This document shows, piece after piece, positions 1-64,000 of a DNA stretch of 64,000 nucleotides. The stretch's first letter is position 1. Every line of letters starts with the position of its first letter. The stretch lies in the NCBI GenBank assembly GCA_030262725.1, contig JAJSZS010000011.1:1-64000 (forward strand), given 5' to 3'. Under the pieces are notes generated by a model. The model saw only the letters and a list, made by a program, of their open reading frames with translations, had not been told where the DNA came from and ran no database searches. This DNA comes from Candidatus Desulfofervidus auxilii. Lineage in GTDB: Bacteria > Desulfobacterota > Desulfofervidia > Desulfofervidales > Desulfofervidaceae. Position numbers and translations under genes: made by a program.

Positions 1-96
1 ATCTCATTGGTAATAACGCCGCATGCTTGGAAAAGTAAAACTAGATGTACTTTTTAATAATTTTTTGTACACCTGGCTCTCTCCTTATCTTTTACT

Positions 97-514
97 CACG
101 CAATCACCCGCAGGCTCTTACTAATACTGCAACAGGTTAGGTATGGCTGAGGAAAGGGTTGCGAAGAGGTTGTCGCAATCACCCGCAAGCTCTTACTAAT
201 ACTGCAACTGTTGAAGGAAAGATTTATGTAGAACCTGTTGTTAATGTTTATGTCGCAATCACCCGCAGGCTCTTATTAATACTGCAACCTCCCTGGCCTT
301 GGGTGGACGAACCGAGTGTGTTGAAGTCGCAATCACCCGCAAGCTCTTACTAATACTGCAACGAAGCCAAAATAGACAAATGCAGCAAGTGGGCAGCTAA
401 AGGTCGCAATCACCCGCAGGCTCTTATTAATACTGCAACATGACGTAAACAGACCTTTACTGTTAGAGTTTGTAAAAGTCGCAATCACCCGCAGGCTCTT
501 ATTAATACTGCAAC
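97..514. CRISPR. CRISPR array, six 37-bp repeats and five spacers
   Basis: Six repeats start at 97, 172, 252, 326, 403 and 478. Each is 37 bp, beginning GTCGCAATCACCCGCA and ending ATACTGCAAC as read on the plus strand. Spacers are 38, 43, 37, 40 and 38 bp and are all different. The first repeat has CAC in place of GTC at its left end, which suggests the left side is the old, leader-distal end, so the leader would lie to the right. Repeats differ at two positions: position 17 is A or G and position 25 is C or T. No cas gene is in the window, so the type is not assigned. Bases 1-96 hold nothing I recognise. Confidence 0.95.
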
Positions 515-731
515 AGCAAAACAATTTACCAATTTTCTTACAAAAGAAAGCAACTACTAAATAATATTTTTCGCAAACTTATCTTTCGCAAAAATGACCT
601 GCCTCTTTGCGAACAATATTCAATTTTCGAAAGAGCATTACTTTTTAACTGTAAATTTTTAATCCTAAAATAACTTAAATGTCAAGCCTATGGGCAGTAT
701 CGTTAAGTACATTCTTATTAATTCAAAAGAA
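515..731. other. AT-rich non-coding flank of the CRISPR array, possible leader
   Basis: There is no plausible gene between the last repeat and the toxin-antitoxin promoter. The octamer TTCGCAAA occurs at 570-577 and 585-592, and its inverse TTTGCGAA at 606-613, so the second and third could form a stem with a 13-base loop. AT-richness next to the intact end of the array fits a CRISPR leader, but transcription direction cannot be shown from sequence. Confidence 0.3.
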
Positions 732-760
732 TTGACATAGATGTATGATAAAATTAAAAT
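732..760 (+). promoter_or_regulatory. Sigma-70 promoter of the first toxin-antitoxin pair
   Basis: TTGACA at 732-737 and TAAAAT at 755-760 are separated by 17 bp. Transcription would begin near 767, upstream of a good ribosome binding site at 774-783. The promoter overlaps the ATG at 741, so that ATG cannot be the translation start. Confidence 0.65.
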
Positions 761-791
761 ACATCAATTAAATAAAAAAGGAGTATATGTT

Positions 792-1151
792 GTGATTTTT
801 AATTTTAAAATGAGAGGTAATCAGGTCAAGATAAATCCAGCTATACTAAGTAGTATTACCAAAAAAGATCTTGAAAAAGGAATACAGGCTGGAAATAAAG
901 GCAGAGAAGAGGCTTATTTTGTAGAGTTTAAAGGGCAGCTAGTTCCATTAAAGCGTTTTTTTTATGTACTTTTAAAGAAATGTGGCTATAATTATACTCT
1001 TCTTGATTTTACTACTCAGGATGCTTTGAGGGTTATAAGAAAACTAGGAGTCCCATTAAAGTGCAAAAAGAAAAGCATCTGGGATCTGGCTGGTTCATTA
1101 AGTATTGGAGGAAATGCTTTTGAAGATGAAAGAAAAATTTATGAGTCTTAG
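792..1151 (+). CDS. Putative antitoxin partner of a PIN-domain toxin
   Basis: This is a 119-residue protein beginning at GTG 792, which follows AAAAGGAG with 8 bases of spacing. The in-frame ATG at 741 lies inside the promoter and is rejected. The last 25 residues (SIWDLAGSLSIGGNAFEDER) resemble the toxin-binding tail of VapB-like antitoxins, with a Gly-rich turn followed by an acidic helix. The rest, rich in Lys with a predicted alpha/beta make-up, matches no family I recognise and should hold the DNA-binding part. It ends 13 bp before the PIN gene and is presumably cotranscribed. At 119 residues it is longer than most VapB proteins. The antitoxin role is inferred from the tail and the neighbour. 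Confidence 0.6.
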   Translation: MIFNFKMRGNQVKINPAILSSITKKDLEKGIQAGNKGREEAYFVEFKGQLVPLKRFFYVLLKKCGYNYTLLDFTTQDALRVIRKLGVPLKCKKKSIWDLAGSLSIGGNAFEDERKIYES

Positions 1152-1164
1152 TTAAAAAAGCTAA

Positions 1165-1557
1165 ATGAAATTGCTTGATACAAGTTTTGTTGTGGCTCTT
1201 CTTGACAGAAAAGATGTATTGCATGCTGAAGCCATGAAATTAAAAGAACGATTTCAGTATGAAGAATTTGGAATAATTGAGCCGATTTTGGCTGAGACTT
1301 ATACTGTAATCCAAAGAAGAGCTAGAGAAAAAAAGGTTGATTGTAAAGTGGCTATAGAGAAAGTGGAAGAGTTTGAACGGTTGGTTAAGGTTTATAAGGT
1401 GAGTTTTTCAAAATACCACAAAGAAATTGTTGAGCGGATGAAAAGGAGCGACTTAAATTATAACGATTGGTTACTTTTCTTTTTTGCTAAAGAAAAGCAA
1501 ATGGAAATTATTACTTTGGATAAAAAATTAAGAGAAATGAAAAAAGATAAAGATTAA
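1165..1557 (+). CDS. PIN-domain ribonuclease toxin (VapC-like)
   Basis: A 130-residue single-domain PIN protein. The acidic active-site residues are visible: Asp5 in the opening KLLDTSF strand, Glu44 in the ILAET helix, Asp101 in NYNDW and Asp119 in ITLDKKL. These would bind Mg2+ or Mn2+ and cleave RNA; VapC relatives cut tRNA or rRNA. The gene follows the antitoxin by 13 bp with no obvious Shine-Dalgarno of its own, so translation may be coupled. The length is normal for VapC. Its exact RNA target cannot be inferred. Confidence 0.8.
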   Translation: MKLLDTSFVVALLDRKDVLHAEAMKLKERFQYEEFGIIEPILAETYTVIQRRAREKKVDCKVAIEKVEEFERLVKVYKVSFSKYHKEIVERMKRSDLNYNDWLLFFFAKEKQMEIITLDKKLREMKKDKD

Positions 1558-1715
1558 TGTGGTTTATGTAAATCATTCAACTAGCAAAGCAATTCTCTGT
1601 ATAGGAAAATATATATCGGGTCCTTCTAAAGGTTTTTCCCTTTTCTTTAGCTATATCTTCTGGTAAAGAAAGATGTCCATTTTGTTTCGCTCTCTTTCTT
1701 TTCTACAGGACAACA

Positions 1716-4355
1716 CTACTTTAACTTTTCTACAATATCATAAACAGCTGTTAATGCCTTGTATAATTTTTCTGGATATTTTCCGCCTGCCTGAGCCATA
1801 TCTGGCCTTCCCCCACCTCCACCACCAATCAATGGAGCAATTTGTTTAATGATTTCATTAGCTTGAATACGATTTGTTAAATTTTTTGTTACCATAGCTA
1901 AAAGCACAACTTTATCATCACTCCGAGTACCTAAAACAATTATTCCTGTCTTTAATTTATTTTTTATTTTATCTCCCATTTCTCTTAAGGTTTTAACATC
2001 TATCCAAGGCACTTCTGTTGCCAATACTGGTATTCCATTTATATGTTTTATTGTTTTGATTAATTCTTCTGCCTGTCTAGTGGCAAGTAAAGATTTTAAT
2101 CTTTCTATTTCTTTTTCATAGTTTTTAATTTCCTGTAAAGTTTTTTCTATTTTAGGTAAAATATCAGTTGGTTTTGCTTTCATAATAAAAGCAAGTTTTT
2201 GCCATATTCTTTCTTTTTCTTGAATATATTTTACAGCTCTTTCTGCTGTAATAGCTTCAATTCGCCGCATACCAGCAGCTACACTGCTTTCAGAAAGAAT
2301 TTTAAAGTAACCAATCTCTCCTGTATACTTAACATGTGTACCCCCACAAAGTTCCTTGCTCCAATTGGGAATAGAAACTACACGCACTATATCAGCATAT
2401 TTTTCCTCAAAAATAGCAATAGCGCCACTTTTAATAGCTTCAAGCATAGGCATCTCTTTTATCTCTACTGGCTGATTTTCCTGAATGGCTTTATTAACAA
2501 GTAACTCTATTTTTTCCAATGTTTCTAAATCAAGCGCAGCATAATGAGTAAAATCAAAGCGTAATCTATCTGGCGCTACCAATGAACCAGCCTGTCTTAC
2601 ATGAGAACCAAGAACCTTTCTCAAAACTGCCTGTAAGAGATGGGTAGCAGTATGGTTGCAGGCAATGGCTTGACGCCTTTTAATATCTACTTTTAAATTT
2701 ACTTCATCTTGAGTAGAAAGTTCTCCTTCTCTTATTTTTATTATATGAACAATTAAATTACCTGCATGTTGAGTATCTAATACATCCGCCACACCTTTTT
2801 TCCAAATAATTATGCCAGTATCACCTACTTGCCCTCCTCTTTCAGCATAAAAAGGAGTTTTTTCTGTAACTAACTCTCCTTTTTCGCCTGATTTAAGAAT
2901 ATTTACTTCCTTTCCATCTTTTATCAAATGTAATACCTTAGAATTTAATTCACAAGTAAAATAACCTAAAAATTCAGTTTTCTCACCTTTATAAGTAAGC
3001 TCTGTGTAAATATCCAATCCACTTAAGATTCCTTCGCCAATTTTTTGAGCTTCACGTGCCCTTGCTTTTTGCAAAGACATTGCCTTTTCAAATCCTGTCA
3101 TATCTACTGAAAGATTTTCTTCTCTAGTGATGTCATTAATAATATCTATAGGAAATCCATAAGTATCATAGAGCTTAAAAGCAATTTCGCCATTTAACAC
3201 ACTTTCTCCTTTCTTTTTGATTTTTTCTATTTCTTCTGTAAGAAGTTTAAGGCCAAAATCCAGTGTCTCAAAAAATCTTTCTTCTTCCCTTTGTGTAATT
3301 TCCTTAATAAGAGGCAAACTTTCAATTAATTCTGGATATACTTCTCCCATTAATTTCACAACAATTTCTGCCAAACGATATAAAAAAGGTTCCTTAAGCC
3401 CTAAAAGACGCCCATGTCTCACTGCCCTTCTTAAAATACGCCTTAAAACATAACCTCTGCCTTCATTAGAAGGTAAGATTCCATCAGCAATAACAAAGGC
3501 AATTGCGCGAGAATGATCAGCAATAACATGAAATGAAACAGTTTCTCTTTTATTTTTGCCATAATCTATACCAGCCATTTCAGCTATAGCATTTATAAGA
3601 GGCATAAATAAATCAGTTTCATAATTAGAATTTACCCCTTGTAAGACCATAGCCATTCTTTCTAGACCCATGCCAGTATCAATGCAAGGATTTGGCAGTG
3701 GTGTTAATCTTCCTTCACTATCTCGATTATATTGCATAAAAACAAGATTCCAAAGTTCTAAATATCGATCACAATCACATCCTACTTTACAATCAGGTTT
3801 TCCACAACTAAATCTTTCTCCTAAATCTATTACAATTTCTGAACAAGGCCCACATGGTCCAGTATCACCCATAGCCCAAAAGTTATCTTTTTCACCTAAA
3901 CGAACAATACGTTCTGAAGGAATTCCTATTTTTTTATGCCATATTTTATATGCTTCATCATCATCTTTAAAAATTGTGATCCAAAGTCGTTCTTTTGGTA
4001 AACAGAATTCTTTTGTTAGAAGTTCCCAAGCATAGACAATAGCTTCTTCTTTAAAATAATCACCAAAAGAAAAATTTCCTAACATTTCAAAAAAAGTATG
4101 ATGACGGATAGTAAGCCCTACATTTTCTAAATCATTATGTTTTCCTCCAGCTCTAAGACACTTTTGACAGCTAGCAGCTCGACTATAATTGCGCTTTTCT
4201 TCACCAAGAAATACTCGTTTAAACTGCACCATGCCGGCATTAGTAAAAAGTAAAGTTGGATCACCAGGAGGAATAAGGGATGAAGAAGGTATAATTTTAT
4301 GCCCTTGTTTTTTAAAATATTCTAAAAAACATTTGCGAATTTCAGATGAAAGCAT
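1716..4355 (-). CDS. alaS: Alanyl-tRNA synthetase
   Basis: Cytoplasmic class II synthetase that charges tRNA-Ala, 879 residues, a full-length bacterial AlaS. The catalytic core (about 1-245) includes RHHTFFEMLGNFSFGDYF at 84-101 and the class II motif 3 region GMGLERMAM at 228-236. The editing domain has the zinc site HTATH (His568, His572) and CGGTH (Cys670, His674). The C-terminal DHHA1-type domain carries a run of six glycines followed by RPDMAQAGG. The start ATG directly abuts the recA stop codon, so the two are translationally coupled in one operon. No recX gene separates them, unlike in many proteobacteria. Confidence 0.98.
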   Translation of the reverse strand: MLSSEIRKCFLEYFKKQGHKIIPSSSLIPPGDPTLLFTNAGMVQFKRVFLGEEKRNYSRAASCQKCLRAGGKHNDLENVGLTIRHHTFFEMLGNFSFGDYFKEEAIVYAWELLTKEFCLPKERLWITIFKDDDEAYKIWHKKIGIPSERIVRLGEKDNFWAMGDTGPCGPCSEIVIDLGERFSCGKPDCKVGCDCDRYLELWNLVFMQYNRDSEGRLTPLPNPCIDTGMGLERMAMVLQGVNSNYETDLFMPLINAIAEMAGIDYGKNKRETVSFHVIADHSRAIAFVIADGILPSNEGRGYVLRRILRRAVRHGRLLGLKEPFLYRLAEIVVKLMGEVYPELIESLPLIKEITQREEERFFETLDFGLKLLTEEIEKIKKKGESVLNGEIAFKLYDTYGFPIDIINDITREENLSVDMTGFEKAMSLQKARAREAQKIGEGILSGLDIYTELTYKGEKTEFLGYFTCELNSKVLHLIKDGKEVNILKSGEKGELVTEKTPFYAERGGQVGDTGIIIWKKGVADVLDTQHAGNLIVHIIKIREGELSTQDEVNLKVDIKRRQAIACNHTATHLLQAVLRKVLGSHVRQAGSLVAPDRLRFDFTHYAALDLETLEKIELLVNKAIQENQPVEIKEMPMLEAIKSGAIAIFEEKYADIVRVVSIPNWSKELCGGTHVKYTGEIGYFKILSESSVAAGMRRIEAITAERAVKYIQEKERIWQKLAFIMKAKPTDILPKIEKTLQEIKNYEKEIERLKSLLATRQAEELIKTIKHINGIPVLATEVPWIDVKTLREMGDKIKNKLKTGIIVLGTRSDDKVVLLAMVTKNLTNRIQANEIIKQIAPLIGGGGGGRPDMAQAGGKYPEKLYKALTAVYDIVEKLK

Positions 4356-5375
4356 CTATTTCTTCTCTTCTTCCTTTTCTTTTCTTTTAAAGCCAGTTTT
4401 TTCTAAAATGGCTTTTTCTATTTCAGAAGTAATCTCTGGATGCTCTCTTAAGAAACGTTTAGCATTTTCTCTTCCCTGCCCTAATCGTTGTCCTTTATAA
4501 CTAAACCAAGCACCGCTTTTTTCAACAATATTGTAACTAACTCCTAAGTCAAGGATATCTCCTTCTTTTGATATTCCTTCTCCATAAATAATATCAAATT
4601 CTGCTTCTTTAAAAGGTGGTGCAATCTTGTTTTTAACTACTTTCACCCTAGTACGATTACCAATAACTTGATCACCTTCTCTTACAGGTCCAACACGGCG
4701 AATATCAAGACGCATAGAAGCATAAAATTTTAGGGCATTACCGCCTGTAGTTGTTTCTGGATTTCCAATAAACATTCCAATTTTTTGACGAATCTGATTA
4801 ATAAAAATTAAGACTGTTTGCGATTTGCTGACAATACCTGTTAGTTTTCGTAATGCTTGAGACATAAGCCGAGCCTGAAGTCCCATATGAGCATCTCCCA
4901 TATCTCCTTCAAGTTCTGCTTTTGGCACTAATGCTGCTACAGAATCTATTACTATTACATCCAATGCACCACTTCTTACTAAAATTTCAGCAATTTCTAA
5001 TGCCTGTTCGCCATAATCTGGTTGAGAGACTAACAATTCATCTGTATTAACACCTAATTTCTTTGCATAAGAAACATCTAAAGCATGTTCTGCATCAATA
5101 AAAGCTGCTGTTCCACCTTGTTTTTGCGCTTCAGCAATAACATGTAAAGCAAGAGTAGTTTTACCAGAAGATTCCTGTCCAAATATCTCTATTACTCGCC
5201 CCCTTGGCATACCACCAATACCTGTAGCAATATCCAAAGAGAGAGAGCCACTAGAGATTACTGGAATATCAAATAAATGGGGCTGTGTGCCCAAACGCAT
5301 AATAGCCCCTTTACCAAATTGTCTTTCAATTTGACTTAAGGCTGTTTGAATAACTTGCTGTTTTTGTTTTTCCAT
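4356..5375 (-). CDS. recA: Recombinase RecA
   Basis: ATP-dependent strand-exchange protein for homologous recombination and SOS co-protease activity, 339 residues, normal length. The Walker A motif reads GQESSGKT at 66-73, with Gln at the second position where most bacterial RecA have Pro. Walker B ([13 protein letters not shown]) and the loop segment following [15 protein letters not shown] are intact. The C-terminus is basic then acidic, ending in EKEEEKK. A clear AAGGAG precedes the ATG. It lies between thpR (3 bp upstream) and alaS (0 bp downstream). No LexA-type box was recognised nearby, because the gene is internal to an operon. Confidence 0.97.
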
Positions 5376-5378
5376 CTT

Positions 5379-5942
5379 TTACTCCTTCAAAAAAACTTTT
5401 TCTAAAGGGGTATAAATAGCCCCTTTGGGATTCAAATCACTTCTAAATAATACAATTTCTTTTACAATAAAGGAAGGTGTAGAGAAATCTGTATGCTTTT
5501 TTAATGTATTTGCTAAAATTTGACTGTTAATAGCTTTTTTTATTCTGCCCAAAGTAAGATGAGGTGTAAATGCACGATCTTCTTTAGGAAATCCTAAAAT
5601 GTTTAATTTTTCTTCTAAAGCATTATGAAGTTTTTTTAAAATATCTAAATCCCCTTTAAGACCTGTCCAAATTACCCTAGCTCGTTTTATATTGGGAAAT
5701 ACTGAGAGGCTATATCCAGCAAGGGAAAAATATTTAATTTTAAAAGAACTTTCTTCTATTGCTTGTTTTATTTTTAAGGTTTCATTTTCTTGAATATTTC
5801 CTAAAAATTTAAGAGTTAAATGAATATTATGTGGTTTTACCCAAGAAACTTTTGGTAAAATAGGTTTTAATTTTTCAATCAAATCTGTTAGACTTTCAAT
5901 TACATTTTCTGGAAGAGGAATAGCAATAAAAGTGCGTATCAT
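5379..5942 (-). CDS. thpR: RNA 2',3'-cyclic phosphodiesterase (LigT family)
   Basis: A 187-residue 2H phosphoesterase that opens 2',3'-cyclic phosphates on RNA ends to 2'-phosphates. The two catalytic motifs are visible: HLTLKFLG in the first half and HLTLGRI in the second. The protein starts MIRTFIAIPLP, typical of the family. Its start overlaps the cinA stop by 4 bp, and recA follows by 3 bp, so it sits in the cinA-thpR-recA order seen in many Desulfobacterota and Firmicutes. Cellular role in bacteria is not well defined. Confidence 0.93.
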   Translation of the reverse strand: MIRTFIAIPLPENVIESLTDLIEKLKPILPKVSWVKPHNIHLTLKFLGNIQENETLKIKQAIEESSFKIKYFSLAGYSLSVFPNIKRARVIWTGLKGDLDILKKLHNALEEKLNILGFPKEDRAFTPHLTLGRIKKAINSQILANTLKKHTDFSTPSFIVKEIVLFRSDLNPKGAIYTPLEKVFLKE

Positions 5943-7156
5943 AAAATTAAATATCTCCTTAACTTATCTAAAGCAGTCATAGCTGCCAACATCTTTATCT
6001 CTGAACGATCACCATTAAAATGCCATTCTGTTACTTCTATTTTTGTTGGTGTAGCTAAACCAATAAAGACAGTTCCTACTTCAGCTTCTGGGCCAGCTGT
6101 AGGGCCAGCATAGCCTGTGACAGCAATTCCTATATCACTTTTAGCTAATTTTTTCACTCCTTCTGCCATATATCTTGCTGTTTTTTCACTTACTGGCCCA
6201 TATTTGTTAACAATTTCCTTTGGTACACCAAGTAACTCTATTTTTGCCTGATTGCTATATGTCACTACTCCACGATCAAAATAATTTGAACTTCCTGAAA
6301 CACTTGTAATTAAATGTCCAATAAGACCACCAGTTAACGATTCTGCCACACTTAAATGATAACCTTTTTTAAGCAAAAGTTTTCCTACTACTTCTGGCAT
6401 AGTTTCAGTATCCTCACCAAAAATATCATTACCTAAAATAGTTTTAATTTCCTTAATAAGTTTATCTAAATCTTCTTTTTTATTTGCCCTTAAAACTAGG
6501 TGTACTTCTGGAAAACAGGGGAGAGAGCTTACTTTTATTTCAGGAAAACTTGCCAATAATGAACTAATTTTATTGGAGACTTCAGTTTCAGAAATACCAA
6601 AAATACGAAGAGTTTTTTTGTATAAAATAGAAATATTAGGGAAAATAATATTTAAATCTGGCAACACTTGAGCCTTTAAAATCTGATTCATCTGTTTTGG
6701 TACGCCAGGTAAAAAGTAAAGAGGTTTTTCATCAAAAATAAGTTTAAAACCACAAGCATGAAAGGCTAAACCTAAGGGTTTACTTCCTGCTGGTAATAGT
6801 ACCATTTTTTCATGGCTAGGTAAAAATGGTTTACCATGCTTAGCTAAACATGCTTTTAAATGCTGATAAGCTTCTTTATTAATCTCTAAAGGTCGATTTA
6901 ATGCCTGAGCCACTGCTTTTACTGTTTTATCATCCCAAGTTGGGCCAAGTCCTCCAGTAAGTATAATAAAATCAGCTTTTTTAATAGCAGTAAGAAGGAC
7001 ATTAACAATCTCTTTTTGTTCATCACCAACAACAGTAATGCGTTCAATAAAGAAACCAGCAGAAGATAATTGTTTAGCTAATTCAAAACTATTTGTATCT
7101 TGTACTTCACCACTTAATATTTCATCCCCAACGATGATAATTTCGCCTTTAACCAT
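5939..7156 (-). CDS. cinA: CinA-family protein (nicotinamide nucleotide salvage)
   Basis: A 405-residue two-domain CinA protein. The N-terminal MoaB-like domain (about 1-165) carries GDEILSGEVQDTN and TGGLGPTWDD and in relatives acts as ADP-ribose pyrophosphatase. The C-terminal domain (about 250-405) carries AESLTGG, SGSSNYFDRGVVTYSN and VTGYAGPTAGPEAEVGTVF, the signature of nicotinamide-nucleotide amidohydrolase, which returns NMN to NaMN. Both activities repair pyridine nucleotide by-products. It overlaps pgpA by 8 bp and thpR by 4 bp, supporting one transcript ending in recA-alaS. Confidence 0.94.
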   Translation of the reverse strand: MVKGEIIIVGDEILSGEVQDTNSFELAKQLSSAGFFIERITVVGDEQKEIVNVLLTAIKKADFIILTGGLGPTWDDKTVKAVAQALNRPLEINKEAYQHLKACLAKHGKPFLPSHEKMVLLPAGSKPLGLAFHACGFKLIFDEKPLYFLPGVPKQMNQILKAQVLPDLNIIFPNISILYKKTLRIFGISETEVSNKISSLLASFPEIKVSSLPCFPEVHLVLRANKKEDLDKLIKEIKTILGNDIFGEDTETMPEVVGKLLLKKGYHLSVAESLTGGLIGHLITSVSGSSNYFDRGVVTYSNQAKIELLGVPKEIVNKYGPVSEKTARYMAEGVKKLAKSDIGIAVTGYAGPTAGPEAEVGTVFIGLATPTKIEVTEWHFNGDRSEIKMLAAMTALDKLRRYLIL

Positions 7157-7592
7157 AATTTTTTAAAATTTGTAAAATAATTAAGGTATAAATTCCAGCC
7201 ATTAAATCGTCTAATACAATACCTAATCCCCCACCTATTTTTTCTATTTTTTTTATCGGAAACGGTTTTAGTATATCAAAAAATCGAAAAAAAAGAAAAG
7301 CCCCTAAAATATAAAACCATTTATTAGATGAATTTAAAAGAGCTAACCACATGCCAAGCATCTCATCTATTACTACTTGAGATGGATCTTTTTTCCCAAA
7401 ATATTTTTCTGCCACCTTTGCTGCCAAAATGCCTAAAATAATAGCTAAAATTAAAAACATTATGTAGTAAATAATTGGATTGGGCAAGAAAAAATAAATA
7501 ATAATAGCTAATAAAGCACCATAAGTTCCAGGTGCTCCAGGTAAATAACCTATACCAAATCCTGTAGCTATACATAAAAAAATTTTTTTCAC
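7149..7592 (-). CDS. pgpA: Phosphatidylglycerophosphatase A
   Basis: A 147-residue integral inner-membrane phosphatase that dephosphorylates phosphatidylglycerophosphate in phosphatidylglycerol synthesis. The family signatures are present: GYLPGAPGTYGALLA near the N-terminus, DPSQVVIDEMLGMW in the middle and LDDLMAGIY near the end. About four hydrophobic segments are visible. The gene overlaps both neighbours by a few bases (4 bp with the upstream kinase gene, 8 bp with cinA). Length is normal. Confidence 0.93.
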   Translation of the reverse strand: MKKIFLCIATGFGIGYLPGAPGTYGALLAIIIYFFLPNPIIYYIMFLILAIILGILAAKVAEKYFGKKDPSQVVIDEMLGMWLALLNSSNKWFYILGAFLFFRFFDILKPFPIKKIEKIGGGLGIVLDDLMAGIYTLIILQILKNYG

Positions 7593-9130
7593 TTTAAAAT
7601 ATCTACAATTGCTTGCACACTTGCATCTATCGGATGAGCTGTATTTACTACAATGTGTCTAGGGTCAGTTAATGGTTCAAAATTTCTCTTAAATTCTAAA
7701 AATAAAGCCAAATAACCATTAGAAATATCCTTTCCCATTTTTTCCCTTTCTGCTAAGCGTTTTTTCATAATCTCTTCATCACATTGGCAATAGAGAAACC
7801 AATAAGGGCAATTCATTTTTTCAGCCAAATTTCTTACTTTTTCTCTATATTTTTCTTTACTAAAAGAAGCATCAATAATTACAGAAAAACCATATCTTAA
7901 AACTTCAGAAGCTATTTCAAAAATAGCATCATAAACTTTTTCAATCATCTCTAAAGCATATACTCCCTTTCCAAAAGGCGCATAAAGATGTTTTTCAGGC
8001 TTTACTCCTAAAAGATGCTTACGTACAGCATCAGACCTTATAACTATTGCTCCTATTTTGGCAGCCAAAGCATTAGCAATAGTAGATTTCCCACTACCTA
8101 AAAGTCCTGTTGTGGCTAATAAAAAAGGTTTTTGAGATGAAAGATAGCTATAAGCTAAATTAAAATATTTTTCTGCCCTTTCTTTTGCTTCAGCACGCTG
8201 TTTTGAAGGAATTTCTTTTGAATCTATTTCAAAACTGCTAATTTTACCACGAACATAGGCACGATAAATTTTATAAAAATTCAATACCCCTAAAAGGTTA
8301 AAATCGTTAGTCTGAGTAAGATAAGTATTTAAAAAATAATTTCCAAAAGAAGATGCCTGGCGAAAGTCCAAATCCATTAACAAAAAAGCAACATCAGTTG
8401 CTACATCAGCATAACGGAATCGTTTATTAAACTCAATGCAATCAAGAACATAAATTTTATTATTGTAGTAATAAATATTTCCACAATGAAAATCACCATG
8501 ACCATCTCTAATCCAACCTAAAGAAATGCGTTTTAAAAAGCGCTCTTTTTCATCTTTTAAAAATGAAAAGGAATATTCCTTTAAAGCATTATAAACTTCT
8601 TGAGAGATAGTATATCCTATATATGGAAATGTTTGATCAAAATTTTCTTTAATATTTATCTCTATTTTTTCTGGCAAACCATAGCTTTCAATTTCTTCAT
8701 TTCTCTCTGCTTTAAAATAAAAATCAGCCATAAATTGAGCAATCTCTTTCATAATTGCTGGATTTAATTCACCTTTTTCTAATAATGAAGTCAAACAAGC
8801 TTCTTTTGGCAACTGCTTCATTTTTACAGCATAATCAACAATTTCGCCTTCCCCTCCAAAAAAGAAATTTCCATTTCTTTTTACTACTGGTGTTACCTCT
8901 AGATAAATATCTGGCGAAAGCCTCTTATTTAACCTTAATTCTTCCTCACAAAAATAACGCCTTTTTTCTAAAGTAGTAAAATCTAAAAAACCAAAATCTA
9001 CTGGTTTCTTAATCTTATAAACAAATTCACCGGTTAAAAATATCCAAGAAATATGAGTTTGAATAAGCTTAATGGTTTTTACAGGATGCGGATATGCTGT
9101 GGGTTTTAAAAGTGATTCAATAAATTCCAT
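7589..9130 (-). CDS. Fused aminoglycoside-phosphotransferase-like kinase and P-loop ATPase
   Basis: About 513 residues from ATG 9130. The first 330 residues form a protein-kinase-like APH fold with the catalytic loop HGDFHCGN (211-218) and a downstream DCIEFN metal segment. The last 170 residues form a P-loop nucleotide kinase with GLLGSGKST (342-350) and a following SDAVRK. This fusion (COG2187 plus COG0645) is widespread in proteobacteria but its substrate is unknown. The open frame extends to TTG 9193, but that start has no ribosome binding site and ATG 9130 fits the usual family start better. ATG 9130 itself also lacks a strong ribosome binding site. It is the first gene of the run leading into pgpA and recA. 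Confidence 0.85.
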   Translation of the reverse strand: MEFIESLLKPTAYPHPVKTIKLIQTHISWIFLTGEFVYKIKKPVDFGFLDFTTLEKRRYFCEEELRLNKRLSPDIYLEVTPVVKRNGNFFFGGEGEIVDYAVKMKQLPKEACLTSLLEKGELNPAIMKEIAQFMADFYFKAERNEEIESYGLPEKIEINIKENFDQTFPYIGYTISQEVYNALKEYSFSFLKDEKERFLKRISLGWIRDGHGDFHCGNIYYYNNKIYVLDCIEFNKRFRYADVATDVAFLLMDLDFRQASSFGNYFLNTYLTQTNDFNLLGVLNFYKIYRAYVRGKISSFEIDSKEIPSKQRAEAKERAEKYFNLAYSYLSSQKPFLLATTGLLGSGKSTIANALAAKIGAIVIRSDAVRKHLLGVKPEKHLYAPFGKGVYALEMIEKVYDAIFEIASEVLRYGFSVIIDASFSKEKYREKVRNLAEKMNCPYWFLYCQCDEEIMKKRLAEREKMGKDISNGYLALFLEFKRNFEPLTDPRHIVVNTAHPIDASVQAIVDILK

Positions 9131-9240
9131 GTGCTTTTTATGCCATGTTGACCTAAAAAAGGCAAGTGTAAAACTATTTCTTAAAATTCCCAAACCAAAT
9201 CATCATCTGCAAAAAATACCAATAGGCAGGTATTTCATAT

Positions 9241-10053
9241 TTAACCTCTCTTAAACGCCATATAAACCATCCAACAGGCAATAAAGATGAGGAGATAGCC
9301 AAAATATTTTTTATGTTTCTTTTTGTCAATCTTTACCCCTAATCTTGCCCCTACCTGAGCGCCAGAAAAGACAGCTCCACCTAAAACTAATGCCAATCTA
9401 GGATCAAAATGCCCTACTAATGCATGACCAATAAGACCAGTTAAGGCAGTAATACCAATCATCAAACTAGAAGAGCCAACCGCAATCTTCATGGGCACAC
9501 CACCCAAAAGCACCAGTGCAGGTACTTTGAAAAGCCCACCACCTACTCCAAGCATACCAGCAATAAAACCTGCTAGAATCATAATGGGAATAATAACCAG
9601 CAGATTTAAGTGATACTCAAATTCACCTATTTTACGGTGTAAGCAAAACCAGTGCCTTTTAACGACCGGATAGGTCTTCTCAGCTTCTTGAATAGGCTTA
9701 ATCATAAAATAGGCACCAATGAGCAAAATGCCAGCAAAGACCAGTTTGGAAAACATAGGTGGAAAATATGGAGAAAAATACCCACCTAAAAAGGCTCCTA
9801 AATTGGTAGGTGGTTCAACAATTAAAGCTAACCACCAATCTATCATCTTAGCCTTTTGAAACACCAACATAGCCGAAATAGTAGCAGCTATAATCAAGAC
9901 CTGACTGATAGCTGCTGCTTTATAAAGAGGCAAGCCAAAGGCTAAAAGCATAGGCACATAAATTGCTCCCCCACCCTGACCAAACATCATAAAGATAACT
10001 GAAACACCAAAAAAAACTGCAAATAAAACCCCTATTTGTCCCCAGCTAAGCAT
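9241..10053 (-). CDS. TauE/SafE-family permease
   Basis: A 270-residue membrane protein with about eight hydrophobic helices. Two family repeats are seen: one near residues 10-110 with FGQGGGAIYVPML and one near 155-265 with GMLGVGGGLFKVPAL. Members export sulfite, sulfonates or related anions. The gene follows the ArsR-type regulator by 53 bp on the same strand and both probably share a promoter, suggesting export of a stress-inducing sulfur compound. The substrate is not shown by the sequence. Confidence 0.88.
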   Translation of the reverse strand: MLSWGQIGVLFAVFFGVSVIFMMFGQGGGAIYVPMLLAFGLPLYKAAAISQVLIIAATISAMLVFQKAKMIDWWLALIVEPPTNLGAFLGGYFSPYFPPMFSKLVFAGILLIGAYFMIKPIQEAEKTYPVVKRHWFCLHRKIGEFEYHLNLLVIIPIMILAGFIAGMLGVGGGLFKVPALVLLGGVPMKIAVGSSSLMIGITALTGLIGHALVGHFDPRLALVLGGAVFSGAQVGARLGVKIDKKKHKKYFGYLLIFIACWMVYMAFKRG

Positions 10054-10106
10054 CTTTTATCCCTTATATCCACCCTTAGCTTTTTTTAAACTTCCTAGTG
10101 ATATTT

Positions 10107-10442
10107 TTAATCTCGCAAATTAATCTTCCTTGCCTTTTCAATTAAATCCTTAAGCTCATCTTCCTTTGAAATTTCATCAATAAGTTTTAAAAAAATTGAA
10201 GAAATTTTATTTTTCTTTAAGGTATATATCACCCATTGTCCTTGTCTCCTATTTTCCAAAAAATCTGCTTCTTCTAAAATCCTTAAGTGGCGTGAAACAG
10301 TAGGCTGACTGAGCTTAAGCAATGCCTGCAATTCACAAACACATAATTCCTTTTTTTTAGCAATACAGACTAGCATTTTAAGCCTGCTTTCATCCCCTAA
10401 AGCTTTAAAAGCCTTTATCCATTTTTTTAAACCTTCACCCAT
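10107..10442 (-). CDS. ArsR-family metal- or sulfur-responsive repressor
   Basis: A 111-residue winged-helix protein. ELCVCEL at 33-38 is the metal-box motif with Cys34 and Cys36, as in arsenite and cadmium/lead sensors; the recognition helix is LSQPTVSRHLRIL (44-56). Its promoter at 10472-10500 contains an inverted repeat between the -35 and -10 boxes, a typical autoregulated layout. It precedes the TauE/SafE permease, its likely target. The two Cys could also sense persulfide, as in related regulators. Confidence 0.9.
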   Translation of the reverse strand: MGEGLKKWIKAFKALGDESRLKMLVCIAKKKELCVCELQALLKLSQPTVSRHLRILEEADFLENRRQGQWVIYTLKKNKISSIFLKLIDEISKEDELKDLIEKARKINLRD

Positions 10443-10471
10443 GAGTTTCCCAAAATATTAATTTTTACATA

Positions 10472-10500
10472 TTTATATATCTTTATATATTGGCTGTCAA
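10472..10500 (-). promoter_or_regulatory. Promoter and likely operator of the ArsR-permease pair
   Basis: On the minus strand TTGACA (10500-10495) and TATAAA (10477-10472) are 17 bp apart. The dyad ATATAT-CTTT-ATATAT at 10475-10490 lies over the spacer and -10 box, where a bound repressor would block polymerase. The AT-rich dyad resembles known ArsR-family operators, but the assignment to this regulator is inferred. Bases 10501-10597 hold nothing else recognised. Confidence 0.6.
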
Positions 10501-10597
10501 AAATATCTTTTTCGGGTAGTGTCAATTATTTTATAGGGTTATCTCCCAAATCAAATTGAATATTAAGTACTTCTTAAACCAGAAAAAAGTACAGAGG

Positions 10598-11511
10598 CTA
10601 CAAAAGCAAAAACTTCGTTATTGGAATAACCACAATTTCTTTGTCATCAATTCTAATAATCCCATCTTCTTCCCTGTTTATCAAATAGGCTTTATCAATA
10701 TTAAATAATGAACAAAATTTGAGCAAACCTTTTGTGTCTTTTTTATCTACTTTTTTATTTTTTCTGCTTGTGGCCAAAAAACTTCCTCTTAAATTGCTTG
10801 TCCTTTTTATCAAAAAAGATAACTCCAAATAATTAAGGGCATTCCTTATTGTTTTTTTATGCCTTCCTAAGTTTCTTGAAAGAGCGTCAATGTTTAAAAT
10901 GATTCCAGGATTTTCAAAAATATATTCTGCAAGTATTCTTATTATTTCTGTATCTTCAACTCCAAAACTTTCAGGAATGTCCCTATAGATTATTCTTTCA
11001 ATTACCAATTCCCTTATATATTCCTTTATTTCTCTTTCATCCATTGGCAGCGTTTCAGGAAACCCTTTTAAAACAAATTCATTTAGCAAAATGCTAAGTT
11101 TTCTTTTATGTATCTCAAAATCTTCTTTTTCCGGTATTTTTTCATTTTTAAATGCTAAGAACTCTTTAAAGGTTAAAGGGCTTAAGTAATGAAATAAATC
11201 TTTTTGTTTTTTATCCTGTCCTTTAAGATTTTTTCCTCATATTCTTTTATAATCTTGTCTAAATCTTCTTTTTCTATATCAAACGAAAAATAAAATATTT
11301 CCTTTGGATTAGTTCCAGAAGTGAGCAAATGGTCTATAAGATGTTGCATTAATACGGTTTTTCCAACCCTACGCAAGCCAATTATTACATCTACCTGCTT
11401 TCTAGATAAATACTCCTTTAAAGTTTCAAACAAAAATCTTCTTCTTAGAGATTTTATCTCCTTTTCTATACTTCCAGTTTCCCACCAAGGATTAAATTCT
11501 GCAATTTCCAT
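10598..11511 (-). pseudogene. Decayed AAA ATPase of the DUF4143 type, internal deletion and frameshift
   Basis: Two frames read as parts of one ATP-binding protein. The N-terminal part (11511-11182) has MEIAEFNPWWETG, then the Walker A segment GLRRVGKTVLMQHL and FYFSFD. It runs as far as KNKKIYFI and stops. The C-terminal part (readable from about 11200 down to 10598) begins HYLSPLTFKEFLAF and contains the winged DUF4143 region ending in VIPITKFLLL. In intact relatives about 50 residues lie between these points, carrying the Walker B DEIQ, the sensor and the arginine region. Their absence plus the frame change point to a deletion of roughly 150 bp near 11190. The product could not hydrolyse ATP normally. 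Confidence 0.75.
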
Positions 11512-11523
11512 ATTAGGTTATTA

Positions 11524-11566
11524 TAGTATCCTAATATTTAAATTTTTAGGATATTGTAGTATCCTA
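11524..11566. promoter_or_regulatory. Repeated operator-like element upstream of the decayed ATPase
   Basis: TAGTATCCTA occurs at 11524-11533 and 11557-11566, 33 bp apart, and its partial inverse TTAGGATA lies between them at 11546-11553. TATAAT boxes on the minus strand at 11520-11525 and 11566-11571 adjoin the repeats. The arrangement suggests a protein-binding site over the promoter. The binding protein is unknown. Confidence 0.45.
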
Positions 11567-11632
11567 TTATACCATATTCAAATTTTTCTTCAATAACCAT
11601 CAAATTTTGTGGTTTTAAATTATCTTTTTCTG

Positions 11633-11652
11633 AAATCCTTAAGTAAGGATTT
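11633..11652. repeat. Perfect hairpin just after the Mrr-domain gene
   Basis: Nine-base arms AAATCCTTA and TAAGGATTT flank a two-base loop and touch the stop codon of the gene at 11651. On the coding (minus) strand no U-tract follows, so it is not a classical intrinsic terminator. It may protect the 3' end of the message. Confidence 0.5.
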
Positions 11653-12829
11653 ATTCAAAATCGTATTTCGTTTTTATATACTCTAATTTTTCAGAAATTT
11701 CGCTTATTTCCCATTCAATTTCTTTTTTACGTGCATTCAATTCTTCTAATTCTTTTATTAGTTCTTTCTTTTCTTCTATTAAATCTGCATCAGGCAGGAA
11801 TTTTAGCAATCTTTGTTTGTTTATTAGTCCTACATTTAATTTTTTTGCTAATTTTATTGCACTATCAGTAAAATAAGAATTTGTTATAACCCAAGCTTCT
11901 TCACAATCATAAAAATCCTTACCGCTATATACTTCCTGAACAGCCTTTATACCTACTGGATCCGCAGTGCCTTTGACCTGCACAGCTATTTTTTTATCCC
12001 CGTGTTTTAAAACTAGATCTACTCCATAATCTCCTGAACTTGGTGTCTTTTCTACAAAATATCCTAATGTTTTAAAACAATCATAAAGACAATTTTCAAA
12101 TTCAACTCCCCTTAAACTTTCAAGATAATCAGGATGGATTCGCTTCTTTATTAAAGCTTGCTCAATATTTTGCAAAACCGCAGTCTTATGATATATGCGC
12201 TTTTGTATTTCATCAAACTTTTTTCTTAGTACTTGAAGTTTCTTTTTCAAAAAAGGATAAGAAGCTTTTTCATTAATTTCCCACTCCTTTCCTTCTATTT
12301 CTTGCTTCCAAGTTTTCTTCTTTTCATCCCATATAATATAAATTGAAAGACAGAGACCAATAACAATAAGGACAGTAAAAAGGTCTTTATCTGACATTTT
12401 AAGATCAAAACCGAATATACTGAGCAACAATGCAGCAACACCAAGAAGTAAAAGCGCAACCAACATGCAACCAGGAAGAGAAAATACAAGTGTAAATAGG
12501 TCGTATATTTCAAGTCTTTTAAGAAAATCATCTAGACTAAAATTAGCTTTTAATTTATATTTGTAAAGTACATAAGAGGTAGTTAACTTTGGAAATTTTT
12601 CTTCTAAGTTACGTAAATAATGAGAAAGCTTGTCATATTCATAGTCAGAAATTACAGGGTCATTTAGAATATAATAACGCCAATCATGGTAAGTAATGAT
12701 TTCCTGCAAAATACTAACAATCTGCTTAGCCTTATCTAAGGAAAGATTTTTTATTGGGTGAGTTTTTATAAATTGTAAAAATTTCTTTGTTGCATTTAAA
12801 AGATAAGCTTCTTCTTTTTGAGAATACAT
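11651..12829 (-). CDS. Membrane protein with LigA Ia-like domain and Mrr-type nuclease domain
   Basis: A 392-residue protein from ATG 12829 with an unusual domain order. Residues about 34-83 match the NMN-binding Ia domain of NAD-dependent DNA ligase: Tyr47-His48, then YY 52-53, Asp57-Pro58, ISD 60-62 and EYD 64-66. No ligase core follows. Two hydrophobic helices lie at about 111-141 and 150-167. A charged coiled region leads into an Mrr-type restriction endonuclease fold (about 238-345) with GVEFEN, catalytic Asp271 and Q-V-K 284-286, then AWVITNSYF. A coiled coil (350-386) ends it. The longer frame starts at TTG 12895, which is the -35 box of the promoter, so ATG 12829 is chosen. The reading as a membrane-anchored nuclease sensing a nucleotide is inference. 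Confidence 0.7.
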   Translation of the reverse strand: MYSQKEEAYLLNATKKFLQFIKTHPIKNLSLDKAKQIVSILQEIITYHDWRYYILNDPVISDYEYDKLSHYLRNLEEKFPKLTTSYVLYKYKLKANFSLDDFLKRLEIYDLFTLVFSLPGCMLVALLLLGVAALLLSIFGFDLKMSDKDLFTVLIVIGLCLSIYIIWDEKKKTWKQEIEGKEWEINEKASYPFLKKKLQVLRKKFDEIQKRIYHKTAVLQNIEQALIKKRIHPDYLESLRGVEFENCLYDCFKTLGYFVEKTPSSGDYGVDLVLKHGDKKIAVQVKGTADPVGIKAVQEVYSGKDFYDCEEAWVITNSYFTDSAIKLAKKLNVGLINKQRLLKFLPDADLIEEKKELIKELEELNARKKEIEWEISEISEKLEYIKTKYDFE

Positions 12830-12865
12830 TTTTCCATTATTTTTGGAAATCACAACTATTAAAAA

Positions 12866-12895
12866 TTTATAAATAAACACTAATATTATTGTCAA
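12866..12895 (-). promoter_or_regulatory. Promoter of the LigA Ia-Mrr gene
   Basis: On the minus strand TTGACA (12895-12890) and TATAAA (12871-12866) are 18 bp apart, giving a short leader of about 30 bases before ATG 12829. A second TTGACA lies on the plus strand at 12908-12913, so TGTCAAT and ATTGACA form a 7-bp inverted repeat with a 10-bp spacer between the divergent genes. No convincing -10 box pairs with the plus-strand copy. Confidence 0.5.
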
Positions 12896-13027
12896 TGATA
12901 AAATTAATTGACATATAATTATATTTATGTTTCTTATTAAGAAAAATTATTAAGAAAAAATATTTATAAAAGTTACTATAAATGTTAAGAATTTGCGATT
13001 TTTATTATTTTTAGAAAATTATTAAAT

Positions 13028-13366
13028 ATGACAACTGCTTTATTTGATGCTTTTTGCAATTACCTTGCAAAGTTTCAAAAGATAATTCAACAAAGTGAAG
13101 GGAAAAGAAACCTGTTATCTCTAGTTAATAAACCTACACAACTACGAGTTTTTGTTGATGAAGCAGAGCGTCAACAAGAGTTTCAAAGTTTATTGATAGC
13201 TACCAAGTTTGAATTTTCTATTGAAGAGAGGAAATGTAGACAAGCTATCAAAAATTTCTTTCGTAATTCTAGTTGCTATTTGGATTTGTTTAATGGCAAA
13301 AAAATAAACATAAAGAGACTCTTTGACCTTATTGCAAAGAATTCCAAAAACAAAGTGATCAAATAA
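13028..13366 (+). CDS. Upstream fragment of a frameshifted HEPN-domain gene
   Basis: A 112-codon frame with no family match on its own. It starts at ATG 13028 without a clear ribosome binding site. Near its end the neighbouring frame becomes open: after the stop at 13324 it reads KEFQKQSDQIKLLALMEFVYF without a break into the next coding region. Joining LFDLIAK to EFQKQSD by a one-base backward shift near 13339 restores one protein of about 476 residues. The sequence TCC AAA AAC at 13343-13351 is one base off the classic A-AAA-AAC slippery heptamer. It may therefore be a mutation, a sequencing error or a programmed -1 shift. Confidence 0.5.
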   Translation: MTTALFDAFCNYLAKFQKIIQQSEGKRNLLSLVNKPTQLRVFVDEAERQQEFQSLLIATKFEFSIEERKCRQAIKNFFRNSSCYLDLFNGKKINIKRLFDLIAKNSKNKVIK

Positions 13367-13380
13367 AATTACTTGCCCTA

Positions 13381-14457
13381 ATGGAATTTGTTTATTTTGC
13401 TGAAGAATCAATAGATTTTGGTCTGTTTCAAATCCGAAAGTTTTCTATAGAAGAATTAAACACAATTCTGAGAAATGAGATAAATAAAGTTTTTTATCCT
13501 TGGGCCTATATAGATGAATTATATAAATTAGCTAACTATTGGTTTATCTGTGTAACGGTTCCGCAATATGAATTAATATTAAGTCACAGCATCAAAATTA
13601 AGCCAGGGGCAGAAGTTGAAATAATAGAACCTATTGAAATAAATTATACTAAATATCCTAAACCTTTGGAATCTATTCTAAAATACCTAACTTTGTTCAG
13701 ATGGGAGCAAATTGCACGGGCAGGTGAATTTAATTTTAATATTCCTTTAATCTTACAAATAAAAGAAAGCCTTCTTTCTTCTCCAAATAACGCTCCTGAG
13801 CTTTTATTTTTAGAGACAGAAATTGTTGAAGATCCAAATACTCATAAGGAATTTGAAGTTCCAATAATTAAATTTTACTTAGATGCTTCTGAGACTGTCC
13901 AATTCAAAAAATTTATAAATGACATCAAAAATATTTTAGACAATCTTAAAATTGAGAATAAATGGAGATTCTTAGAAATTGCTCAAAACTATCTTATAAA
14001 AGCTTTCTTTTCTGAAGGATTAGAACAACTATTGTGGCATATTACAGTAATAGAAGCTCTATTAGGAGAAGAGAAACAGGGTATCACAGAATATTTGGCC
14101 AAGCGTATTGCCACTATTTTAGGCAGTACTGAGAGGGAAAAGAAAAAACTTAGAAAAGATTTTAAAAAATTATATGATTTTCGGAGTGCCTTAGTGCATG
14201 GTAGAAGTATTAAAGAAACTGACACAACACACTTATATTATGCCCGGAGTTTTGCGAGACGACTTCTTCTTTGGTTTTTGCATTATCTTAATGCTATTCA
14301 AACTGGCCTTCCTAAAGATAAATCAGACGAAGATATTCCTGAACGTGAAGATTTGCTTAAATTAATAGATTTGGACAAAAATAGCAGAATCCGTATGCGA
14401 TGGATGATAGATAAGATACCAGAAGACTTCCCAAATGTTTCTGAATGGAAGGAATAA
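13381..14457 (+). CDS. HEPN-domain putative ribonuclease (downstream part of split gene)
   Basis: This 358-codon frame carries an alpha/beta N-terminal region (about 1-190) of unknown function and an Apea-like HEPN domain (about 195-305). The HEPN motif R-x4-H is Arg268 to His273 in DFRSALVHG, the catalytic signature of HEPN RNases used in toxins and abortive-infection systems. The coding frame is open upstream of ATG 13381 back to 13327, which supports fusion to the preceding fragment. It lies divergent to the Mrr-domain gene, in an accessory island. No membrane segment is evident. RNase activity is inferred from the motif. Confidence 0.7.
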   Translation: MEFVYFAEESIDFGLFQIRKFSIEELNTILRNEINKVFYPWAYIDELYKLANYWFICVTVPQYELILSHSIKIKPGAEVEIIEPIEINYTKYPKPLESILKYLTLFRWEQIARAGEFNFNIPLILQIKESLLSSPNNAPELLFLETEIVEDPNTHKEFEVPIIKFYLDASETVQFKKFINDIKNILDNLKIENKWRFLEIAQNYLIKAFFSEGLEQLLWHITVIEALLGEEKQGITEYLAKRIATILGSTEREKKKLRKDFKKLYDFRSALVHGRSIKETDTTHLYYARSFARRLLLWFLHYLNAIQTGLPKDKSDEDIPEREDLLKLIDLDKNSRIRMRWMIDKIPEDFPNVSEWKE

Positions 14458-14622
14458 AAAATAAAATAAAAAAATTAAGGGAAGGTGGGTTTGCAATATA
14501 ACTTTTTAGTTATCTTATTTTTAAAAGAAAGTATTAGGCAATTCTTAAGCCAACAGTAATTGCTGGACTTAAGTTGTGGCATGATAAAAATTTCTTGAAA
14601 GAAATACAAAATACTGGTATTT

Positions 14623-14736
14623 TTGACAAGAGAAAAAAATATTATAGGAAAAGTAGAGCAAATTAAACAGAAGTTATTAAGATTACAAGAACTCAAGAGT
14701 AAGAAAAATGATTACTTTAACCGCTTATCGGATTAA
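14623..14736 (+). pseudogene. Possible HepT (DUF86) N-terminal remnant
   Basis: The frame from TTG 14623 encodes 37 residues reading IIGKVEQIKQKLLRLQEL and ending in DYFNRLSD. This resembles the first helix of HepT/DUF86 HEPN toxins, which normally run to about 140 residues. It is cut off and overlaps the lipoprotein start. An overlapping frame upstream (HDKNFLKEIQNTGIF) could be the tail of a lost partner, but I cannot identify it. The call rests on resemblance only. Apart from this, 14458-14707 holds nothing recognised. Confidence 0.3.
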
Positions 14737-15136
14737 CTTAATTTTTAGTTTATTTTCAATATTGTTTGGTATTAGTGGTTGTGTCTACACAGCTACAGTT
14801 TATAATCTTGATACTGGTGAAGTTATTTATGCGAAGTTTCAGAATTATTGGACAGGGCATGGGAAAATAACAGCTACAATGCCAGATGGTGAGAAATTGG
14901 AGGGGAAATATAGTACGGTAAGTGGTATGAATATGAAGTCAGTAGTTGCTGCCTTTCCATGGGCACAAACATATAGTTTTTATTTTAGTCAACCTGGTAT
15001 GCAGTTTGGAACGGCAACTTTAACTGGAGACAAAGGCACTGTTGTAGAGATTATATATGTAGTTGATCCTTGGTCTTCTCATGGCTGGGGCGTTGGTCGT
15101 GATAATAAAGGCAACCGATATCGGGTTCAATTCTAG
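14708..15136 (+). CDS. Putative lipoprotein of unknown function
   Basis: A 142-residue protein with a lipoprotein signal: a hydrophobic stretch ending in the lipobox GISGC, with Cys25 as the lipidated residue. The mature part of about 118 residues is rich in Gly, Tyr and Thr and reads as beta strands, with TATMPDGEKLEGKYSTVSG and a Trp/Gly-rich tail ending YRVQF. It would be anchored to the inner or outer membrane. I do not recognise a named family. There is no operon partner: the next gene, nrdD, starts 232 bp on with its own promoter. Confidence 0.7.
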   Translation: MITLTAYRINLIFSLFSILFGISGCVYTATVYNLDTGEVIYAKFQNYWTGHGKITATMPDGEKLEGKYSTVSGMNMKSVVAAFPWAQTYSFYFSQPGMQFGTATLTGDKGTVVEIIYVVDPWSSHGWGVGRDNKGNRYRVQF

Positions 15137-15296
15137 GTAACTTTTATACATATTTGGCTTACATAAACGAGAGTAAAGTGGAGAGTTAGTTTTTTAAAAT
15201 TCATAACTTGCCTTCAAAACGTACAAAAACACCAAAAAATTACAAAAAATACAATTTAAAAATTCTTTCAGCTAAAATCAAGTTTATTTCAATGCC

Positions 15297-15325
15297 TTGA
15301 CAAAAATTAATAAATACAATATATT
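15297..15325 (+). promoter_or_regulatory. Sigma-70 promoter of nrdD
   Basis: TTGACA at 15297-15302 and TATATT at 15320-15325 are separated by 17 bp. The -10 box lies inside the first NrdR box, so repressor binding would directly occlude polymerase. Bases 15137-15296 hold nothing else recognised. Confidence 0.75.
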
Positions 15326-15360
15326 GTATAAAATAAAAATAGTTATACAATATATAGGAG
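15314..15360 (+). promoter_or_regulatory. Two tandem NrdR boxes upstream of nrdD
   Basis: Box 1 at 15314-15329 is the perfect palindrome ATACAATATATTGTAT. Box 2 at 15345-15360 repeats its left half exactly (ATACAATATAT) but its right half is replaced by the ribosome binding site AGGAGG. The two boxes start 31 bp apart, close to three helical turns. Sequence, spacing and position next to a ribonucleotide reductase gene fit the known NrdR operator (acaCwAtATaTwGtgt pairs). The nrdR gene itself is not in this window. Confidence 0.85.
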
Positions 15361-15368
15361 GTTAATTT

Positions 15369-18300
15369 ATGCAAAGTGAAATAAAAACAATTATTAAGAG
15401 AGATGGGCGTGAAGTGCCTTTTGATATTGGTCGAATTCAGCGTGCCATTTTTAAGGCAGCCCAGGCTGTTGGTGGTAGTGATCAAGTAACAGCATGGCGA
15501 TTGGCTATCCAGGTATATGAATATTTGATAAAAGCAGGAAATTTTAAGCCTACAGTAGAAGAAGTACAGGATGTTGTAGAAAAAATACTTATTGAAAATG
15601 GCCATGCTAAAACAGCCAAGGCATATATTCTTTACAGAGATAAGCGTACTCAGATTAGAAATGCCAAAGCATTACTGCTTAATATTGAAAAAACAATAAG
15701 TGAATATGTAAATCAGATTGATTGGCGTATTAAAGAAAATGCGAATGTCGATTACTCTCATTCTGGTCTTATGCTTCATACTGCTGGTTCAGTAATTGCA
15801 AATTATGTATTAAATAATGTTTATACTCCTGAAATAAGAGATGCCCATGTTCATGGCTTTTTCCATATTCATGATTTAGGTATGGGTACTTGTGGATACT
15901 GTGCTGGTTGGTCATTAAAACAATTGCTTTTAGAAGGTTTTAATGGTCCAAAAAATAAGGTTGCAGCTGGGCCAGCAAAACACTTTGATACAGCCCTTGG
16001 TCAGATGGTAAATTTTTTAGGTACTTTACAAAATGAATGGGCAGGAGCAATGGCCTTTAATAATTTTGATACATTGCTTGCACCTTATGTAAGAAGAGAT
16101 AAATTATCTTATAAAGAAGTTAAACAAGGTATTCAACAGTTTATATTCTCTGTAAATACTACTTCTCGATGGGGTGGGCAATGTGTTTCTTCTGATACAG
16201 AAATTTTAACAAAAGAAGGATGGAAGACATATAAAGAGCTTAAAGAAGGGGAGTTAATTGCTACTTTTAATTTACAAACACATGAACTTGAGTATCAACC
16301 AATAGAAAAACTAAATGTTTATAACTATGAAGGTGAACTACTTAGGTTTGTAGGTAGAAAGGGAGAAATTCTTGTAACGCCTAATCATCGGATAGTTAGA
16401 AAAAAATTTAATAAAAATGAATATACAATTACCCCTGCCATAGAGCTGACCAATATAAAAACATCTTTTTCTATTCCAGCAGCAGGTGAGTATAAAGAAG
16501 GTAATGAGGTCTGTGAAGATGAATTTATCCAGCTTTGTGCTTGGATTATTGCTGAAGGAGTCATACCATCAAGTGAAGAAAGGATAGTAATCTATCAATC
16601 AGAAACTAAGAATCCAATGAACTGTGAGAGGATAAGGCAACTTTTGCAAAAATTAAATATTGCTTGGTATGAGAAAAAGAGGACAAAACACGGGTTTAAT
16701 CCAGATGGAACTACTATAGAATTTGTCATAAACAGACCTAATTCACGTATATTAAAAGAAATGCTTAAAAATAGTAAAAATAGGCTTCCTATGTTTGTAA
16801 AAAATACTACAAGTCGACAAAAAAGACTCTTTTTAGAAGAATATATCCTAGCTGATGGCTATATAGAGACAGATAATTATGAAAGAAAAAACATATATGT
16901 AAAATCCTCCACATTGAGAGATGAAATTTTAAAACTTATTGTAGAAGCAGGGTTTAGCGCTACATTTAAAGAAAATAATAATGGTGTATCTACTATAAGG
17001 ATTTATAAAAACAAAAATTTTACAGTTAATTTTGCTGGTAAATTTCCTTATAAAGGTGTTGTTTGGTGTCCTACAGTAAAAAATAATACCTTTTTTGCCA
17101 GAAGAAATAATATAGTCTTTGTTACCGGTAATTCACCTTTTACTAATATTACTCTTGATTTTACCATTCCAGATCATCTTAAAAAAGAAGCAGTAGTTTG
17201 GGGTGGCAAAATATTAGATGAGACATATGCAGATTATCAAAAAGAAGTAGATATGATTAATAAAGCTTTTATTGAGATTATGATTGAAGGTGATTATCAG
17301 GGAAGAATCTTTTCATTTCCTATTCCTACTTATAATGTTACAAAGGAGTTTGATTGGGAGAGTGAAAATGCAAAACTGCTTTTTCAAATGACAGCCAAAT
17401 ATGGTACACCTTATTTTCAAAACTTCATTAATTCTGATTTAAATCCAGCTGATGTACGTAGTATGTGCTGTCGATTAACAATGAATTTGAGAGAATTAAA
17501 GAAAAAAACAGGTGGATTATTTGGAGCAGGGGATGCAACAGGTTCTATTGGAGTAGTTACTCTTAATATGCCACGCCTTGCTTATTTAAGTAAAGGAGAT
17601 GTAGAAAAATTTTTTAAATTAATAGAAAGATACATGTTCCTTGCTAAAGTGTCTCTTGAAATAAAACGTAAAATGCTTGAGAATAATTTGAAAAAGGGAC
17701 TTTATCCTTATACTGCTCGTTATTTGTGTACTTTTAAAAATCATTTTTCTACTATTGGACTTGTTGGTATGAATGAAGCTTGTCTCAATTTGCTTGGAGA
17801 AGACATTGCTTCTGAAAAAGGAAGAAAACTTGCTTTAGCTGTCCTTGATTTTATGCGTAAAAAAATCATTGAGTTTCAAGAAGAAACAGGTAATCTTTAT
17901 AATCTTGAAGCTACACCAGCAGAAGGCACTAGTTATCGTTTAGCAAAAATTGATAAAAATGAATTGCCTGGTATTATTACTGCTGGTACTGATGATGCAC
18001 CTTATTATACTAATTCCACTCAATTGCCAGTAGGTTATACTGATGATCCCATTTTGGCTTTAGAGCTTCAGGAAGAACTTCAGACAAAATATACAGGTGG
18101 TACAGTTTTTCATCTCTTTCTCGGAGAAGCATTACCAGATGCTGAATCTTGTAAACTTTTAGTAAAACGTATCCTTTCTCGATATCGCATTCCCTATCTT
18201 TCCATCACCCCTACTTTTAGTGTATGTCCAAAACATGGATATCTTACAGGTGAACATTGGCATTGTCCAAAGTGTGGTGAAGAATGTGAGGTTTATTCAC

Positions 18301-18392
18301 GAGTAGTGGGATATTATCGGCCAATAAGTAATTGGAATAAAGGAAAACAGCAAGAATATAGAGAAAGAAGAGCTTTTAAAATTTATGCTTAA
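15369..18392 (+). CDS. nrdD: Anaerobic ribonucleoside-triphosphate reductase with an intein
   Basis: Class III reductase that makes dNTPs under anoxia, 1007 codons. An N-terminal ATP-cone (about 5-95, KRDGREVPFDIGRIQRAI) gives allosteric control. An intein occupies residues 272-588; removing it joins WGGQ to SPFTN and leaves 690 residues, the normal NrdD size. The C-terminal four-Cys zinc site reads CPKHGY then CPKCGEEC. The glycyl-radical site is Gly981 in RVVGYYRPI (Gly664 after splicing). AGGAGG at 15356-15361 precedes ATG 15369. The stop overlaps nrdG. Function requires splicing, so the intein must be active or trans-splicing tolerated. NrdR boxes imply repression when dNTP pools are high. 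Confidence 0.96.
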   Translation: MQSEIKTIIKRDGREVPFDIGRIQRAIFKAAQAVGGSDQVTAWRLAIQVYEYLIKAGNFKPTVEEVQDVVEKILIENGHAKTAKAYILYRDKRTQIRNAKALLLNIEKTISEYVNQIDWRIKENANVDYSHSGLMLHTAGSVIANYVLNNVYTPEIRDAHVHGFFHIHDLGMGTCGYCAGWSLKQLLLEGFNGPKNKVAAGPAKHFDTALGQMVNFLGTLQNEWAGAMAFNNFDTLLAPYVRRDKLSYKEVKQGIQQFIFSVNTTSRWGGQCVSSDTEILTKEGWKTYKELKEGELIATFNLQTHELEYQPIEKLNVYNYEGELLRFVGRKGEILVTPNHRIVRKKFNKNEYTITPAIELTNIKTSFSIPAAGEYKEGNEVCEDEFIQLCAWIIAEGVIPSSEERIVIYQSETKNPMNCERIRQLLQKLNIAWYEKKRTKHGFNPDGTTIEFVINRPNSRILKEMLKNSKNRLPMFVKNTTSRQKRLFLEEYILADGYIETDNYERKNIYVKSSTLRDEILKLIVEAGFSATFKENNNGVSTIRIYKNKNFTVNFAGKFPYKGVVWCPTVKNNTFFARRNNIVFVTGNSPFTNITLDFTIPDHLKKEAVVWGGKILDETYADYQKEVDMINKAFIEIMIEGDYQGRIFSFPIPTYNVTKEFDWESENAKLLFQMTAKYGTPYFQNFINSDLNPADVRSMCCRLTMNLRELKKKTGGLFGAGDATGSIGVVTLNMPRLAYLSKGDVEKFFKLIERYMFLAKVSLEIKRKMLENNLKKGLYPYTARYLCTFKNHFSTIGLVGMNEACLNLLGEDIASEKGRKLALAVLDFMRKKIIEFQEETGNLYNLEATPAEGTSYRLAKIDKNELPGIITAGTDDAPYYTNSTQLPVGYTDDPILALELQEELQTKYTGGTVFHLFLGEALPDAESCKLLVKRILSRYRIPYLSITPTFSVCPKHGYLTGEHWHCPKCGEECEVYSRVVGYYRPISNWNKGKQQEYRERRAFKIYA
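16182..17132 (+). mobile_element. Intein in nrdD with a LAGLIDADG-type endonuclease region
   Basis: A 317-residue in-frame insertion. It begins with Cys in CVSSDTEILTKEGWKTYKEL (block A) and has ILVTPNHRIV (block B). AWIIAEG and EEYILADGYIE match the two DOD endonuclease motifs. It ends VFVTGN followed by Ser, so the downstream nucleophile is Ser. The penultimate residue is Gly, where most inteins have His; splicing-competent inteins with this change are known. The insertion site, inside the conserved GGQSPF segment of NrdD, is a typical active-site hot spot. A DOD endonuclease suggests past or present homing ability. Confidence 0.93.
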
Positions 18393-19053
18393 TATAGGTG
18401 GATTTACACCTTTATCTACAATTGATTATCCTGGATGTTTAGCAGCAATCATTTATACACAAGGATGTAATTTTCGCTGTATTTATTGTCATAATCACAG
18501 ATTGATAAATTGTGAAGAAATGCCTATTTCATGGGATAAAATAAAGACATTCATTAAAAGTAGAAAGCGTTTGATGGATGGTATTGTTATTACTGGTGGT
18601 GAGCCTACTTTACAAAGAGAATTGCCTTCTTTTTGTGCATGGCTTAAAAAAATAGGTTTTTTAGTAAAACTTGATACAAATGGGACAAAACCTTTAATGC
18701 TTAAATTACTTATTGAAAAGGGACTTATTGATTATATTGCTATGGATATTAAGGCTCCTTGGCATAAATATAAAAAAATTATTCAAGTAGACTTTCCCAT
18801 AAGTATTATAAAAGATAGTTTTAATCTTATAAAACAAAGTGGAATAAAATGTGAATTTCGTACTACTGTCCACAGTGAATTGCTTAATTTTGAAGATATA
18901 AAAGAAATTATTAAATTAGTTGGAAAAAAACATCTCCTTTGTTTCCAAATTGCTCAACCTACTTCTATTTATAATAAGCCAAATATATATACTAAAGAAA
19001 AATTAGAGACACTTATAAAGGAATTTCCTGAATATAATTTGATGGTGAGATAG
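18385..19053 (+). CDS. nrdG: Anaerobic ribonucleotide reductase activating enzyme
   Basis: Radical-SAM activase of 222 residues that installs the glycyl radical on NrdD. The iron-sulfur motif CNFRCIYC has Cys28, Cys32 and Cys35, followed by the SAM-binding segment VITGGEPTLQ and later KLDTNGT. The start overlaps the nrdD stop by 8 bp, so the two are translationally coupled. The size and the YTQGC opening fit the short NrdG form common in strict anaerobes and thermophiles. A terminator follows directly. Confidence 0.95.
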   Translation: MLNIGGFTPLSTIDYPGCLAAIIYTQGCNFRCIYCHNHRLINCEEMPISWDKIKTFIKSRKRLMDGIVITGGEPTLQRELPSFCAWLKKIGFLVKLDTNGTKPLMLKLLIEKGLIDYIAMDIKAPWHKYKKIIQVDFPISIIKDSFNLIKQSGIKCEFRTTVHSELLNFEDIKEIIKLVGKKHLLCFQIAQPTSIYNKPNIYTKEKLETLIKEFPEYNLMVR

Positions 19054-19110
19054 GTAAAGGGATTTGTTTCCCCTTACCTATCTCTTTAATTTTTTATTTT
19101 TTTATTTTTA
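19047..19110 (+). terminator. Intrinsic terminator of nrdDG
   Basis: The stem GAGATAGGTAA...TTACCTATCTC (19047-19084, with one irregular pair) spans the nrdG stop codon and is followed by a run rich in T to about 19110. This fits a Rho-independent terminator on the plus strand. It also separates nrdG from the convergent stress operon. Confidence 0.85.
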
Positions 19111-19288
19111 CTTCTTCAAAAAGCAATTTTTTTTGAGAAACCGGATTAGGAATAAGTTTTTTATAAATTGCTTTTTGCTCCTCCTTCTGCAACAACTCAC
19201 GTGCCATATCAACGCATCCTGCTTCAGCAAGCGTAATAGCCATAAAAAGATTATCTATTTTTTCTTTAAATTCTTTTATCTTACCCAT
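19094..19288 (-). CDS. Small protein at the end of the stress operon
   Basis: A 64-residue, Lys-rich protein preceded by a strong GGAGGGA. The motif ITLAEAGCVDMARELLQKEEQ is one amphipathic helix pair, reminiscent of a TPR half-repeat. It has no signal peptide or transmembrane segment. It is the last gene of the leftward operon that includes the response regulator 11 bp upstream. The strong ribosome binding site and tight spacing support it being real. Function unknown; perhaps a partner of the response regulator. Confidence 0.65.
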   Translation of the reverse strand: MGKIKEFKEKIDNLFMAITLAEAGCVDMARELLQKEEQKAIYKKLIPNPVSQKKLLFEEVKIKK

Positions 19289-19299
19289 AGCTCCCTCCT

Positions 19300-19698
19300 T
19301 TAAGTAGCTAATAATTGTTTTTTCTGCATCTTTTCAATCAAACGAAAAATAACATTGTATAAATCTTGTAACCAAAATGGTTTACTAATAAATTCTGAAG
19401 CACCTTTCCTAAAAGCTTCTCTTGCCACTTCTGCTGTAGCAAAACCTGTAATGATGATCACCTCTGTTTTGGGCTTTTTGCGTTTAATTATCTCTAAAAT
19501 CTGCATACCATCAATTTTATTCATTTTTAAATCCACTATTGCGATATCAAAACATTTTTCCTCCACTTTTCTTAACGCCTCAGAACCATCAATACATACT
19601 TCAACATTACAACCAATCCTCTCTAAAGCCGTTTTTAACCTCTTACACAAAACAGCTTCATCATCTACTACCAAAATGCATGGTTTTTTAGGTTCCAC
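19300..19698 (-). CDS. Single-domain response regulator (CheY-like)
   Basis: A 132-residue receiver domain with no output domain. The acidic pair DD is at 12-13, the phospho-acceptor is Asp56 in VDLKM, with Thr84 and Lys106 in the usual places. It would be phosphorylated by a histidine kinase and act by protein contacts. It sits between a universal stress protein and a small protein in the operon 22402 to 19094. The histidine kinase at 23872-25287 or another kinase may supply the phosphate. Confidence 0.92.
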   Translation of the reverse strand: MEPKKPCILVVDDEAVLCKRLKTALERIGCNVEVCIDGSEALRKVEEKCFDIAIVDLKMNKIDGMQILEIIKRKKPKTEVIIITGFATAEVAREAFRKGASEFISKPFWLQDLYNVIFRLIEKMQKKQLLAT

Positions 19699-19713
19699 TC
19701 TTAAACCTCCCTC

Positions 19714-20145
19714 TTACTTTTTTTCTCTCACTACCATTACAGGACAAGGTGCTTCCCCTAATACCCTTTGTGTTACGCTACCTAAAAAAAACTTACTAAA
19801 AACACTATGCCCATGACTCCCCATCACTATCAAATCACAATTTTGCGTCGTAGCAATTTTAACAATCTCCTCCCAAGGCTTACCTTCTACCAAACGACTT
19901 ATTGCTGAAATTCCCTTTTGAGAAGCGTATTTATAGGCTTCCTCTAAAAGCTTCTTTCCCTCTTGCTGAAATGCTGATTTTAAAGAACTTATTTTATAAA
20001 CCTCTATCAAATCAGCATTTTGAGGGACTACATGAAGAATAATGACAGATGCACTATTTTCTTTAGCAATTTTAATAGCTTCTTCTAGTGCTATTTTACT
20101 TGCTTTAGAACCATCTATCGGGACTAAAATAGTTTTATAGTTCAT
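19714..20145 (-). CDS. Universal stress protein (UspA family, ATP-binding type)
   Basis: A 143-residue single Usp domain beginning YKTILVPIDGSKASKIAL. It has the ATP-binding motif GSHGHSVFSKFFLGS near the C-terminus (G-x2-G-x9-GS), unlike the two other Usp-like proteins in the same operon, which lack it. Usp proteins bind ATP or act in stress survival and often regulate membrane transporters encoded nearby, here the permease gene 8 bp upstream. Length is normal. Confidence 0.92.
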   Translation of the reverse strand: MNYKTILVPIDGSKASKIALEEAIKIAKENSASVIILHVVPQNADLIEVYKISSLKSAFQQEGKKLLEEAYKYASQKGISAISRLVEGKPWEEIVKIATTQNCDLIVMGSHGHSVFSKFFLGSVTQRVLGEAPCPVMVVREKK

Positions 20146-20153
20146 TTTACCTC

Positions 20154-21266
20154 CTATTTAATTGTTGTAGTAGCTGGAACAGCATATCTCTTAACTAATC
20201 TTTGTTTCGCAAAGTGAGCTTTAAACACAGTAATAAGGATAAACAGTGTTGCGACAAAACCACTCCCGAAAAGGAAAATTCTACTTAAAGTCTCACATAG
20301 ATGTACATTCTGTGGTGTAAGATTAATAATATGCAAACTATTCATATATTCAGGAATAGCAAAGGCACGTGAAATACAACATAAAAGAATAAGAATAGCT
20401 GTGATTAAACGGATATAAAGTTCTTTTACTAAACTTGTGCCAATCGCACCAAAATAAATGCCAACAAGAGAACCAGCATAAAGAAGTAAAGTAAGACGTA
20501 AATCTACATATCCACTTAAGGCATAATTAAAAGCTCCCCATGCTCCCATAAACATAGCCAAAAAAAGTTCTGTACCAGCTGCCACTACAGTAGGTACGCC
20601 AAAGACATAAATCATAGCTGGTACACCAATGAAGCCACCCACACCAATGGTCCCAGCCATATAACCAACTGCTAAACCTACAACGATAATTACTAAAAGA
20701 GAGATTTTAACGCCTGCTACCTTAAAATGAATAAGAGGAGGAATCTGAAGTTTGCTAGCTAACTCTAAGAGAAATTTAGATGGGCCTGTAGCTCCACCAC
20801 GTAAGGTTTTAAGAGCATCTTTAAGCATAGAACCACCGATTAAACTAAGAGTAAGCACAAAAAATACACTTACATAAAGACTAGAGCCGGCTTTTCCCAA
20901 TTTTTCAAAGAAATAACCATTTACCCAAACAGCAAGCTTAATCCCTATAAGAGCAGTTATAAGCATAAAAATGGCTAACTTTTTATCTACATGTCCCATT
21001 TCTCCGTGTTTTTTAGAACCCATCATAGCTTTACCAAATTTATGAGTAATGTTTGCTCCTACCGCCATTACACCTGGAATACCTAAATTCATCATCCCTG
21101 GTGTCATAATAAATGCCCCTCCAGAACCTATAAAGCCAGAAAGTAGTCCTCCCATAAATCCTAACAGAACAACTACTGCTATTGACCAGGGATGACTTTG
21201 AAAAATTTGTGTAACTATTTCTGTTTTATTTGCTATTTCAGCAACTGGAGCACTTAAAGCTGCCAT
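20154..21266 (-). CDS. TauE/SafE-family permease of the stress operon
   Basis: A 370-residue membrane protein, longer than the first permease at 9241. About nine to ten helices are visible, with the two repeat signatures GFIGSGGAFIMTPGM (about residue 44) and GTIGVGGFIGVPAMIYV (about 205). Family members move sulfite, sulfonate or other organic anions. It is flanked by Usp genes on both sides and shares their operon, so its activity is probably tuned by them under stress. In a sulfate reducer, sulfite or thiosulfate export is plausible but not shown. Confidence 0.88.
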   Translation of the reverse strand: MAALSAPVAEIANKTEIVTQIFQSHPWSIAVVVLLGFMGGLLSGFIGSGGAFIMTPGMMNLGIPGVMAVGANITHKFGKAMMGSKKHGEMGHVDKKLAIFMLITALIGIKLAVWVNGYFFEKLGKAGSSLYVSVFFVLTLSLIGGSMLKDALKTLRGGATGPSKFLLELASKLQIPPLIHFKVAGVKISLLVIIVVGLAVGYMAGTIGVGGFIGVPAMIYVFGVPTVVAAGTELFLAMFMGAWGAFNYALSGYVDLRLTLLLYAGSLVGIYFGAIGTSLVKELYIRLITAILILLCCISRAFAIPEYMNSLHIINLTPQNVHLCETLSRIFLFGSGFVATLFILITVFKAHFAKQRLVKRYAVPATTTIK

Positions 21267-21290
21267 AGCTACCTCCTTTTTATTTATTTT

Positions 21291-21956
21291 TTAATGACCT
21301 GCTGTTTTTTCTAATCCTAAAAGCTTAGGAATACATTCAGTAAAACTACCATAGGTATAGGCTACTATTGGAACTGTTAACATTACTGCTAATGCCCCTA
21401 AAACACCTCCTTTCATGTATAATACTTTATTAAATTTTTCCAAAAGAGGGAAAAAACCAAAATATATCCCTGCCGCACCAGTTCCAAAAAGCAACATACG
21501 ACTTAATATCCGACCATTAGAACCTTTTTCTTTTATTAAAGAACGCGCAGGTAACACAGGGCAAGAAAAGTACACACTTAAATCTTCCAAATGTTTAATT
21601 CCTTTTTCTGCTAAAGGATCAAGATTTAGTTTTCCTGTTATAATCACATTTACTGGTAGCATCTCTTGCACACTTTCTATAAATGCTGAAGGAGTAAATG
21701 GTATCACTTTCCATGAAAATTTAAGCCCTTCACTTGTTAGTTTTTCTTGAAATTTCCTTGCCACCCCTTCTGCTCTAGCAGTAGCCTCTTTAATTTGCTT
21801 TTCTTGAACTTGAATCCAATCTGTCATTTCCAGTGAGACAGGCACTAAAAATATACACTTCAACTCACATTTCCTTTTTCGAACAATTTCCATTACACAA
21901 TTTAATGTAGGAGATCTTTCATCTGCATCTTGTTCTAAAAAAAGTACTCTCTCCAT
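21291..21956 (-). CDS. Usp-like protein with a two-helix membrane tail
   Basis: A 221-residue protein: an N-terminal Usp-like alpha/beta domain (about 1-140, MERVLFLEQDADERS... to FSCPVLPARSL) followed by two hydrophobic helices at about 148-170 and 183-206. The nucleotide-binding GxxG motif of UspA is absent. The tail would hold the domain at the inner membrane next to the permease. AGGAGGG precedes the ATG. I know of no characterised protein with exactly this arrangement, though Usp domains fused to transporters are known. Confidence 0.7.
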   Translation of the reverse strand: MERVLFLEQDADERSPTLNCVMEIVRKRKCELKCIFLVPVSLEMTDWIQVQEKQIKEATARAEGVARKFQEKLTSEGLKFSWKVIPFTPSAFIESVQEMLPVNVIITGKLNLDPLAEKGIKHLEDLSVYFSCPVLPARSLIKEKGSNGRILSRMLLFGTGAAGIYFGFFPLLEKFNKVLYMKGGVLGALAVMLTVPIVAYTYGSFTECIPKLLGLEKTAGH

Positions 21957-21970
21957 AACCCTCCTCCTTT

Positions 21971-22402
21971 TTAAGATTCATTTGAATCAGCCTTAAAGGC
22001 TTTTTTCCTGCACTTTTTCAAATAATGGTCAACAACCACTATTAAAGGTCCTGACAATTTTTCTCGGACGATCTTTAACCAGACTGAAGAATAAAAGTTT
22101 TGTTGAAGTTTACTTAAAACTACAATATCTGGATGAATCTCCTTGATGAATTTAGCTGTTTCTTCTAGAAATTTACCTTTAGCTAAATAAGATTTAATTA
22201 AGACACCTTTTTCCCTATAATTATCGATAGCTGGTGCTATTTCCTTTAAGAATTTCTCTTCCTCAGCATCTTGTTTTGAGTTACTAATAACAAACAGAAC
22301 ATCCATTTGGGCTTGTAACCGCATTGCTAGTTCTCCAGCATAAAACAATGGAGTTACCGAAAGATGCTCATTGCTTAATGTGACTAAAATACGTGGTGTC
22401 AT
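21971..22402 (-). CDS. Usp-like protein, first gene of the sigma-54 operon
   Basis: About 143 residues from ATG 22402, beginning TPRILVTLSNEHLSVTPLFYA, typical of the first strand and helix of a Usp domain. The frame is open to a TTG at 22420, but that codon lies inside a sigma-54 promoter element and is rejected. The usual ATP-binding motif is replaced by VVLSKLQQNFYSSVWLK, so it probably does not bind ATP. It leads the operon of Usp proteins, permease and response regulator. Confidence 0.75.
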   Translation of the reverse strand: MTPRILVTLSNEHLSVTPLFYAGELAMRLQAQMDVLFVISNSKQDAEEEKFLKEIAPAIDNYREKGVLIKSYLAKGKFLEETAKFIKEIHPDIVVLSKLQQNFYSSVWLKIVREKLSGPLIVVVDHYLKKCRKKAFKADSNES

Positions 22403-22415
22403 GCTTTTAGAAAAA

Positions 22416-22432
22416 AACAAAAAGCATGCCAG
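22416..22432 (-). promoter_or_regulatory. Sigma-54 promoter of the stress operon
   Basis: On the minus strand the element reads CTGGCATGCTTTTTGTT, matching the -24/-12 consensus YTGGCACGrNNNTTGCW with GG and TG correctly spaced. Transcription would start near 22405, only about three bases before ATG 22402. The arms CATGCTTTT (22400-22408) and AAAAGCATG (22420-22428) also form an inverted repeat over the same stretch, so part of the match could belong to that dyad. Confidence 0.65.
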
Positions 22433-22482
22433 AAAAAATAGATAAATTATAGGAGGGTTATGGAGAGCAAAGAAAATTTAAT

Positions 22483-22518
22483 GTTTCAAATTTGAACAAA
22501 AATGTTCCAATTTGAAAC
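22483..22518. promoter_or_regulatory. Two 21-bp-spaced dyads, likely enhancer for the NtrC-type activator
   Basis: TTCAAATTTGAA at 22485-22496 is a perfect 12-bp palindrome, and TTCCAATTTGAA at 22506-22517 is a near copy exactly 21 bp away. The two also make a larger 15-bp inverted repeat (22483-22497 with 22504-22518, one mismatch). The centre is about 95 bp upstream of the predicted sigma-54 start, the usual place for activator sites. It touches the activator gene's stop codon, so a role as a terminator hairpin is an alternative. Confidence 0.6.
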
Positions 22519-23870
22519 TATAAGCCGTATTTTTTCATTTTTCGCCAAAGGGTTGTGCGAGAGAGTCCTAGAATTTTGGCTGTTTTATATTTATTATAAC
22601 CTGTTTGTTCTAAAACTTTTTTAATATAATTTTTTTCTTGTTCTTCTAATGGAGAAGTTTTGGGTGGTTCTTCTGTTTTCACTTCAAAGGCAATTAAATC
22701 AGGAGGGAGATCGTGAATATCAATTTCTTCTTTTTCAGATAAAGCAACAGCCCTCTCAATTATGTTTTCTAGCTCTCGCACATTTCCAGGAAATGGATAA
22801 TTTAACATTTTCTCAAGAGCTTTTTCTGTAACAGAATGAACATTTTTCCCAAAAAGAGCATTATATTTATTCAGAAAATGATTTATTAATAAAGGAATAT
22901 CTTCCTTTCTTTCTCTTAAAGGTGGTAAAACAATATTAACTACATTTAATCTATAATATAAATCTTCCCTAAACTTACCTTCTTCAACCATCTTTTTTAG
23001 ATCTCGATTAGTAGCAGCAATAATTCGAATATTTAACAAAATAGGTTTGATACCACCTACTCGAATGATCTTTTTTTCCTGAATTACTCGTAAAAGTTTT
23101 ACCTGCATAGATAAAGGCATTTCTCCAATTTCATCTAAAAAAACAGTGCCACCATTAGCTGATTCCAATAAGCCTATCTTTGTGTGGGTAGCACCTGTAA
23201 AGGCTCCTTTTTCATATCCAAATAATTCACTAGCAATAAGTTCTTCTGTAAAGCTTCCACAATTAAAAGAAACAAAAGGAGCATGTTTACGAGGACTATG
23301 ATAGTGGATAGCTTTAGCTACTAATTCTTTCCCTGTACCTGTTTCTCCCTGAATAAGAACATTACAATCAATAGGTGCAACTTTAATAATTAATTCATAT
23401 ATTTTTTGCATTTTTAAACTTTTTCCAACCAACTCTGTAAATGTATATCTTGCCAATGTTTCTTTTAATTGTTTATTTTCAAAAACTAATAATACTTTTT
23501 CTTTAGCTTTATGAACAAGAGCACGAAATTCATCCAATTTAATAGGTTTTGTTATATAATAAAATGCCCCCATTTTTGTAGCTTCAACTGCCGATTCTAT
23601 TGAGCCATAAGCAGTAATCATAATTACTTCTGTTTCAGGAGATATAGCTTTAATTCGTTCTAAAACTTGAAGACCATCTAATTTAGGTAACTTAAGATCC
23701 AAAATAACTAAATGAAATGGATGGGAGGACATTTTCCCTAAAAATGTTTCTCCATCTAAAAAGGTCTCTACTTCTTCATATCCTTCTTTTTCTAAAACCT
23801 TTTTTAACCTTTTACAGACAATTTCCTCATCATCTACAATAGCTATTTTGAATTTGATTTGACTTTCCAT
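22518..23870 (-). CDS. Sigma-54-dependent response regulator (NtrC family)
   Basis: A 450-residue activator. The receiver domain (1-120) has Asp58 in LDLK as phospho-acceptor. The AAA+ domain has Walker A GETGTGKE (175-182), the sigma-54 contact loop GAFTGA (222-227) and Walker B GGTVFLDEIGE (240-250). The Fis-type helix-turn-helix (about 412-450) ends TLWRKMKKYGL. It follows the kinase gene by 1 bp and lies just upstream of the Usp-permease operon and its sigma-54 element, which it probably activates. The signal is unknown. Confidence 0.95.
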   Translation of the reverse strand: MESQIKFKIAIVDDEEIVCKRLKKVLEKEGYEEVETFLDGETFLGKMSSHPFHLVILDLKLPKLDGLQVLERIKAISPETEVIMITAYGSIESAVEATKMGAFYYITKPIKLDEFRALVHKAKEKVLLVFENKQLKETLARYTFTELVGKSLKMQKIYELIIKVAPIDCNVLIQGETGTGKELVAKAIHYHSPRKHAPFVSFNCGSFTEELIASELFGYEKGAFTGATHTKIGLLESANGGTVFLDEIGEMPLSMQVKLLRVIQEKKIIRVGGIKPILLNIRIIAATNRDLKKMVEEGKFREDLYYRLNVVNIVLPPLRERKEDIPLLINHFLNKYNALFGKNVHSVTEKALEKMLNYPFPGNVRELENIIERAVALSEKEEIDIHDLPPDLIAFEVKTEEPPKTSPLEEQEKNYIKKVLEQTGYNKYKTAKILGLSRTTLWRKMKKYGL

Positions 23871-23871
23871 T

Positions 23872-25287
23872 TTATGCCTTTATAGGTAAAAGAATAGTAA
23901 AGGTAGTTCCTTCATTAACTTTACTTTCAACAAATATTTTCCCTTTATGTTTTCTTATAATACCATAAGTCACAGCCAACCCCAAACCTGTTCCTTCTTT
24001 TTTGGTTGTAAAAAATGGCTCAAAAATGCGAGATAAATATTCTTTAGGAATACCTTTTCCAGTATCTGCTATCTCAATTTTAATAAAATTATTATCTTTT
24101 TCTGCCCCAATAAAAAGAGAGCCACCTTTAGGCATCGCTTGAATGGCATTTTCAATAAGATTAACAAATATTTGTCTTAGACTTGTTGGATCTCCTTTAA
24201 TAAGGGGTAAATCTTCATTTATATCTACTTCTAATTCAATATTATTAAGCTTCATTTGATTTTGAAATAATTTTAATACATCACTAATAATTTTTTGAAT
24301 ACTTACTTGCTTCTTTGCTAAAGGTTTAGCCCTAGAAAAATCTAAAAGATTTTCAACAATGTCTGTACAGCGTTGGGCTTGTTGTAAAATATCAATTAAA
24401 TACTCTTTTTGTTCTGGACTTAGATCTTTTTCAAACTCCTCCAAAAATAATTGAGCTGTGATGACAATATTATTTATAGGATTGTTCAATTCATGAGCTA
24501 TTCCAGCAGTTAGAGTACCAATAGATGCCATCTTTTTAGCTTGAATTATCTGTTGATGTTTTAAGTCTAATTCTTGAATCATTTTATTTAAAGCATCTAT
24601 TAAAGTTCTTATTTCTAGCGGTACTTCTTTTGGTCGTGGGAAAGAAGAAAAATCACCTTTACTAATTCTATCGGCAGATTGTTGGACAAAGTTTAAAGGA
24701 CGGACAATTTGGTAAATTGTTATGTAAATAAGTAAACAACCCATAGACACACTTACAAATCCAAAATATAATGCAATATGTCGAGATAATGTAAAGGCTC
24801 TACTAATGTTGTGTTTTACTTTGTTATCCAAAAAGATGGCAATATCTACTAATTTTTTTCCTATTTCTCTAAGTTTTTCTTCTTTCTTACCATTATTGCA
24901 AGGGTTAAGATTGATAAATAATTCTTTATAATTCTCTATAAGATTTTGTAATTTTTGGTATGTAGAAAGGCCAATAAATGTTTGAATTTGGGTTTTATTC
25001 TGATTTAAAAGATTCTCTGCTTTTTCAACATATTCGAGAGTATTTTTATAACTGGTTTGTTCCTTATAAAGAAGGAAATTTTTTTCATAACGCCTTATTT
25101 CTAATATATCATTTAAAAATTCATCATTTTTTTCTAAAAATGCCACATTGTGTGCTATTTTATTTATGTTCCAACGATCTATTATTATGCCACAGATTAT
25201 TAATGTAAAAAATACAAAAACTACAAAGAGAATCCTACCTCGAGATGATTTCCACCATTTGAAATTATTTACTACAAACTTTTTCAT
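23872..25287 (-). CDS. Membrane sensor histidine kinase, partner of the NtrC-type regulator
   Basis: A 471-residue kinase. Transmembrane helices lie at about 19-36 and 173-196, with a periplasmic helical sensor of about 135 residues between. A HAMP linker follows, then the HisKA domain with the phospho-acceptor His265 in AGIAHELNNP. The HATPase region has NLIENAIQ, DTGKGIP and GTGLGLAVTYG. The kinase and regulator genes are separated by a single base. The helical periplasmic domain gives no hint of its ligand. Confidence 0.95.
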   Translation of the reverse strand: MKKFVVNNFKWWKSSRGRILFVVFVFFTLIICGIIIDRWNINKIAHNVAFLEKNDEFLNDILEIRRYEKNFLLYKEQTSYKNTLEYVEKAENLLNQNKTQIQTFIGLSTYQKLQNLIENYKELFINLNPCNNGKKEEKLREIGKKLVDIAIFLDNKVKHNISRAFTLSRHIALYFGFVSVSMGCLLIYITIYQIVRPLNFVQQSADRISKGDFSSFPRPKEVPLEIRTLIDALNKMIQELDLKHQQIIQAKKMASIGTLTAGIAHELNNPINNIVITAQLFLEEFEKDLSPEQKEYLIDILQQAQRCTDIVENLLDFSRAKPLAKKQVSIQKIISDVLKLFQNQMKLNNIELEVDINEDLPLIKGDPTSLRQIFVNLIENAIQAMPKGGSLFIGAEKDNNFIKIEIADTGKGIPKEYLSRIFEPFFTTKKEGTGLGLAVTYGIIRKHKGKIFVESKVNEGTTFTILLPIKA

Positions 25288-25298
25288 TTTAGCGCAGC

Positions 25299-25328
25299 AT
25301 TTTAAACCCTCATTTTATTTTTAGTCAA
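25299..25328 (-). promoter_or_regulatory. Possible promoter of the kinase-regulator pair
   Basis: On the minus strand TTGACT (25328-25323) and TAAAAT (25304-25299) are 18 bp apart. The predicted start, about 25292, is only a few bases ahead of ATG 25287, and no ribosome binding site is visible. Confidence 0.4.
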
Positions 25329-25349
25329 GATAGCCCTTTGGGCTTTCTT

Positions 25350-27995
25350 TTAAACCACAGTTGCTTCTGATTCTTCTCTTACAGGTGGTACTATTTCAAA
25401 ATGTAAATCTCCTTCTCTTACTACTATGTTTATATGGCTACCATCAGGAACTTCACCAGCAATAATCTTTTTAGCTAAAACAGTTTCAAGTTTACGTTGG
25501 ATATAACGTTTTAATGGACGTGCACCATATACTGGATCATAACCTTCTTTGGCAATAAATTCTTTTGCTTCTTCACTTAATATAAAAGTAATACCCCTAT
25601 CTTTTAAGCGTTCTTGGATATAGCCTACTTGTAAATCAACAATCTTTTTAATTTCTTCTAAGGTAAGCGGTTTAAAAAGTACAATTTCATCAATCCTATT
25701 TAGAAATTCAGGTCTAAAATGTGCCCTTAATTCACGCATTACAGCAGTTTTTGCTTCAGGTTTTATCTCTCCAGTAGCAGTTATACCTTCAAGCAAATAT
25801 TGACTGCCAAGGTTTGAGGTCATAATAATCACAGTATTTTTGAAATCCACTGTACGCCCATGAGAATCTGTTAGTCTTCCATCATCTAGTATTTGCAAAA
25901 GAATATTAAATACATCTGAATGTGCCTTTTCAATTTCATCAAGTAAAATTACACAATATGGTTTTCTTCTTACTGCTTCAGTTAATTGACCACCTTCTTC
26001 ATAACCTACATAACCAGGAGGGGCACCAATTAATCGAGAAACTGTATGTTTTTCCATATATTCTGACATGTCCAGACGAACCATATTTTCTTCAGTATCA
26101 AATAATGCTTCAGCTAAAGATTTTGCCAATTCTGTTTTTCCCACACCAGTGGGACCAAGGAAGATAAAAGAGCCAATTGGGCGATTAGGCTCTTTTAATC
26201 CTGCCCTTGCCCTTAAAACTGCATCTACAACAGCCTGCACTGCTTCATCTTGCCCTACTACTCTTCTATGAAGTATCTCACCTAATCTCAATAACTTTTC
26301 TCTCTCTCCTTCCATAAGTTTAGTTACAGGTATACCTGTCCAACGAGAAACTACTTCAGCAATCTCTTCTTCTGTTACTTCCTCACGTAAAAGTCTTCCA
26401 GTTCTTTGTACCTCTGCTAATTTTTTCTCTGTTTCCTTTAATTCCCTTTCTAAATTTGCTAATTTCCCATATTTTAACTCTGCTGCTTTATTCAAATCAT
26501 ACTCACGTTCTGCCTTTTCAATTTCCTGTTTTATCTTATCAATCTCTTCTCTAAGCTTCCTTAACCTTGCAATAACTTCTTTTTCAGCTTCCCACTGTGC
26601 TTTTAAGGCATCAGCCTTATTTTGTAAATTAGCCAGTTCCTTTTCAATTGCTGCTAATCTCTCTTGAGATGCCTTATCCTTTTCTTTTTTAAGTGCTTGT
26701 TGTTCAATCTCAAGTTGCATAATACGGCGCATAACTTCATCCAATTCTGAAGGCATAGAGTCAATTTCTGTCCTAATCATAGCAGCAGCTTCATCTACCA
26801 AATCAATGGCTTTATCTGGTAAGAATCTATCAGAGATATAACGATGTGAAAGTACTGCTGCAGCTACAAGAGCACTATCCTTAATACGTACACCATGATG
26901 TACTTCAAACTTTTCTTTAAGACCACGTAAAATTGAAATAGTATCTTCAACGCTAGGTTCATCTACTAATACAGGTTGAAATCTTCTTTCTAAAGCAGGA
27001 TCTTTCTCAATATATTTTCGATATTCATCTATAGTTGTTGCTCCAATGCAGTGTAATTCACCTCTAGCAAGCATGGGTTTTAACATATTACCTGCATCAA
27101 TTGCTCCTTCAGCCTTGCCTGCTCCAACAATAGTGTGTAACTCATCAATAAAAAGGATAATTCTTCCTTCACTAGCCTGAATTTCCTTTAAAACTGCTTT
27201 CAATCTTTCTTCAAATTCACCACGATATTTAGCACCAGCTAAAAGAGAAGCTATATCTAATTGATAAATAGTTTTATCTTTTAATCCTTCTGGAACATCT
27301 CCTCTTACAATGCGTTGAGCTAAACCTTCTACAATAGCTGTCTTTCCTACACCAGGTTCTCCAATAAGAACAGGATTATTTTTTGTACGCCGGCAGAGAA
27401 TACGAATTACCCGTCTAATTTCAGCGTCACGACCAATAACAGGATCAAGCTTGCCTTTTTGTGCCTCTTTAACAAGATCTCGACCATATTTTTCCAATGC
27501 TTCATATGTTTCTTCTGGTGTAGGGCTTGTAATGCGTTGAGTCCCTCTTATTTTTGTTAAAACTTCTAAAAATCTCTCTCTTGTAATATTAAAAGTTTGA
27601 AAGATACGACCTGCTGGAGTTTGTGTTCCTTCTTCAATAAATGCTAAAATTACATGTTCTACACTAGTATATTCATCCTTTAAGTGTTTTGCTTCCTCCT
27701 GTGCTCTAGTAAGCAGTCTATAAAGTCTCTGTGAAAGATAAATTTTACCTAATTCTCCACCTATTCCTCTAATTTTAGGTCGCTGTTCTAAAACTGATTC
27801 TACTTGACTTTTAAAACTTTCTAAAGGCACATCCATCTTTTGTAAAATTCTTGGCAATAATCCGCCCTCTTGTTCTAAAAAAGCTAAGAGCAAATGTTCT
27901 CCGTCTACTTCTTGATGGCCATAGCGGATGGCAATTTCTTGAGCACTAGCCAATGCTTCTTGAGTTTTTTGTGTAAACCGAGAAATATCCATCAT
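25350..27995 (-). CDS. clpB: Chaperone ClpB
   Basis: Hexameric AAA+ disaggregase, 881 residues, slightly longer than the usual 860. The N-terminal Clp repeat domain (about 1-145), first AAA domain with GEPGVGKTA and [15 protein letters not shown], middle-domain coiled coil (about 410-530) and second AAA domain with [11 protein letters not shown] are all present. The coiled coil identifies ClpB rather than ClpA or ClpC. GGAGGTG precedes two consecutive ATG codons; the second (27992) has the better spacing. No CIRCE or heat-shock sigma box was recognised upstream. Confidence 0.97.
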
Positions 27996-28035
27996 TTCAC
28001 CTCCAATTTAGCTTTATTTTTTAAATAAGCATCTA

Positions 28036-28063
28036 TTGACTTAAAATCAATAGGCGCTATACT
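28036..28063 (+). promoter_or_regulatory. Promoter of recJ
   Basis: TTGACT at 28036-28041 and TATACT at 28058-28063 are 16 bp apart. The -35 box lies in a 7-bp inverted repeat (CTATTGA at 28033-28039, TCAATAG at 28047-28053). The start would be near 28070, four bases before the ATG. Confidence 0.45.
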
Positions 28064-28073
28064 GCGTGGTTAA

Positions 28074-29744
28074 ATGGAATGGTATATTCCTTCATTTGAT
28101 GAGGCAGATGTTGAGTATTTGGTTAAAAAATTAAAAATTCCTCATCTTTTGGCAAAAGTTCTAATTAATCGTGGATTAACTGAACCTGAAATAGTTTATC
28201 GTTTCCTTTATCCTCGCTTAAGTTATTTGCATGATCCTTGGAAATTTAAAGATATGAAAAAAGCTGTATATCGAATTTATAAAGCTATAATTAATCAAGA
28301 AAAGGTGTTAATTTATGGTGACTATGATACTGATGGTATTACAAGTACTAGTATTCTTTATCTTTTTTTATTTCCTCTTATTTCAAAACTATTTTATTAT
28401 TTACCGCATAGATTAAAAGAAGGCTATGGACTTAATATCCAAGCTATAAAAAGATTTGCTGAAATGGGCATTAGTCTTTTAATTACAACTGATTGTGGGA
28501 TAAGCAATAAAGAAGAAATAGTTTTTGCCAATCAGCTTGGTCTTGATGTCATTATTATAGACCATCATGAAGTTCCAAAAATATTGCCACCTGCTTATGC
28601 TATTATTAATCCAAAACAACCTGATTGTTCCTTTCCATTTAAAGAGCTGGCAGGGGTAGGTGTTACCTTTAATCTTCTTATTGCTTTACGTCAATTCTTA
28701 TATAGACAAGGTATATGGAATGAATCAGAGATACCTAATTTAAAAGTATATCTTGATTTAGTTGCCTTAGGGACAATTGCAGATATGGTGCCACTTATAG
28801 ATGAAAATCGTATTTTTGTTAAATGTGGCCTTGAAGTATTAAGTACAACTCAAAGACCTGGATTAAAGGCATTAAAAGCCATAAGTGGTTTGAATGATAG
28901 AATAACAGTAAAAGAAGTTGCTTTTAGACTTGTACCACGTTTAAATGCAGCTGGTCGTTTAGATACACCTGAAATAGCTTTAAAACTTCTTTTAACTAAT
29001 GAAGAAGAGGAAGCTTATCATTTAGCAAAAATTTTGAATGAAATCAATTCTAAGCGTCAACGTTTAGAAGAAAGTATTTGGCGTGAAGCGCAGAAAATGG
29101 TTAAAAATGGGCAAAGTGTACTTGTTAGTAATCATTGGCATCCTGGGGTTATTGGAATTGTTGCAGGACGTTTAGCAGAGATAAGTAAAAGACCAATACT
29201 TCTTATTACTTTTGAGGGAGAAATTGGTAGGGGATCTGGAAGAAGTATTGAAGGTTTTGATTTATTTGCTGCTCTTTCTCAGTGTGCTAATTACCTTAAA
29301 AGTTATGGTGGTCATAAATTAGCTGGTGGTTTTAAAATTGAAATGAAAAATATATCTAGTTTTATTAATATTTTTGAAGAAATGATTAAAAAAGCATTAA
29401 AAGAAATAAAACCTAAATTATATTTAGATGCTGAGGCACGTTTAGAAGAAATAACACCTTCTTTTATGAAATATCTTTCCCTTTTTCCTCCATATGGATA
29501 TGGCAATCCAGAACCTTTATTTCTTTCACCTCCTTTAACAGTAAAACAGGCTATTCTTACTCAAGAAAAACATTTAAAATTGCTTCTTTGTTATCAAAAT
29601 TTTATTTTTGAGGCTATTGGAATAAACTTATCTTCTTTTTATCCCCCACCTAATCCAGTACAAGTTGCTTTTACACCTTATTTTGAATATTGGCATGGAG
29701 AAAGTACTCTTAAATTTAAAATTCAGGCCATAAGAGGGAAATAA
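28074..29744 (+). CDS. recJ: Single-stranded-DNA-specific exonuclease RecJ
   Basis: 5'-3' exonuclease for recombination and mismatch repair, 556 residues. The DHH-family motifs are visible: GDYDTDG (motif I), TTDCGI, DHHE (motif III), LVALGTIADMV, and in the second half GHKLAGGF in the DHHA1 domain. The start ATG 28074 has no ribosome binding site, since the preceding bases are the promoter region. It is divergent from clpB. Its 3' end meets the convergent treT gene with no gap. Confidence 0.95.
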   Translation: MEWYIPSFDEADVEYLVKKLKIPHLLAKVLINRGLTEPEIVYRFLYPRLSYLHDPWKFKDMKKAVYRIYKAIINQEKVLIYGDYDTDGITSTSILYLFLFPLISKLFYYLPHRLKEGYGLNIQAIKRFAEMGISLLITTDCGISNKEEIVFANQLGLDVIIIDHHEVPKILPPAYAIINPKQPDCSFPFKELAGVGVTFNLLIALRQFLYRQGIWNESEIPNLKVYLDLVALGTIADMVPLIDENRIFVKCGLEVLSTTQRPGLKALKAISGLNDRITVKEVAFRLVPRLNAAGRLDTPEIALKLLLTNEEEEAYHLAKILNEINSKRQRLEESIWREAQKMVKNGQSVLVSNHWHPGVIGIVAGRLAEISKRPILLITFEGEIGRGSGRSIEGFDLFAALSQCANYLKSYGGHKLAGGFKIEMKNISSFINIFEEMIKKALKEIKPKLYLDAEARLEEITPSFMKYLSLFPPYGYGNPEPLFLSPPLTVKQAILTQEKHLKLLLCYQNFIFEAIGINLSSFYPPPNPVQVAFTPYFEYWHGESTLKFKIQAIRGK

Positions 29745-30953
29745 TTATCTCATCATATAATTTAATATATCTAAGTAATCTGATAGCAATCTTGTAATAA
29801 GAAATTTTTTTCTAACCATTTCTTTACCTTTTTTACCCATTTCTTTTGCTAAATTGGGAGATCTTAAAATTTCTATTATTCTATCTGCAAATCCTTCTAT
29901 ATCATTAGGATTGACTAAAAAACCATTCTCTCCATCTTTTATTTGAAGAGGAATTCCTCCTATATTTGAAGCTACCACTGGCTTGCCTTTCCATAGAGCT
30001 TCTGTAACAGTGAGAGCAAAGCCTTCTCTTAAAGATTTTTGAATTATAACAGCTGAAACTCGTTGTAATGCATTTACAAGAATACAACTATCACTAGTTA
30101 TAAGAGCTATATCTCCTTTTTTTATTAATTTACTTGCTTTTCTTTTTATACGCTCATAGACTTGATGTCCTTCAGGATCATCTGTAGCTGTACTTCCACA
30201 TAATACCAATCGACAATTTATTTTTTCTCTAACAAGTTTAAATACCTCTATTACTCCTTCAGGATCCTTCCACTTATCAAATCTTGAAACTTGGGTTATG
30301 AGTGGTCTATCATTTGGAACTTTGAATTTTTTTAAATATTTTAAAATAGTTCCATTAGGAATTTCTTTATTTGTAGGACAAAGTGGATCAATAGCAGGAT
30401 AAACAACTCTTTGTTCTACTGGCAAATCTGCTTGTCTATATTCTTCATTTGAAACAATAACCATATCATATCTTAATATAAATTTTTTAAGAAAATCCCA
30501 TAATGCTTTATTTGGTTTTGATAAATCTACATGACATCTCCAAATCCATGGCTGTCTCTTTTTATAGCATTTAATAAGAGGCAAAGGTTGAGGATCATGA
30601 ATAATAACACAATCATGCTCTATATGACAAAAAGAAGAAAAATTTTCATTAGCTTGAATATATATATGTTTTTTCATATCAGTTAGATTAATAGGATCAC
30701 CTTGAAGCGCATTATGAAACTTTTTTGTTGTATCAAAAAAATCAGGTGTTCCATGAAGTATTCTCCAATCTGCTACTAATCCTATATCATTCATTAATGG
30801 TACTAAAGAATTAAGTATTCTTGCTACACCACCACCAATGTAAGTAGAATTGATATGCACAATACGTTTTCCATAAAGTTTTCTTGCTTTTTTATATATG
30901 CTAGATATAACTTCGTCACCTATAATTTCTCTATAGTCTTCTAGTGTGCGCAT
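29745..30953 (-). CDS. treT: Trehalose glycosyltransferring synthase-like glycosyltransferase
   Basis: A GT4-family glycosyltransferase of 402 residues. The opening HINSTYIGGGVARILNSLVPLM and the C-terminal REGFALTVTEALWKGKPVVASNIGG match TreT, which joins ADP- or UDP-glucose to glucose to give trehalose reversibly. The nucleotide-sugar E-x7-E motif is in place. The start lies 13 bp inside the otsAB gene, so they form one transcript. TreT is known mainly from thermophiles, in keeping with the rest of the window. A role in another glucoside cannot be excluded. Confidence 0.82.
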   Translation of the reverse strand: MRTLEDYREIIGDEVISSIYKKARKLYGKRIVHINSTYIGGGVARILNSLVPLMNDIGLVADWRILHGTPDFFDTTKKFHNALQGDPINLTDMKKHIYIQANENFSSFCHIEHDCVIIHDPQPLPLIKCYKKRQPWIWRCHVDLSKPNKALWDFLKKFILRYDMVIVSNEEYRQADLPVEQRVVYPAIDPLCPTNKEIPNGTILKYLKKFKVPNDRPLITQVSRFDKWKDPEGVIEVFKLVREKINCRLVLCGSTATDDPEGHQVYERIKRKASKLIKKGDIALITSDSCILVNALQRVSAVIIQKSLREGFALTVTEALWKGKPVVASNIGGIPLQIKDGENGFLVNPNDIEGFADRIIEILRSPNLAKEMGKKGKEMVRKKFLITRLLSDYLDILNYMMR

Positions 30954-33124
30954 TCTTCTAATTCTCTTAATAACTTTCGTATATCCTCTTGAGAATCTAC
31001 ATTAAATTTAGCTTGAGAAGCACTTAATCCAACTTTAATAGAGTATGCAGATTTAGGAAGAACAGCAAAAACATCTTCATCGGTTCGGTCATCACCTATA
31101 GCTAATATAAAATCCCATTTTTCTTTTTGAATCCATCTTAATGCTGCCCTTCCTTTATTTATGCCTGCGTCTTTGATTTCAATTACTTTACTTCCTTCTA
31201 AAACCTCAAGCTTAAGATTAGCTGTAAGGTGTAAAAGAGCATCTTTTAATTCTCTTGCTCTTATTTCTGCTAATTCAGGATCTGATTTTCTATAATGCCA
31301 AACAAGAGAGAACTCTTTTTCTTCTATAAAAGAGCCAGGGGTTCTGTCTACATAAAGTTCAAGAATTGGTTTTATTTGTTCTTTCCAATCATTTTTTAAA
31401 GGCTCTATCATTTCCCATTTTTTATCTTTTATCCATACACCATGTTCAGCAATCAATCCAAGATTTAAACTTCCAAACCATTTTTCTAATGTATTTTTAT
31501 CTCGACCACTAATTATAACAACTTCATTTTTTGACTCCTGAACAAGATTTTTTAAAATTACTATAAGCTCTGAATCTGGCTTTGCATTTTCTGGTTTTTC
31601 TACTAAGGGAACAAGCGTTCCATCGTAATCAAGCAATATAAGACGTTTGTTGCTTTTTAAATAATCATTAATTAGTCTTTTCCTTATTTTAGAAGTTAAT
31701 TTTCTTATACATAGTTCTTGCTGCATCTTTTTAATGTAACAAAGTCTATCTATAAAATCATTTGCCCATTTTACTACATTATAGCGTTTTAATCGTTTTT
31801 GCATTATTTTATTTCTTTCCTTTTGTTCTTCTTCTGTCATAGTTAAGGCTTCTTTTAATGCATTAAGCATCTCTTCTTTATTATTTGGATTAATAATAAT
31901 TGCTTCTCCCAACTCCTTTGCAGCTCCAGCCATTTCACTCAAAATCAAAACACCAGTTTGATCAGATTTTGTAGCTACAAATTCCTTTGCAATTAAATTC
32001 ATTCCATCTCTCAAAGGGGTAACAAAAGCTACATCTGCAATGTTATAAAGGGCAACTAGATTAGAAAATGGCAAAGAGCGATATAAATACCAAACAGGCA
32101 TCCATTCAATAGTGCCATATTTTCCATTGATTCTTCCTACAAGCTCATCTACTTGTTTTTTTAATAAAGTGTAATGTTCTACTTTTGTGCGTGAGGGTAC
32201 AGCTACTAAAATAAAAGTTACTTTTCCCCTATATTCTGGGTATTTTTCTAAAAGTAAATCAAATGCCTCTAATCTTTGAGGTATTCCTTTTGTATAGTCC
32301 ATACGATCAACAGATAAAATTATTCTACGTTCACCTAACTTTTTACGAAGTTTATTTATCTCTTTTTGTACTTCGCCTTTTTTAACAGCTCTATGAAAAC
32401 GTTCGTAATCTATACCCATAGGGAACACATCTATCTTTACTATTCGGCCATTTACACTAATATGTCCAAAACTATGCTCATGTCCAACAATTCGTCTAAC
32501 ACTATCAAGAAAATGTCTGACATAATCATAAGTATGAAATCCAATAAGATCAGCACCTAATAATCCATCTAATATTTCTTTACGCCAAGGCAAAAGCCGA
32601 AAAATTTCAAAGGCAGGAAATGGAATATGAAGAAAAAAACTTATAGTTGCTTCAGGTATCCTTTCTCTTATAAGTTTTGGAAGTAACATTAAATGATAAT
32701 CGTGAATCCAAATAATATCATCTGGTTTAGCAAAATTAATGATTGTATTACAAAAAGTTTGATTTACTCGTTTATAAGATTCCCATAAATTTTTGATAAA
32801 TACTGCATATAAAGGAAAATAATGAAATAAAGGCCAAATAGTTTTATTGCAAAATCCATAATAATAATTCTCAATATTTCTTTGTGAGAGAAAAATAGGA
32901 AGACAAGCTTCATTAATTAATTTATCTTTAATATTTTTTTCTTCTTCTCCCTTTAATCTTTCTAAGGCAATACCAGGCCATCCTATCCAGAGAGCATTAT
33001 AAGACTTATAGAATGACCCTAGACCTGTAGCTAAACCACCTGCACTTGACTGAAAGCTTAATTTCCCCTCTCTTTTTATTACAGTGAGAGGTAATCTATT
33101 GGAAACTATTAATAATCTTGCCAC
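30941..33124 (-). CDS. otsAB: Fused trehalose-6-phosphate synthase and phosphatase
   Basis: A 727-residue two-domain enzyme. The N-terminal OtsA part (about 1-465, GT20) has SAGGLATGLG, DYHLMLLP, SVDRMDYTKGIPQRLEAF and LRDGMNLIAKEFVA; it makes trehalose 6-phosphate from nucleotide-glucose and glucose 6-phosphate. The C-terminal OtsB part (about 485-727, HAD fold) has LDYDGTLVPL, IISGRD and IGDDRTDEDVF and removes the phosphate. The start is GTG after AAAGGGTGG. Fusion lets the intermediate pass between domains. It overlaps treT, giving a second route in the same operon. Confidence 0.95.
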   Translation of the reverse strand: MARLLIVSNRLPLTVIKREGKLSFQSSAGGLATGLGSFYKSYNALWIGWPGIALERLKGEEEKNIKDKLINEACLPIFLSQRNIENYYYGFCNKTIWPLFHYFPLYAVFIKNLWESYKRVNQTFCNTIINFAKPDDIIWIHDYHLMLLPKLIRERIPEATISFFLHIPFPAFEIFRLLPWRKEILDGLLGADLIGFHTYDYVRHFLDSVRRIVGHEHSFGHISVNGRIVKIDVFPMGIDYERFHRAVKKGEVQKEINKLRKKLGERRIILSVDRMDYTKGIPQRLEAFDLLLEKYPEYRGKVTFILVAVPSRTKVEHYTLLKKQVDELVGRINGKYGTIEWMPVWYLYRSLPFSNLVALYNIADVAFVTPLRDGMNLIAKEFVATKSDQTGVLILSEMAGAAKELGEAIIINPNNKEEMLNALKEALTMTEEEQKERNKIMQKRLKRYNVVKWANDFIDRLCYIKKMQQELCIRKLTSKIRKRLINDYLKSNKRLILLDYDGTLVPLVEKPENAKPDSELIVILKNLVQESKNEVVIISGRDKNTLEKWFGSLNLGLIAEHGVWIKDKKWEMIEPLKNDWKEQIKPILELYVDRTPGSFIEEKEFSLVWHYRKSDPELAEIRARELKDALLHLTANLKLEVLEGSKVIEIKDAGINKGRAALRWIQKEKWDFILAIGDDRTDEDVFAVLPKSAYSIKVGLSASQAKFNVDSQEDIRKLLRELEECAH

Positions 33125-33141
33125 AACCCACCCTTTTAAAT

Positions 33142-33170
33142 AATATACCTAATTTTCCTCTAAACTACAA
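33142..33170 (-). promoter_or_regulatory. Possible promoter of otsAB-treT
   Basis: On the minus strand TTGTAG (33170-33165) and TATATT (33147-33142) are 17 bp apart, about 18 bases upstream of the GTG start. The -35 match is weak. A TTGACA on the plus strand at 33189-33194, inside the dyad ATTGTC-TT-GACAAT, may serve gmhB but lacks a good -10. Confidence 0.35.
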
Positions 33171-33247
33171 GAGAGTTAAATTATTGTCTTGACAATGTTA
33201 AAATAAACAAGTATTGATACAATGTTTTAAAAAATTTTTAATAGTTT

Positions 33248-33838
33248 ATGCGAGAAAAAAATCAAGCAGTTTTTTTAGACAGAGATGGAACAATCAATGA
33301 GGAAATGGGATATATCAATCATCCAGATAGACTTATTATTTTACCAAAAGTTCCAGAAGCTATTCGTTTACTTAAAGAACATCATTTTAAAGTGATCCTT
33401 ATTACTAATCAAAGTGGAGCAGCTAAAGGTTATTTTCCTTTAAGTTTTATTGAAGAGATTCATGCTCTTTTGCAAGAAAAATTAAATAAATATGGTGCTA
33501 ATTTAGATGCCATTTATTATTGCCCTCATCATCCTGAAGCAGTAATACCTGAATTAAGGAAAAATTGTTTTTGTCGTAAACCAAATCCTGGTTTAATTTA
33601 TCAAGCACAAAAGGAATTTGATCTTGATTTAAAAAAATCCTATACAGTAGGAGATCGTTTTATAGATATTGAGCTTGCTTATAAAGCAGGCACAAAGAGC
33701 ATTTTAGTTATGACAGGCTATGGTAAAGGAGAATTGAAATTTATTGCTCCAAAACATCCTCTTACTCCCCATTTTATAGCAAAAGACCTTTATGAAGCTG
33801 CTAAATGGATTATAAAAGATGCGGGTCTTAATGATTAA
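33248..33838 (+). CDS. gmhB: D-glycero-beta-D-manno-heptose 1,7-bisphosphate 7-phosphatase
   Basis: A 196-residue HAD phosphatase in LPS heptose synthesis. The nucleophile motif is DRDGT (Asp11, Asp13). The zinc site is Cys92, His94, Cys107 and Cys109 in YCPHHPE...CFCRKP, and GDRFID (135-140) holds the Mg2+ acids. The end overlaps the heptosyltransferase gene, its pathway neighbour. Length and motifs are normal for GmhB. Confidence 0.93.
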   Translation: MREKNQAVFLDRDGTINEEMGYINHPDRLIILPKVPEAIRLLKEHHFKVILITNQSGAAKGYFPLSFIEEIHALLQEKLNKYGANLDAIYYCPHHPEAVIPELRKNCFCRKPNPGLIYQAQKEFDLDLKKSYTVGDRFIDIELAYKAGTKSILVMTGYGKGELKFIAPKHPLTPHFIAKDLYEAAKWIIKDAGLND

Positions 33839-34829
33839 ATTAAGCTCCTTTGGGGATATTATTCATACATTACCAGCTTTAAATGCGTTAAAAAAAGCTT
33901 ATCCTGAGGCTGAAATTGATTGGATAACAGAAGAAACAGGATATTCATTTCTTTATGGGCATCCTTATTTGAGAAAAATTTTACTTTTTCCAAGACATAC
34001 CTTGACTAAGAAGTTAAAAAAGTCTCAATTATTAGAAATAATAAAAGAAATTATTATTTTGCGAAAAAAATTAAAAAATAATTATGATTTAATTATAGAC
34101 TTTCAAGGACTTTTAAAAAGCGGCTTTATTGCCTTTTTAGCAGAAGGAAAAGAAAAAATAGGGTTTGCTAATAGTCGTGAAAGGGGATTTTTTTTCTTTT
34201 TTACAAAAAAAATTAAAACTAATTATCAAGAACATGCTATATTGCGATATTTAAAACTTTTAAATTGTGCTGGCATTCCTGTCTCTTTTAAAGATATTTC
34301 ATTTCCTCTTCCACCAGTATCAAATGTTTCATTTGATATAAAACAACCCTATATTGTTATTAATCCAGTAACACGCTGGGAAAGTAAAATGTGGTTTTTA
34401 GAAAAATGGACAGCTCTTGGAAAAGCACTTTTAAATTTAGGTTATGAGGTTGTTTTTACTGGTCAAAAAAAAGATAAAGAATATATTAAATTTATTTGTC
34501 AAAATATAGGCTCTAGTATAAATTTAGCAGGAAGAACAGATTTAAAAAGTTTAATTCCTCTTTATGAAAAAGCTCATCTTGTCATTTCTTTAGACACAGG
34601 TACCTTACATCTAGCTGTTGCTACAGGCACACCAACTATTTCTCTTTTTGGCCCTACAGCTCCTTGGCGCACTGGGCCTTTTGGTAAAGGTCATATAGTA
34701 TTTTTTAAAAAGTTATCTTGCCAACCCTGTTTTAAAAGAAAATGTAAGACCCGAGAATGTATGAAAAAAATTGAAGTAGAAGAAATTATTTCTGCAGTAA
34801 AAGAAAGGGAGGTTAATAATGCCTATTAA
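33819..34829 (+). CDS. Lipopolysaccharide heptosyltransferase (GT9 family)
   Basis: A 336-residue GT9 glycosyltransferase that adds heptose to the LPS inner core at the cytoplasmic face. It opens [21 protein letters not shown], as WaaC and WaaF do, and the C-terminal half has the ADP-binding [20 protein letters not shown]. The short [11 protein letters not shown] stretch and the KXSCQPC tail resemble heptosyltransferase I, but I cannot separate I from II here. The start overlaps gmhB by 20 bp, and the end overlaps the next gene by 11 bp. Confidence 0.88.
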
Positions 34830-35022
34830 TGAAGAATTGCTTAAGATTCTTGCTTGTCCAAAATGCAAGGGAGATATTAAATATGTAGAAAAAAGTGATC
34901 ATGGGGAAGGACTTATTTGTGAAAAATGTCGTTTATTTTATCCTATAAAGGAAGATATCCCCATTATGCTTATTGAAGAAGCTATTCCATTAGATAATTT
35001 GTCCTTTTACAACAAAGATTAA
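34819..35022 (+). CDS. Trm112-family zinc-ribbon protein
   Basis: A 67-residue protein with two CxxC pairs: Cys13/Cys16 (CPKC) and Cys34/Cys37 (CEKC), followed by [15 protein letters not shown]. This is the bacterial Trm112/YcaR (UPF0434) family, which in some species activates methyltransferases and in bacteria is often linked to LPS or lipid genes. AGGGAGG precedes the ATG. Its 3' end overlaps the convergent Yip1-type gene. Confidence 0.85.
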
Positions 35023-35529
35023 AAGTAAGATAAAGATTATTGCTTGTATTAACCATGCAATAAGACAAACAATTGCTGCTCTTAAAGTGCTTTTATAATC
35101 TAATGCTTGCCTTACTGCTATTATCATTGCCATTATCATCCAAATAGCCGTAATAAAAAAGACAATTTCTTTTAAAGAAGATATTACTCCTAAAATTCTA
35201 AAAATACCAGGAGCACTAGCAAAACCAAGTACCCGAAGCATCTCTCTTGGACTTGATTGGGTTTGCAGTTCAGGTAACCATTTTGTACCAATAAAATAAA
35301 TTAGATAAGCCCAAATAAACCAACTTATTAGAGCAATTATTGTTCCCCAAAATATTCCTATTATGCTTTGTTCAGTCGTTCCTACACCACTAGCTAAACT
35401 TGAAAGTACAACTACAAACATTGCCTGAGGTAAAGCCCCTTCATCTGCCTCTACTTCTTCATAAAGTGCTACTTCAAGTTGTATAGCCCGAAAAATACGC
35501 TGTGTAAAATTTTCCATATTTTCTAACAT
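34990..35529 (-). CDS. Yip1-family membrane protein
   Basis: About 180 residues from ATG 35529 (another ATG lies at 35517, and the open frame reaches a TTG at 35556). The cytoplasmic N-terminus reads [15 protein letters not shown], then about five hydrophobic helices follow, with [21 protein letters not shown] in the middle, a mark of the bacterial YIP1 family. Function is unknown. No clear ribosome binding site decides among the starts. Confidence 0.7.
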
Positions 35530-35647
35530 AACATAGGCAGTCTTCTTAAGCAACAAAATTTTGTTTATAATTTTGACATAACATTTTTCTTGCTTTTTGT
35601 GTTTTTTTGGAGTAAAAGAAGAAAAAATTTTTCTAGGAGGATCTCAC

Positions 35648-38107
35648 ATGCAAAAGGATAAGCCCTTTATTCTTTGGTTTGATGAGATTTCTATTAAGGA
35701 TGTCCCATTAGTAGGTGGTAAAAATGCTTCTTTAGGAGAAATGTTTCAAAAATTAAAACCAGCTGGTGTTAATGTACCTGGAGGTTTTGCTATTACAGCA
35801 GCTGCTTACAAATATTTTATTGAAAAAGCAGGAATTTTTAAAGAAATTAAAGAAATTTTAGATAGTCTTGATATACATAATATTGAAGATTTACGTCAAA
35901 AAGGAAAGGCTGTTAGGGAATTAATTCGTAATGCTCCTTTACCAGAAGATTTAATGCAACAAATTGTTGAAAATTATAAAAAGCTTTCTGCAAATTATGG
36001 AGAAGCTATGATAGATGTAGCTGTTCGCTCTTCAGCAACAGCAGAAGACCTCCCTGATGCTTCCTTTGCTGGTCAGCAGGAAACTTTTTTAAATATTCGA
36101 GGAGAAGAAAGATTATTACAAGCTTGTCGAGAATGTTTTGCCAGTCTTTTTACTGACAGGGCTATTTCTTATAGAACAGATAAAGGATTTGGTCATTTTG
36201 ATGTTTACCTTTCCATTGCTATACAAAAAATGGTGCGTAGTGATGCTGCTAGTTCAGGAGTGATGTTCACTTTAGATACAGAAAGTGGCTTTAAAGACGT
36301 GGTTTTCATTACAGCTGCTTATGGTCTTGGTGAGAATATTGTGCAAGGAAAAGTAAATCCTGATGAATATTATGTTTTTAAACCTACCCTACATTTGGGT
36401 AAGCGTCCTGTTTTAAGTAAGACTATGGGTTCAAAAGAGATAAAAATGGTTTATACAGAAGATGGAAAATCTGTTAAAAATATTCCAACTACTGATGAGG
36501 AAAGGCATAGGTTTGTTTTAACTGATGATGAAATTTTACTTTTAGCTAAATGGGCATGTAAAATTGAGGAACACTATGGAAAACCTATGGATATTGAATG
36601 GGCAAAGGATGGTGATGGAAAGAGTGTAGGTACTGGAGAATTTTTTATTGTACAGGCTAGGCCTGAAACTGTTCATGCTTTAAAGGATTATTCTTTTATT
36701 GAAAATTATGTGCTTAAAGAAAAATATTATGAATTAGAAAAAATAGGTAAAGTACTTTGTAAAGGTTTAGCAGTAGGAAGCAAAATCGGTCAAGGCAAAG
36801 CCCATATTATTGCTTCTGCTGAGCATATTGCTGAGTTTAAACCAGGTGAAGTATTAGTAACTGAAATGACTGATCCAGATTGGGAACCTATTATGAAAGT
36901 AGCATCAGCTATTGTCACTAATCGTGGTGGGCGTACTTGCCATGCGGCTATTGTTTCTCGTGAGTTAGGTATTCCTTGCGTTATTGGTACTGGAGATGCT
37001 ACAGAGATAATAAAAGATGGACAGGAAATTACAGTAGATTGTAGTGAAGGAGAGGTAGGATATGTATATGATGGGATTATTCCATTTGAAATTGAGCATA
37101 TAGATTTAAAAACATTACCAAAGACAAAAACAAAAGTTATGATGAATGTTGGTATTCCTGAAAAAGCCTTTTTACAAGGTCAAATTCCTTGTGATGGTGT
37201 TGGATTGGCTAGAGAAGAATTTATTATCAATTCTCACATAGGTATTCATCCTCTTGCCCTCATCCATTTTGAAGAATTAAAGAAACAAGCAACTACTGAT
37301 CCTCAAATTGCTAAAATAGTAGCTGAAATAGAAGAAAAAACAAAAGGTTATCCTAACAAAGAAGCTTATTTTGTAGAAAAACTTGCCAGTGGCATTGCCC
37401 GAATTGCAGCTGCTTTTTATCCAAATGATGTGATTGTGCGTCTTTCTGACTTTAAAACTAATGAATATGCAAATTTGATTGGAGGGCAACTTTATGAGCC
37501 ACATGAACATAATCCTATGATTGGTTGGAGAGGGGCTTCACGATATTATGATGAAAAATTTAAACCTGCTTTTGGACTTGAATGTAAGGCGATTTTAAAG
37601 GCTAGAAATGAAATGGGTTTAACTAATATTAAAGTAATGATACCATTCTGTCGCACTCCAGAAGAAGGTAAAAAAGTTATAGAGGCAATGAAAGAATTTG
37701 GATTAGTACAAGGTGAAAATGGTTTGGAAATTTATGTTATGTGTGAAATTCCTAGCAATGTTGTACTTGCTGATGAATTTGCCAAAATATTTGATGGTTT
37801 TTCTATTGGATCTAATGATTTAACTCAACTTACACTTGGCTTAGATAGAGATTCAGAATTGGTATCTTATCTTTATGATGAAAGGAATGAAGCAGTAAAA
37901 CGTCTTATTTCACAAGTTATTAAAGTAGCTAGAGAAAAAAATAGAAAAATAGGCATTTGTGGCCAAGCACCAAGTGATTTTCCTGAATTTACAGAATTTT
38001 TAGTAAAATGTGGTATTAATTCTATTAGTTTAAATCCTGATGTGGTGGTCAAAACAAAATTATTAATAGCAAAGATAGAAAAGGAGTTAGGAATGGCTGA
38101 AAGTTAA
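35648..38107 (+). CDS. ppsA: Phosphoenolpyruvate synthase
   Basis: An 819-residue enzyme that makes PEP from pyruvate and ATP, releasing AMP and phosphate, for gluconeogenesis during autotrophic growth. The N-terminal ATP-grasp domain reads LWFDEISIKDVPLVGGKNASLGEM. The phosphohistidine is His432 in GGRTCHAAIVSRE, and the C-terminal PEP barrel has SIGSNDLTQLTLG and ICGQAPSD. The start is ATG 35648 with AGGAGG, not the upstream frame beginning at 35597. Motifs and length fit PpsA rather than pyruvate phosphate dikinase. It meets the convergent amidase gene with a 4-bp overlap. Confidence 0.95.
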   Translation: MQKDKPFILWFDEISIKDVPLVGGKNASLGEMFQKLKPAGVNVPGGFAITAAAYKYFIEKAGIFKEIKEILDSLDIHNIEDLRQKGKAVRELIRNAPLPEDLMQQIVENYKKLSANYGEAMIDVAVRSSATAEDLPDASFAGQQETFLNIRGEERLLQACRECFASLFTDRAISYRTDKGFGHFDVYLSIAIQKMVRSDAASSGVMFTLDTESGFKDVVFITAAYGLGENIVQGKVNPDEYYVFKPTLHLGKRPVLSKTMGSKEIKMVYTEDGKSVKNIPTTDEERHRFVLTDDEILLLAKWACKIEEHYGKPMDIEWAKDGDGKSVGTGEFFIVQARPETVHALKDYSFIENYVLKEKYYELEKIGKVLCKGLAVGSKIGQGKAHIIASAEHIAEFKPGEVLVTEMTDPDWEPIMKVASAIVTNRGGRTCHAAIVSRELGIPCVIGTGDATEIIKDGQEITVDCSEGEVGYVYDGIIPFEIEHIDLKTLPKTKTKVMMNVGIPEKAFLQGQIPCDGVGLAREEFIINSHIGIHPLALIHFEELKKQATTDPQIAKIVAEIEEKTKGYPNKEAYFVEKLASGIARIAAAFYPNDVIVRLSDFKTNEYANLIGGQLYEPHEHNPMIGWRGASRYYDEKFKPAFGLECKAILKARNEMGLTNIKVMIPFCRTPEEGKKVIEAMKEFGLVQGENGLEIYVMCEIPSNVVLADEFAKIFDGFSIGSNDLTQLTLGLDRDSELVSYLYDERNEAVKRLISQVIKVAREKNRKIGICGQAPSDFPEFTEFLVKCGINSISLNPDVVVKTKLLIAKIEKELGMAES

Positions 38108-39600
38108 CCACCTTTATCAAAAGATTTATATCTGTAAGTAGCTTCTATAGTAGAGACATAATCTTTAATACCTTTTGCAATTCCATCAACAAGGGTAACT
38201 AGATACTTTGGATTACGTAATCGTTTTGCCTCTTTAGGATGATCAATAAAGCCTATTTCAACCAAAACAGCAGGCATTTTTGTTCCTATTAACACATAAA
38301 AAGGTGCTTGTTTTACTCCCAGATTTACTACTGGATTAAATCCACGATAAGTAAGAAATTTAATAATTCCCTGTTGAATTTCTGCTGCCATATATGCAGA
38401 TTCTTTAATTTTTGCCCTTACTAACAGATCCTGTAAAATTTTTTCTAATTCCCCCATACGCTTACTTAAAGAAGCATTCTCACGACTAGCTACAGCTAAA
38501 GCATGAGTATCATCAGTTAAACCTACAAAATAAGTTTCAATACCTTGTAAACGACGACTAGCACAAGCATTGCAATGAATGGATATAAAAAGATCAGCAT
38601 TTATTTTATTAGCAAATTCAGCTCTTTTTTCCAAAGAAACATATTTATCCTGATTACGAGTAAGAAATACTTCACATCCTAATTGTGTTTCTAATTTTTT
38701 CTTTAAAAGACGAGCAACTCGTAATGTTATATCTTTTTCCTTTAATCCATAATAGCCTATAGCTCCTGGATCTTTTCCTCCATGACCTGGATCAATAACA
38801 ATCTTTTTGACTTTAAGACCTAAGACCTGCGGTAAAGAGATAGATGGTTTTTGAATATCAAAGGCAGTTAGAATTAATTTAGATTTAACAAAACTCAAAT
38901 TATATGGAATCTTAGTAGTTTTAAGATAAAATACTATCCTTACTGTTTTTTTATTAAATTGTGCTAAGCGAATTCCTGATACTAAGGGATGAGATATTTT
39001 AAGTTTTTTCTTTATACCTCTTGGTAAATAAGCTGGCCATAAATCTATAACAAGACGAGGAGGCAGATTTTTATAAGAAATAGCAGGTAAAATAAAATCT
39101 TTATAATGAGGTTTACCAGTAGTTTTAATTATCACTTTAAAGCCTTGAGGTGGAGGATAAGTAACCTTTATAGAACGAATACAAATTAATTTTTTAAGTA
39201 AAGGAGAATTGATAAATAAAATTAAATTATGTTTTTTCTTATTAATTTTATAAGTAAAAGCTTTTTTTAAATAAATAACAATACGTACAGTTTTTTTATT
39301 AAACTGAGCAACTCTAACCTTTTTTATTCGAGGATCAGAAAAAACAAAGTTTTTTTTCATACCTTTAGGTAAATAAACTGGCTGAGTGTCAATCACGAAT
39401 CTTAAAAAATTTTTCTTTTTAGCAGGCAATTTGAAATACCTATAAGTAAAAGAACCACTCATCCTAATTTTTATTTTTATTCCTGATTCATAAGGGAGAA
39501 TTTCTATTTTTTTAAAGGCTATTGGAGGGAGGGCAGCTTTTGCTTGAGCTAAAAAAATCCAACCAAAACAAATAATAAAAACAAATATTTTGCGATACAT
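38104..39600 (-). CDS. N-acetylmuramoyl-L-alanine amidase with two AMIN domains
   Basis: A 498-residue exported peptidoglycan amidase. A signal peptide (about 1-22, ending AQAKA) is followed by two AMIN repeats, about 30-145 and 150-250, both with RxAQFNKKTVRIVxYLK, which localise it to the septum or envelope. The C-terminal Amidase_3 domain (about 265-485) has DPGHGGKDPGA, ISIHCNA and VEIGFIDHP holding the zinc ligands. It cleaves the amide between N-acetylmuramic acid and L-alanine, aiding daughter cell separation. Similar to AmiC. Confidence 0.93.
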   Translation of the reverse strand: MYRKIFVFIICFGWIFLAQAKAALPPIAFKKIEILPYESGIKIKIRMSGSFTYRYFKLPAKKKNFLRFVIDTQPVYLPKGMKKNFVFSDPRIKKVRVAQFNKKTVRIVIYLKKAFTYKINKKKHNLILFINSPLLKKLICIRSIKVTYPPPQGFKVIIKTTGKPHYKDFILPAISYKNLPPRLVIDLWPAYLPRGIKKKLKISHPLVSGIRLAQFNKKTVRIVFYLKTTKIPYNLSFVKSKLILTAFDIQKPSISLPQVLGLKVKKIVIDPGHGGKDPGAIGYYGLKEKDITLRVARLLKKKLETQLGCEVFLTRNQDKYVSLEKRAEFANKINADLFISIHCNACASRRLQGIETYFVGLTDDTHALAVASRENASLSKRMGELEKILQDLLVRAKIKESAYMAAEIQQGIIKFLTYRGFNPVVNLGVKQAPFYVLIGTKMPAVLVEIGFIDHPKEAKRLRNPKYLVTLVDGIAKGIKDYVSTIEATYRYKSFDKGG

Positions 39601-39604
39601 TGGT

Positions 39605-42175
39605 TTAATTTAGCATTCTTTTTAATTTATGTAAAATATGTAATGCTTCTAAAGGTGTCAATCTATTTATATCTATTTTACGAAGTTGTCTAATTAATTT
39701 TTCAGAATCTGATTCAAATAATGGTAATTGTTGATAAATCCTTTTTTCCTGATAAGCTTTTTCTTTTTGTTTCTCTTCAAGCATAACAAGGATTTCTAAT
39801 GCACGTTCAATCACTTCTTTAGGAAGACCTGCCAATTTAGCAACCTCAATACCATAGCTTCGATTCGCTCCTCCAGGCAACAATTTATGTAAAAAAATAA
39901 TTTCTCCTTGCCATTCTCTAACAGCTACATTATAATTCCTTACCTTTGACTTCATCTGAGCCAATTCTGTTAATTCATGATAATGAGTAGCAAAAAGAGT
40001 TTTAACTCCCTTTCCTTCAACATCATGTAAATATTCTATTACTGCCCAAGCAATACTCATACCATCAAAGGTACTTGTTCCTCGGCCAATTTCATCTAAA
40101 ATTACCAAACTACGAGGGGTTACTTGGTGTAAAATGCGGGCTGTTTCCTCCATTTCTACCATAAATGTACTTCGTCCCTCTGGTAAGGCATCAGAAGCCC
40201 CTACTCGTGTAAAAATTCTATCTACTATACCAATCTTTGCCTCTTTAGCCGGTACAAAGCTACCAATCTGAGCCATAAGTACAATTAAGGCTATCTGTCT
40301 AATAATAGTAGATTTACCAGCCATATTTGGCCCAGTAATAATCAATATACGTTCTTCTTCATTAAGATAAATATCATTTGGTACAAAAGGTTTATCTTTT
40401 ATTGTCTGTTCAATTACAGGATGCCTTCCATCTTTTATTAAAATTTCATCTTTCTCATGAATTTTTGGACGGACATAATTATTTTCTACAGCTACTTCAG
40501 CTAAAGCAGCCATTACATCTAAATAAGCAATAATTTTAGCTGATTTTAATAGTCTTTCACTATTTTTTGCTACTTTTTCTCTTATTTCTAAAAACAATTC
40601 ATATTCCAATGCATTTCTTTTTTCTTCTGCCCCTAAAAGGAAATTTTCATATTCTTTTAAAGCAGGAGTTATAAATCTTTCAGCATTTACTAATGTTTGC
40701 TTTCGGATATAATCTTTTGGAACACGTTTTAGCTGTGCTTTTGAAACTTCTATGTAATAACCAAATACTTTGTTATAACCAACTTTAAGATTGGGAATAC
40801 CTGTACGCTCTTTTTCTTTAGTTTCAAGTTGAGCAATCCAATTTTTTGCTTCCATTGTTTGTCTATTTAATTCATCAAGTGTCACATTATAACCTGGCTT
40901 TATTAATCCACCTTCTTTTAAAGTCAAAGGCGGATCATCTACAATTGCTTTCTCTATTAAATTAGTTATGTCTTCAAGTGTATCAAGTTTTTCCCCTGTT
41001 TTTTGTAAAAGTGATGATGTGCTTGAAAGAAGCAATGTTTTAATTTCAGGTAAAGGCTTTAATGAATTTTTTAAAACAATAAGGTCTCTTGCATGAGCTC
41101 TGCCAAGGACAATACGGCTGTTAACTCTTTCTAAGTCACTTATTTTTTTTAATTTTTCTCTTATATCTTGACGCAATAAGCCTGCTCTAAAGAAAGCTTC
41201 TACCCAATTCAAACGTTCTTTAATAGCATTTATATCTTTTAAAGGGTGAAGCATCATCTCTCGAAGTAAACGTCCACCCATAGGGGTGAGTGTTCTGTCC
41301 AATACACTGAAAAGCGTTTTTTCTTTTTCACCATATAAGCGGCGAAATACCTCAAGATGGTTAAGAGTGATATTATCTAATACCATAAATTCGCTTAAAT
41401 TATAAGTTTTTAAATTAGAAATATGAGGAAGGATTGTTTTTTGAGCTTCTTTTGCATACTGCAAAAGCCAGGCTGAAGCCATTATAGCTGCTGGCCATTC
41501 TGAAAGCCCTAATGGTTTTAAAGACCGAATATTAAAATGATTCTTTAACAATTGAGTAGAGGCTTTTAAATCAAGCCTGTCTTTTTCAAAAGAAACAATA
41601 AATGTTTGTTTTAAATCAAATTTTAAAGTAAGATTTTCAGGTATAAGCAATTCTTTTGGCTCAAGTCGCCCAATTTCTTCAAAGATTTCTTCTAAATTAT
41701 TTGATTCTGTAGCTTTAAACTCTCCAGTAGAAATGTCTAAATAAGCAAGACCGTATTTGTTGCTCCATTCACAAATAGCAGCTAAATAATTGCTTTTGTT
41801 GGCTTGAAGAAATTCTGGCTCAAGGATCATGCCAGGAGTAATGACCTGAACTACTTCTCGGCGGACAATCCCTTTTGCTAGTTTAGGATCTTCTACTTGT
41901 TCGCAAATAGCTACTTTATAACCTCGATTTATAAGTTTAGGCAGATAACTTGAAAGAGCATGATAAGGGATACCACACATAGGGATAGGATCAGGGCTAT
42001 CCTTTTGACGAGAAGTAAGGGATATTTCTAAAATTTCTGAAGCAATTTTTGCGTCTTCAAAAAACATTTCATAAAAGTCTCCCATACGAAAGAATAAAAT
42101 AGCATCTGGGTACTGACGCTTGATTTCAAGATATTGACGCATAGCAGGTGTAAGTGATTTATTTTCTAGCTTCAT
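39605..42175 (-). CDS. mutS: DNA mismatch repair protein MutS
   Basis: A mismatch-binding ATPase of about 856 residues. The N-terminal mismatch-recognition domain has the Phe-x-Glu motif in RMGDFYEMFFEDA. The C-terminal ABC-type ATPase has Walker A GPNMAGKST, the signature STFMVEMEE and Walker B LVILDEIGRGTSTFDG. The open frame begins at TTG 42187, but ATG 42175 with the usual MKLENKSLTPAMRQYLE is the likelier start; neither has a strong ribosome binding site. mutL is not in the window. It follows ndk closely in a cotranscribed group. Confidence 0.95.
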   Translation of the reverse strand: MKLENKSLTPAMRQYLEIKRQYPDAILFFRMGDFYEMFFEDAKIASEILEISLTSRQKDSPDPIPMCGIPYHALSSYLPKLINRGYKVAICEQVEDPKLAKGIVRREVVQVITPGMILEPEFLQANKSNYLAAICEWSNKYGLAYLDISTGEFKATESNNLEEIFEEIGRLEPKELLIPENLTLKFDLKQTFIVSFEKDRLDLKASTQLLKNHFNIRSLKPLGLSEWPAAIMASAWLLQYAKEAQKTILPHISNLKTYNLSEFMVLDNITLNHLEVFRRLYGEKEKTLFSVLDRTLTPMGGRLLREMMLHPLKDINAIKERLNWVEAFFRAGLLRQDIREKLKKISDLERVNSRIVLGRAHARDLIVLKNSLKPLPEIKTLLLSSTSSLLQKTGEKLDTLEDITNLIEKAIVDDPPLTLKEGGLIKPGYNVTLDELNRQTMEAKNWIAQLETKEKERTGIPNLKVGYNKVFGYYIEVSKAQLKRVPKDYIRKQTLVNAERFITPALKEYENFLLGAEEKRNALEYELFLEIREKVAKNSERLLKSAKIIAYLDVMAALAEVAVENNYVRPKIHEKDEILIKDGRHPVIEQTIKDKPFVPNDIYLNEEERILIITGPNMAGKSTIIRQIALIVLMAQIGSFVPAKEAKIGIVDRIFTRVGASDALPEGRSTFMVEMEETARILHQVTPRSLVILDEIGRGTSTFDGMSIAWAVIEYLHDVEGKGVKTLFATHYHELTELAQMKSKVRNYNVAVREWQGEIIFLHKLLPGGANRSYGIEVAKLAGLPKEVIERALEILVMLEEKQKEKAYQEKRIYQQLPLFESDSEKLIRQLRKIDINRLTPLEALHILHKLKRMLN

Positions 42176-42195
42176 GAGCTTTACCAAGTATCTAA

Positions 42196-42609
42196 TTATA
42201 TTAATTCGTGCTGTCCAAAGAAAAAGGCAATTTCAATAGTAGCATTTTCAGGAGAATCTGAACCATGTACAGTATTTTTCCCTTTGCTTAAAGCCAAGTC
42301 TGCACGAATAGTACCTGGTGCAGCCTCCTTTGGATCAGTTGCTCCCATAATTTCTCTTACTTTAGAAACTGCATTTTTTCCTTCAAGTACCATAGCTACA
42401 ATAGGTCCTGAACTCATATATTCAGTTAATTCTTCAAAAAAAGGTTTTCCTTGATGAACAGCATAAAAAGCCTCTGCCTTTTTTTTATTTAAATGGAGCA
42501 TTTTTAAACCTATTATTTTAAAACCAGCAGTTTCAAACCTTTTAATTATCTCTCCGATTAAATTGCGCTCAACTCCATCTGGTTTTATAAGTACAAGTGT
42601 TCTTTCCAT
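42196..42609 (-). CDS. ndk: Nucleoside diphosphate kinase
   Basis: A 137-residue enzyme that balances nucleoside triphosphate pools. It starts [22 protein letters not shown] and carries the active-site His in [12 protein letters not shown] near residue 115, normal for Ndk. GGAGGGA precedes the ATG. It is followed by mutS and preceded by the DUF4412 gene 10 bp away. Confidence 0.97.
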
Positions 42610-42618
42610 TTTTCCCTC

Positions 42619-43386
42619 CTATTGTGTTATAGCCATATTCATCTTTTTATATCCTGCAGGAATATTGAAAATTGATGAAGGGATAGGTTTTTTAGATATA
42701 TTGATAAGTAAAATTTCTCCAGCTATTTTTCCATTTTTGAAAACTGCTTGTTTTACTAATAATGGCTTTTTTATTCCGAAACGAAGAAATTCATCTTCAT
42801 TAGAAATATATTTTATATCTATTTGTTTTAAAAAATTTGGATAAAACTGAGTATAAAAATCAACAAAATGGAAACAAATTTCAAAGTCTTTTTCTTTTAT
42901 CCCTGCACTGTTAATTTCCGCAACCCAAAATTTAGCCTGTTCTTTATGGCCATTTATATCTATTTCACACCCTTCAATTACTGTAGTCAAAATCCCATTT
43001 ATTTTTTCTTTCCCTTTTACTATTCCATGTTCACATGGATGAAGCTTTTTTTGATTCTGCATCATAGTTTCTGCCATTGCTTGGGCTTCTGGTGGCATTT
43101 GAGCCATCATTTGTTCCATCATCATTTTCATTTGCTGAAGATAAGCTTCATCCATTACAAAATATTCCTTTGTTTGGTGGTTAATTATAATCATTTCTCT
43201 TTTTGGCACTTCTCTATAAATCATACTAGTTTTACCTGCATCAGTACGCATTGCGCTTTTACTAAAAAACATAATCATACTTTCATCAGAAAATATACCC
43301 TTTCCTACATACTTAAGTGTTAAATCTGCAAAGGCTTGTGAACTTAATAAAAACATAAATATCACTAAAATTAAAAATTTCTTCAT
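42619..43386 (-). CDS. Periplasmic DUF4412-family protein
   Basis: About 255 residues from ATG 43386, which follows AGGAGGGAG. A signal peptide (about 1-20, ending in SQAFA) is followed by the DUF4412 pattern: ADLTLKYVGKG, then MIYREVPKREMIIINHQTKEYFVMDE and a Met-rich stretch (QQMKMMMEQMMAQMPPEAQ). The Met-rich helix could bind copper, but this is only a suggestion. Function of the family is unknown. The longer frame overlapping the hyuB end is not used, because it lacks a ribosome binding site. Confidence 0.75.
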   Translation of the reverse strand: MKKFLILVIFMFLLSSQAFADLTLKYVGKGIFSDESMIMFFSKSAMRTDAGKTSMIYREVPKREMIIINHQTKEYFVMDEAYLQQMKMMMEQMMAQMPPEAQAMAETMMQNQKKLHPCEHGIVKGKEKINGILTTVIEGCEIDINGHKEQAKFWVAEINSAGIKEKDFEICFHFVDFYTQFYPNFLKQIDIKYISNEDEFLRFGIKKPLLVKQAVFKNGKIAGEILLINISKKPIPSSIFNIPAGYKKMNMAITQ

Positions 43387-43397
43387 AATTCTCCCTC

Positions 43398-44966
43398 CTA
43401 ATTTCTTTTTCCCCAACCTCCGCCTCCTGGGGTTTTAATAATTAATCTATCACCTTTTCTTACTTCAAAATTTATTTTTCCAGGTAATTTTATTTCTTTT
43501 TCCCCAGAAATAACAATATTTTCCCCTTGTTTTCCTGCACTACCACCTTTAAGTCCATAAGGAGCATAACAGCGACGTTCTGAAAGAATAGTTACAGTGC
43601 AAGGAGAAAGAAAATAATATATTCTTACAAGCCCATCCCCTCCCTGAAAATATCCTTTACCTCCTGAACCTTTACGCAAATAATAAGCTTCAATAAGAAA
43701 TGGATAATCGTGTTCAATTGCCTCTACAGGAGTATTAAGCGTATTTGTCATATGAGTATGTACTCCACTTAATCCATCTTTTTTAGGTCTTCCTCCCATA
43801 CCACCACCTATAGTTTCATAATAAGCAAATACCTTATTTGTTTTTGGATGAATACCTCCAATAGCAATATTATTCATAGTGCCACAACTAGCTGCTGGGA
43901 TTAAATCAGGCATAGCTTGAGCTAACGCTCCAAGCAATGCATCTACTATCCTTTGAGAAGTTTCTACATTACCTGCTGCTACAGCTGCTGGATATTTTGC
44001 ATCTACTATTGTGCCAGGTTTTGTCAAAATTTTGATTGGTGAAAAACAACCCTGATTTATTGGATAATCTCCTAAAGTATTTAATAAAGAAAGAAAGACA
44101 TAATAAACAGCTGCTTCTGTTACAGCCCTAGGTGCATTAACACTTCCTCTTACTTGATTATCACTTTTAGAAAAATCAACAATTATTATTTTATCCTTTA
44201 TTTCAACATTAACTTTAATAGCAATATCTTTTTTACCAAATCCATCATCATCTAAATAATCAACAAAGCTATATTGACCTTGAGGTAAATGTGTGATCAA
44301 GCTGTGCATAGCTTTTTCTGTGTATTTTTTTAAAGCATTTGACATCTCAAGAACTTTTTCCAAACTATAGCGTTCAACAATATTAAGAAGCCTTTCTTCT
44401 CCCCGTTCAAGAGAAGCTAATTGTGCTCTTAAATCTCCTTTTCTTTCTAAAGGATTGCGCAATTTTTTTAATAATTCTTCAAGAAATAATTTATTAATTT
44501 TTCCTTTTTTTATAATTTTTGTTGGTTTTATTAAAACACCTTCTTTTTCAATATGGTCTGTAACAGCCATTGAGCCAGGATATTCTCCACCTATATCAGC
44601 ATGATGAGCTCTAACAATAAGAAAAAAATATAATTGTTGGTTTACAAATATAGGCTTTATAAGAGTAATATCTGGAAGATGAGTTCCACCCTGAAATGGA
44701 TCATTAGTAATAACTATATCTCCTGCCTCCCACTTAAATTGTGGCAGAATTTTTTTCATAGTAAGTGGCATTGCTCCAAGATGAACAGGGATATGAGAAG
44801 CTTGAGCAATTAATTCACCTTCTTTATCAAAAATAGCACAAGAAAAATCCCTTCTTTCTCGAATATTAGGAGAAAAAGCAGACCTTCTTAGCACAATTCC
44901 CATCTCTTCAGCAATACTAGCAAGCATTTTGTTAAAAATTTCTAATTCAATAGCCTGTTGTGACAT
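43398..44966 (-). CDS. Hydantoinase B/oxoprolinase family subunit
   Basis: A 522-residue subunit of the HyuB family. It starts with IELEIFNKMLASIAEEMGIVLRRSAFSPNIRERRDFSC and has NDPFQGGTHLPDITLIKP, AIGGIHPKT and the Gly-rich tail KTPGGGGWGKRN. With its partner HyuA it forms an ATP-dependent enzyme that opens five-membered ring amides or carboxylates ketones; the actual substrate cannot be told. The start overlaps the hyuA stop by 20 bp. Confidence 0.85.
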   Translation of the reverse strand: MSQQAIELEIFNKMLASIAEEMGIVLRRSAFSPNIRERRDFSCAIFDKEGELIAQASHIPVHLGAMPLTMKKILPQFKWEAGDIVITNDPFQGGTHLPDITLIKPIFVNQQLYFFLIVRAHHADIGGEYPGSMAVTDHIEKEGVLIKPTKIIKKGKINKLFLEELLKKLRNPLERKGDLRAQLASLERGEERLLNIVERYSLEKVLEMSNALKKYTEKAMHSLITHLPQGQYSFVDYLDDDGFGKKDIAIKVNVEIKDKIIIVDFSKSDNQVRGSVNAPRAVTEAAVYYVFLSLLNTLGDYPINQGCFSPIKILTKPGTIVDAKYPAAVAAGNVETSQRIVDALLGALAQAMPDLIPAASCGTMNNIAIGGIHPKTNKVFAYYETIGGGMGGRPKKDGLSGVHTHMTNTLNTPVEAIEHDYPFLIEAYYLRKGSGGKGYFQGGDGLVRIYYFLSPCTVTILSERRCYAPYGLKGGSAGKQGENIVISGEKEIKLPGKINFEVRKGDRLIIKTPGGGGWGKRN

Positions 44967-46908
44967 ATTTTAAAAAAAGTGTTCTATCCTCTTTTACTTC
45001 TACATTAAAATCAGGTTCTACCCACACAGTACTAAAAGGTTCCCAGATAATAGCAGGACCTCTAAATTTATCACCTATTTTTAAATTATCCCATGGTATT
45101 ATTGGCACCTTTAGCCAACCAGATGTTGTATAAACTTTTGTTTCCTCATAAGGAGCAAAAGTAGGCTCTGGCAAACTCCATTTTATTTCCTCTTCTTTAA
45201 CCTTAAGACGCAAACGCACTGTTACAATCTCTAATGGAAAATCTTCATAAAAATGTCCAAAAAAGCGTTTATGTTCCTTATAAAATGTTTCAATAAAAGA
45301 AGAATTATAAGGAACTGTAATTTCATAACCTTGACCACAATAACGCATATCTAAAAAAAATTCCCAGTTTAAAAGTTCTTTTTTAAATCCAGCATTTTTT
45401 GCTTTATTTATAGCTTCTTCTAATATATTATTAAAAATTTCTTTAAGTTTTTTTTCTGTATCTTTATTTACATCTATCCAAACAGTACGTGAAAAATCTT
45501 TTATAGGAGCAGCTACTAAAAGACCTAAAGCAGAAAGTACGCTAGCTACTCTAGGTATCATAGTCTGTTTTACATTTAATTCACGTGCTAAAGCACAAGC
45601 ATGGAGCCCTCCAGCTCCACCAAAACAGATAAGGGTAAAAAATTTAGGATCAAATCCTCTTTCTAAAGAAATGGCTCTTAAAGCCTTTATCATATTTATA
45701 TTGGCTACTTGAATAATCCCTAATGCTATTTCTTCTATTTTTAAGTTAAGTGACTTAGCTAATGGATAAATAGCTTTAATAGCTCGTTCTTTATCTAGCT
45801 TTATTCTACCACCTAAAAATTTGTCAGGCAGTAAACGGCCAAGAATAAGATTGGCATCAGTAACAGTTGGTTGCATTCCTTTTCCATAACATGCAGGTCC
45901 TGGATCTGCCCCAGCACTTTGTGGACCTACTTTTAATGCCCCACCTGCATCTAAATAAGCAATAGAACCACCTCCAGCGCCTACTGTATGAATATCAACA
46001 ACAGGTAAGCTTAAAGGAAAACCATCTAATATATATTCTTTGGTAAAAGGTAATCTTCCATCTACAAGACATACATCTGTAGATGTACCTCCCATGTCAA
46101 AAGTAATTATCTTTTTTTCACCAAAATTCTTTGCCCAATAAATAGCACCATTAACACCACCTGCTGGTCCAGAAAGCACTGTATGGACTGCCATTTCATA
46201 AGCTTCTTCTACTGTAAGCCAACCACCATTAGATTGCTGAATTCTAAGTTTAATGTTTTTAAGTTTTTCTTTAAGTGTTTTTAAATAAGAATACATAAGA
46301 GGAGTAAGATAGGCATTTATGGCTGTAGTGGAAGCACGTTCAAACTCTCTAAATTCAGGCAAAATTTCTGAAGAAATGCTTATTGGAAGGTCTAGATTTT
46401 TTAAAATAAATTCCTTTACTAATTTCTCATGAATAGGATAAAGATATGCATGTAAAAAACAGATGGCAACACTTTCTATACCTTCTTTTTTTAAAAAAGA
46501 AACGCAATATTCTAACTCTTTTTTTTCAGGTCTTAATAAGATATTACCATCTATACATATTCTTTCTTTAATGCCAAGACAATGTTCTTTAGCAATAAAA
46601 GGTTTTGGTTTTTCTACATTAAAATCATAAAGTTTTGGTCTTGCCTGACGACCAATAAAAAGAATATCCTCAAAACCAGCAGTAGTAATTAAAGCTGTCT
46701 TTGCCCCTTTTCTTTCTAAAAAAGCATTAGTAGCAATGGTAGTACCATGTATAAGTTCTTGAGCGTGATTTGGGCAAATTGAAAGGGCATTTAAGACTGC
46801 TTGAGAAGGTTCAGATGGTGTAGAAGAAACTTTTTGAATATAAAGATAATTTTTTTCTAAAAAAACAACATCAGTAAAAGTTCCACCTGTATCTACTGCT
46901 ACCCGCAT
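44947..46908 (-). CDS. Hydantoinase A/oxoprolinase family subunit
   Basis: A 653-residue ATP-binding subunit of the actin-like HyuA fold. The phosphate loop is VDTGGTFTDVV at the N-terminus, and GGTSTDVCLVDG and LICFGGAGGLHACALARELNV lie further on. It works with the HyuB neighbour. Related enzymes are 5-oxoprolinase, N-methylhydantoinase and acetone carboxylase; the third subunit expected for acetone carboxylase is not next to it, so a hydantoinase/oxoprolinase role is favoured. Confidence 0.87.
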   Translation of the reverse strand: MRVAVDTGGTFTDVVFLEKNYLYIQKVSSTPSEPSQAVLNALSICPNHAQELIHGTTIATNAFLERKGAKTALITTAGFEDILFIGRQARPKLYDFNVEKPKPFIAKEHCLGIKERICIDGNILLRPEKKELEYCVSFLKKEGIESVAICFLHAYLYPIHEKLVKEFILKNLDLPISISSEILPEFREFERASTTAINAYLTPLMYSYLKTLKEKLKNIKLRIQQSNGGWLTVEEAYEMAVHTVLSGPAGGVNGAIYWAKNFGEKKIITFDMGGTSTDVCLVDGRLPFTKEYILDGFPLSLPVVDIHTVGAGGGSIAYLDAGGALKVGPQSAGADPGPACYGKGMQPTVTDANLILGRLLPDKFLGGRIKLDKERAIKAIYPLAKSLNLKIEEIALGIIQVANINMIKALRAISLERGFDPKFFTLICFGGAGGLHACALARELNVKQTMIPRVASVLSALGLLVAAPIKDFSRTVWIDVNKDTEKKLKEIFNNILEEAINKAKNAGFKKELLNWEFFLDMRYCGQGYEITVPYNSSFIETFYKEHKRFFGHFYEDFPLEIVTVRLRLKVKEEEIKWSLPEPTFAPYEETKVYTTSGWLKVPIIPWDNLKIGDKFRGPAIIWEPFSTVWVEPDFNVEVKEDRTLFLKYVTTGY

Positions 46909-46919
46909 GAAGCAAAGGT

Positions 46920-47732
46920 TTAGCTTTCCAACTGATAACCTTTATAGGGGAGAGGATGGCCATCTAAAAAAACCTTAAATCCATCTATTGCTAAACGTCC
47001 ATCAGCAGCTAATTCAAGTCCTTTAATAAAGGCAGGTCCATCACATTCCCACTTCATCTGTTCCTGTATACTATCTGCTTTAGCTCTTAATGGTCTAAAG
47101 TTACGCATCTTTAAGCATCTTTTTACCCATTCTTGGTCAAAATAAACCTTTTTTGACATTACTAAAATAGGCCCTTCATCAAATACTGCTGTAGCAATAT
47201 GAAGAGTAGATTGAGCATAAGGTTCTCCACAAATCATACCATCATAGACAGCATCTTCTCCTTTATATTTACGTTCTAGCTGATTAAGACGAACAAGTTT
47301 TTCAACCTCTTCTGGCATAAGCTCACCTACATCTAATCGTTCCACATTTGGTCCGCTAAGAATATCTAAACGAAATGGATGAATATTAAAAATACGATTT
47401 TTATATACTGATAATAATGGTTCTGTAACAATAAGCATAAAACCAGAAAGACCAATAACATCAACTTTAAAAGATTCAATTTGTTTTAAAACATATTCAA
47501 AATATACTTTTCTTTGTTTTAAGTCACGAGGATTAATACCTTTTTTTTGGCAAAATTCTTTAAAATTATTAATAATAACAGGTAAATTTACTTCTTGGCA
47601 AAATTTAATCCCACTTGCTTGCGGCTTATCAGTAAAAGCAAATACAATTTCATATTTTTTTCCATGCAATTCACTTTTATAAGCTGCTTTAAGGCTACTA
47701 GCACCACCAGAGAAGAAAAAACCAACTTTCAT
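46920..47732 (-). CDS. Formyltransferase-like protein (PurN fold)
   Basis: About 270 residues. The start ATG 47732 begins MKVGFFFSGGASSLKAAYKS, the phosphate-binding loop of the glycinamide ribonucleotide transformylase fold; a GTG start at 47762 is less likely. The catalytic pattern NIHP appears at about residue 112. The VYDGMICGEPYAQSTLHIATAVFDEGPILV segment matches the family's substrate loop. It is longer than PurN and has an extra C-terminal part, so I do not assign it to purine synthesis. It sits between pilQ and hyuA, whose ring-opened products could be linked to it. Confidence 0.7.
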   Translation of the reverse strand: MKVGFFFSGGASSLKAAYKSELHGKKYEIVFAFTDKPQASGIKFCQEVNLPVIINNFKEFCQKKGINPRDLKQRKVYFEYVLKQIESFKVDVIGLSGFMLIVTEPLLSVYKNRIFNIHPFRLDILSGPNVERLDVGELMPEEVEKLVRLNQLERKYKGEDAVYDGMICGEPYAQSTLHIATAVFDEGPILVMSKKVYFDQEWVKRCLKMRNFRPLRAKADSIQEQMKWECDGPAFIKGLELAADGRLAIDGFKVFLDGHPLPYKGYQLES

Positions 47733-47765
47733 TGGAATTTTACCTTGATAAATGACTTCCACTTT

Positions 47766-49907
47766 TTAAACCCCCATAGGAGTCAGAACTCTCGGTGTAA
47801 TGAATATTAAAAGTTCCCTTTTTTGACTTGTTTCGCTACGATTTTTAAAAAGTAAACCAAAGATAGGAATCTTTGAAAAGAATGGTACTCTTTGCTCACC
47901 TCTATGAATTTCTTCAGAGAGAATACCACCAATTACAACTGTTTCATTATTATCTATCAAAAGAGTAGTAGTAATCTCTTTCTTTTCAATAGGAATTGCA
48001 TCCATACCAGGCAAGATTTCACCAGCACTATCCTTATGTACTTCAATATCCATTCGGATCTTTTTATCTGGTGTAATATGTGGTTTTACAGTTAATTTTA
48101 AAACAGCTTCTCTAAACTCTGTATAAGTACCCATTTCAGAAACACTACGATAAGGAATTTCTAATCCCTGAGAAATAACAGCCTCTTGATTATCCATCGT
48201 AATTACTTTAGGAACAGAAATAATTCTACCTTCTCCTTCGCTTTCCATTGCTTGGAGTTTTGCGTCCAATACCAATGTGGTTGTACGGCTTAAACGAGCA
48301 AATGTAACACCAAGTCCACCATAAGTACCAGCTGGAGGTAAATTGACTACTAAGGGAATATCTCCTGACCAAGAACTACCTGTTATTGCATTTTCAAACT
48401 CAAACTCATCACCTGCACCTGCTCCACCTCGCCAACCTATTAAAGAAGTTGTACTACTCTGATGAAGATAATCACCTCCCCATTGAATACCTAATTCTTT
48501 TGAATAATTCATACTCACTTCAACAATTCTTGCTTCAATCATCACTTGCCTCGGAGCAATGTCTAAACTTCGAACTAATTTTTTTGCTTTTTCTAAACAG
48601 CTTTTAACATCTGTCATAATAATACGATTAGTTGCTTCATCATAAGTCACCTTTCCTCGTGGGCTTTTAATATCTTTTAATTGTTTTACTAAATCAGATG
48701 CTTTAACATAATTTACCTGAATTTCTTCTGTAATTAATGGTTCAGATTCTTCTTTTTTTTGCAATGCTCGTTGAGCTTGAATAAGTTTTTCTTGTTCTTT
48801 TTTTAATTCATCCAAAGGCAAAATACGTAAAATATTTCCTCTTTTTATTGCACCAAGATTAAAAGTTTGTAAAAGTAAATCTAAAACTTGATCCCAAGGT
48901 ACATTATCTAATTTTAAAGTAACTTTTCCTTTTACTTTATCACTTAAAACAATATTAAAACCACTTACTTCAGCTAAAATTCTGAAAACATTTTTTAAAT
49001 CAGCATCTTGAAAATCCATAGATATAGGTTCCCCTCTAAAAACCTCCACTGTGCCTGGAAAAATGATTTCAAACGTAGTTGTCTTTCTTTCAATAAATGG
49101 AGAAACTGCAGGCTTTTTTTCTTCTATAACTTTTTTTGGTTTAACTTTTGGCAATTTTTCTTTTTTTACTAATTTGATTTTTTCTTCTTTTACTAAAGGT
49201 TTCTTAAATGTCAAATAAAGATGTTCTGGGGTGGTTACAATTTTAAAGGGGATTCTTTCCTTAAACCTTACTTCAACAGCAATAGTTTTTTCATCAATAG
49301 TATAGGGCAAAATACGTTTAATTCCACACAAAAAATGTTCAGTTTCTAACTCTCTTAAAAGGTAAGGAGGCGCTTTAACATTATTTAATTGTAATATCAT
49401 TATCCGCCTTTTAGGATGAAATACTTCATATTGAACTTTCCTATCGCTAGTAATAACTAATCGACATTTTCCTGGTGAAATTTGTTCAAAGTCTATTCCT
49501 TTTATTTTAGCAATTGGCAAAACAGCTTTTTCGAGTGGTAAAAGTATTTCCAATATATTTTTCTTACTTAAAATTTGATAAGGTGGAATTTCTTTTAAGT
49601 TTGAATCTATAACTAAACGTAAATTTCCTTTAAAAAAGGCCCATCTTAAACGTGGATAAACTGCATTGTTTAATGGAACTATACGAGGGATTTTACATTT
49701 TAAAAATGGAAAATCTATTACCAATCTTGCAGGTTTTAAAAGACTAAAAGAATTATAATCTGGAATTAAACCATCAGCAATAAGCTGAATTTTTAATTGT
49801 TTTCCTTTAGTTTCCGTCCTAATACCTATTATTCCTATGGTTTCTCCATAGGCTTGGAAAATACTCGTTAACCAAAATAGACATAATATAAAACTTATTT
49901 TTTTCAT
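47766..49907 (-). CDS. pilQ: Type IV pilus secretin PilQ
   Basis: A 713-residue outer-membrane secretin through which the pilus exits. A signal peptide (about 1-22) is followed by two AMIN-like domains (about 22-235), a proline- and lysine-rich linker, an STN/N0 domain (about 285-375, VEVFRGEPISMDFQDADLKNVFRILAEVSGFNIVLSD), an N1 region and the secretin core with VPKVITMDNQEAVISQGLEIPY and VVIGGILSEE. It is the last pil gene of pilMNOPQ and overlaps pilP by 4 bp. Confidence 0.95.
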   Translation of the reverse strand: MKKISFILCLFWLTSIFQAYGETIGIIGIRTETKGKQLKIQLIADGLIPDYNSFSLLKPARLVIDFPFLKCKIPRIVPLNNAVYPRLRWAFFKGNLRLVIDSNLKEIPPYQILSKKNILEILLPLEKAVLPIAKIKGIDFEQISPGKCRLVITSDRKVQYEVFHPKRRIMILQLNNVKAPPYLLRELETEHFLCGIKRILPYTIDEKTIAVEVRFKERIPFKIVTTPEHLYLTFKKPLVKEEKIKLVKKEKLPKVKPKKVIEEKKPAVSPFIERKTTTFEIIFPGTVEVFRGEPISMDFQDADLKNVFRILAEVSGFNIVLSDKVKGKVTLKLDNVPWDQVLDLLLQTFNLGAIKRGNILRILPLDELKKEQEKLIQAQRALQKKEESEPLITEEIQVNYVKASDLVKQLKDIKSPRGKVTYDEATNRIIMTDVKSCLEKAKKLVRSLDIAPRQVMIEARIVEVSMNYSKELGIQWGGDYLHQSSTTSLIGWRGGAGAGDEFEFENAITGSSWSGDIPLVVNLPPAGTYGGLGVTFARLSRTTTLVLDAKLQAMESEGEGRIISVPKVITMDNQEAVISQGLEIPYRSVSEMGTYTEFREAVLKLTVKPHITPDKKIRMDIEVHKDSAGEILPGMDAIPIEKKEITTTLLIDNNETVVIGGILSEEIHRGEQRVPFFSKIPIFGLLFKNRSETSQKRELLIFITPRVLTPMGV

Positions 49908-50287
49908 GGTAAAACTGCCTCCTTTTTAGGTAAAGACAATTCTACTGTTCTAGTTTTTTCTCCTTCAAATACATCAATATATTTTTCTATAATTATTACC
50001 TTATCTTTTCTTATCTCTTTTACTCGACCAGTAAGACCAATTAGGTCTCCTTTTTTTAATATATAACCCTTACCTAACGAATCCTCAATTAAAGCTAAAG
50101 GCTTACGCGGATTCCAAATAATACCTTTTAAGCTTACTTCAGAGAGTTTTAGTCTCTGAAGAGGCAATAAAGACTTAGGTTGTGTTTCTACTTCTTTCCT
50201 TAATTTAATAAAAGGTTTAAAAAGATCCACTTCAGCCCATACTATATTAGTTAAAGCAAAAATCATTAAAATACTTATCCATTTCAT
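49904..50287 (-). CDS. pilP: Type IV pilus assembly protein PilP
   Basis: A 127-residue periplasmic protein with an N-terminal hydrophobic signal (MKWISILMIFALTNIVWAEVD). The rest has the PilP beta fold with LSEVSLKGIIWNPRKPLALIEDSLGKGYILKKGDLIG. PilP links the PilNO inner-membrane complex to the PilQ secretin. There is no clear lipobox Cys, unlike many PilP lipoproteins. Its ends overlap pilO and pilQ by 4 bp each. Confidence 0.88.
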   Translation of the reverse strand: MKWISILMIFALTNIVWAEVDLFKPFIKLRKEVETQPKSLLPLQRLKLSEVSLKGIIWNPRKPLALIEDSLGKGYILKKGDLIGLTGRVKEIRKDKVIIIEKYIDVFEGEKTRTVELSLPKKEAVLP

Positions 50288-50877
50288 CTCTTTCGCCCTT
50301 TCTTTTGTGTAGATTTTGGAGTAGAAAGAAACCTATAAGTAACAAGTTGCATTTCAGCTTTTAATATGATTTTATCTTTTTTAACTTTAGGTTTTCCTAA
50401 ATCGAGTTTGGAAACATTTACTACTCTTGGCAATTGAGAAATCCTTTCTAAAAACGATTTTACACTTAAATATTCTCCTTCTACTAATAAACGAATAGGC
50501 ACTTCAGCATAAAAATTTTTTGCTACTTCTTTTTGTGGCTCAAATAAAAGGAAATCTAAATGAGTATCATTGCCTAAAGCATTTACATCAGATAAAACAT
50601 CAGGAATTTCCTTTTCTTCTGGTAGTAATTGACTTAACCTAAGAAACTTTTGTCGAATTTCTTTTATTTCTTTGTTTAATTTATTTAATCGCTTTTGAGC
50701 TAATTTTAATTTTTCTAATTTTTGCTTTTCTTGCTTTAAATTATTTTTTAATCGATTAATTTCTGCTTTAGTAGGAGAATAAAACAAATTCCAAAACAAC
50801 ACAACAACAAGTATTGGAATCATTGCATAGAGAGCAAATCTTTTTGATTTTGGAATTTCCTCAAGTTTTTCTAACAT
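50284..50877 (-). CDS. pilO: Type IV pilus assembly protein PilO
   Basis: A 197-residue inner-membrane protein. One transmembrane helix (about 15-32, RFALYAMIPILVVVLFWNLFY), then a Lys-rich coiled coil (about 35-80) and a ferredoxin-like periplasmic domain including PIRLLVEGEYLSVKSFLERISQLPRVVNV. It pairs with PilN to join PilM to PilP. Order pilM-N-O-P-Q and overlaps support the assignment. Confidence 0.9.
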   Translation of the reverse strand: MLEKLEEIPKSKRFALYAMIPILVVVLFWNLFYSPTKAEINRLKNNLKQEKQKLEKLKLAQKRLNKLNKEIKEIRQKFLRLSQLLPEEKEIPDVLSDVNALGNDTHLDFLLFEPQKEVAKNFYAEVPIRLLVEGEYLSVKSFLERISQLPRVVNVSKLDLGKPKVKKDKIILKAEMQLVTYRFLSTPKSTQKKGRKR

Positions 50878-50879
50878 TT

Positions 50880-51437
50880 TTAAACCCTTTTCTCAACAGG
50901 TCGAATTTTACATTCTAAACTAAAGCTCGTTAAATTAAATCCTTGAATTTCCTTTTTCACTGTTTTAATTAATTCAATAGTTTGAAAATATTTTGATTCT
51001 TTTAACTTTTCCATAAACTCAGCTACTGCTTCATTTCCTAAAGCTATGCCTTTAATATGAAGCTTATTACCATCTAGTTTAAGATTTTCAAGCCACATCT
51101 TATCTGCTAAGAAATTTTTAGCCAAAATATTCAAAATTTTTATTACTTTTCCTCTTTCCTTTTCCAAGTTGGAAATAATTTTTATCTTTTTTTCAACAAT
51201 TTCTTTTTCCTTTTTTAATCTGGCAAGTTTTTTCTCCGTATCTTTATACTTTTGAAGTTCTGTACGTACAGTTTGCAATTCTTTTTTAAATTCATTCTTT
51301 TGACTATTTAAACTAATAAAAGTATAAAGAAAAATAAGACTAATAAGGACATAAGATAAAACAACTATAGAAAGTTCCTGTCTAATTTCAGGGTATTTTT
51401 TAACTTCTTTAACAGGTAAAAGATTTATTCTAATCAT
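50880..51437 (-). CDS. pilN: Type IV pilus assembly protein PilN
   Basis: A 185-residue inner-membrane protein. The cytoplasmic tail MIRINLLPVKEVKKYPE contains the INLLP motif that PilM binds. One transmembrane helix (about 23-43) is followed by a long Lys/Glu coiled coil (about 47-105) and a periplasmic domain. Starts 4 bp into the pilM end. Confidence 0.93.
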   Translation of the reverse strand: MIRINLLPVKEVKKYPEIRQELSIVVLSYVLISLIFLYTFISLNSQKNEFKKELQTVRTELQKYKDTEKKLARLKKEKEIVEKKIKIISNLEKERGKVIKILNILAKNFLADKMWLENLKLDGNKLHIKGIALGNEAVAEFMEKLKESKYFQTIELIKTVKKEIQGFNLTSFSLECKIRPVEKRV

Positions 51438-52540
51438 GTTTCAACTTTATTTCTTAAAGCAAGTCCAAAAGCTACAGGCGCTTGCATACTCCAATATTCC
51501 AAATAAGCCGGATCAAAACGTTCAACATTATAATGAATCTTTCCAAATAGATTAAAATTATAAACTTCTTTATTTAAAAACTTAGACATTGCTTCCTGAA
51601 AACCAACAATCTTTGAAGAACCTCCACAAAGTATAATTTTTTTAATCTTTGTACCAGAATTTTGTTCAAAAAATTCTAAAGCTGTTTTTATTTCCTGTAG
51701 CCATTCATTAGTAACTGTTAAAAATGCTTCTTTTAATCCTTTTAATATATTCTCATCTGAAGTACTTTCAATTTTAACCTTTTCTGCTTCTTGAAATTCC
51801 ATCTTTAACTTTTCTTGAATCTGTCTGGTCAAATAAATACCACCAGAAGGCACTTCACGTGTAAAGGCAGGCATATTATTTACTAATACTAAAATATTCA
51901 TTTTACTAGCACCAAGATCTATTAAGGCTACTGGCTCTTCATCTTTTCCATAACAAACTTCATAGGCATTAGCTAAAGCAAAATTTTCCACATCAAGCAC
52001 ATAAGGAGTAAAGCCAGCTTCTGTCAAAATAGCAACATATTTTTCTACAATTTCTTTTTTTGCTGCAGCAATAAGAACTTCCATTTTTTTCTTTTCTTTT
52101 TCATCTTCTGAAATTATTTGATAACTTAAATTTACTTCATCTAAGTTATAAGGTATATATTGTTCTGCTTCTACCAATATAGCTTTGTCTAATTCATCTT
52201 TTTTCATTAACGGTAATTCTATTTTTTTAGTGATTACGTGTTTAGCAGGCAAAGAAATAGCTACCTCTTTTTGTTTTATTTTCAATTGCTCTTTAAGTGT
52301 ACTTAAAGCAGTTAAGGCATATTCATCTCTTTTACCTTCATCAATCCAAGTTTCTGGAGGCATTATATATGTTCCAAAATCCAATAATTCATTTTGTTTT
52401 TGTCCTAAACGGAGGATTTTAACAGTATGTCGTCCTAAATCTATTCCAATCAGGGGCTTTTTAGCAAAGCCTTTAAGTAAAGTGCTTAAAGAAACAGGTT
52501 TTAAAAGTGTTCGCCAACCTGAAAAGACTTTCATTTTCAA
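51434..52540 (-). CDS. pilM: Type IV pilus assembly protein PilM
   Basis: A 368-residue cytoplasmic actin-like protein that forms a ring binding the PilN tail. It has LIGIDLGRHTVKILRLG near residue 30, a middle ALIDLGASKMNILV and a late IILCGGSSKIVGFQEA. An ATP-binding pattern of the FtsA/MreB type is present. It is the first gene of the pil operon; no clear sigma-70 box was found between it and the qrcD terminator hairpin. Confidence 0.93.
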   Translation of the reverse strand: MKMKVFSGWRTLLKPVSLSTLLKGFAKKPLIGIDLGRHTVKILRLGQKQNELLDFGTYIMPPETWIDEGKRDEYALTALSTLKEQLKIKQKEVAISLPAKHVITKKIELPLMKKDELDKAILVEAEQYIPYNLDEVNLSYQIISEDEKEKKKMEVLIAAAKKEIVEKYVAILTEAGFTPYVLDVENFALANAYEVCYGKDEEPVALIDLGASKMNILVLVNNMPAFTREVPSGGIYLTRQIQEKLKMEFQEAEKVKIESTSDENILKGLKEAFLTVTNEWLQEIKTALEFFEQNSGTKIKKIILCGGSSKIVGFQEAMSKFLNKEVYNFNLFGKIHYNVERFDPAYLEYWSMQAPVAFGLALRNKVET

Positions 52541-52619
52541 TATCTCATGCCATAAGATGGCAAATAAGTCAACATTTTTTTCTTATTTTCGGAAAAGGCA
52601 AAGACAATGTCCGGTTTTT

Positions 52620-52655
52620 ATAAATAGCCCTGGTAATATTACCAGGGCTATTTAT
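52620..52655. terminator. Perfect 36-bp palindrome at the end of qrcD
   Basis: Eighteen-base arms meet without a loop; the right arm includes ACCAGGGCTATTTAT. It overlaps the qrcD stop codon. On the minus strand it would form a very stable hairpin followed by only a weak T tract, so it is a terminator or a message stabiliser, and it separates the qrc and pil operons. Confidence 0.65.
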
Positions 52656-53887
52656 TAAGGATTAAGCTCCTTTTCTTGAGGGAAAAGAGGCAAATAACGA
52701 TAGGACAATGAAATTACTAAAATACCTAAAGCTACAACCATAATGGTTGTTGCCCATTCTTGCCAGCTTGGGCTATAAACAACCCATTTATCAAAAGGAT
52801 AAGTAGGAATAGCTGATGTTTGAACTGTAAAGACAAAACGATTGATAACAATCCCTATACAATCAAACAATGCACCTATAATAAGGAAAAATTCTTTTTT
52901 ACGTAAAGGAGAAATCAAGATCAAAGCTGGAACAATACCAAATATACCCAATTCTGCCACTAATAACCATAAACCATAAGGGCCAAACCATCCCTGATAA
53001 CACTGTGTTATGGTCATTCCTTTTTCAGGTAAAATATGAATTGCCCAGTAATATGTATCAATAAGTTTAAATACCAAATAAATAGAAAGCATTATTCCTG
53101 CTATTTTACCCATAAGTTCAAGTACATTATATTTAACTAGTTTTCTTCCTGTGGCTTTTTGAAGTGTCCATGCAATCAATAGAGTAAATGCCGGGCCAGA
53201 GCCAACAGCAGAAAGAATAAAGAGGAAAAATGTCCAAGGCCAAACAAAAAATCCTTCCCTGAAAGCAAAAGGACGGCTATATAGTACGCCAAACACGCCA
53301 CCTAAAGAACCTTGGTGGAAGAAAGAAAGAAATGTACCAACTGCCGCAAAAATGTACATATACTCATGTAAATTATGGCTAAAAATATGAATAAATCTAT
53401 TCTTATCTAATTCTGGATTTTCTAAAATAATAGGCAAATATTCTATACATAAAACTAGGAAATATGTACTAATACAAAAGGCTACTTCAGTAAGCATAGA
53501 ATGCACATTTGCGTACCAAAAGATGTGCCATCCTCGCAATGGCTGTCCTACATCAAGTCCTAATATCATTAAAGCACTACCGTAACAAATCCAACCCACA
53601 ATAACAGCTAAATTAATAATATTTTTTAATTCATCTATACCTATAATATAGCGCAAAAACCCTGAAAAGAAGGCGCCAGCACCTAATGCAATTACTGCTA
53701 AGTCTAATGTAATCCAAAGACCGAATCCAAAATAATCATTAAGATTTGTCTGATTCAGACCTTTAGCAAAACACAAAATCATTGCATAAACACCCCAAGC
53801 AAGCACAACAGATACACAAGCTATCCATATTAAAAATTTCTTAAAACTACACCTTTTTACTCCTGGAGGGATTAAAGCAGCATCCAT
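52655..53887 (-). CDS. qrcD: Qrc complex integral membrane subunit (NrfD/PsrC family)
   Basis: A 410-residue inner-membrane protein with about ten helices. It has the NrfD-family pattern: LIWIACVSVVLAWGVYAMILCFA in helix one, then PLRGWHIFWYANVHSMLTEVAFC and LHEYMYIFAAVGTFLSFFHQGSLGG. It binds menaquinone and anchors the electron-carrying subunits. Order and neighbours identify QrcD: a cytochrome, a Mo-oxidoreductase-like subunit and an iron-sulfur protein precede it in one transcript. Length is normal. Confidence 0.88.
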   Translation of the reverse strand: MDAALIPPGVKRCSFKKFLIWIACVSVVLAWGVYAMILCFAKGLNQTNLNDYFGFGLWITLDLAVIALGAGAFFSGFLRYIIGIDELKNIINLAVIVGWICYGSALMILGLDVGQPLRGWHIFWYANVHSMLTEVAFCISTYFLVLCIEYLPIILENPELDKNRFIHIFSHNLHEYMYIFAAVGTFLSFFHQGSLGGVFGVLYSRPFAFREGFFVWPWTFFLFILSAVGSGPAFTLLIAWTLQKATGRKLVKYNVLELMGKIAGIMLSIYLVFKLIDTYYWAIHILPEKGMTITQCYQGWFGPYGLWLLVAELGIFGIVPALILISPLRKKEFFLIIGALFDCIGIVINRFVFTVQTSAIPTYPFDKWVVYSPSWQEWATTIMVVALGILVISLSYRYLPLFPQEKELNP

Positions 53888-53899
53888 TTTTCCTCTCCT

Positions 53900-54664
53900 T
53901 TATTCATGAGCTTTTTTATGTATTCCTTCTAAATAATAATCTGCCTGCCGCCTTACCCATTCTTGGCGGCTTATATAATAAACACTTGGTTCTGTTCCAA
54001 ACTTTTCAAGTAATCTAAAAGCAAATGGACTTTTAACCAATTTTGCTACTTTGCTATTAGGATCTTTTATATTACCAAAATAAATTGCCTTTGTAGGACA
54101 TGCTTCAGCACAAGCAGTAATATATTCTCCATCTTCTAATATTACCCTTCCTTCTGCAATTGCCTTATCACGTGCTTTTTGATAACGATGATGACAAAAA
54201 GAGCATTTTTCTACCACACCTCTCATTCTTGTTGAAACATCTGGGTTTAATCCCCTTTCTGTCCCTTTTGGAAACACAGGATCCCACCATCCAAACACAC
54301 GGGCATGATAAGGACAAGCTGCCATGCAATATCTGCAACCAAAACAGCGTGGATAAATCTGGCTTACAACCCCTATACGATCCTTGTCTGTTGCTTGAGC
54401 TGGACAAACATGGACACAGATTGCATGATCACAATGCATACAAGGTCTTGGAATATAGGCTACTTTTGTTTTAGGAGGAGGTTCACCATTAGTTATCCTA
54501 TAGATTACTAGCCAGTTTATACTACGATACTTATCAGTTTCATCTGTCCGCACTGGTATATTGTTCTCCTGTGAACAAGCAATAACACATGCTCCACAAC
54601 CTGTACATTTATCAATATCAATTACCATTACATACTTTTCAGCATGACTACTTTCTACATGCAT
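53900..54664 (-). CDS. qrcC: Qrc complex iron-sulfur subunit
   Basis: A 254-residue protein with ferredoxin-type Cys clusters: CTGCGACVIAC, CMHCDHAICVHVC, CFGCRYCMAAC and CSFCHHR...CAEAC. These hold several [4Fe-4S] centres in a row, carrying electrons from QrcB to the membrane subunit QrcD. There is no signal peptide, so it is probably carried to the periplasm with the Tat-exported QrcB. It is 13 bp upstream of qrcD. Confidence 0.88.
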   Translation of the reverse strand: MHVESSHAEKYVMVIDIDKCTGCGACVIACSQENNIPVRTDETDKYRSINWLVIYRITNGEPPPKTKVAYIPRPCMHCDHAICVHVCPAQATDKDRIGVVSQIYPRCFGCRYCMAACPYHARVFGWWDPVFPKGTERGLNPDVSTRMRGVVEKCSFCHHRYQKARDKAIAEGRVILEDGEYITACAEACPTKAIYFGNIKDPNSKVAKLVKSPFAFRLLEKFGTEPSVYYISRQEWVRRQADYYLEGIHKKAHE

Positions 54665-54680
54665 AGCTTACTTTCCTCTC

Positions 54681-56975
54681 CTATATTTTTATCAAATTAG
54701 CCCTGCTCAATGCCCAAGTGGCTATGCCAGTTAACTTCTCTTTTGCATAGCCTAACAATTGATGGGCATTAATACCTTTACCTTCTAAATATTCATCATA
54801 AGCATTATGTCCTAACCCTATAGGAATTGCTATCACATCTTGCAATATTAATTCTGAAATATGTACTCTAACTTTTGCTTCTCCAAAAGGTGTTTTTAGT
54901 AAAACTTTATCTCCCTCTATAAGATGATATTTAGCAGCAGTGGCAGGATTAATTTCTACCACTAAATCATTTTTTATAAGAACAGTATTAGGTAATGCTT
55001 TCACCATATAAGGAGCATTACCTAAATATCCATCTGTAAGCATTAACCTTTCAGATGGGATTAACATAAGAGGAAATTCTTCTTTTTCTCCTTTTAATTC
55101 CCATTCTTCATAATGAGATAAATTTAATTCCTTAGGAGAAAATTCAAATTTACCAGAAGCAGTTTTAAAACCTTCCTTTTTCACATTAGGATTAAACCAA
55201 ATACATTTATTCAAAGTTTCCCACATCGCTTCAAAACTACCTGGTAAACTTGAACCATTCAAATTCAAAGAAACTGAATATTCTTTATCAGCCAATTTCC
55301 CTTCACCCTTTTGGTAAAGCTTTTTAACTGCTGCTTTAAGCACTTCTTTATAATTTCTCCAAGGCATAGCTTGTGCTATTCCTTTTATATTTTTAGCTAG
55401 AGTTAAAATCACATCCGCAGGGTGCTTCACATCATATGGGGATTTGAGTACTGGTTTTGAAATACCAAAAATTGGATATTGAAGCCCTCTTGGTGTTGTT
55501 ATACCTTCCCATTTTTCTAAGAAAAATGCTGCAGGAAGGACTAAATCAGCATATTTTGCTGTTTCATCCAAAAATGAAGTAAAAGTTACTACAAAAGGAA
55601 TATTCTTAAGTGCCTGTATAAAAAGTGCAGGATCAGGAGCAGCATAACATGGATTAGCCTCAAATATCAGAAGAGCATTTATTTTATAATGAGCTTGACT
55701 ATTTACATTTTCTGCAAAACGATACAATAGACTAGTTATCAATGGGAACTTAGATGTATCTATTCGCGGTTCACTTAATGTTTTTTTAGCAATTTCATCT
55801 AAACCAAATTCTGGCCACCAAGTTTCAGATGGGTCATTAAAGCAGATTACTCCACCTTTACGATTAATATTACCAATCAAAGCATTTAAGCTATGAATAG
55901 CCATTATTTCATAAAGTCCACAAGGGATATCTCCCTTCCCTCTTCCCCATATTGCTATTGGTCGTTTTGCTTGACCAAATTCCTTAGCTATTCTTATAAT
56001 ATCTTCTTTACTTACACCTGTAATTTTAGATACTCTTTCTGGCTTATACTGCTCTAGAACAAGTTTTTTGAAAGAGTCAAATCCTGTAGTGTAATTATTA
56101 ATAAATTCTTGATTATAAATTCCCTGTTTAATAAGTACATGCGCAATTCCTAAAGCCAAAGCTGTTTCAGTACCTGGATTTATGCCTACCCATTCATCTA
56201 CTCTAGTTGCAGTATCAGACATTCTAGACTCAATTTGTATAATTTTTGCTTTGGGTTTAAACGGATTTTCATAAATATATCTATAAGCTATTTGCATTCT
56301 TACAGGTGCACCCCAACCTTCTAATAATCCACTACCAAAACTTAAAATATAATCTGAATTTTCTAAATCAAATCCAACATGACCTTCATGCCCTTGTAAT
56401 GCATTTATTACTAAAGAAGTTGTTTCATCTCCCGAAGGCATAGTGAGATAATTTGGAGTACCATAAGCTTGACAAAATCTTCTTATCAAGCCAGAAACCA
56501 ATTCATTTCTATAGCCATCAAGACAAGCTACTGTGTATCCATGACCATTTATACGCAATTCTTGCAATTTTTGTGTTAAAATATTTAATGCTGTTGACCA
56601 TTCAATTTCTTCCCATTTACCTTCTCCACGTTCACCCACTCGTTTTAATGGCTTTTTTACCCTCCGATGTTCTCCATAAAGAAGTTGTACACTAGATGCT
56701 CCTAATGGACACAATCCACCACGATTTACAGGATTTAATTGATTTCCTTCAATCTTCACAACACGATCATCTATTTTTCTTACCTTTAATCCACATCCAC
56801 CTGGGCAGAGCTGGCAAAGAGTATAAACCCACTTTTCCTTTCCTTTTGGAGGCTGATAAGTCCAAGTTTGTGAGAATAGCACCATCTCATCAGCCATTCT
56901 CCATGGGAGGGGAGAAAATAATGTTCCTACAGCACCACCAACTACAAACTTTAAAAAATCACGTCTTGTGAGCAT
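54681..56975 (-). CDS. qrcB: Qrc complex molybdopterin-oxidoreductase-like subunit
   Basis: A 764-residue protein with a Tat signal, RRDFLKFVVGGAVGTLF. The [4Fe-4S] motif is CQLCPGGCGLKV with a later GGLC, and the protein has the DMSO-reductase-family fold through the C-terminal LNPATAAKYHLIEGDKVLLKTPFG. At the spot where a Cys, Sec or Ser would bind molybdenum it reads MPSGDETTSL. In the known Qrc of Desulfovibrio this subunit lacks molybdenum. GGGAGGAG precedes the ATG. Confidence 0.87.
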   Translation of the reverse strand: MLTRRDFLKFVVGGAVGTLFSPLPWRMADEMVLFSQTWTYQPPKGKEKWVYTLCQLCPGGCGLKVRKIDDRVVKIEGNQLNPVNRGGLCPLGASSVQLLYGEHRRVKKPLKRVGERGEGKWEEIEWSTALNILTQKLQELRINGHGYTVACLDGYRNELVSGLIRRFCQAYGTPNYLTMPSGDETTSLVINALQGHEGHVGFDLENSDYILSFGSGLLEGWGAPVRMQIAYRYIYENPFKPKAKIIQIESRMSDTATRVDEWVGINPGTETALALGIAHVLIKQGIYNQEFINNYTTGFDSFKKLVLEQYKPERVSKITGVSKEDIIRIAKEFGQAKRPIAIWGRGKGDIPCGLYEIMAIHSLNALIGNINRKGGVICFNDPSETWWPEFGLDEIAKKTLSEPRIDTSKFPLITSLLYRFAENVNSQAHYKINALLIFEANPCYAAPDPALFIQALKNIPFVVTFTSFLDETAKYADLVLPAAFFLEKWEGITTPRGLQYPIFGISKPVLKSPYDVKHPADVILTLAKNIKGIAQAMPWRNYKEVLKAAVKKLYQKGEGKLADKEYSVSLNLNGSSLPGSFEAMWETLNKCIWFNPNVKKEGFKTASGKFEFSPKELNLSHYEEWELKGEKEEFPLMLIPSERLMLTDGYLGNAPYMVKALPNTVLIKNDLVVEINPATAAKYHLIEGDKVLLKTPFGEAKVRVHISELILQDVIAIPIGLGHNAYDEYLEGKGINAHQLLGYAKEKLTGIATWALSRANLIKI

Positions 56976-56984
56976 GACTCCTCC

Positions 56985-57557
56985 CTATTTATGACAAGTA
57001 AAACAATAATTTGGTGCATCAAATTTTTTATGACATCTCATACAATCTTCCATTACAATGACATAATTTTGAGGATATTTAGAAAGCCTTGAATAAACAT
57101 ATACAGGTGGCTTATCATTATAGCCTAAATCTTTATGACATACTTTACATTCAAATCGGGCAATTTTTAAATGGGCTGCGTGAGAGAAAAATACATTTTT
57201 AGGTTGCCTTGAATAAACAAGCCAAGGAATTTCTTTTCTTGGTTCTACATAATTTTTTATAAATTCTATTTCTGCTTTGGTTTCTCCTTGTGGTTCTTCA
57301 TGACATTCTATACATTTATCTAATCTTGGTATACCTGACCAAGTGCCATTTGGTTCAAGGTAATGGCAATCTTCACAAGTCATTCCTGCGCTTTCAGTAT
57401 GAACTTCATGACTAAAAAGAACTGGCTGATGTAATTTCCCATAAAGAGGTGGAACAGCAAAATGTTTACCAAAAAAGATCCAACCCACACAAAATGCTAG
57501 GATAAAACCTATAACAAAAGGAGCCCATCCTAAATTTTTTTCATTATTTTGACCCAT
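56985..57557 (-). CDS. qrcA: Qrc complex multihaem cytochrome c
   Basis: A 190-residue periplasmic cytochrome anchored by an N-terminal helix (about 11-30, APFVIGFILAFCVGWIFFG). Five CxxCH haem sites are visible: CEDCH, CIECH, CKVCH, CMRCH and CFTCH. It receives electrons from periplasmic cytochrome c3 and hands them to QrcB. Desulfovibrio QrcA is described with six haems, so one is missing or non-canonical here. It begins the operon qrcABCD behind its own promoter. Confidence 0.85.
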   Translation of the reverse strand: MGQNNEKNLGWAPFVIGFILAFCVGWIFFGKHFAVPPLYGKLHQPVLFSHEVHTESAGMTCEDCHYLEPNGTWSGIPRLDKCIECHEEPQGETKAEIEFIKNYVEPRKEIPWLVYSRQPKNVFFSHAAHLKIARFECKVCHKDLGYNDKPPVYVYSRLSKYPQNYVIVMEDCMRCHKKFDAPNYCFTCHK

Positions 57558-57604
57558 CCTTAACCCCTAAAAATGTATTAAACAAGACCATATAATTTTA
57601 GGCT

Positions 57605-57633
57605 TATTTACCCTTATTGTAAAGATTTGTCAA
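57605..57633 (-). promoter_or_regulatory. Promoter of the qrcABCD operon
   Basis: On the minus strand TTGACA (57633-57628) and TAAATA (57610-57605) are 17 bp apart. Transcription would start near 57598, about 40 bases ahead of the ATG at 57557, which has AGGGG six bases upstream. The strong -35 suggests constitutive, high expression. Confidence 0.65.
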
Positions 57634-57660
57634 GAAAAAAGTGTAAGGGAATATTTGTTA

Positions 57661-58830
57661 TTAAAATTTTATCTGAAAGACAATTTGAATAAAATGTTCA
57701 TCTTGATAATTTGGATTGTCATGCCAAAGCTTTTCAAAAGTAATTAAAAATATACATCCCCAAACATCCTTATAAACATCATAGCTTATTGAACTTATCA
57801 GTCTTCTTTCTATATCATTTGTTGCGTCTAAATTTGGATCCCATACATCATATCTAGCCCAAACTCTAATTTTTTTATACCATGGAATTCTAAACATACC
57901 CCAAAAAGAGAAACCTTCTTTATGCCTTTCATCTCGGTAAAGTTTCCCATCATCTCCTTTATAAAACCCATTTTGACATCCTTTATCCCTAGCATATTCA
58001 GCTGTGATAGTAAAAGAAGGTGCTTGATAGCTAATAAAAAATGTATTTACATACCAATCAGGTGGATCTCCTTTGGCTATATTATCAGTTCCAGGAAAAT
58101 AAACATCTTTTCCTTTATAATTTTTCCCTTCTTCAGAAAGATTTCCTTTTGCTAAAATACCAAAATAAGTAAATTGTAATCCAGGCAAAATATTAGGAAA
58201 TGGTCTTAAAGTAATACGTGCTTCTAAAGCCTTATTGGTATTTTTCTCTCCTTGATGATAACCACTACCATTATATACTCCTAAAGCAAAACTCCCATAA
58301 CGACCTGCATAATATTTATTGACTTTTTCCTTATATTCTTTATCCATCTCCCCACCAAAATATCCAAACCAGGCAATGCCCTGGTCTGCTGAATTAAACA
58401 TGTGGTTTCTTTCTTGAAACATAGTGCCCTGACAGCGATAGGGATTCACATGTTCTTCAAAATCTAGCCAGGGGAAATGAATCTGACCAAATTCTATAAA
58501 ATTATTGGTAAATATAAAAAAATCTTTAAAATAAATCCTTCCATAAAGATATTTTAGCCTTACCTTTACATCACCATGGATATCCCTAGTGACATCAGGC
58601 GTAACACGAGCAGAAAACCAAGATGTAATTTTCTTCTTTATATTTATATAACCTCTGGTAATGCTCCACCCACTATAATCTTTGCCTTTTTTATCTTCTC
58701 CAGCCTTAAAATCCAAATACCACAATGCCCCAATTGAAACCCCTTTAAGCCCTTTTGGTAGGTTAATATCTGCCTTTAATGAAGTCGTTAACAAAAAAAC
58801 TAGCAAGAAACTCAAAATTAATTTTTTCAT
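57661..58830 (-). CDS. Outer-membrane porin, probably phosphate-selective
   Basis: About 389 residues from ATG 58830, which follows AAGGAGGTC. A signal peptide (about 1-20) is followed by many short amphipathic beta strands rich in Tyr, Trp and Lys, and the protein ends in Phe, typical of an outer-membrane barrel. The Pho-type repeats upstream and the divergent pstCA genes suggest the OprP/OprO phosphate porin type. Sequence similarity by eye is modest, so the substrate rests on context. Confidence 0.65.
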   Translation of the reverse strand: MKKLILSFLLVFLLTTSLKADINLPKGLKGVSIGALWYLDFKAGEDKKGKDYSGWSITRGYINIKKKITSWFSARVTPDVTRDIHGDVKVRLKYLYGRIYFKDFFIFTNNFIEFGQIHFPWLDFEEHVNPYRCQGTMFQERNHMFNSADQGIAWFGYFGGEMDKEYKEKVNKYYAGRYGSFALGVYNGSGYHQGEKNTNKALEARITLRPFPNILPGLQFTYFGILAKGNLSEEGKNYKGKDVYFPGTDNIAKGDPPDWYVNTFFISYQAPSFTITAEYARDKGCQNGFYKGDDGKLYRDERHKEGFSFWGMFRIPWYKKIRVWARYDVWDPNLDATNDIERRLISSISYDVYKDVWGCIFLITFEKLWHDNPNYQDEHFIQIVFQIKF

Positions 58831-58882
58831 TTTGACCTCCTTTGAAGTTTTGGCCTTAATACACAAAATTTTTTACAAAATA

Positions 58883-58911
58883 ATAACAATATTTAAACAT
58901 CATAATGACAG
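58883..58911 (-). promoter_or_regulatory. Pho-box-like repeats for the porin gene
   Basis: On the minus strand CTGTCAT (58911-58905), ATGTTTA (58900-58894) and TTGTTAT (58889-58883) recur every 11 bp. The first matches the PhoB half-site exactly; the others are weaker. The spacing is that of PhoB-bound DNA. Confidence 0.5.
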
Positions 58912-58925
58912 TTTAAATAACAATT

Positions 58926-58958
58926 ATGTCATAATTTGGTAATAAAACTGTAACAAAA
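58926..58958 (+). promoter_or_regulatory. Pho box of pstCA
   Basis: Three units of 11 bp: ATGTCAT-AATT, TGGTAAT-AAAA and CTGTAAC-AAAA. This is the direct-repeat layout of PhoB sites. A TAATAAT at 58964-58970 follows at the distance expected for a -10 box, so PhoB would replace a -35 contact. Confidence 0.6.
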
Positions 58959-58978
58959 GGTGTTAATAATTTATTTCT

Positions 58979-59857
58979 GTGAGGATAAAAGAAGGAATAA
59001 TTAAAATCATATTTTTATTCTTGGCTTTTATATCCATTTCTACCCTTGCCTTTATTGTCATCTTCCTTTTTAAAGAAAGTCTTCCCATTTTTAAAAAGGT
59101 CTCTTTAAAAGCATTTTTATTTGGTAAAGAATGGTATCCTACAGATGAACCACCTGCTTTTGGAATTTTGCCACTAATTATAGCTTCATTGTTAGTAACT
59201 TTCCTTTCATCCCTTATAGCTGTCCCTTTAGGTGTGCTTTCAGCGATTTATATATCTGAATTGGCAAGACCTTTTATAAAGGAGATATTAAAGCCTGTTA
59301 TTGAACTTTTGGCAGCACTCCCCTCTGTGGTAATTGGTCTTTTTGGCATGACAGTTATAGCTCCTTTTTTACAAAATATGTTTAATTTGTCTACAGGATT
59401 AAATGCCTTTAATGCTGCCTTAATGTTAGCATTGATGTCTATTCCTACAATTACTAGTATTTCTGAAGATGCCTTATACAGTGTCCCTTCAGAGTTAAGA
59501 GAAGCCTCCTTTGCTCTAGGGGCAACTAAATGGGAAACAATTTATCATGTTGTAATTCCTGCTGCTTTATCAGGTATAGGGACAGCTATTATTTTAGGCA
59601 TAGCAAGGGCATTAGGTGAAACAATGGTGGTATTAATGGTAGCAGGAGGTGCTGCATGGATACCAGAAAGTATCTTTGATCCCGTGCGTCCTATGCCAGC
59701 AGCTATTGCAGCTGAAATGGGAGAAGCACCTGTTGGAAGTGATCACTATCATGCCCTTTTTGCTATTGGTCTAGTGCTCTTTTTCTTCACTTTAATTTTT
59801 AATCTTATTGCTTATTATATTGCCCAAAAATATAAAAAGGTAGGAGAAGCACTTTGA
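58979..59857 (+). CDS. pstC: Phosphate ABC transporter permease PstC
   Basis: A 292-residue inner-membrane permease with six helices. The permease signature is EASFALGATKWETIYHVVIPAALSGIGTAIILGIARALGET (about 180-220). It opens the phosphate channel with PstA and the ATPase PstB. The start is GTG 58979, almost at the predicted transcription start, with no ribosome binding site. No pstS is in the window. Confidence 0.93.
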   Translation: MRIKEGIIKIIFLFLAFISISTLAFIVIFLFKESLPIFKKVSLKAFLFGKEWYPTDEPPAFGILPLIIASLLVTFLSSLIAVPLGVLSAIYISELARPFIKEILKPVIELLAALPSVVIGLFGMTVIAPFLQNMFNLSTGLNAFNAALMLALMSIPTITSISEDALYSVPSELREASFALGATKWETIYHVVIPAALSGIGTAIILGIARALGETMVVLMVAGGAAWIPESIFDPVRPMPAAIAAEMGEAPVGSDHYHALFAIGLVLFFFTLIFNLIAYYIAQKYKKVGEAL

Positions 59858-60696
59858 GGAAGATAAGGCAATTTTTTGCCTTTTTCTTAATATATCTGGC
59901 TACTATTATTATATGTCTTGGTCTTTTTTCAATATTATTTTTTATCTTTAAAAACGGCATAAGTGTTATAAACCTTGATTTCCTTAAAAAGCCTCCTACA
60001 GAAGCAATGACAAAGGGAGGTATATTCCCAGCCATTGTGGGCACATTTTACCTCAGCTTAGGTGCAATTATCTTTGCATTTCCTTTAGGGGTGGGGGCAG
60101 CTATATACCTTTCTGAATATGCAAAGGAAGGTAAAATTGTGCATATCATCCGTATAGGCATTAATAATCTGGCAGGTGTGCCCTCAATAATATTTGGTCT
60201 TTTTGGACTTGCCTTATTTGTTGTTTATTTTAAATTTGGTTCTTCCATCCTCTCTGGCTCTTTGACACTTGGAGTTTTAATATTACCTATTATCATTCAA
60301 GCTACAGAAGAGGCATTAAAAGCAGTCCCTCAATCTTATAGAGAGGCCTCATTTGCCTTAGGTGCCACTAAGTGGCAAACCATTTTTAAAGTAGTCTTAC
60401 CAGCTGCCTTACCTGGGATTTTAACAGGCACTATTTTAGGCATAAGTCGGGCTGCAGGAGAAACTGCCCCAATTATGTTTACTGCAGCCGCATTTTATAC
60501 CCCAAAGCTTCCTCGCACTATCTTTGATGAAGTGATGGCACTGCCATATCATATCTATGTTTTGGCTACATCTGGCACGCACATTGAAGAAACTAGAGCA
60601 ATTCAATATGGTACTGCTCTTGTATTAATTTCATTAGTATTTCTGCTTAATCTAACTGCTATTATTTTACGTATCAGATTTAGAAAGAAGTTTTAA
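59854..60696 (+). CDS. pstA: Phosphate ABC transporter permease PstA
   Basis: A 280-residue permease with about six helices. The signature reads EASFALGATKWQTIFKVVLPAALPGILTGTILGISRAAGET (about 165-205). The start is TTG 59854 in TTGA, overlapping the pstC stop by 4 bp, with GGAG 9 bases upstream. It lacks a following pstB on this strand; a toxin-antitoxin pair comes next. Confidence 0.93.
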   Translation: MRKIRQFFAFFLIYLATIIICLGLFSILFFIFKNGISVINLDFLKKPPTEAMTKGGIFPAIVGTFYLSLGAIIFAFPLGVGAAIYLSEYAKEGKIVHIIRIGINNLAGVPSIIFGLFGLALFVVYFKFGSSILSGSLTLGVLILPIIIQATEEALKAVPQSYREASFALGATKWQTIFKVVLPAALPGILTGTILGISRAAGETAPIMFTAAAFYTPKLPRTIFDEVMALPYHIYVLATSGTHIEETRAIQYGTALVLISLVFLLNLTAIILRIRFRKKF

Positions 60697-60759
60697 AGAT
60701 AGCTTAAGCCTTGAAAGAAAAAAGATAAAAATGTATGTTCAAGTAGGGAGGTGTAAAAG

Positions 60760-60960
60760 ATGGGGACGATTATTATAAAAGTACCAGAAAATATTGAAAG
60801 AAAATTTACGATTGATAATATGGACATTATAAAGGAATTTTTGGAAAAACTTGAAAGAGAAGAGAAGGTAAAATTTTTAAAAAAAAATTTGGATAAAGTT
60901 TTGGGAAAGGTTGAAGTAGAAGATGTGACGGAGGAAGAAGTATATCTCCAAGGTGATTAG
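60760..60960 (+). CDS. Putative antitoxin of the second PIN pair
   Basis: A 66-residue protein with GGGAGGT before ATG 60760. It reads MGTIIIKVPENIERKFTID, then a charged helix and an acidic tail VEDVTEEEVYLQGD. A short strand and helix followed by an acidic, toxin-covering tail is common in VapB-like antitoxins. The stop is immediately followed by the toxin ATG, so they are coupled. The antitoxin label comes mostly from context. Confidence 0.6.
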   Translation: MGTIIIKVPENIERKFTIDNMDIIKEFLEKLEREEKVKFLKKNLDKVLGKVEVEDVTEEEVYLQGD

Positions 60961-61401
60961 ATGTTTTTTATTGATAGTAGTGTTCTAATAGAAGGCTTTA
61001 AAAGTAAAGGAATCAAAGAAGCACAAAAATTAGTAAAATTTCTTATAACTAGAGTGGATTTATTAGAGTTAGGTATAAACAGTATTGTTTTTAGTGAGAC
61101 TGTTTATCAGTTGATAAATAAGAAAAAAAGAGCACCTGATATTACGGAAAGATATATTTTTGAGCTATTCTCCATCTGCTGTGTCTTTGCGGAAAACGCT
61201 GATATTTTATCAATTGCAAAGGAATTTATAAAAACTTATAACCTAAAACCAAATGACGCTTTGATTTTAGCCACTTGTAAATATTATGGAATTAAAAATT
61301 TAATTTCTGTAGACGAGGATTTTGAAAAAGCTTGTGAAAAAGAAGGTATTATTCTGATTGATACCGTAGATAAGTTTAAGGATGCAATCTCTGGAAAATA
61401 A
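60961..61401 (+). CDS. PIN-domain toxin (VapC-like), second pair
   Basis: A 146-residue PIN protein. The acidic residues are Asp5 (FIDSSVL), Glu46 (FSETV), Asp99 (KPNDAL) and Asp118 or Asp120 (ISVDEDF). It begins directly after the antitoxin stop codon. It lies between pstA and the convergent phoU gene, interrupting the usual pstCAB-phoU order. The RNA target is unknown. Confidence 0.8.
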   Translation: MFFIDSSVLIEGFKSKGIKEAQKLVKFLITRVDLLELGINSIVFSETVYQLINKKKRAPDITERYIFELFSICCVFAENADILSIAKEFIKTYNLKPNDALILATCKYYGIKNLISVDEDFEKACEKEGIILIDTVDKFKDAISGK

Positions 61402-61423
61402 GAAATTATAGGAAGTAGAAAAT

Positions 61424-62077
61424 TTAATACTGATGCCTAATTATCTTGCCTTCAAGTAAAAATACCACATGCTCAGCAATATTTGTAGCATGGTCTGCTA
61501 CTCTTTCCCAGCATCTGGTAACAATGATTAAATGTGCTCCCCGCCTTACAGCCGGACTATGAGTGACCATAAAGTCTAATAATGTTCTAAATATATAATC
61601 CCTTAATTCATCTACTTCATCATCTCTTTTACAAACTTCAATAGCCAATTTATCATCTTTATAAACAAATGCATTGACTGCTTCAATCAACATCTCTATA
61701 GCTATCTCAGCAATGGATTGTAACTCATTCATACAGCAAAAAAGTGGTGGTCTCTTTACCAATTCTATTACTCTTTCTGCTACATTTACTGCCTGATCCC
61801 CACACCTTTCTAAATCAAAATTAATGCGCATAGCAGCAGTAATAAACCTCAAATCACTGGCCATAGGCTGATATCTGGCTAAAAGAGAAAGACATTGTTT
61901 ATCTATCTCTACTTCAAGCCTATTTATCCTTTCATCTCCTTCAATTATTCTTTTGGCAAGTGTTTCATCTCTTTCATTAAATGCCTTTAAACTATCTCTT
62001 AATGCTCTTTCTACTAAAGAAGCCATTTTTAATAGATCCATCTTTAAATCATTTAACTCTGCATGAAAATGTCTCAT
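61424..62077 (-). CDS. phoU: Phosphate signalling protein PhoU
   Basis: A 217-residue all-helical protein made of two PhoU repeats of about 105 residues. It contains EIDKQCLSLLARYQPMASDLRFITAAMRINFDLERCGDQAVNVAERV in the first half and WERVADHATNIAEHVVF in the second. It tells the PhoR kinase to stay off when Pst is saturated. The start overlaps the pstB stop by 1 bp. Confidence 0.94.
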   Translation of the reverse strand: MRHFHAELNDLKMDLLKMASLVERALRDSLKAFNERDETLAKRIIEGDERINRLEVEIDKQCLSLLARYQPMASDLRFITAAMRINFDLERCGDQAVNVAERVIELVKRPPLFCCMNELQSIAEIAIEMLIEAVNAFVYKDDKLAIEVCKRDDEVDELRDYIFRTLLDFMVTHSPAVRRGAHLIIVTRCWERVADHATNIAEHVVFLLEGKIIRHQY

Positions 62078-62841
62078 TATCCAAACCTTCCTGTAATATA
62101 ATCTTCTGTCTGTTTTTCTTTTGGTTTTGTAAATATCTCTTCTGTTGTGCCTACTTCAATAAGACTTCCCATATAAAAAAAGGCTGTATAGTCAGAAACA
62201 CGAGCTGCCTGCTGCATATTATGAGTAACAATAATAATGGTATATTTTTCTTTAAGTTTATGTATTAATTCCTCTATTTTTTGGGTAGCAATGGGATCTA
62301 AGGCAGAACATGGTTCATCCATAAGCAACACCTCTGGCTCAATCGCTAATGCACGAGCAATACAAAGCCTTTGTTGCTGCCCTCCAGAGAGAGAAAGTGC
62401 TGATTTCTTAAGTCTATCTTTCACTTCATCCCAAAGGGCAACTGCTTTAAGACTTTCCTCTACTTTGGCTGCAATCTCAGCCTTATTTCTCCATCCATTT
62501 ATCTTCAACCCATAAGCTATGTTTTCAAAAACAGACTTGGGCAAGGGATTTGGTTTTTGAAATACCATACCTACCCTTCTCCTTACCTCTGTTACATTTA
62601 TATTTTTGTCATAGATGTTTTTTCCATCTAAAAGCACTTTTCCTTCTACTCTAGCCCCTGGAATAAAATCATTCATCCTGTTTAAACATCTAATAAATGT
62701 GCTCTTTCCACAACCTGAAGGGCCAATTAAGGCAGTAACTTTATTCTCTGGAAATTTAAGTGAAATATTCTTTATTGCACAGAAATCTCCATAATAAAAG
62801 CTTAGATTTTCAGTAGCTATCTTTATTTTCATCTTGGCCAT
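62077..62841 (-). CDS. pstB: Phosphate ABC transporter ATPase PstB
   Basis: A 254-residue ABC ATPase that powers phosphate uptake through PstCA. Walker A is GPSGCGKST, the signature LSGGQQQR and Walker [14 protein letters not shown], followed by [12 protein letters not shown]. The start lies 13 bp inside phoR. It is on the opposite strand from pstCA, so its expression is separate. Confidence 0.95.
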
Positions 62842-64000
62842 TTAACAAAAAATGTGGAACCTTTCCCTAATTCGCTTTCTGCCCAAACTTCACCACCATG
62901 AGCCTCAACAATATGTTTTACAATAGAAAGCCCTAGCCCTGTACTACCTGATGCCCTAGAGCGTTCTTTATTTACTCGGTAAAAACGCTCAAAAATGCGA
63001 GTTAAATCCTTTTTTGGAATACCTATGCCTGTATCACTGACTTTTATAATCATAAATCTACCCTGTTCTTCAGCGTTTATTTCAATTTTACCTTTTTCTG
63101 TATACTTTAATGCATTATCAATAAGATTATTAAAAACCTGCCTTGCCCGTTCTTCATTTGCCCATATAGTTTGAGTATCTTTTATTTTTAATTCAATTTT
63201 AATATCTTTTCTTTTTACCTTCTCCTTAAATGTCTCAATTGTTTCTTCAATCAATTCTTTTAAAGAAACATGTTCTTTTTTAAGGCGAAAGCCCTCACTT
63301 TCAATTGTAGAAAGCTCAATTAGATCATGAGTTAATTTAATTAAAAAATCTGTATGTTTTAGAATAATAGAGGAAAATTCTTTTATTTTTTCTATGTCTT
63401 CTTCATATAACAGTGTCTCTGCATATCCCTTGATGCTAGTAAGAGGAGTACGCAATTCATGTGAGACATTGGCAACAAAGTCGCGTCTCATCCTTTCAAG
63501 CCTCTTTAAATGGGTAATATCATAAAATATGGCAATGCTACCAATAGTTTTTGTATTATGTTTTATCCCGCAAAGATGGACTTCAAAGACCCTTTCTTTA
63601 GGATGAAAAAGGACAAGCTCTATAGACAATCTTTCTTTTCCCTTTATTACTTCCTCAATCCCCTTAACTAATTTTTCATCCCGCAAAATTTCTATAGAAC
63701 TTTTCCCTATTTCTACTTTTGGAAAAAGCAATTTAAAAGTATCGTTATAAAGTACAATCTCTCCATTTTTATCAGTAACCACAATCCCTTCATAAATGCT
63801 TTTTAAAATGGTCTCTAAATAACCCTTTTCTTGATTTAGTTGACTTATGTATTGCTCAACCGTCCTTGCCAAGTCATCAATGGTATAGGCAAGTATACCT
63901 ATCTCATTTTTAGGATAAATGCCTATCCTCTTTTTAAAATCTCCCTTAGCCATAGCTGTAGCTGTTTCTGTAATCTTTTTAATAGGTCTAGCAAAACTAT
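62829..64000 (-). CDS. phoR: Phosphate sensor histidine kinase, PhoR-like, N-terminus beyond window
   Basis: At least 390 residues; the frame stays open to the window edge, reading [20 protein letters not shown] before the first Met at 63953, so it is cut off. A HAMP domain leads into a PAS domain ([20 protein letters not shown]-type segment), HisKA with [14 protein letters not shown] (the phospho-acceptor His) and HATPase with [16 protein letters not shown] and [19 protein letters not shown]. With PhoU and PstB it forms the phosphate sensor module. A PhoB gene would be expected beyond the end. Confidence 0.88.

Follow-up and report, generated by a model that had tools for sequence, protein, structure and literature searches.

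An NAD-dependent ligase subdomain Ia joined to a predicted membrane nuclease of the Mrr type in Candidatus Desulfofervidus auxilii

The window analyzed here is a stretch of 64,000 nucleotides from Candidatus Desulfofervidus auxilii, and all positions refer to it. A gene for a protein of 392 amino acids, referred to below as the fusion, lies between a recA-thpR-cinA-pgpA block and nrdD-nrdG, with its ATG at 12829 and its stop codon at 11651–11653. Both flanking blocks are kept in relatives, and the stretch 7589–15136 is mostly not common to them. The fusion is a real and well-anchored chimera known from a single example, in which familiar parts stand in a new order (Table 1): subdomain Ia of the NAD-dependent ligase LigA, two predicted membrane helices, a helical stalk, an Mrr nuclease domain, and a coiled coil.

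Table 1. Positions of the fusion gene, its parts, and the divergent neighboring genes in the window
Feature	Positions	Strand	Basis or remark
Whole gene, 392 aa	11651..12829	-	order Ia, two membrane helices, stalk, Mrr, coiled coil
Residues 1–84, captured LigA N-terminus (lineage-specific N-terminal extension and subdomain Ia)	12578..12829	-	ligA alignments, PF22745, fold match
Residues 52–66, predicted NMN-site stretch YYILNDPVISDYEYD	12632..12676	-	alignments; residue roles presumed from background
Residues 85–110, linker without LigA similarity, low model confidence	12500..12577	-	alignment and model
Predicted membrane helix 1, about residues 111–138	12416..12499	-	hydropathy peak; helix in model
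Predicted membrane helix 2, about residues 149–168	12326..12385	-	hydropathy peak and model
Long helix or coiled-coil stalk, residues 169–235	12125..12325	-	model
Mrr_cat nuclease domain, residues 237–344	11798..12121	-	Pfam PF04471; Foldseek
Predicted nuclease site stretch: E245, D271, Q284-x-K286	11972..12097	-	invariant among aligned relatives
C-terminal coiled coil, residues 346–392, common to the nearest Mrr relative (L033)	11654..11794	-	comparison with L033 and model
Divergent neighbors, 112 aa and 358 aa, the latter with one RSALVH (HEPN-like Rx4H motif)	13028..14457	+	frames, Pfam, motif

Of the two divergent neighbors, the longer has no Pfam match and is perhaps HEPN-like, as judged by its motif; G001 was the only genome with a match, a weak one, to this two-gene unit (E = 6e-6), and PHROG also matches it weakly. 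Downstream of the fusion gene, an AAA_14/DUF4143 ATPase (10598–11511) is split in two by frame changes and is likely a pseudogene. The anaerobic ribonucleotide reductase gene nrdD (15369–18392) carries an intein-like insert with LAGLIDADG motifs at about residues 272–586, which is absent from the relatives G003 and G004. No conserved partner, NADase, or defense operon was identified next to the fusion gene by Pfam and PADLOC-type profile matches, and no RNA families or tRNAs occur near it.

The N-terminal part of the fusion is a true homolog of LigA by sequence comparison and by model. Pfam Nlig-Ia (PF22745) matches residues 36–90 with 30.1 bits (E = 8e-7), above its curated cut-off of 27 bits. 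The NCBIfam LigA models cover residues 23–85 only, scoring 28.8–46.4 bits against equivalog cut-offs of 369–1051, and neither the Pfam nor the NCBIfam scan found the NTase KxDG, OB, HhH, or BRCT parts of LigA in the fusion. A complete LigA is encoded separately in the host genome, on contig C9, and the N-terminus of this protein is 52% identical to residues 1–84 of the fusion (E = 8.5e-27), which rules out a chance motif match. Identity is higher with LigAs of other genomes of the family (58–71%), and is highest with that of G004, another Ca. Desulfofervidaceae genome (71%, E = 3.4e-34).

Similarity to LigA extends from the ligA start codon to about codon 84, where Ia ends; the DNA upstream of the fusion ATG and beyond codon 84 is unrelated to ligA. 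The aligned part includes an N-terminal extension of ~25 residues that the family's LigAs share and that has no match in most LigAs of the phylum. A degenerate ligA copy was ruled out, as an intact nuclease frame follows the point at which similarity stops. In a tree of the Ia segment, the fusion falls inside the clade of the Desulfofervidaceae family and its order (support 100/99); by path length its nearest neighbor is G004, and its own terminal branch is longer. Because the similarity runs from the start codon to the end of Ia, the comparisons identify the first 84 residues as a domain captured from the ligA of a relative within the family; the tree placement and the higher identity to G004 point to such a relative rather than to the host's present ligA.

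A model of residues 1–110 (pLDDT 80.6) resembles LigA Ia in fold. In a PDB search, ranks 1–27 were all NAD-dependent ligases (rmsd 0.6–2.5 Å, probability 0.96–1.00), with formal E-values of only 0.009–0.43 because the domain is small; the Ia subdomains of Thermus filiformis (1dgs) and Escherichia coli (2owo) LigA superpose with an rmsd of about 1 Å. The full-length model (pLDDT 75.9, pTM 0.37) contains the Ia helices, a helix at 147–228 that runs from the second membrane segment into the stalk, the Mrr fold, and a C-terminal helix, with the relative placement of Ia and Mrr being unreliable. PD-(D/E)XK proteins are among its Foldseek matches (AF1548, MspJI, AspBHI, and Hjc, with Avs4 and Cdn1 lower down).

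The first-pass annotation had placed this gene on the same strand and at the same coordinates, with a LigA Ia-like N-terminal third lacking the ligase core, two membrane helices, and an Mrr fold with D...QxK, and had proposed structure prediction and profile comparison of the N-terminal region. All of these assignments hold. Its series of ordered Ia motifs stands in part. Profile alignment with E. coli LigA (2owo) brings Y22, H23, D32, Y35, and D36, which we take to be NMN-site residues, onto Y52, Y53, D62, Y65, and D66 of the fusion; the roles of these residues in the E. coli enzyme were reportedly described by Sriskanda and Shuman in 2002. The ISD and EYD motifs thus match NMN-site positions (D62, Y65, and D66), but two of the others had been misassigned. 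The ‘YH’ is Y47-H48 and not the NMN-binding pair, because E. coli Y22-H23 align with Y52-Y53, and the ‘DxP’ is actually N-D-P (56–58). At each of the five NMN-site positions, the fusion has the residue found in the family's own LigAs. Every LigA of the Desulfofervidaceae, as well as that of T. filiformis, likewise has tyrosine in place of histidine at the position equivalent to residue 53, and the predicted NMN site therefore looks intact.

Evidence for constraint on the captured Ia is mixed and only suggestive. In a neutral simulation matched to the 58/82 identity with G004 LigA, at least 20 of 22 NMN-core residues were retained without a stop codon at P = 0.002, the limits of the 22-residue core having been chosen by the analyst. 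A branch codon model, which rests on 82 codons with nearly saturated silent sites, gave an omega of 0.13–0.30 for the fused Ia. Fixing omega at 1 was worse by only 0.1–0.7 lnL, and setting it equal to that of LigA was worse by 1–2.3 log units, such that the fused Ia appears somewhat relaxed relative to LigA. The simulation favors constraint, whereas the codon model cannot reject neutrality.

The Mrr domain is matched by Mrr_cat (PF04471) with 86.2 bits (E = 2e-24), compared with a cut-off of 21 bits, and a PDB sequence search with the Mrr profile returned only spurious dUTPase matches. Loss of the catalytic residues in relatives had been named beforehand as evidence against the proposed reading; E245, D271, Q284, and K286 are invariant among the aligned Mrr relatives. 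The nearest of these, in G382 of the same phylum, is about 48–56% identical over the Mrr part (dN 0.41, dS 1.66, dN/dS about 0.25), values that indicate purifying selection on this domain. The locus of this relative (L033, 355–1974) has its 5' half cut off beside an IS3-type transposase pair.

Proteins of about 175–290 amino acids with membrane helices followed by Mrr (2TM-Mrr) occur on IMG/VR contigs and Bacillota plasmids. Examples from Bacillota plasmids and prophages are named ‘restriction endonuclease’ (L160–L169, Priestia WP_098287625.1). These proteins have Mrr_cat with the same E, D, and QxK residues and are 35–50% identical to the fusion over Mrr. The fusion shares their two membrane helices followed by Mrr and has a longer stalk, whereas the Bacillota proteins begin at the membrane helices; none of the relatives read from the IMG/VR contigs or Bacillota plasmids has an Ia domain. 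On these alignments, the 2TM-Mrr half is an ordinary module that is widespread on Bacillota plasmids and prophages.

A second Ia-Mrr fusion was not found in the searched genomes, the genome_contigs scans, viral contigs, phages, or plasmids, and searches by peptide patterns recovered no full-length relatives from genome_contigs or viral_contigs. Among 80 kept loci with the Ia pattern in genome_contigs, all but three have the ligase KxDG downstream in frame, mostly in frames of 660–730 amino acids, and the remaining three are truncated at contig ends or interrupted by a frame break. In 247 genomes of the phylum, Ia lies, among the roughly 150 matches listed, in LigA-sized frames or fragments. 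A second Ia copy occurs, also among the matches listed, in three genomes besides the host, and none of these copies is a fusion: those in G128 and G230 belong to second LigA-type proteins, and G189 has a solo Nlig-Ia frame (L141, 1330–1779) that is phage-like and 149 amino acids long. The five plasmid matches examined are LigA or a frame-split LigA.

Viral contigs carry full ligases and solo Ia frames of about 75–125 amino acids that lack the ligase core and keep the YY...ISDYEYD motif (L178, L179, L184–L188, L190, L194, L195, and L197–L199), and Ia also matches two short PHROG families, 104 and 119 positions long (PHROG 6466 and 18456). A 2022 survey described a standalone Nlig-Ia family in 81 phages, proposed for it a role as an NAD+ sensor, and regarded the separation of Ia from the ligase core as without precedent in cellular genomes (PMC9503650). 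The phage proteins, such as ECBP2_0056, thus resemble the fusion in having Ia with its NMN-site residues and no ligase core, but they are viral and stand alone, whereas the fusion is cellular, derives from a ligA of the family, and is joined to a nuclease.

The first-pass annotation knew of no described system with this order of domains, and we likewise found none with Ia, two membrane helices, and Mrr in the literature searched. LigA itself shares the start codon and the N-terminal extension, but it continues into NTase, OB, zinc, HhH, and BRCT parts where the fusion has membrane helices and a nuclease. Similarity to the nuclease domains of PADLOC PDC-S02 (E = 6e-11) and ZorD1 (E = 1e-17) is limited to the Mrr end, and neither a helicase nor Zorya partners are present here. 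The N-terminal winged-helix DNA-binding domain of the Type IV enzyme E. coli Mrr was not found by Pfam, the N-terminus of the fusion being Ia and membrane helices instead. SNIPE, a membrane nuclease with a variable, host-like N-terminus that cuts injected phage DNA (PMC13190303), is likewise a membrane-anchored single-protein nuclease. It has another nuclease fold and carries its membrane segment at the very N-terminus, and its DUF4041 and GIY-YIG domains were not found in the fusion by Pfam; it is an analog of the fusion and not a homolog.

The first-pass annotation had suggested that a nucleotide-sensing membrane nuclease reading NAD, NMN, or a related signal would fit an anti-phage effector. 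We consider gating of the nuclease by NAD+ or NMN to be the best specific hypothesis, and put the probability of a membrane Mrr DNase gated in this way through the captured Ia, with a role in defense or abortive infection, at roughly one in three. In this scenario, LigA Ia would have been added as a cytoplasmic N-terminal regulatory module to a PD-(D/E)XK (Mrr) DNase with the widespread 2TM-Mrr architecture. The enzyme, probably oligomeric, would reside at the inner membrane with both of its ends in the cytoplasm; the basic segment EKKKTWK directly after the second predicted membrane helix is consistent with this topology. The ligand of Ia would be NAD+, bound through its NMN half, or NMN itself, and the trigger could be a change in this ligand, for example loss of NAD+ or a rise in NMN during infection or stress. 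The signal would then travel along the helical stalk, which connects the membrane hairpin with the nuclease, and free the Mrr domain for DNA cleavage; genome defense or abortive infection is the most likely role.

Support for gating comes from the homology and fold of Ia, the use of Ia by phages without the ligase core, the intact Mrr site and the purifying selection on it, the kept NMN-site positions, and the retention of the NMN core in the neutral simulation. The frequency of the 2TM-Mrr module on plasmids and prophages, and the existence of SNIPE as a membrane-bound nuclease defense, speak for it as well. It is weakened by the single example, the failure to reject omega = 1, the lack of an NADase or defense neighbor, and the unreliable placement of Ia relative to Mrr. 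In addition, LigA holds NAD+ between Ia and the NTase domain, and Ia alone may therefore bind its ligand weakly. Subdomain 1a of LigA binds the NMN moiety and closes over the NTase domain, and data from Haemophilus influenzae suggest that NAD+ is first recognized there (PMC5052709). A more far-reaching and somewhat less probable claim is that a cell here employs ligase subdomain Ia as a receptor, which would be the first such case, with a sensor drawn from the family's ligA in an NAD+/NMN-gated membrane nuclease.

Next in rank is the possibility that recombination merely provided a 2TM-Mrr gene with the start region of a ligA, that is, a start codon and a soluble N-terminus without a role for ligand, and that the protein acts as an ordinary 2TM-Mrr nuclease. 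The occurrence of the fusion in one genome only, the many phage and plasmid 2TM-Mrr proteins that lack Ia, and a codon model that does not reject a neutral Ia branch all favor this explanation, which is credible although on balance improbable. Against it, the NMN core is retained beyond the neutral simulation, given the analyst's choice of core, and the break coincides with the end of a folded subdomain. Third in rank, and unlikely, is that the LigA surface of Ia is what matters: its target would be a partner of LigA, or else a phage protein by which LigA is attacked or recruited, and binding would bring the nuclease to phage DNA or trigger it, with the nucleotide site being incidental. A donor ligA from the same bacterial family is what is expected of a decoy of a local protein. 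The best-kept residues, however, are those of the NMN site, there is a single example, and we know of no phage protein that targets LigA Ia. A precedent for such adaptors may exist in SNIPE, whose very variable N-termini are similar to host proteins and are possible adaptors (PMC13190303).

A nucleotide sensor serving NAD or DNA-damage homeostasis or plasmid exclusion, and not phage defense, would fit the lack of firmly identified defense genes beside the fusion gene. To our knowledge, no function has been tested for any 2TM-Mrr protein. We nonetheless give this role little credence, since Mrr-type and membrane nucleases are best known from defense and the gene lies in a variable region flanked by conserved blocks. 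Finally, a ligA fragment could have been misjoined to an unrelated nuclease gene during assembly, as the host genome is a draft in 72 contigs, the remaining genomes of the family are MAGs, and the fusion is known from one copy only. Such an artifact is very improbable. It requires that two misjoins, separated by 250 bp, left the frame intact, the sequence upstream of the ATG is not a ligA flank, and the flanking recA-cinA and nrdD-nrdG blocks are common to the family. Moreover, no ligA found exceeds 72% identity to the Ia DNA, which is thus a diverged copy of its own.

The fusion is a clear cellular case of Ia separated from the ligase core, with a donor gene that can be traced. If Ia is an adaptor, the protein would be a nuclease that borrows the surface of a host protein, as SNIPE may do. 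If instead Ia gates the nuclease, the fusion would represent a new kind of receptor that reads NAD or NMN, and would suggest a reason for the solo Ia proteins of phages. In that case, these phage proteins might counter such sensors, either by docking on them or by competing for the same ligand.
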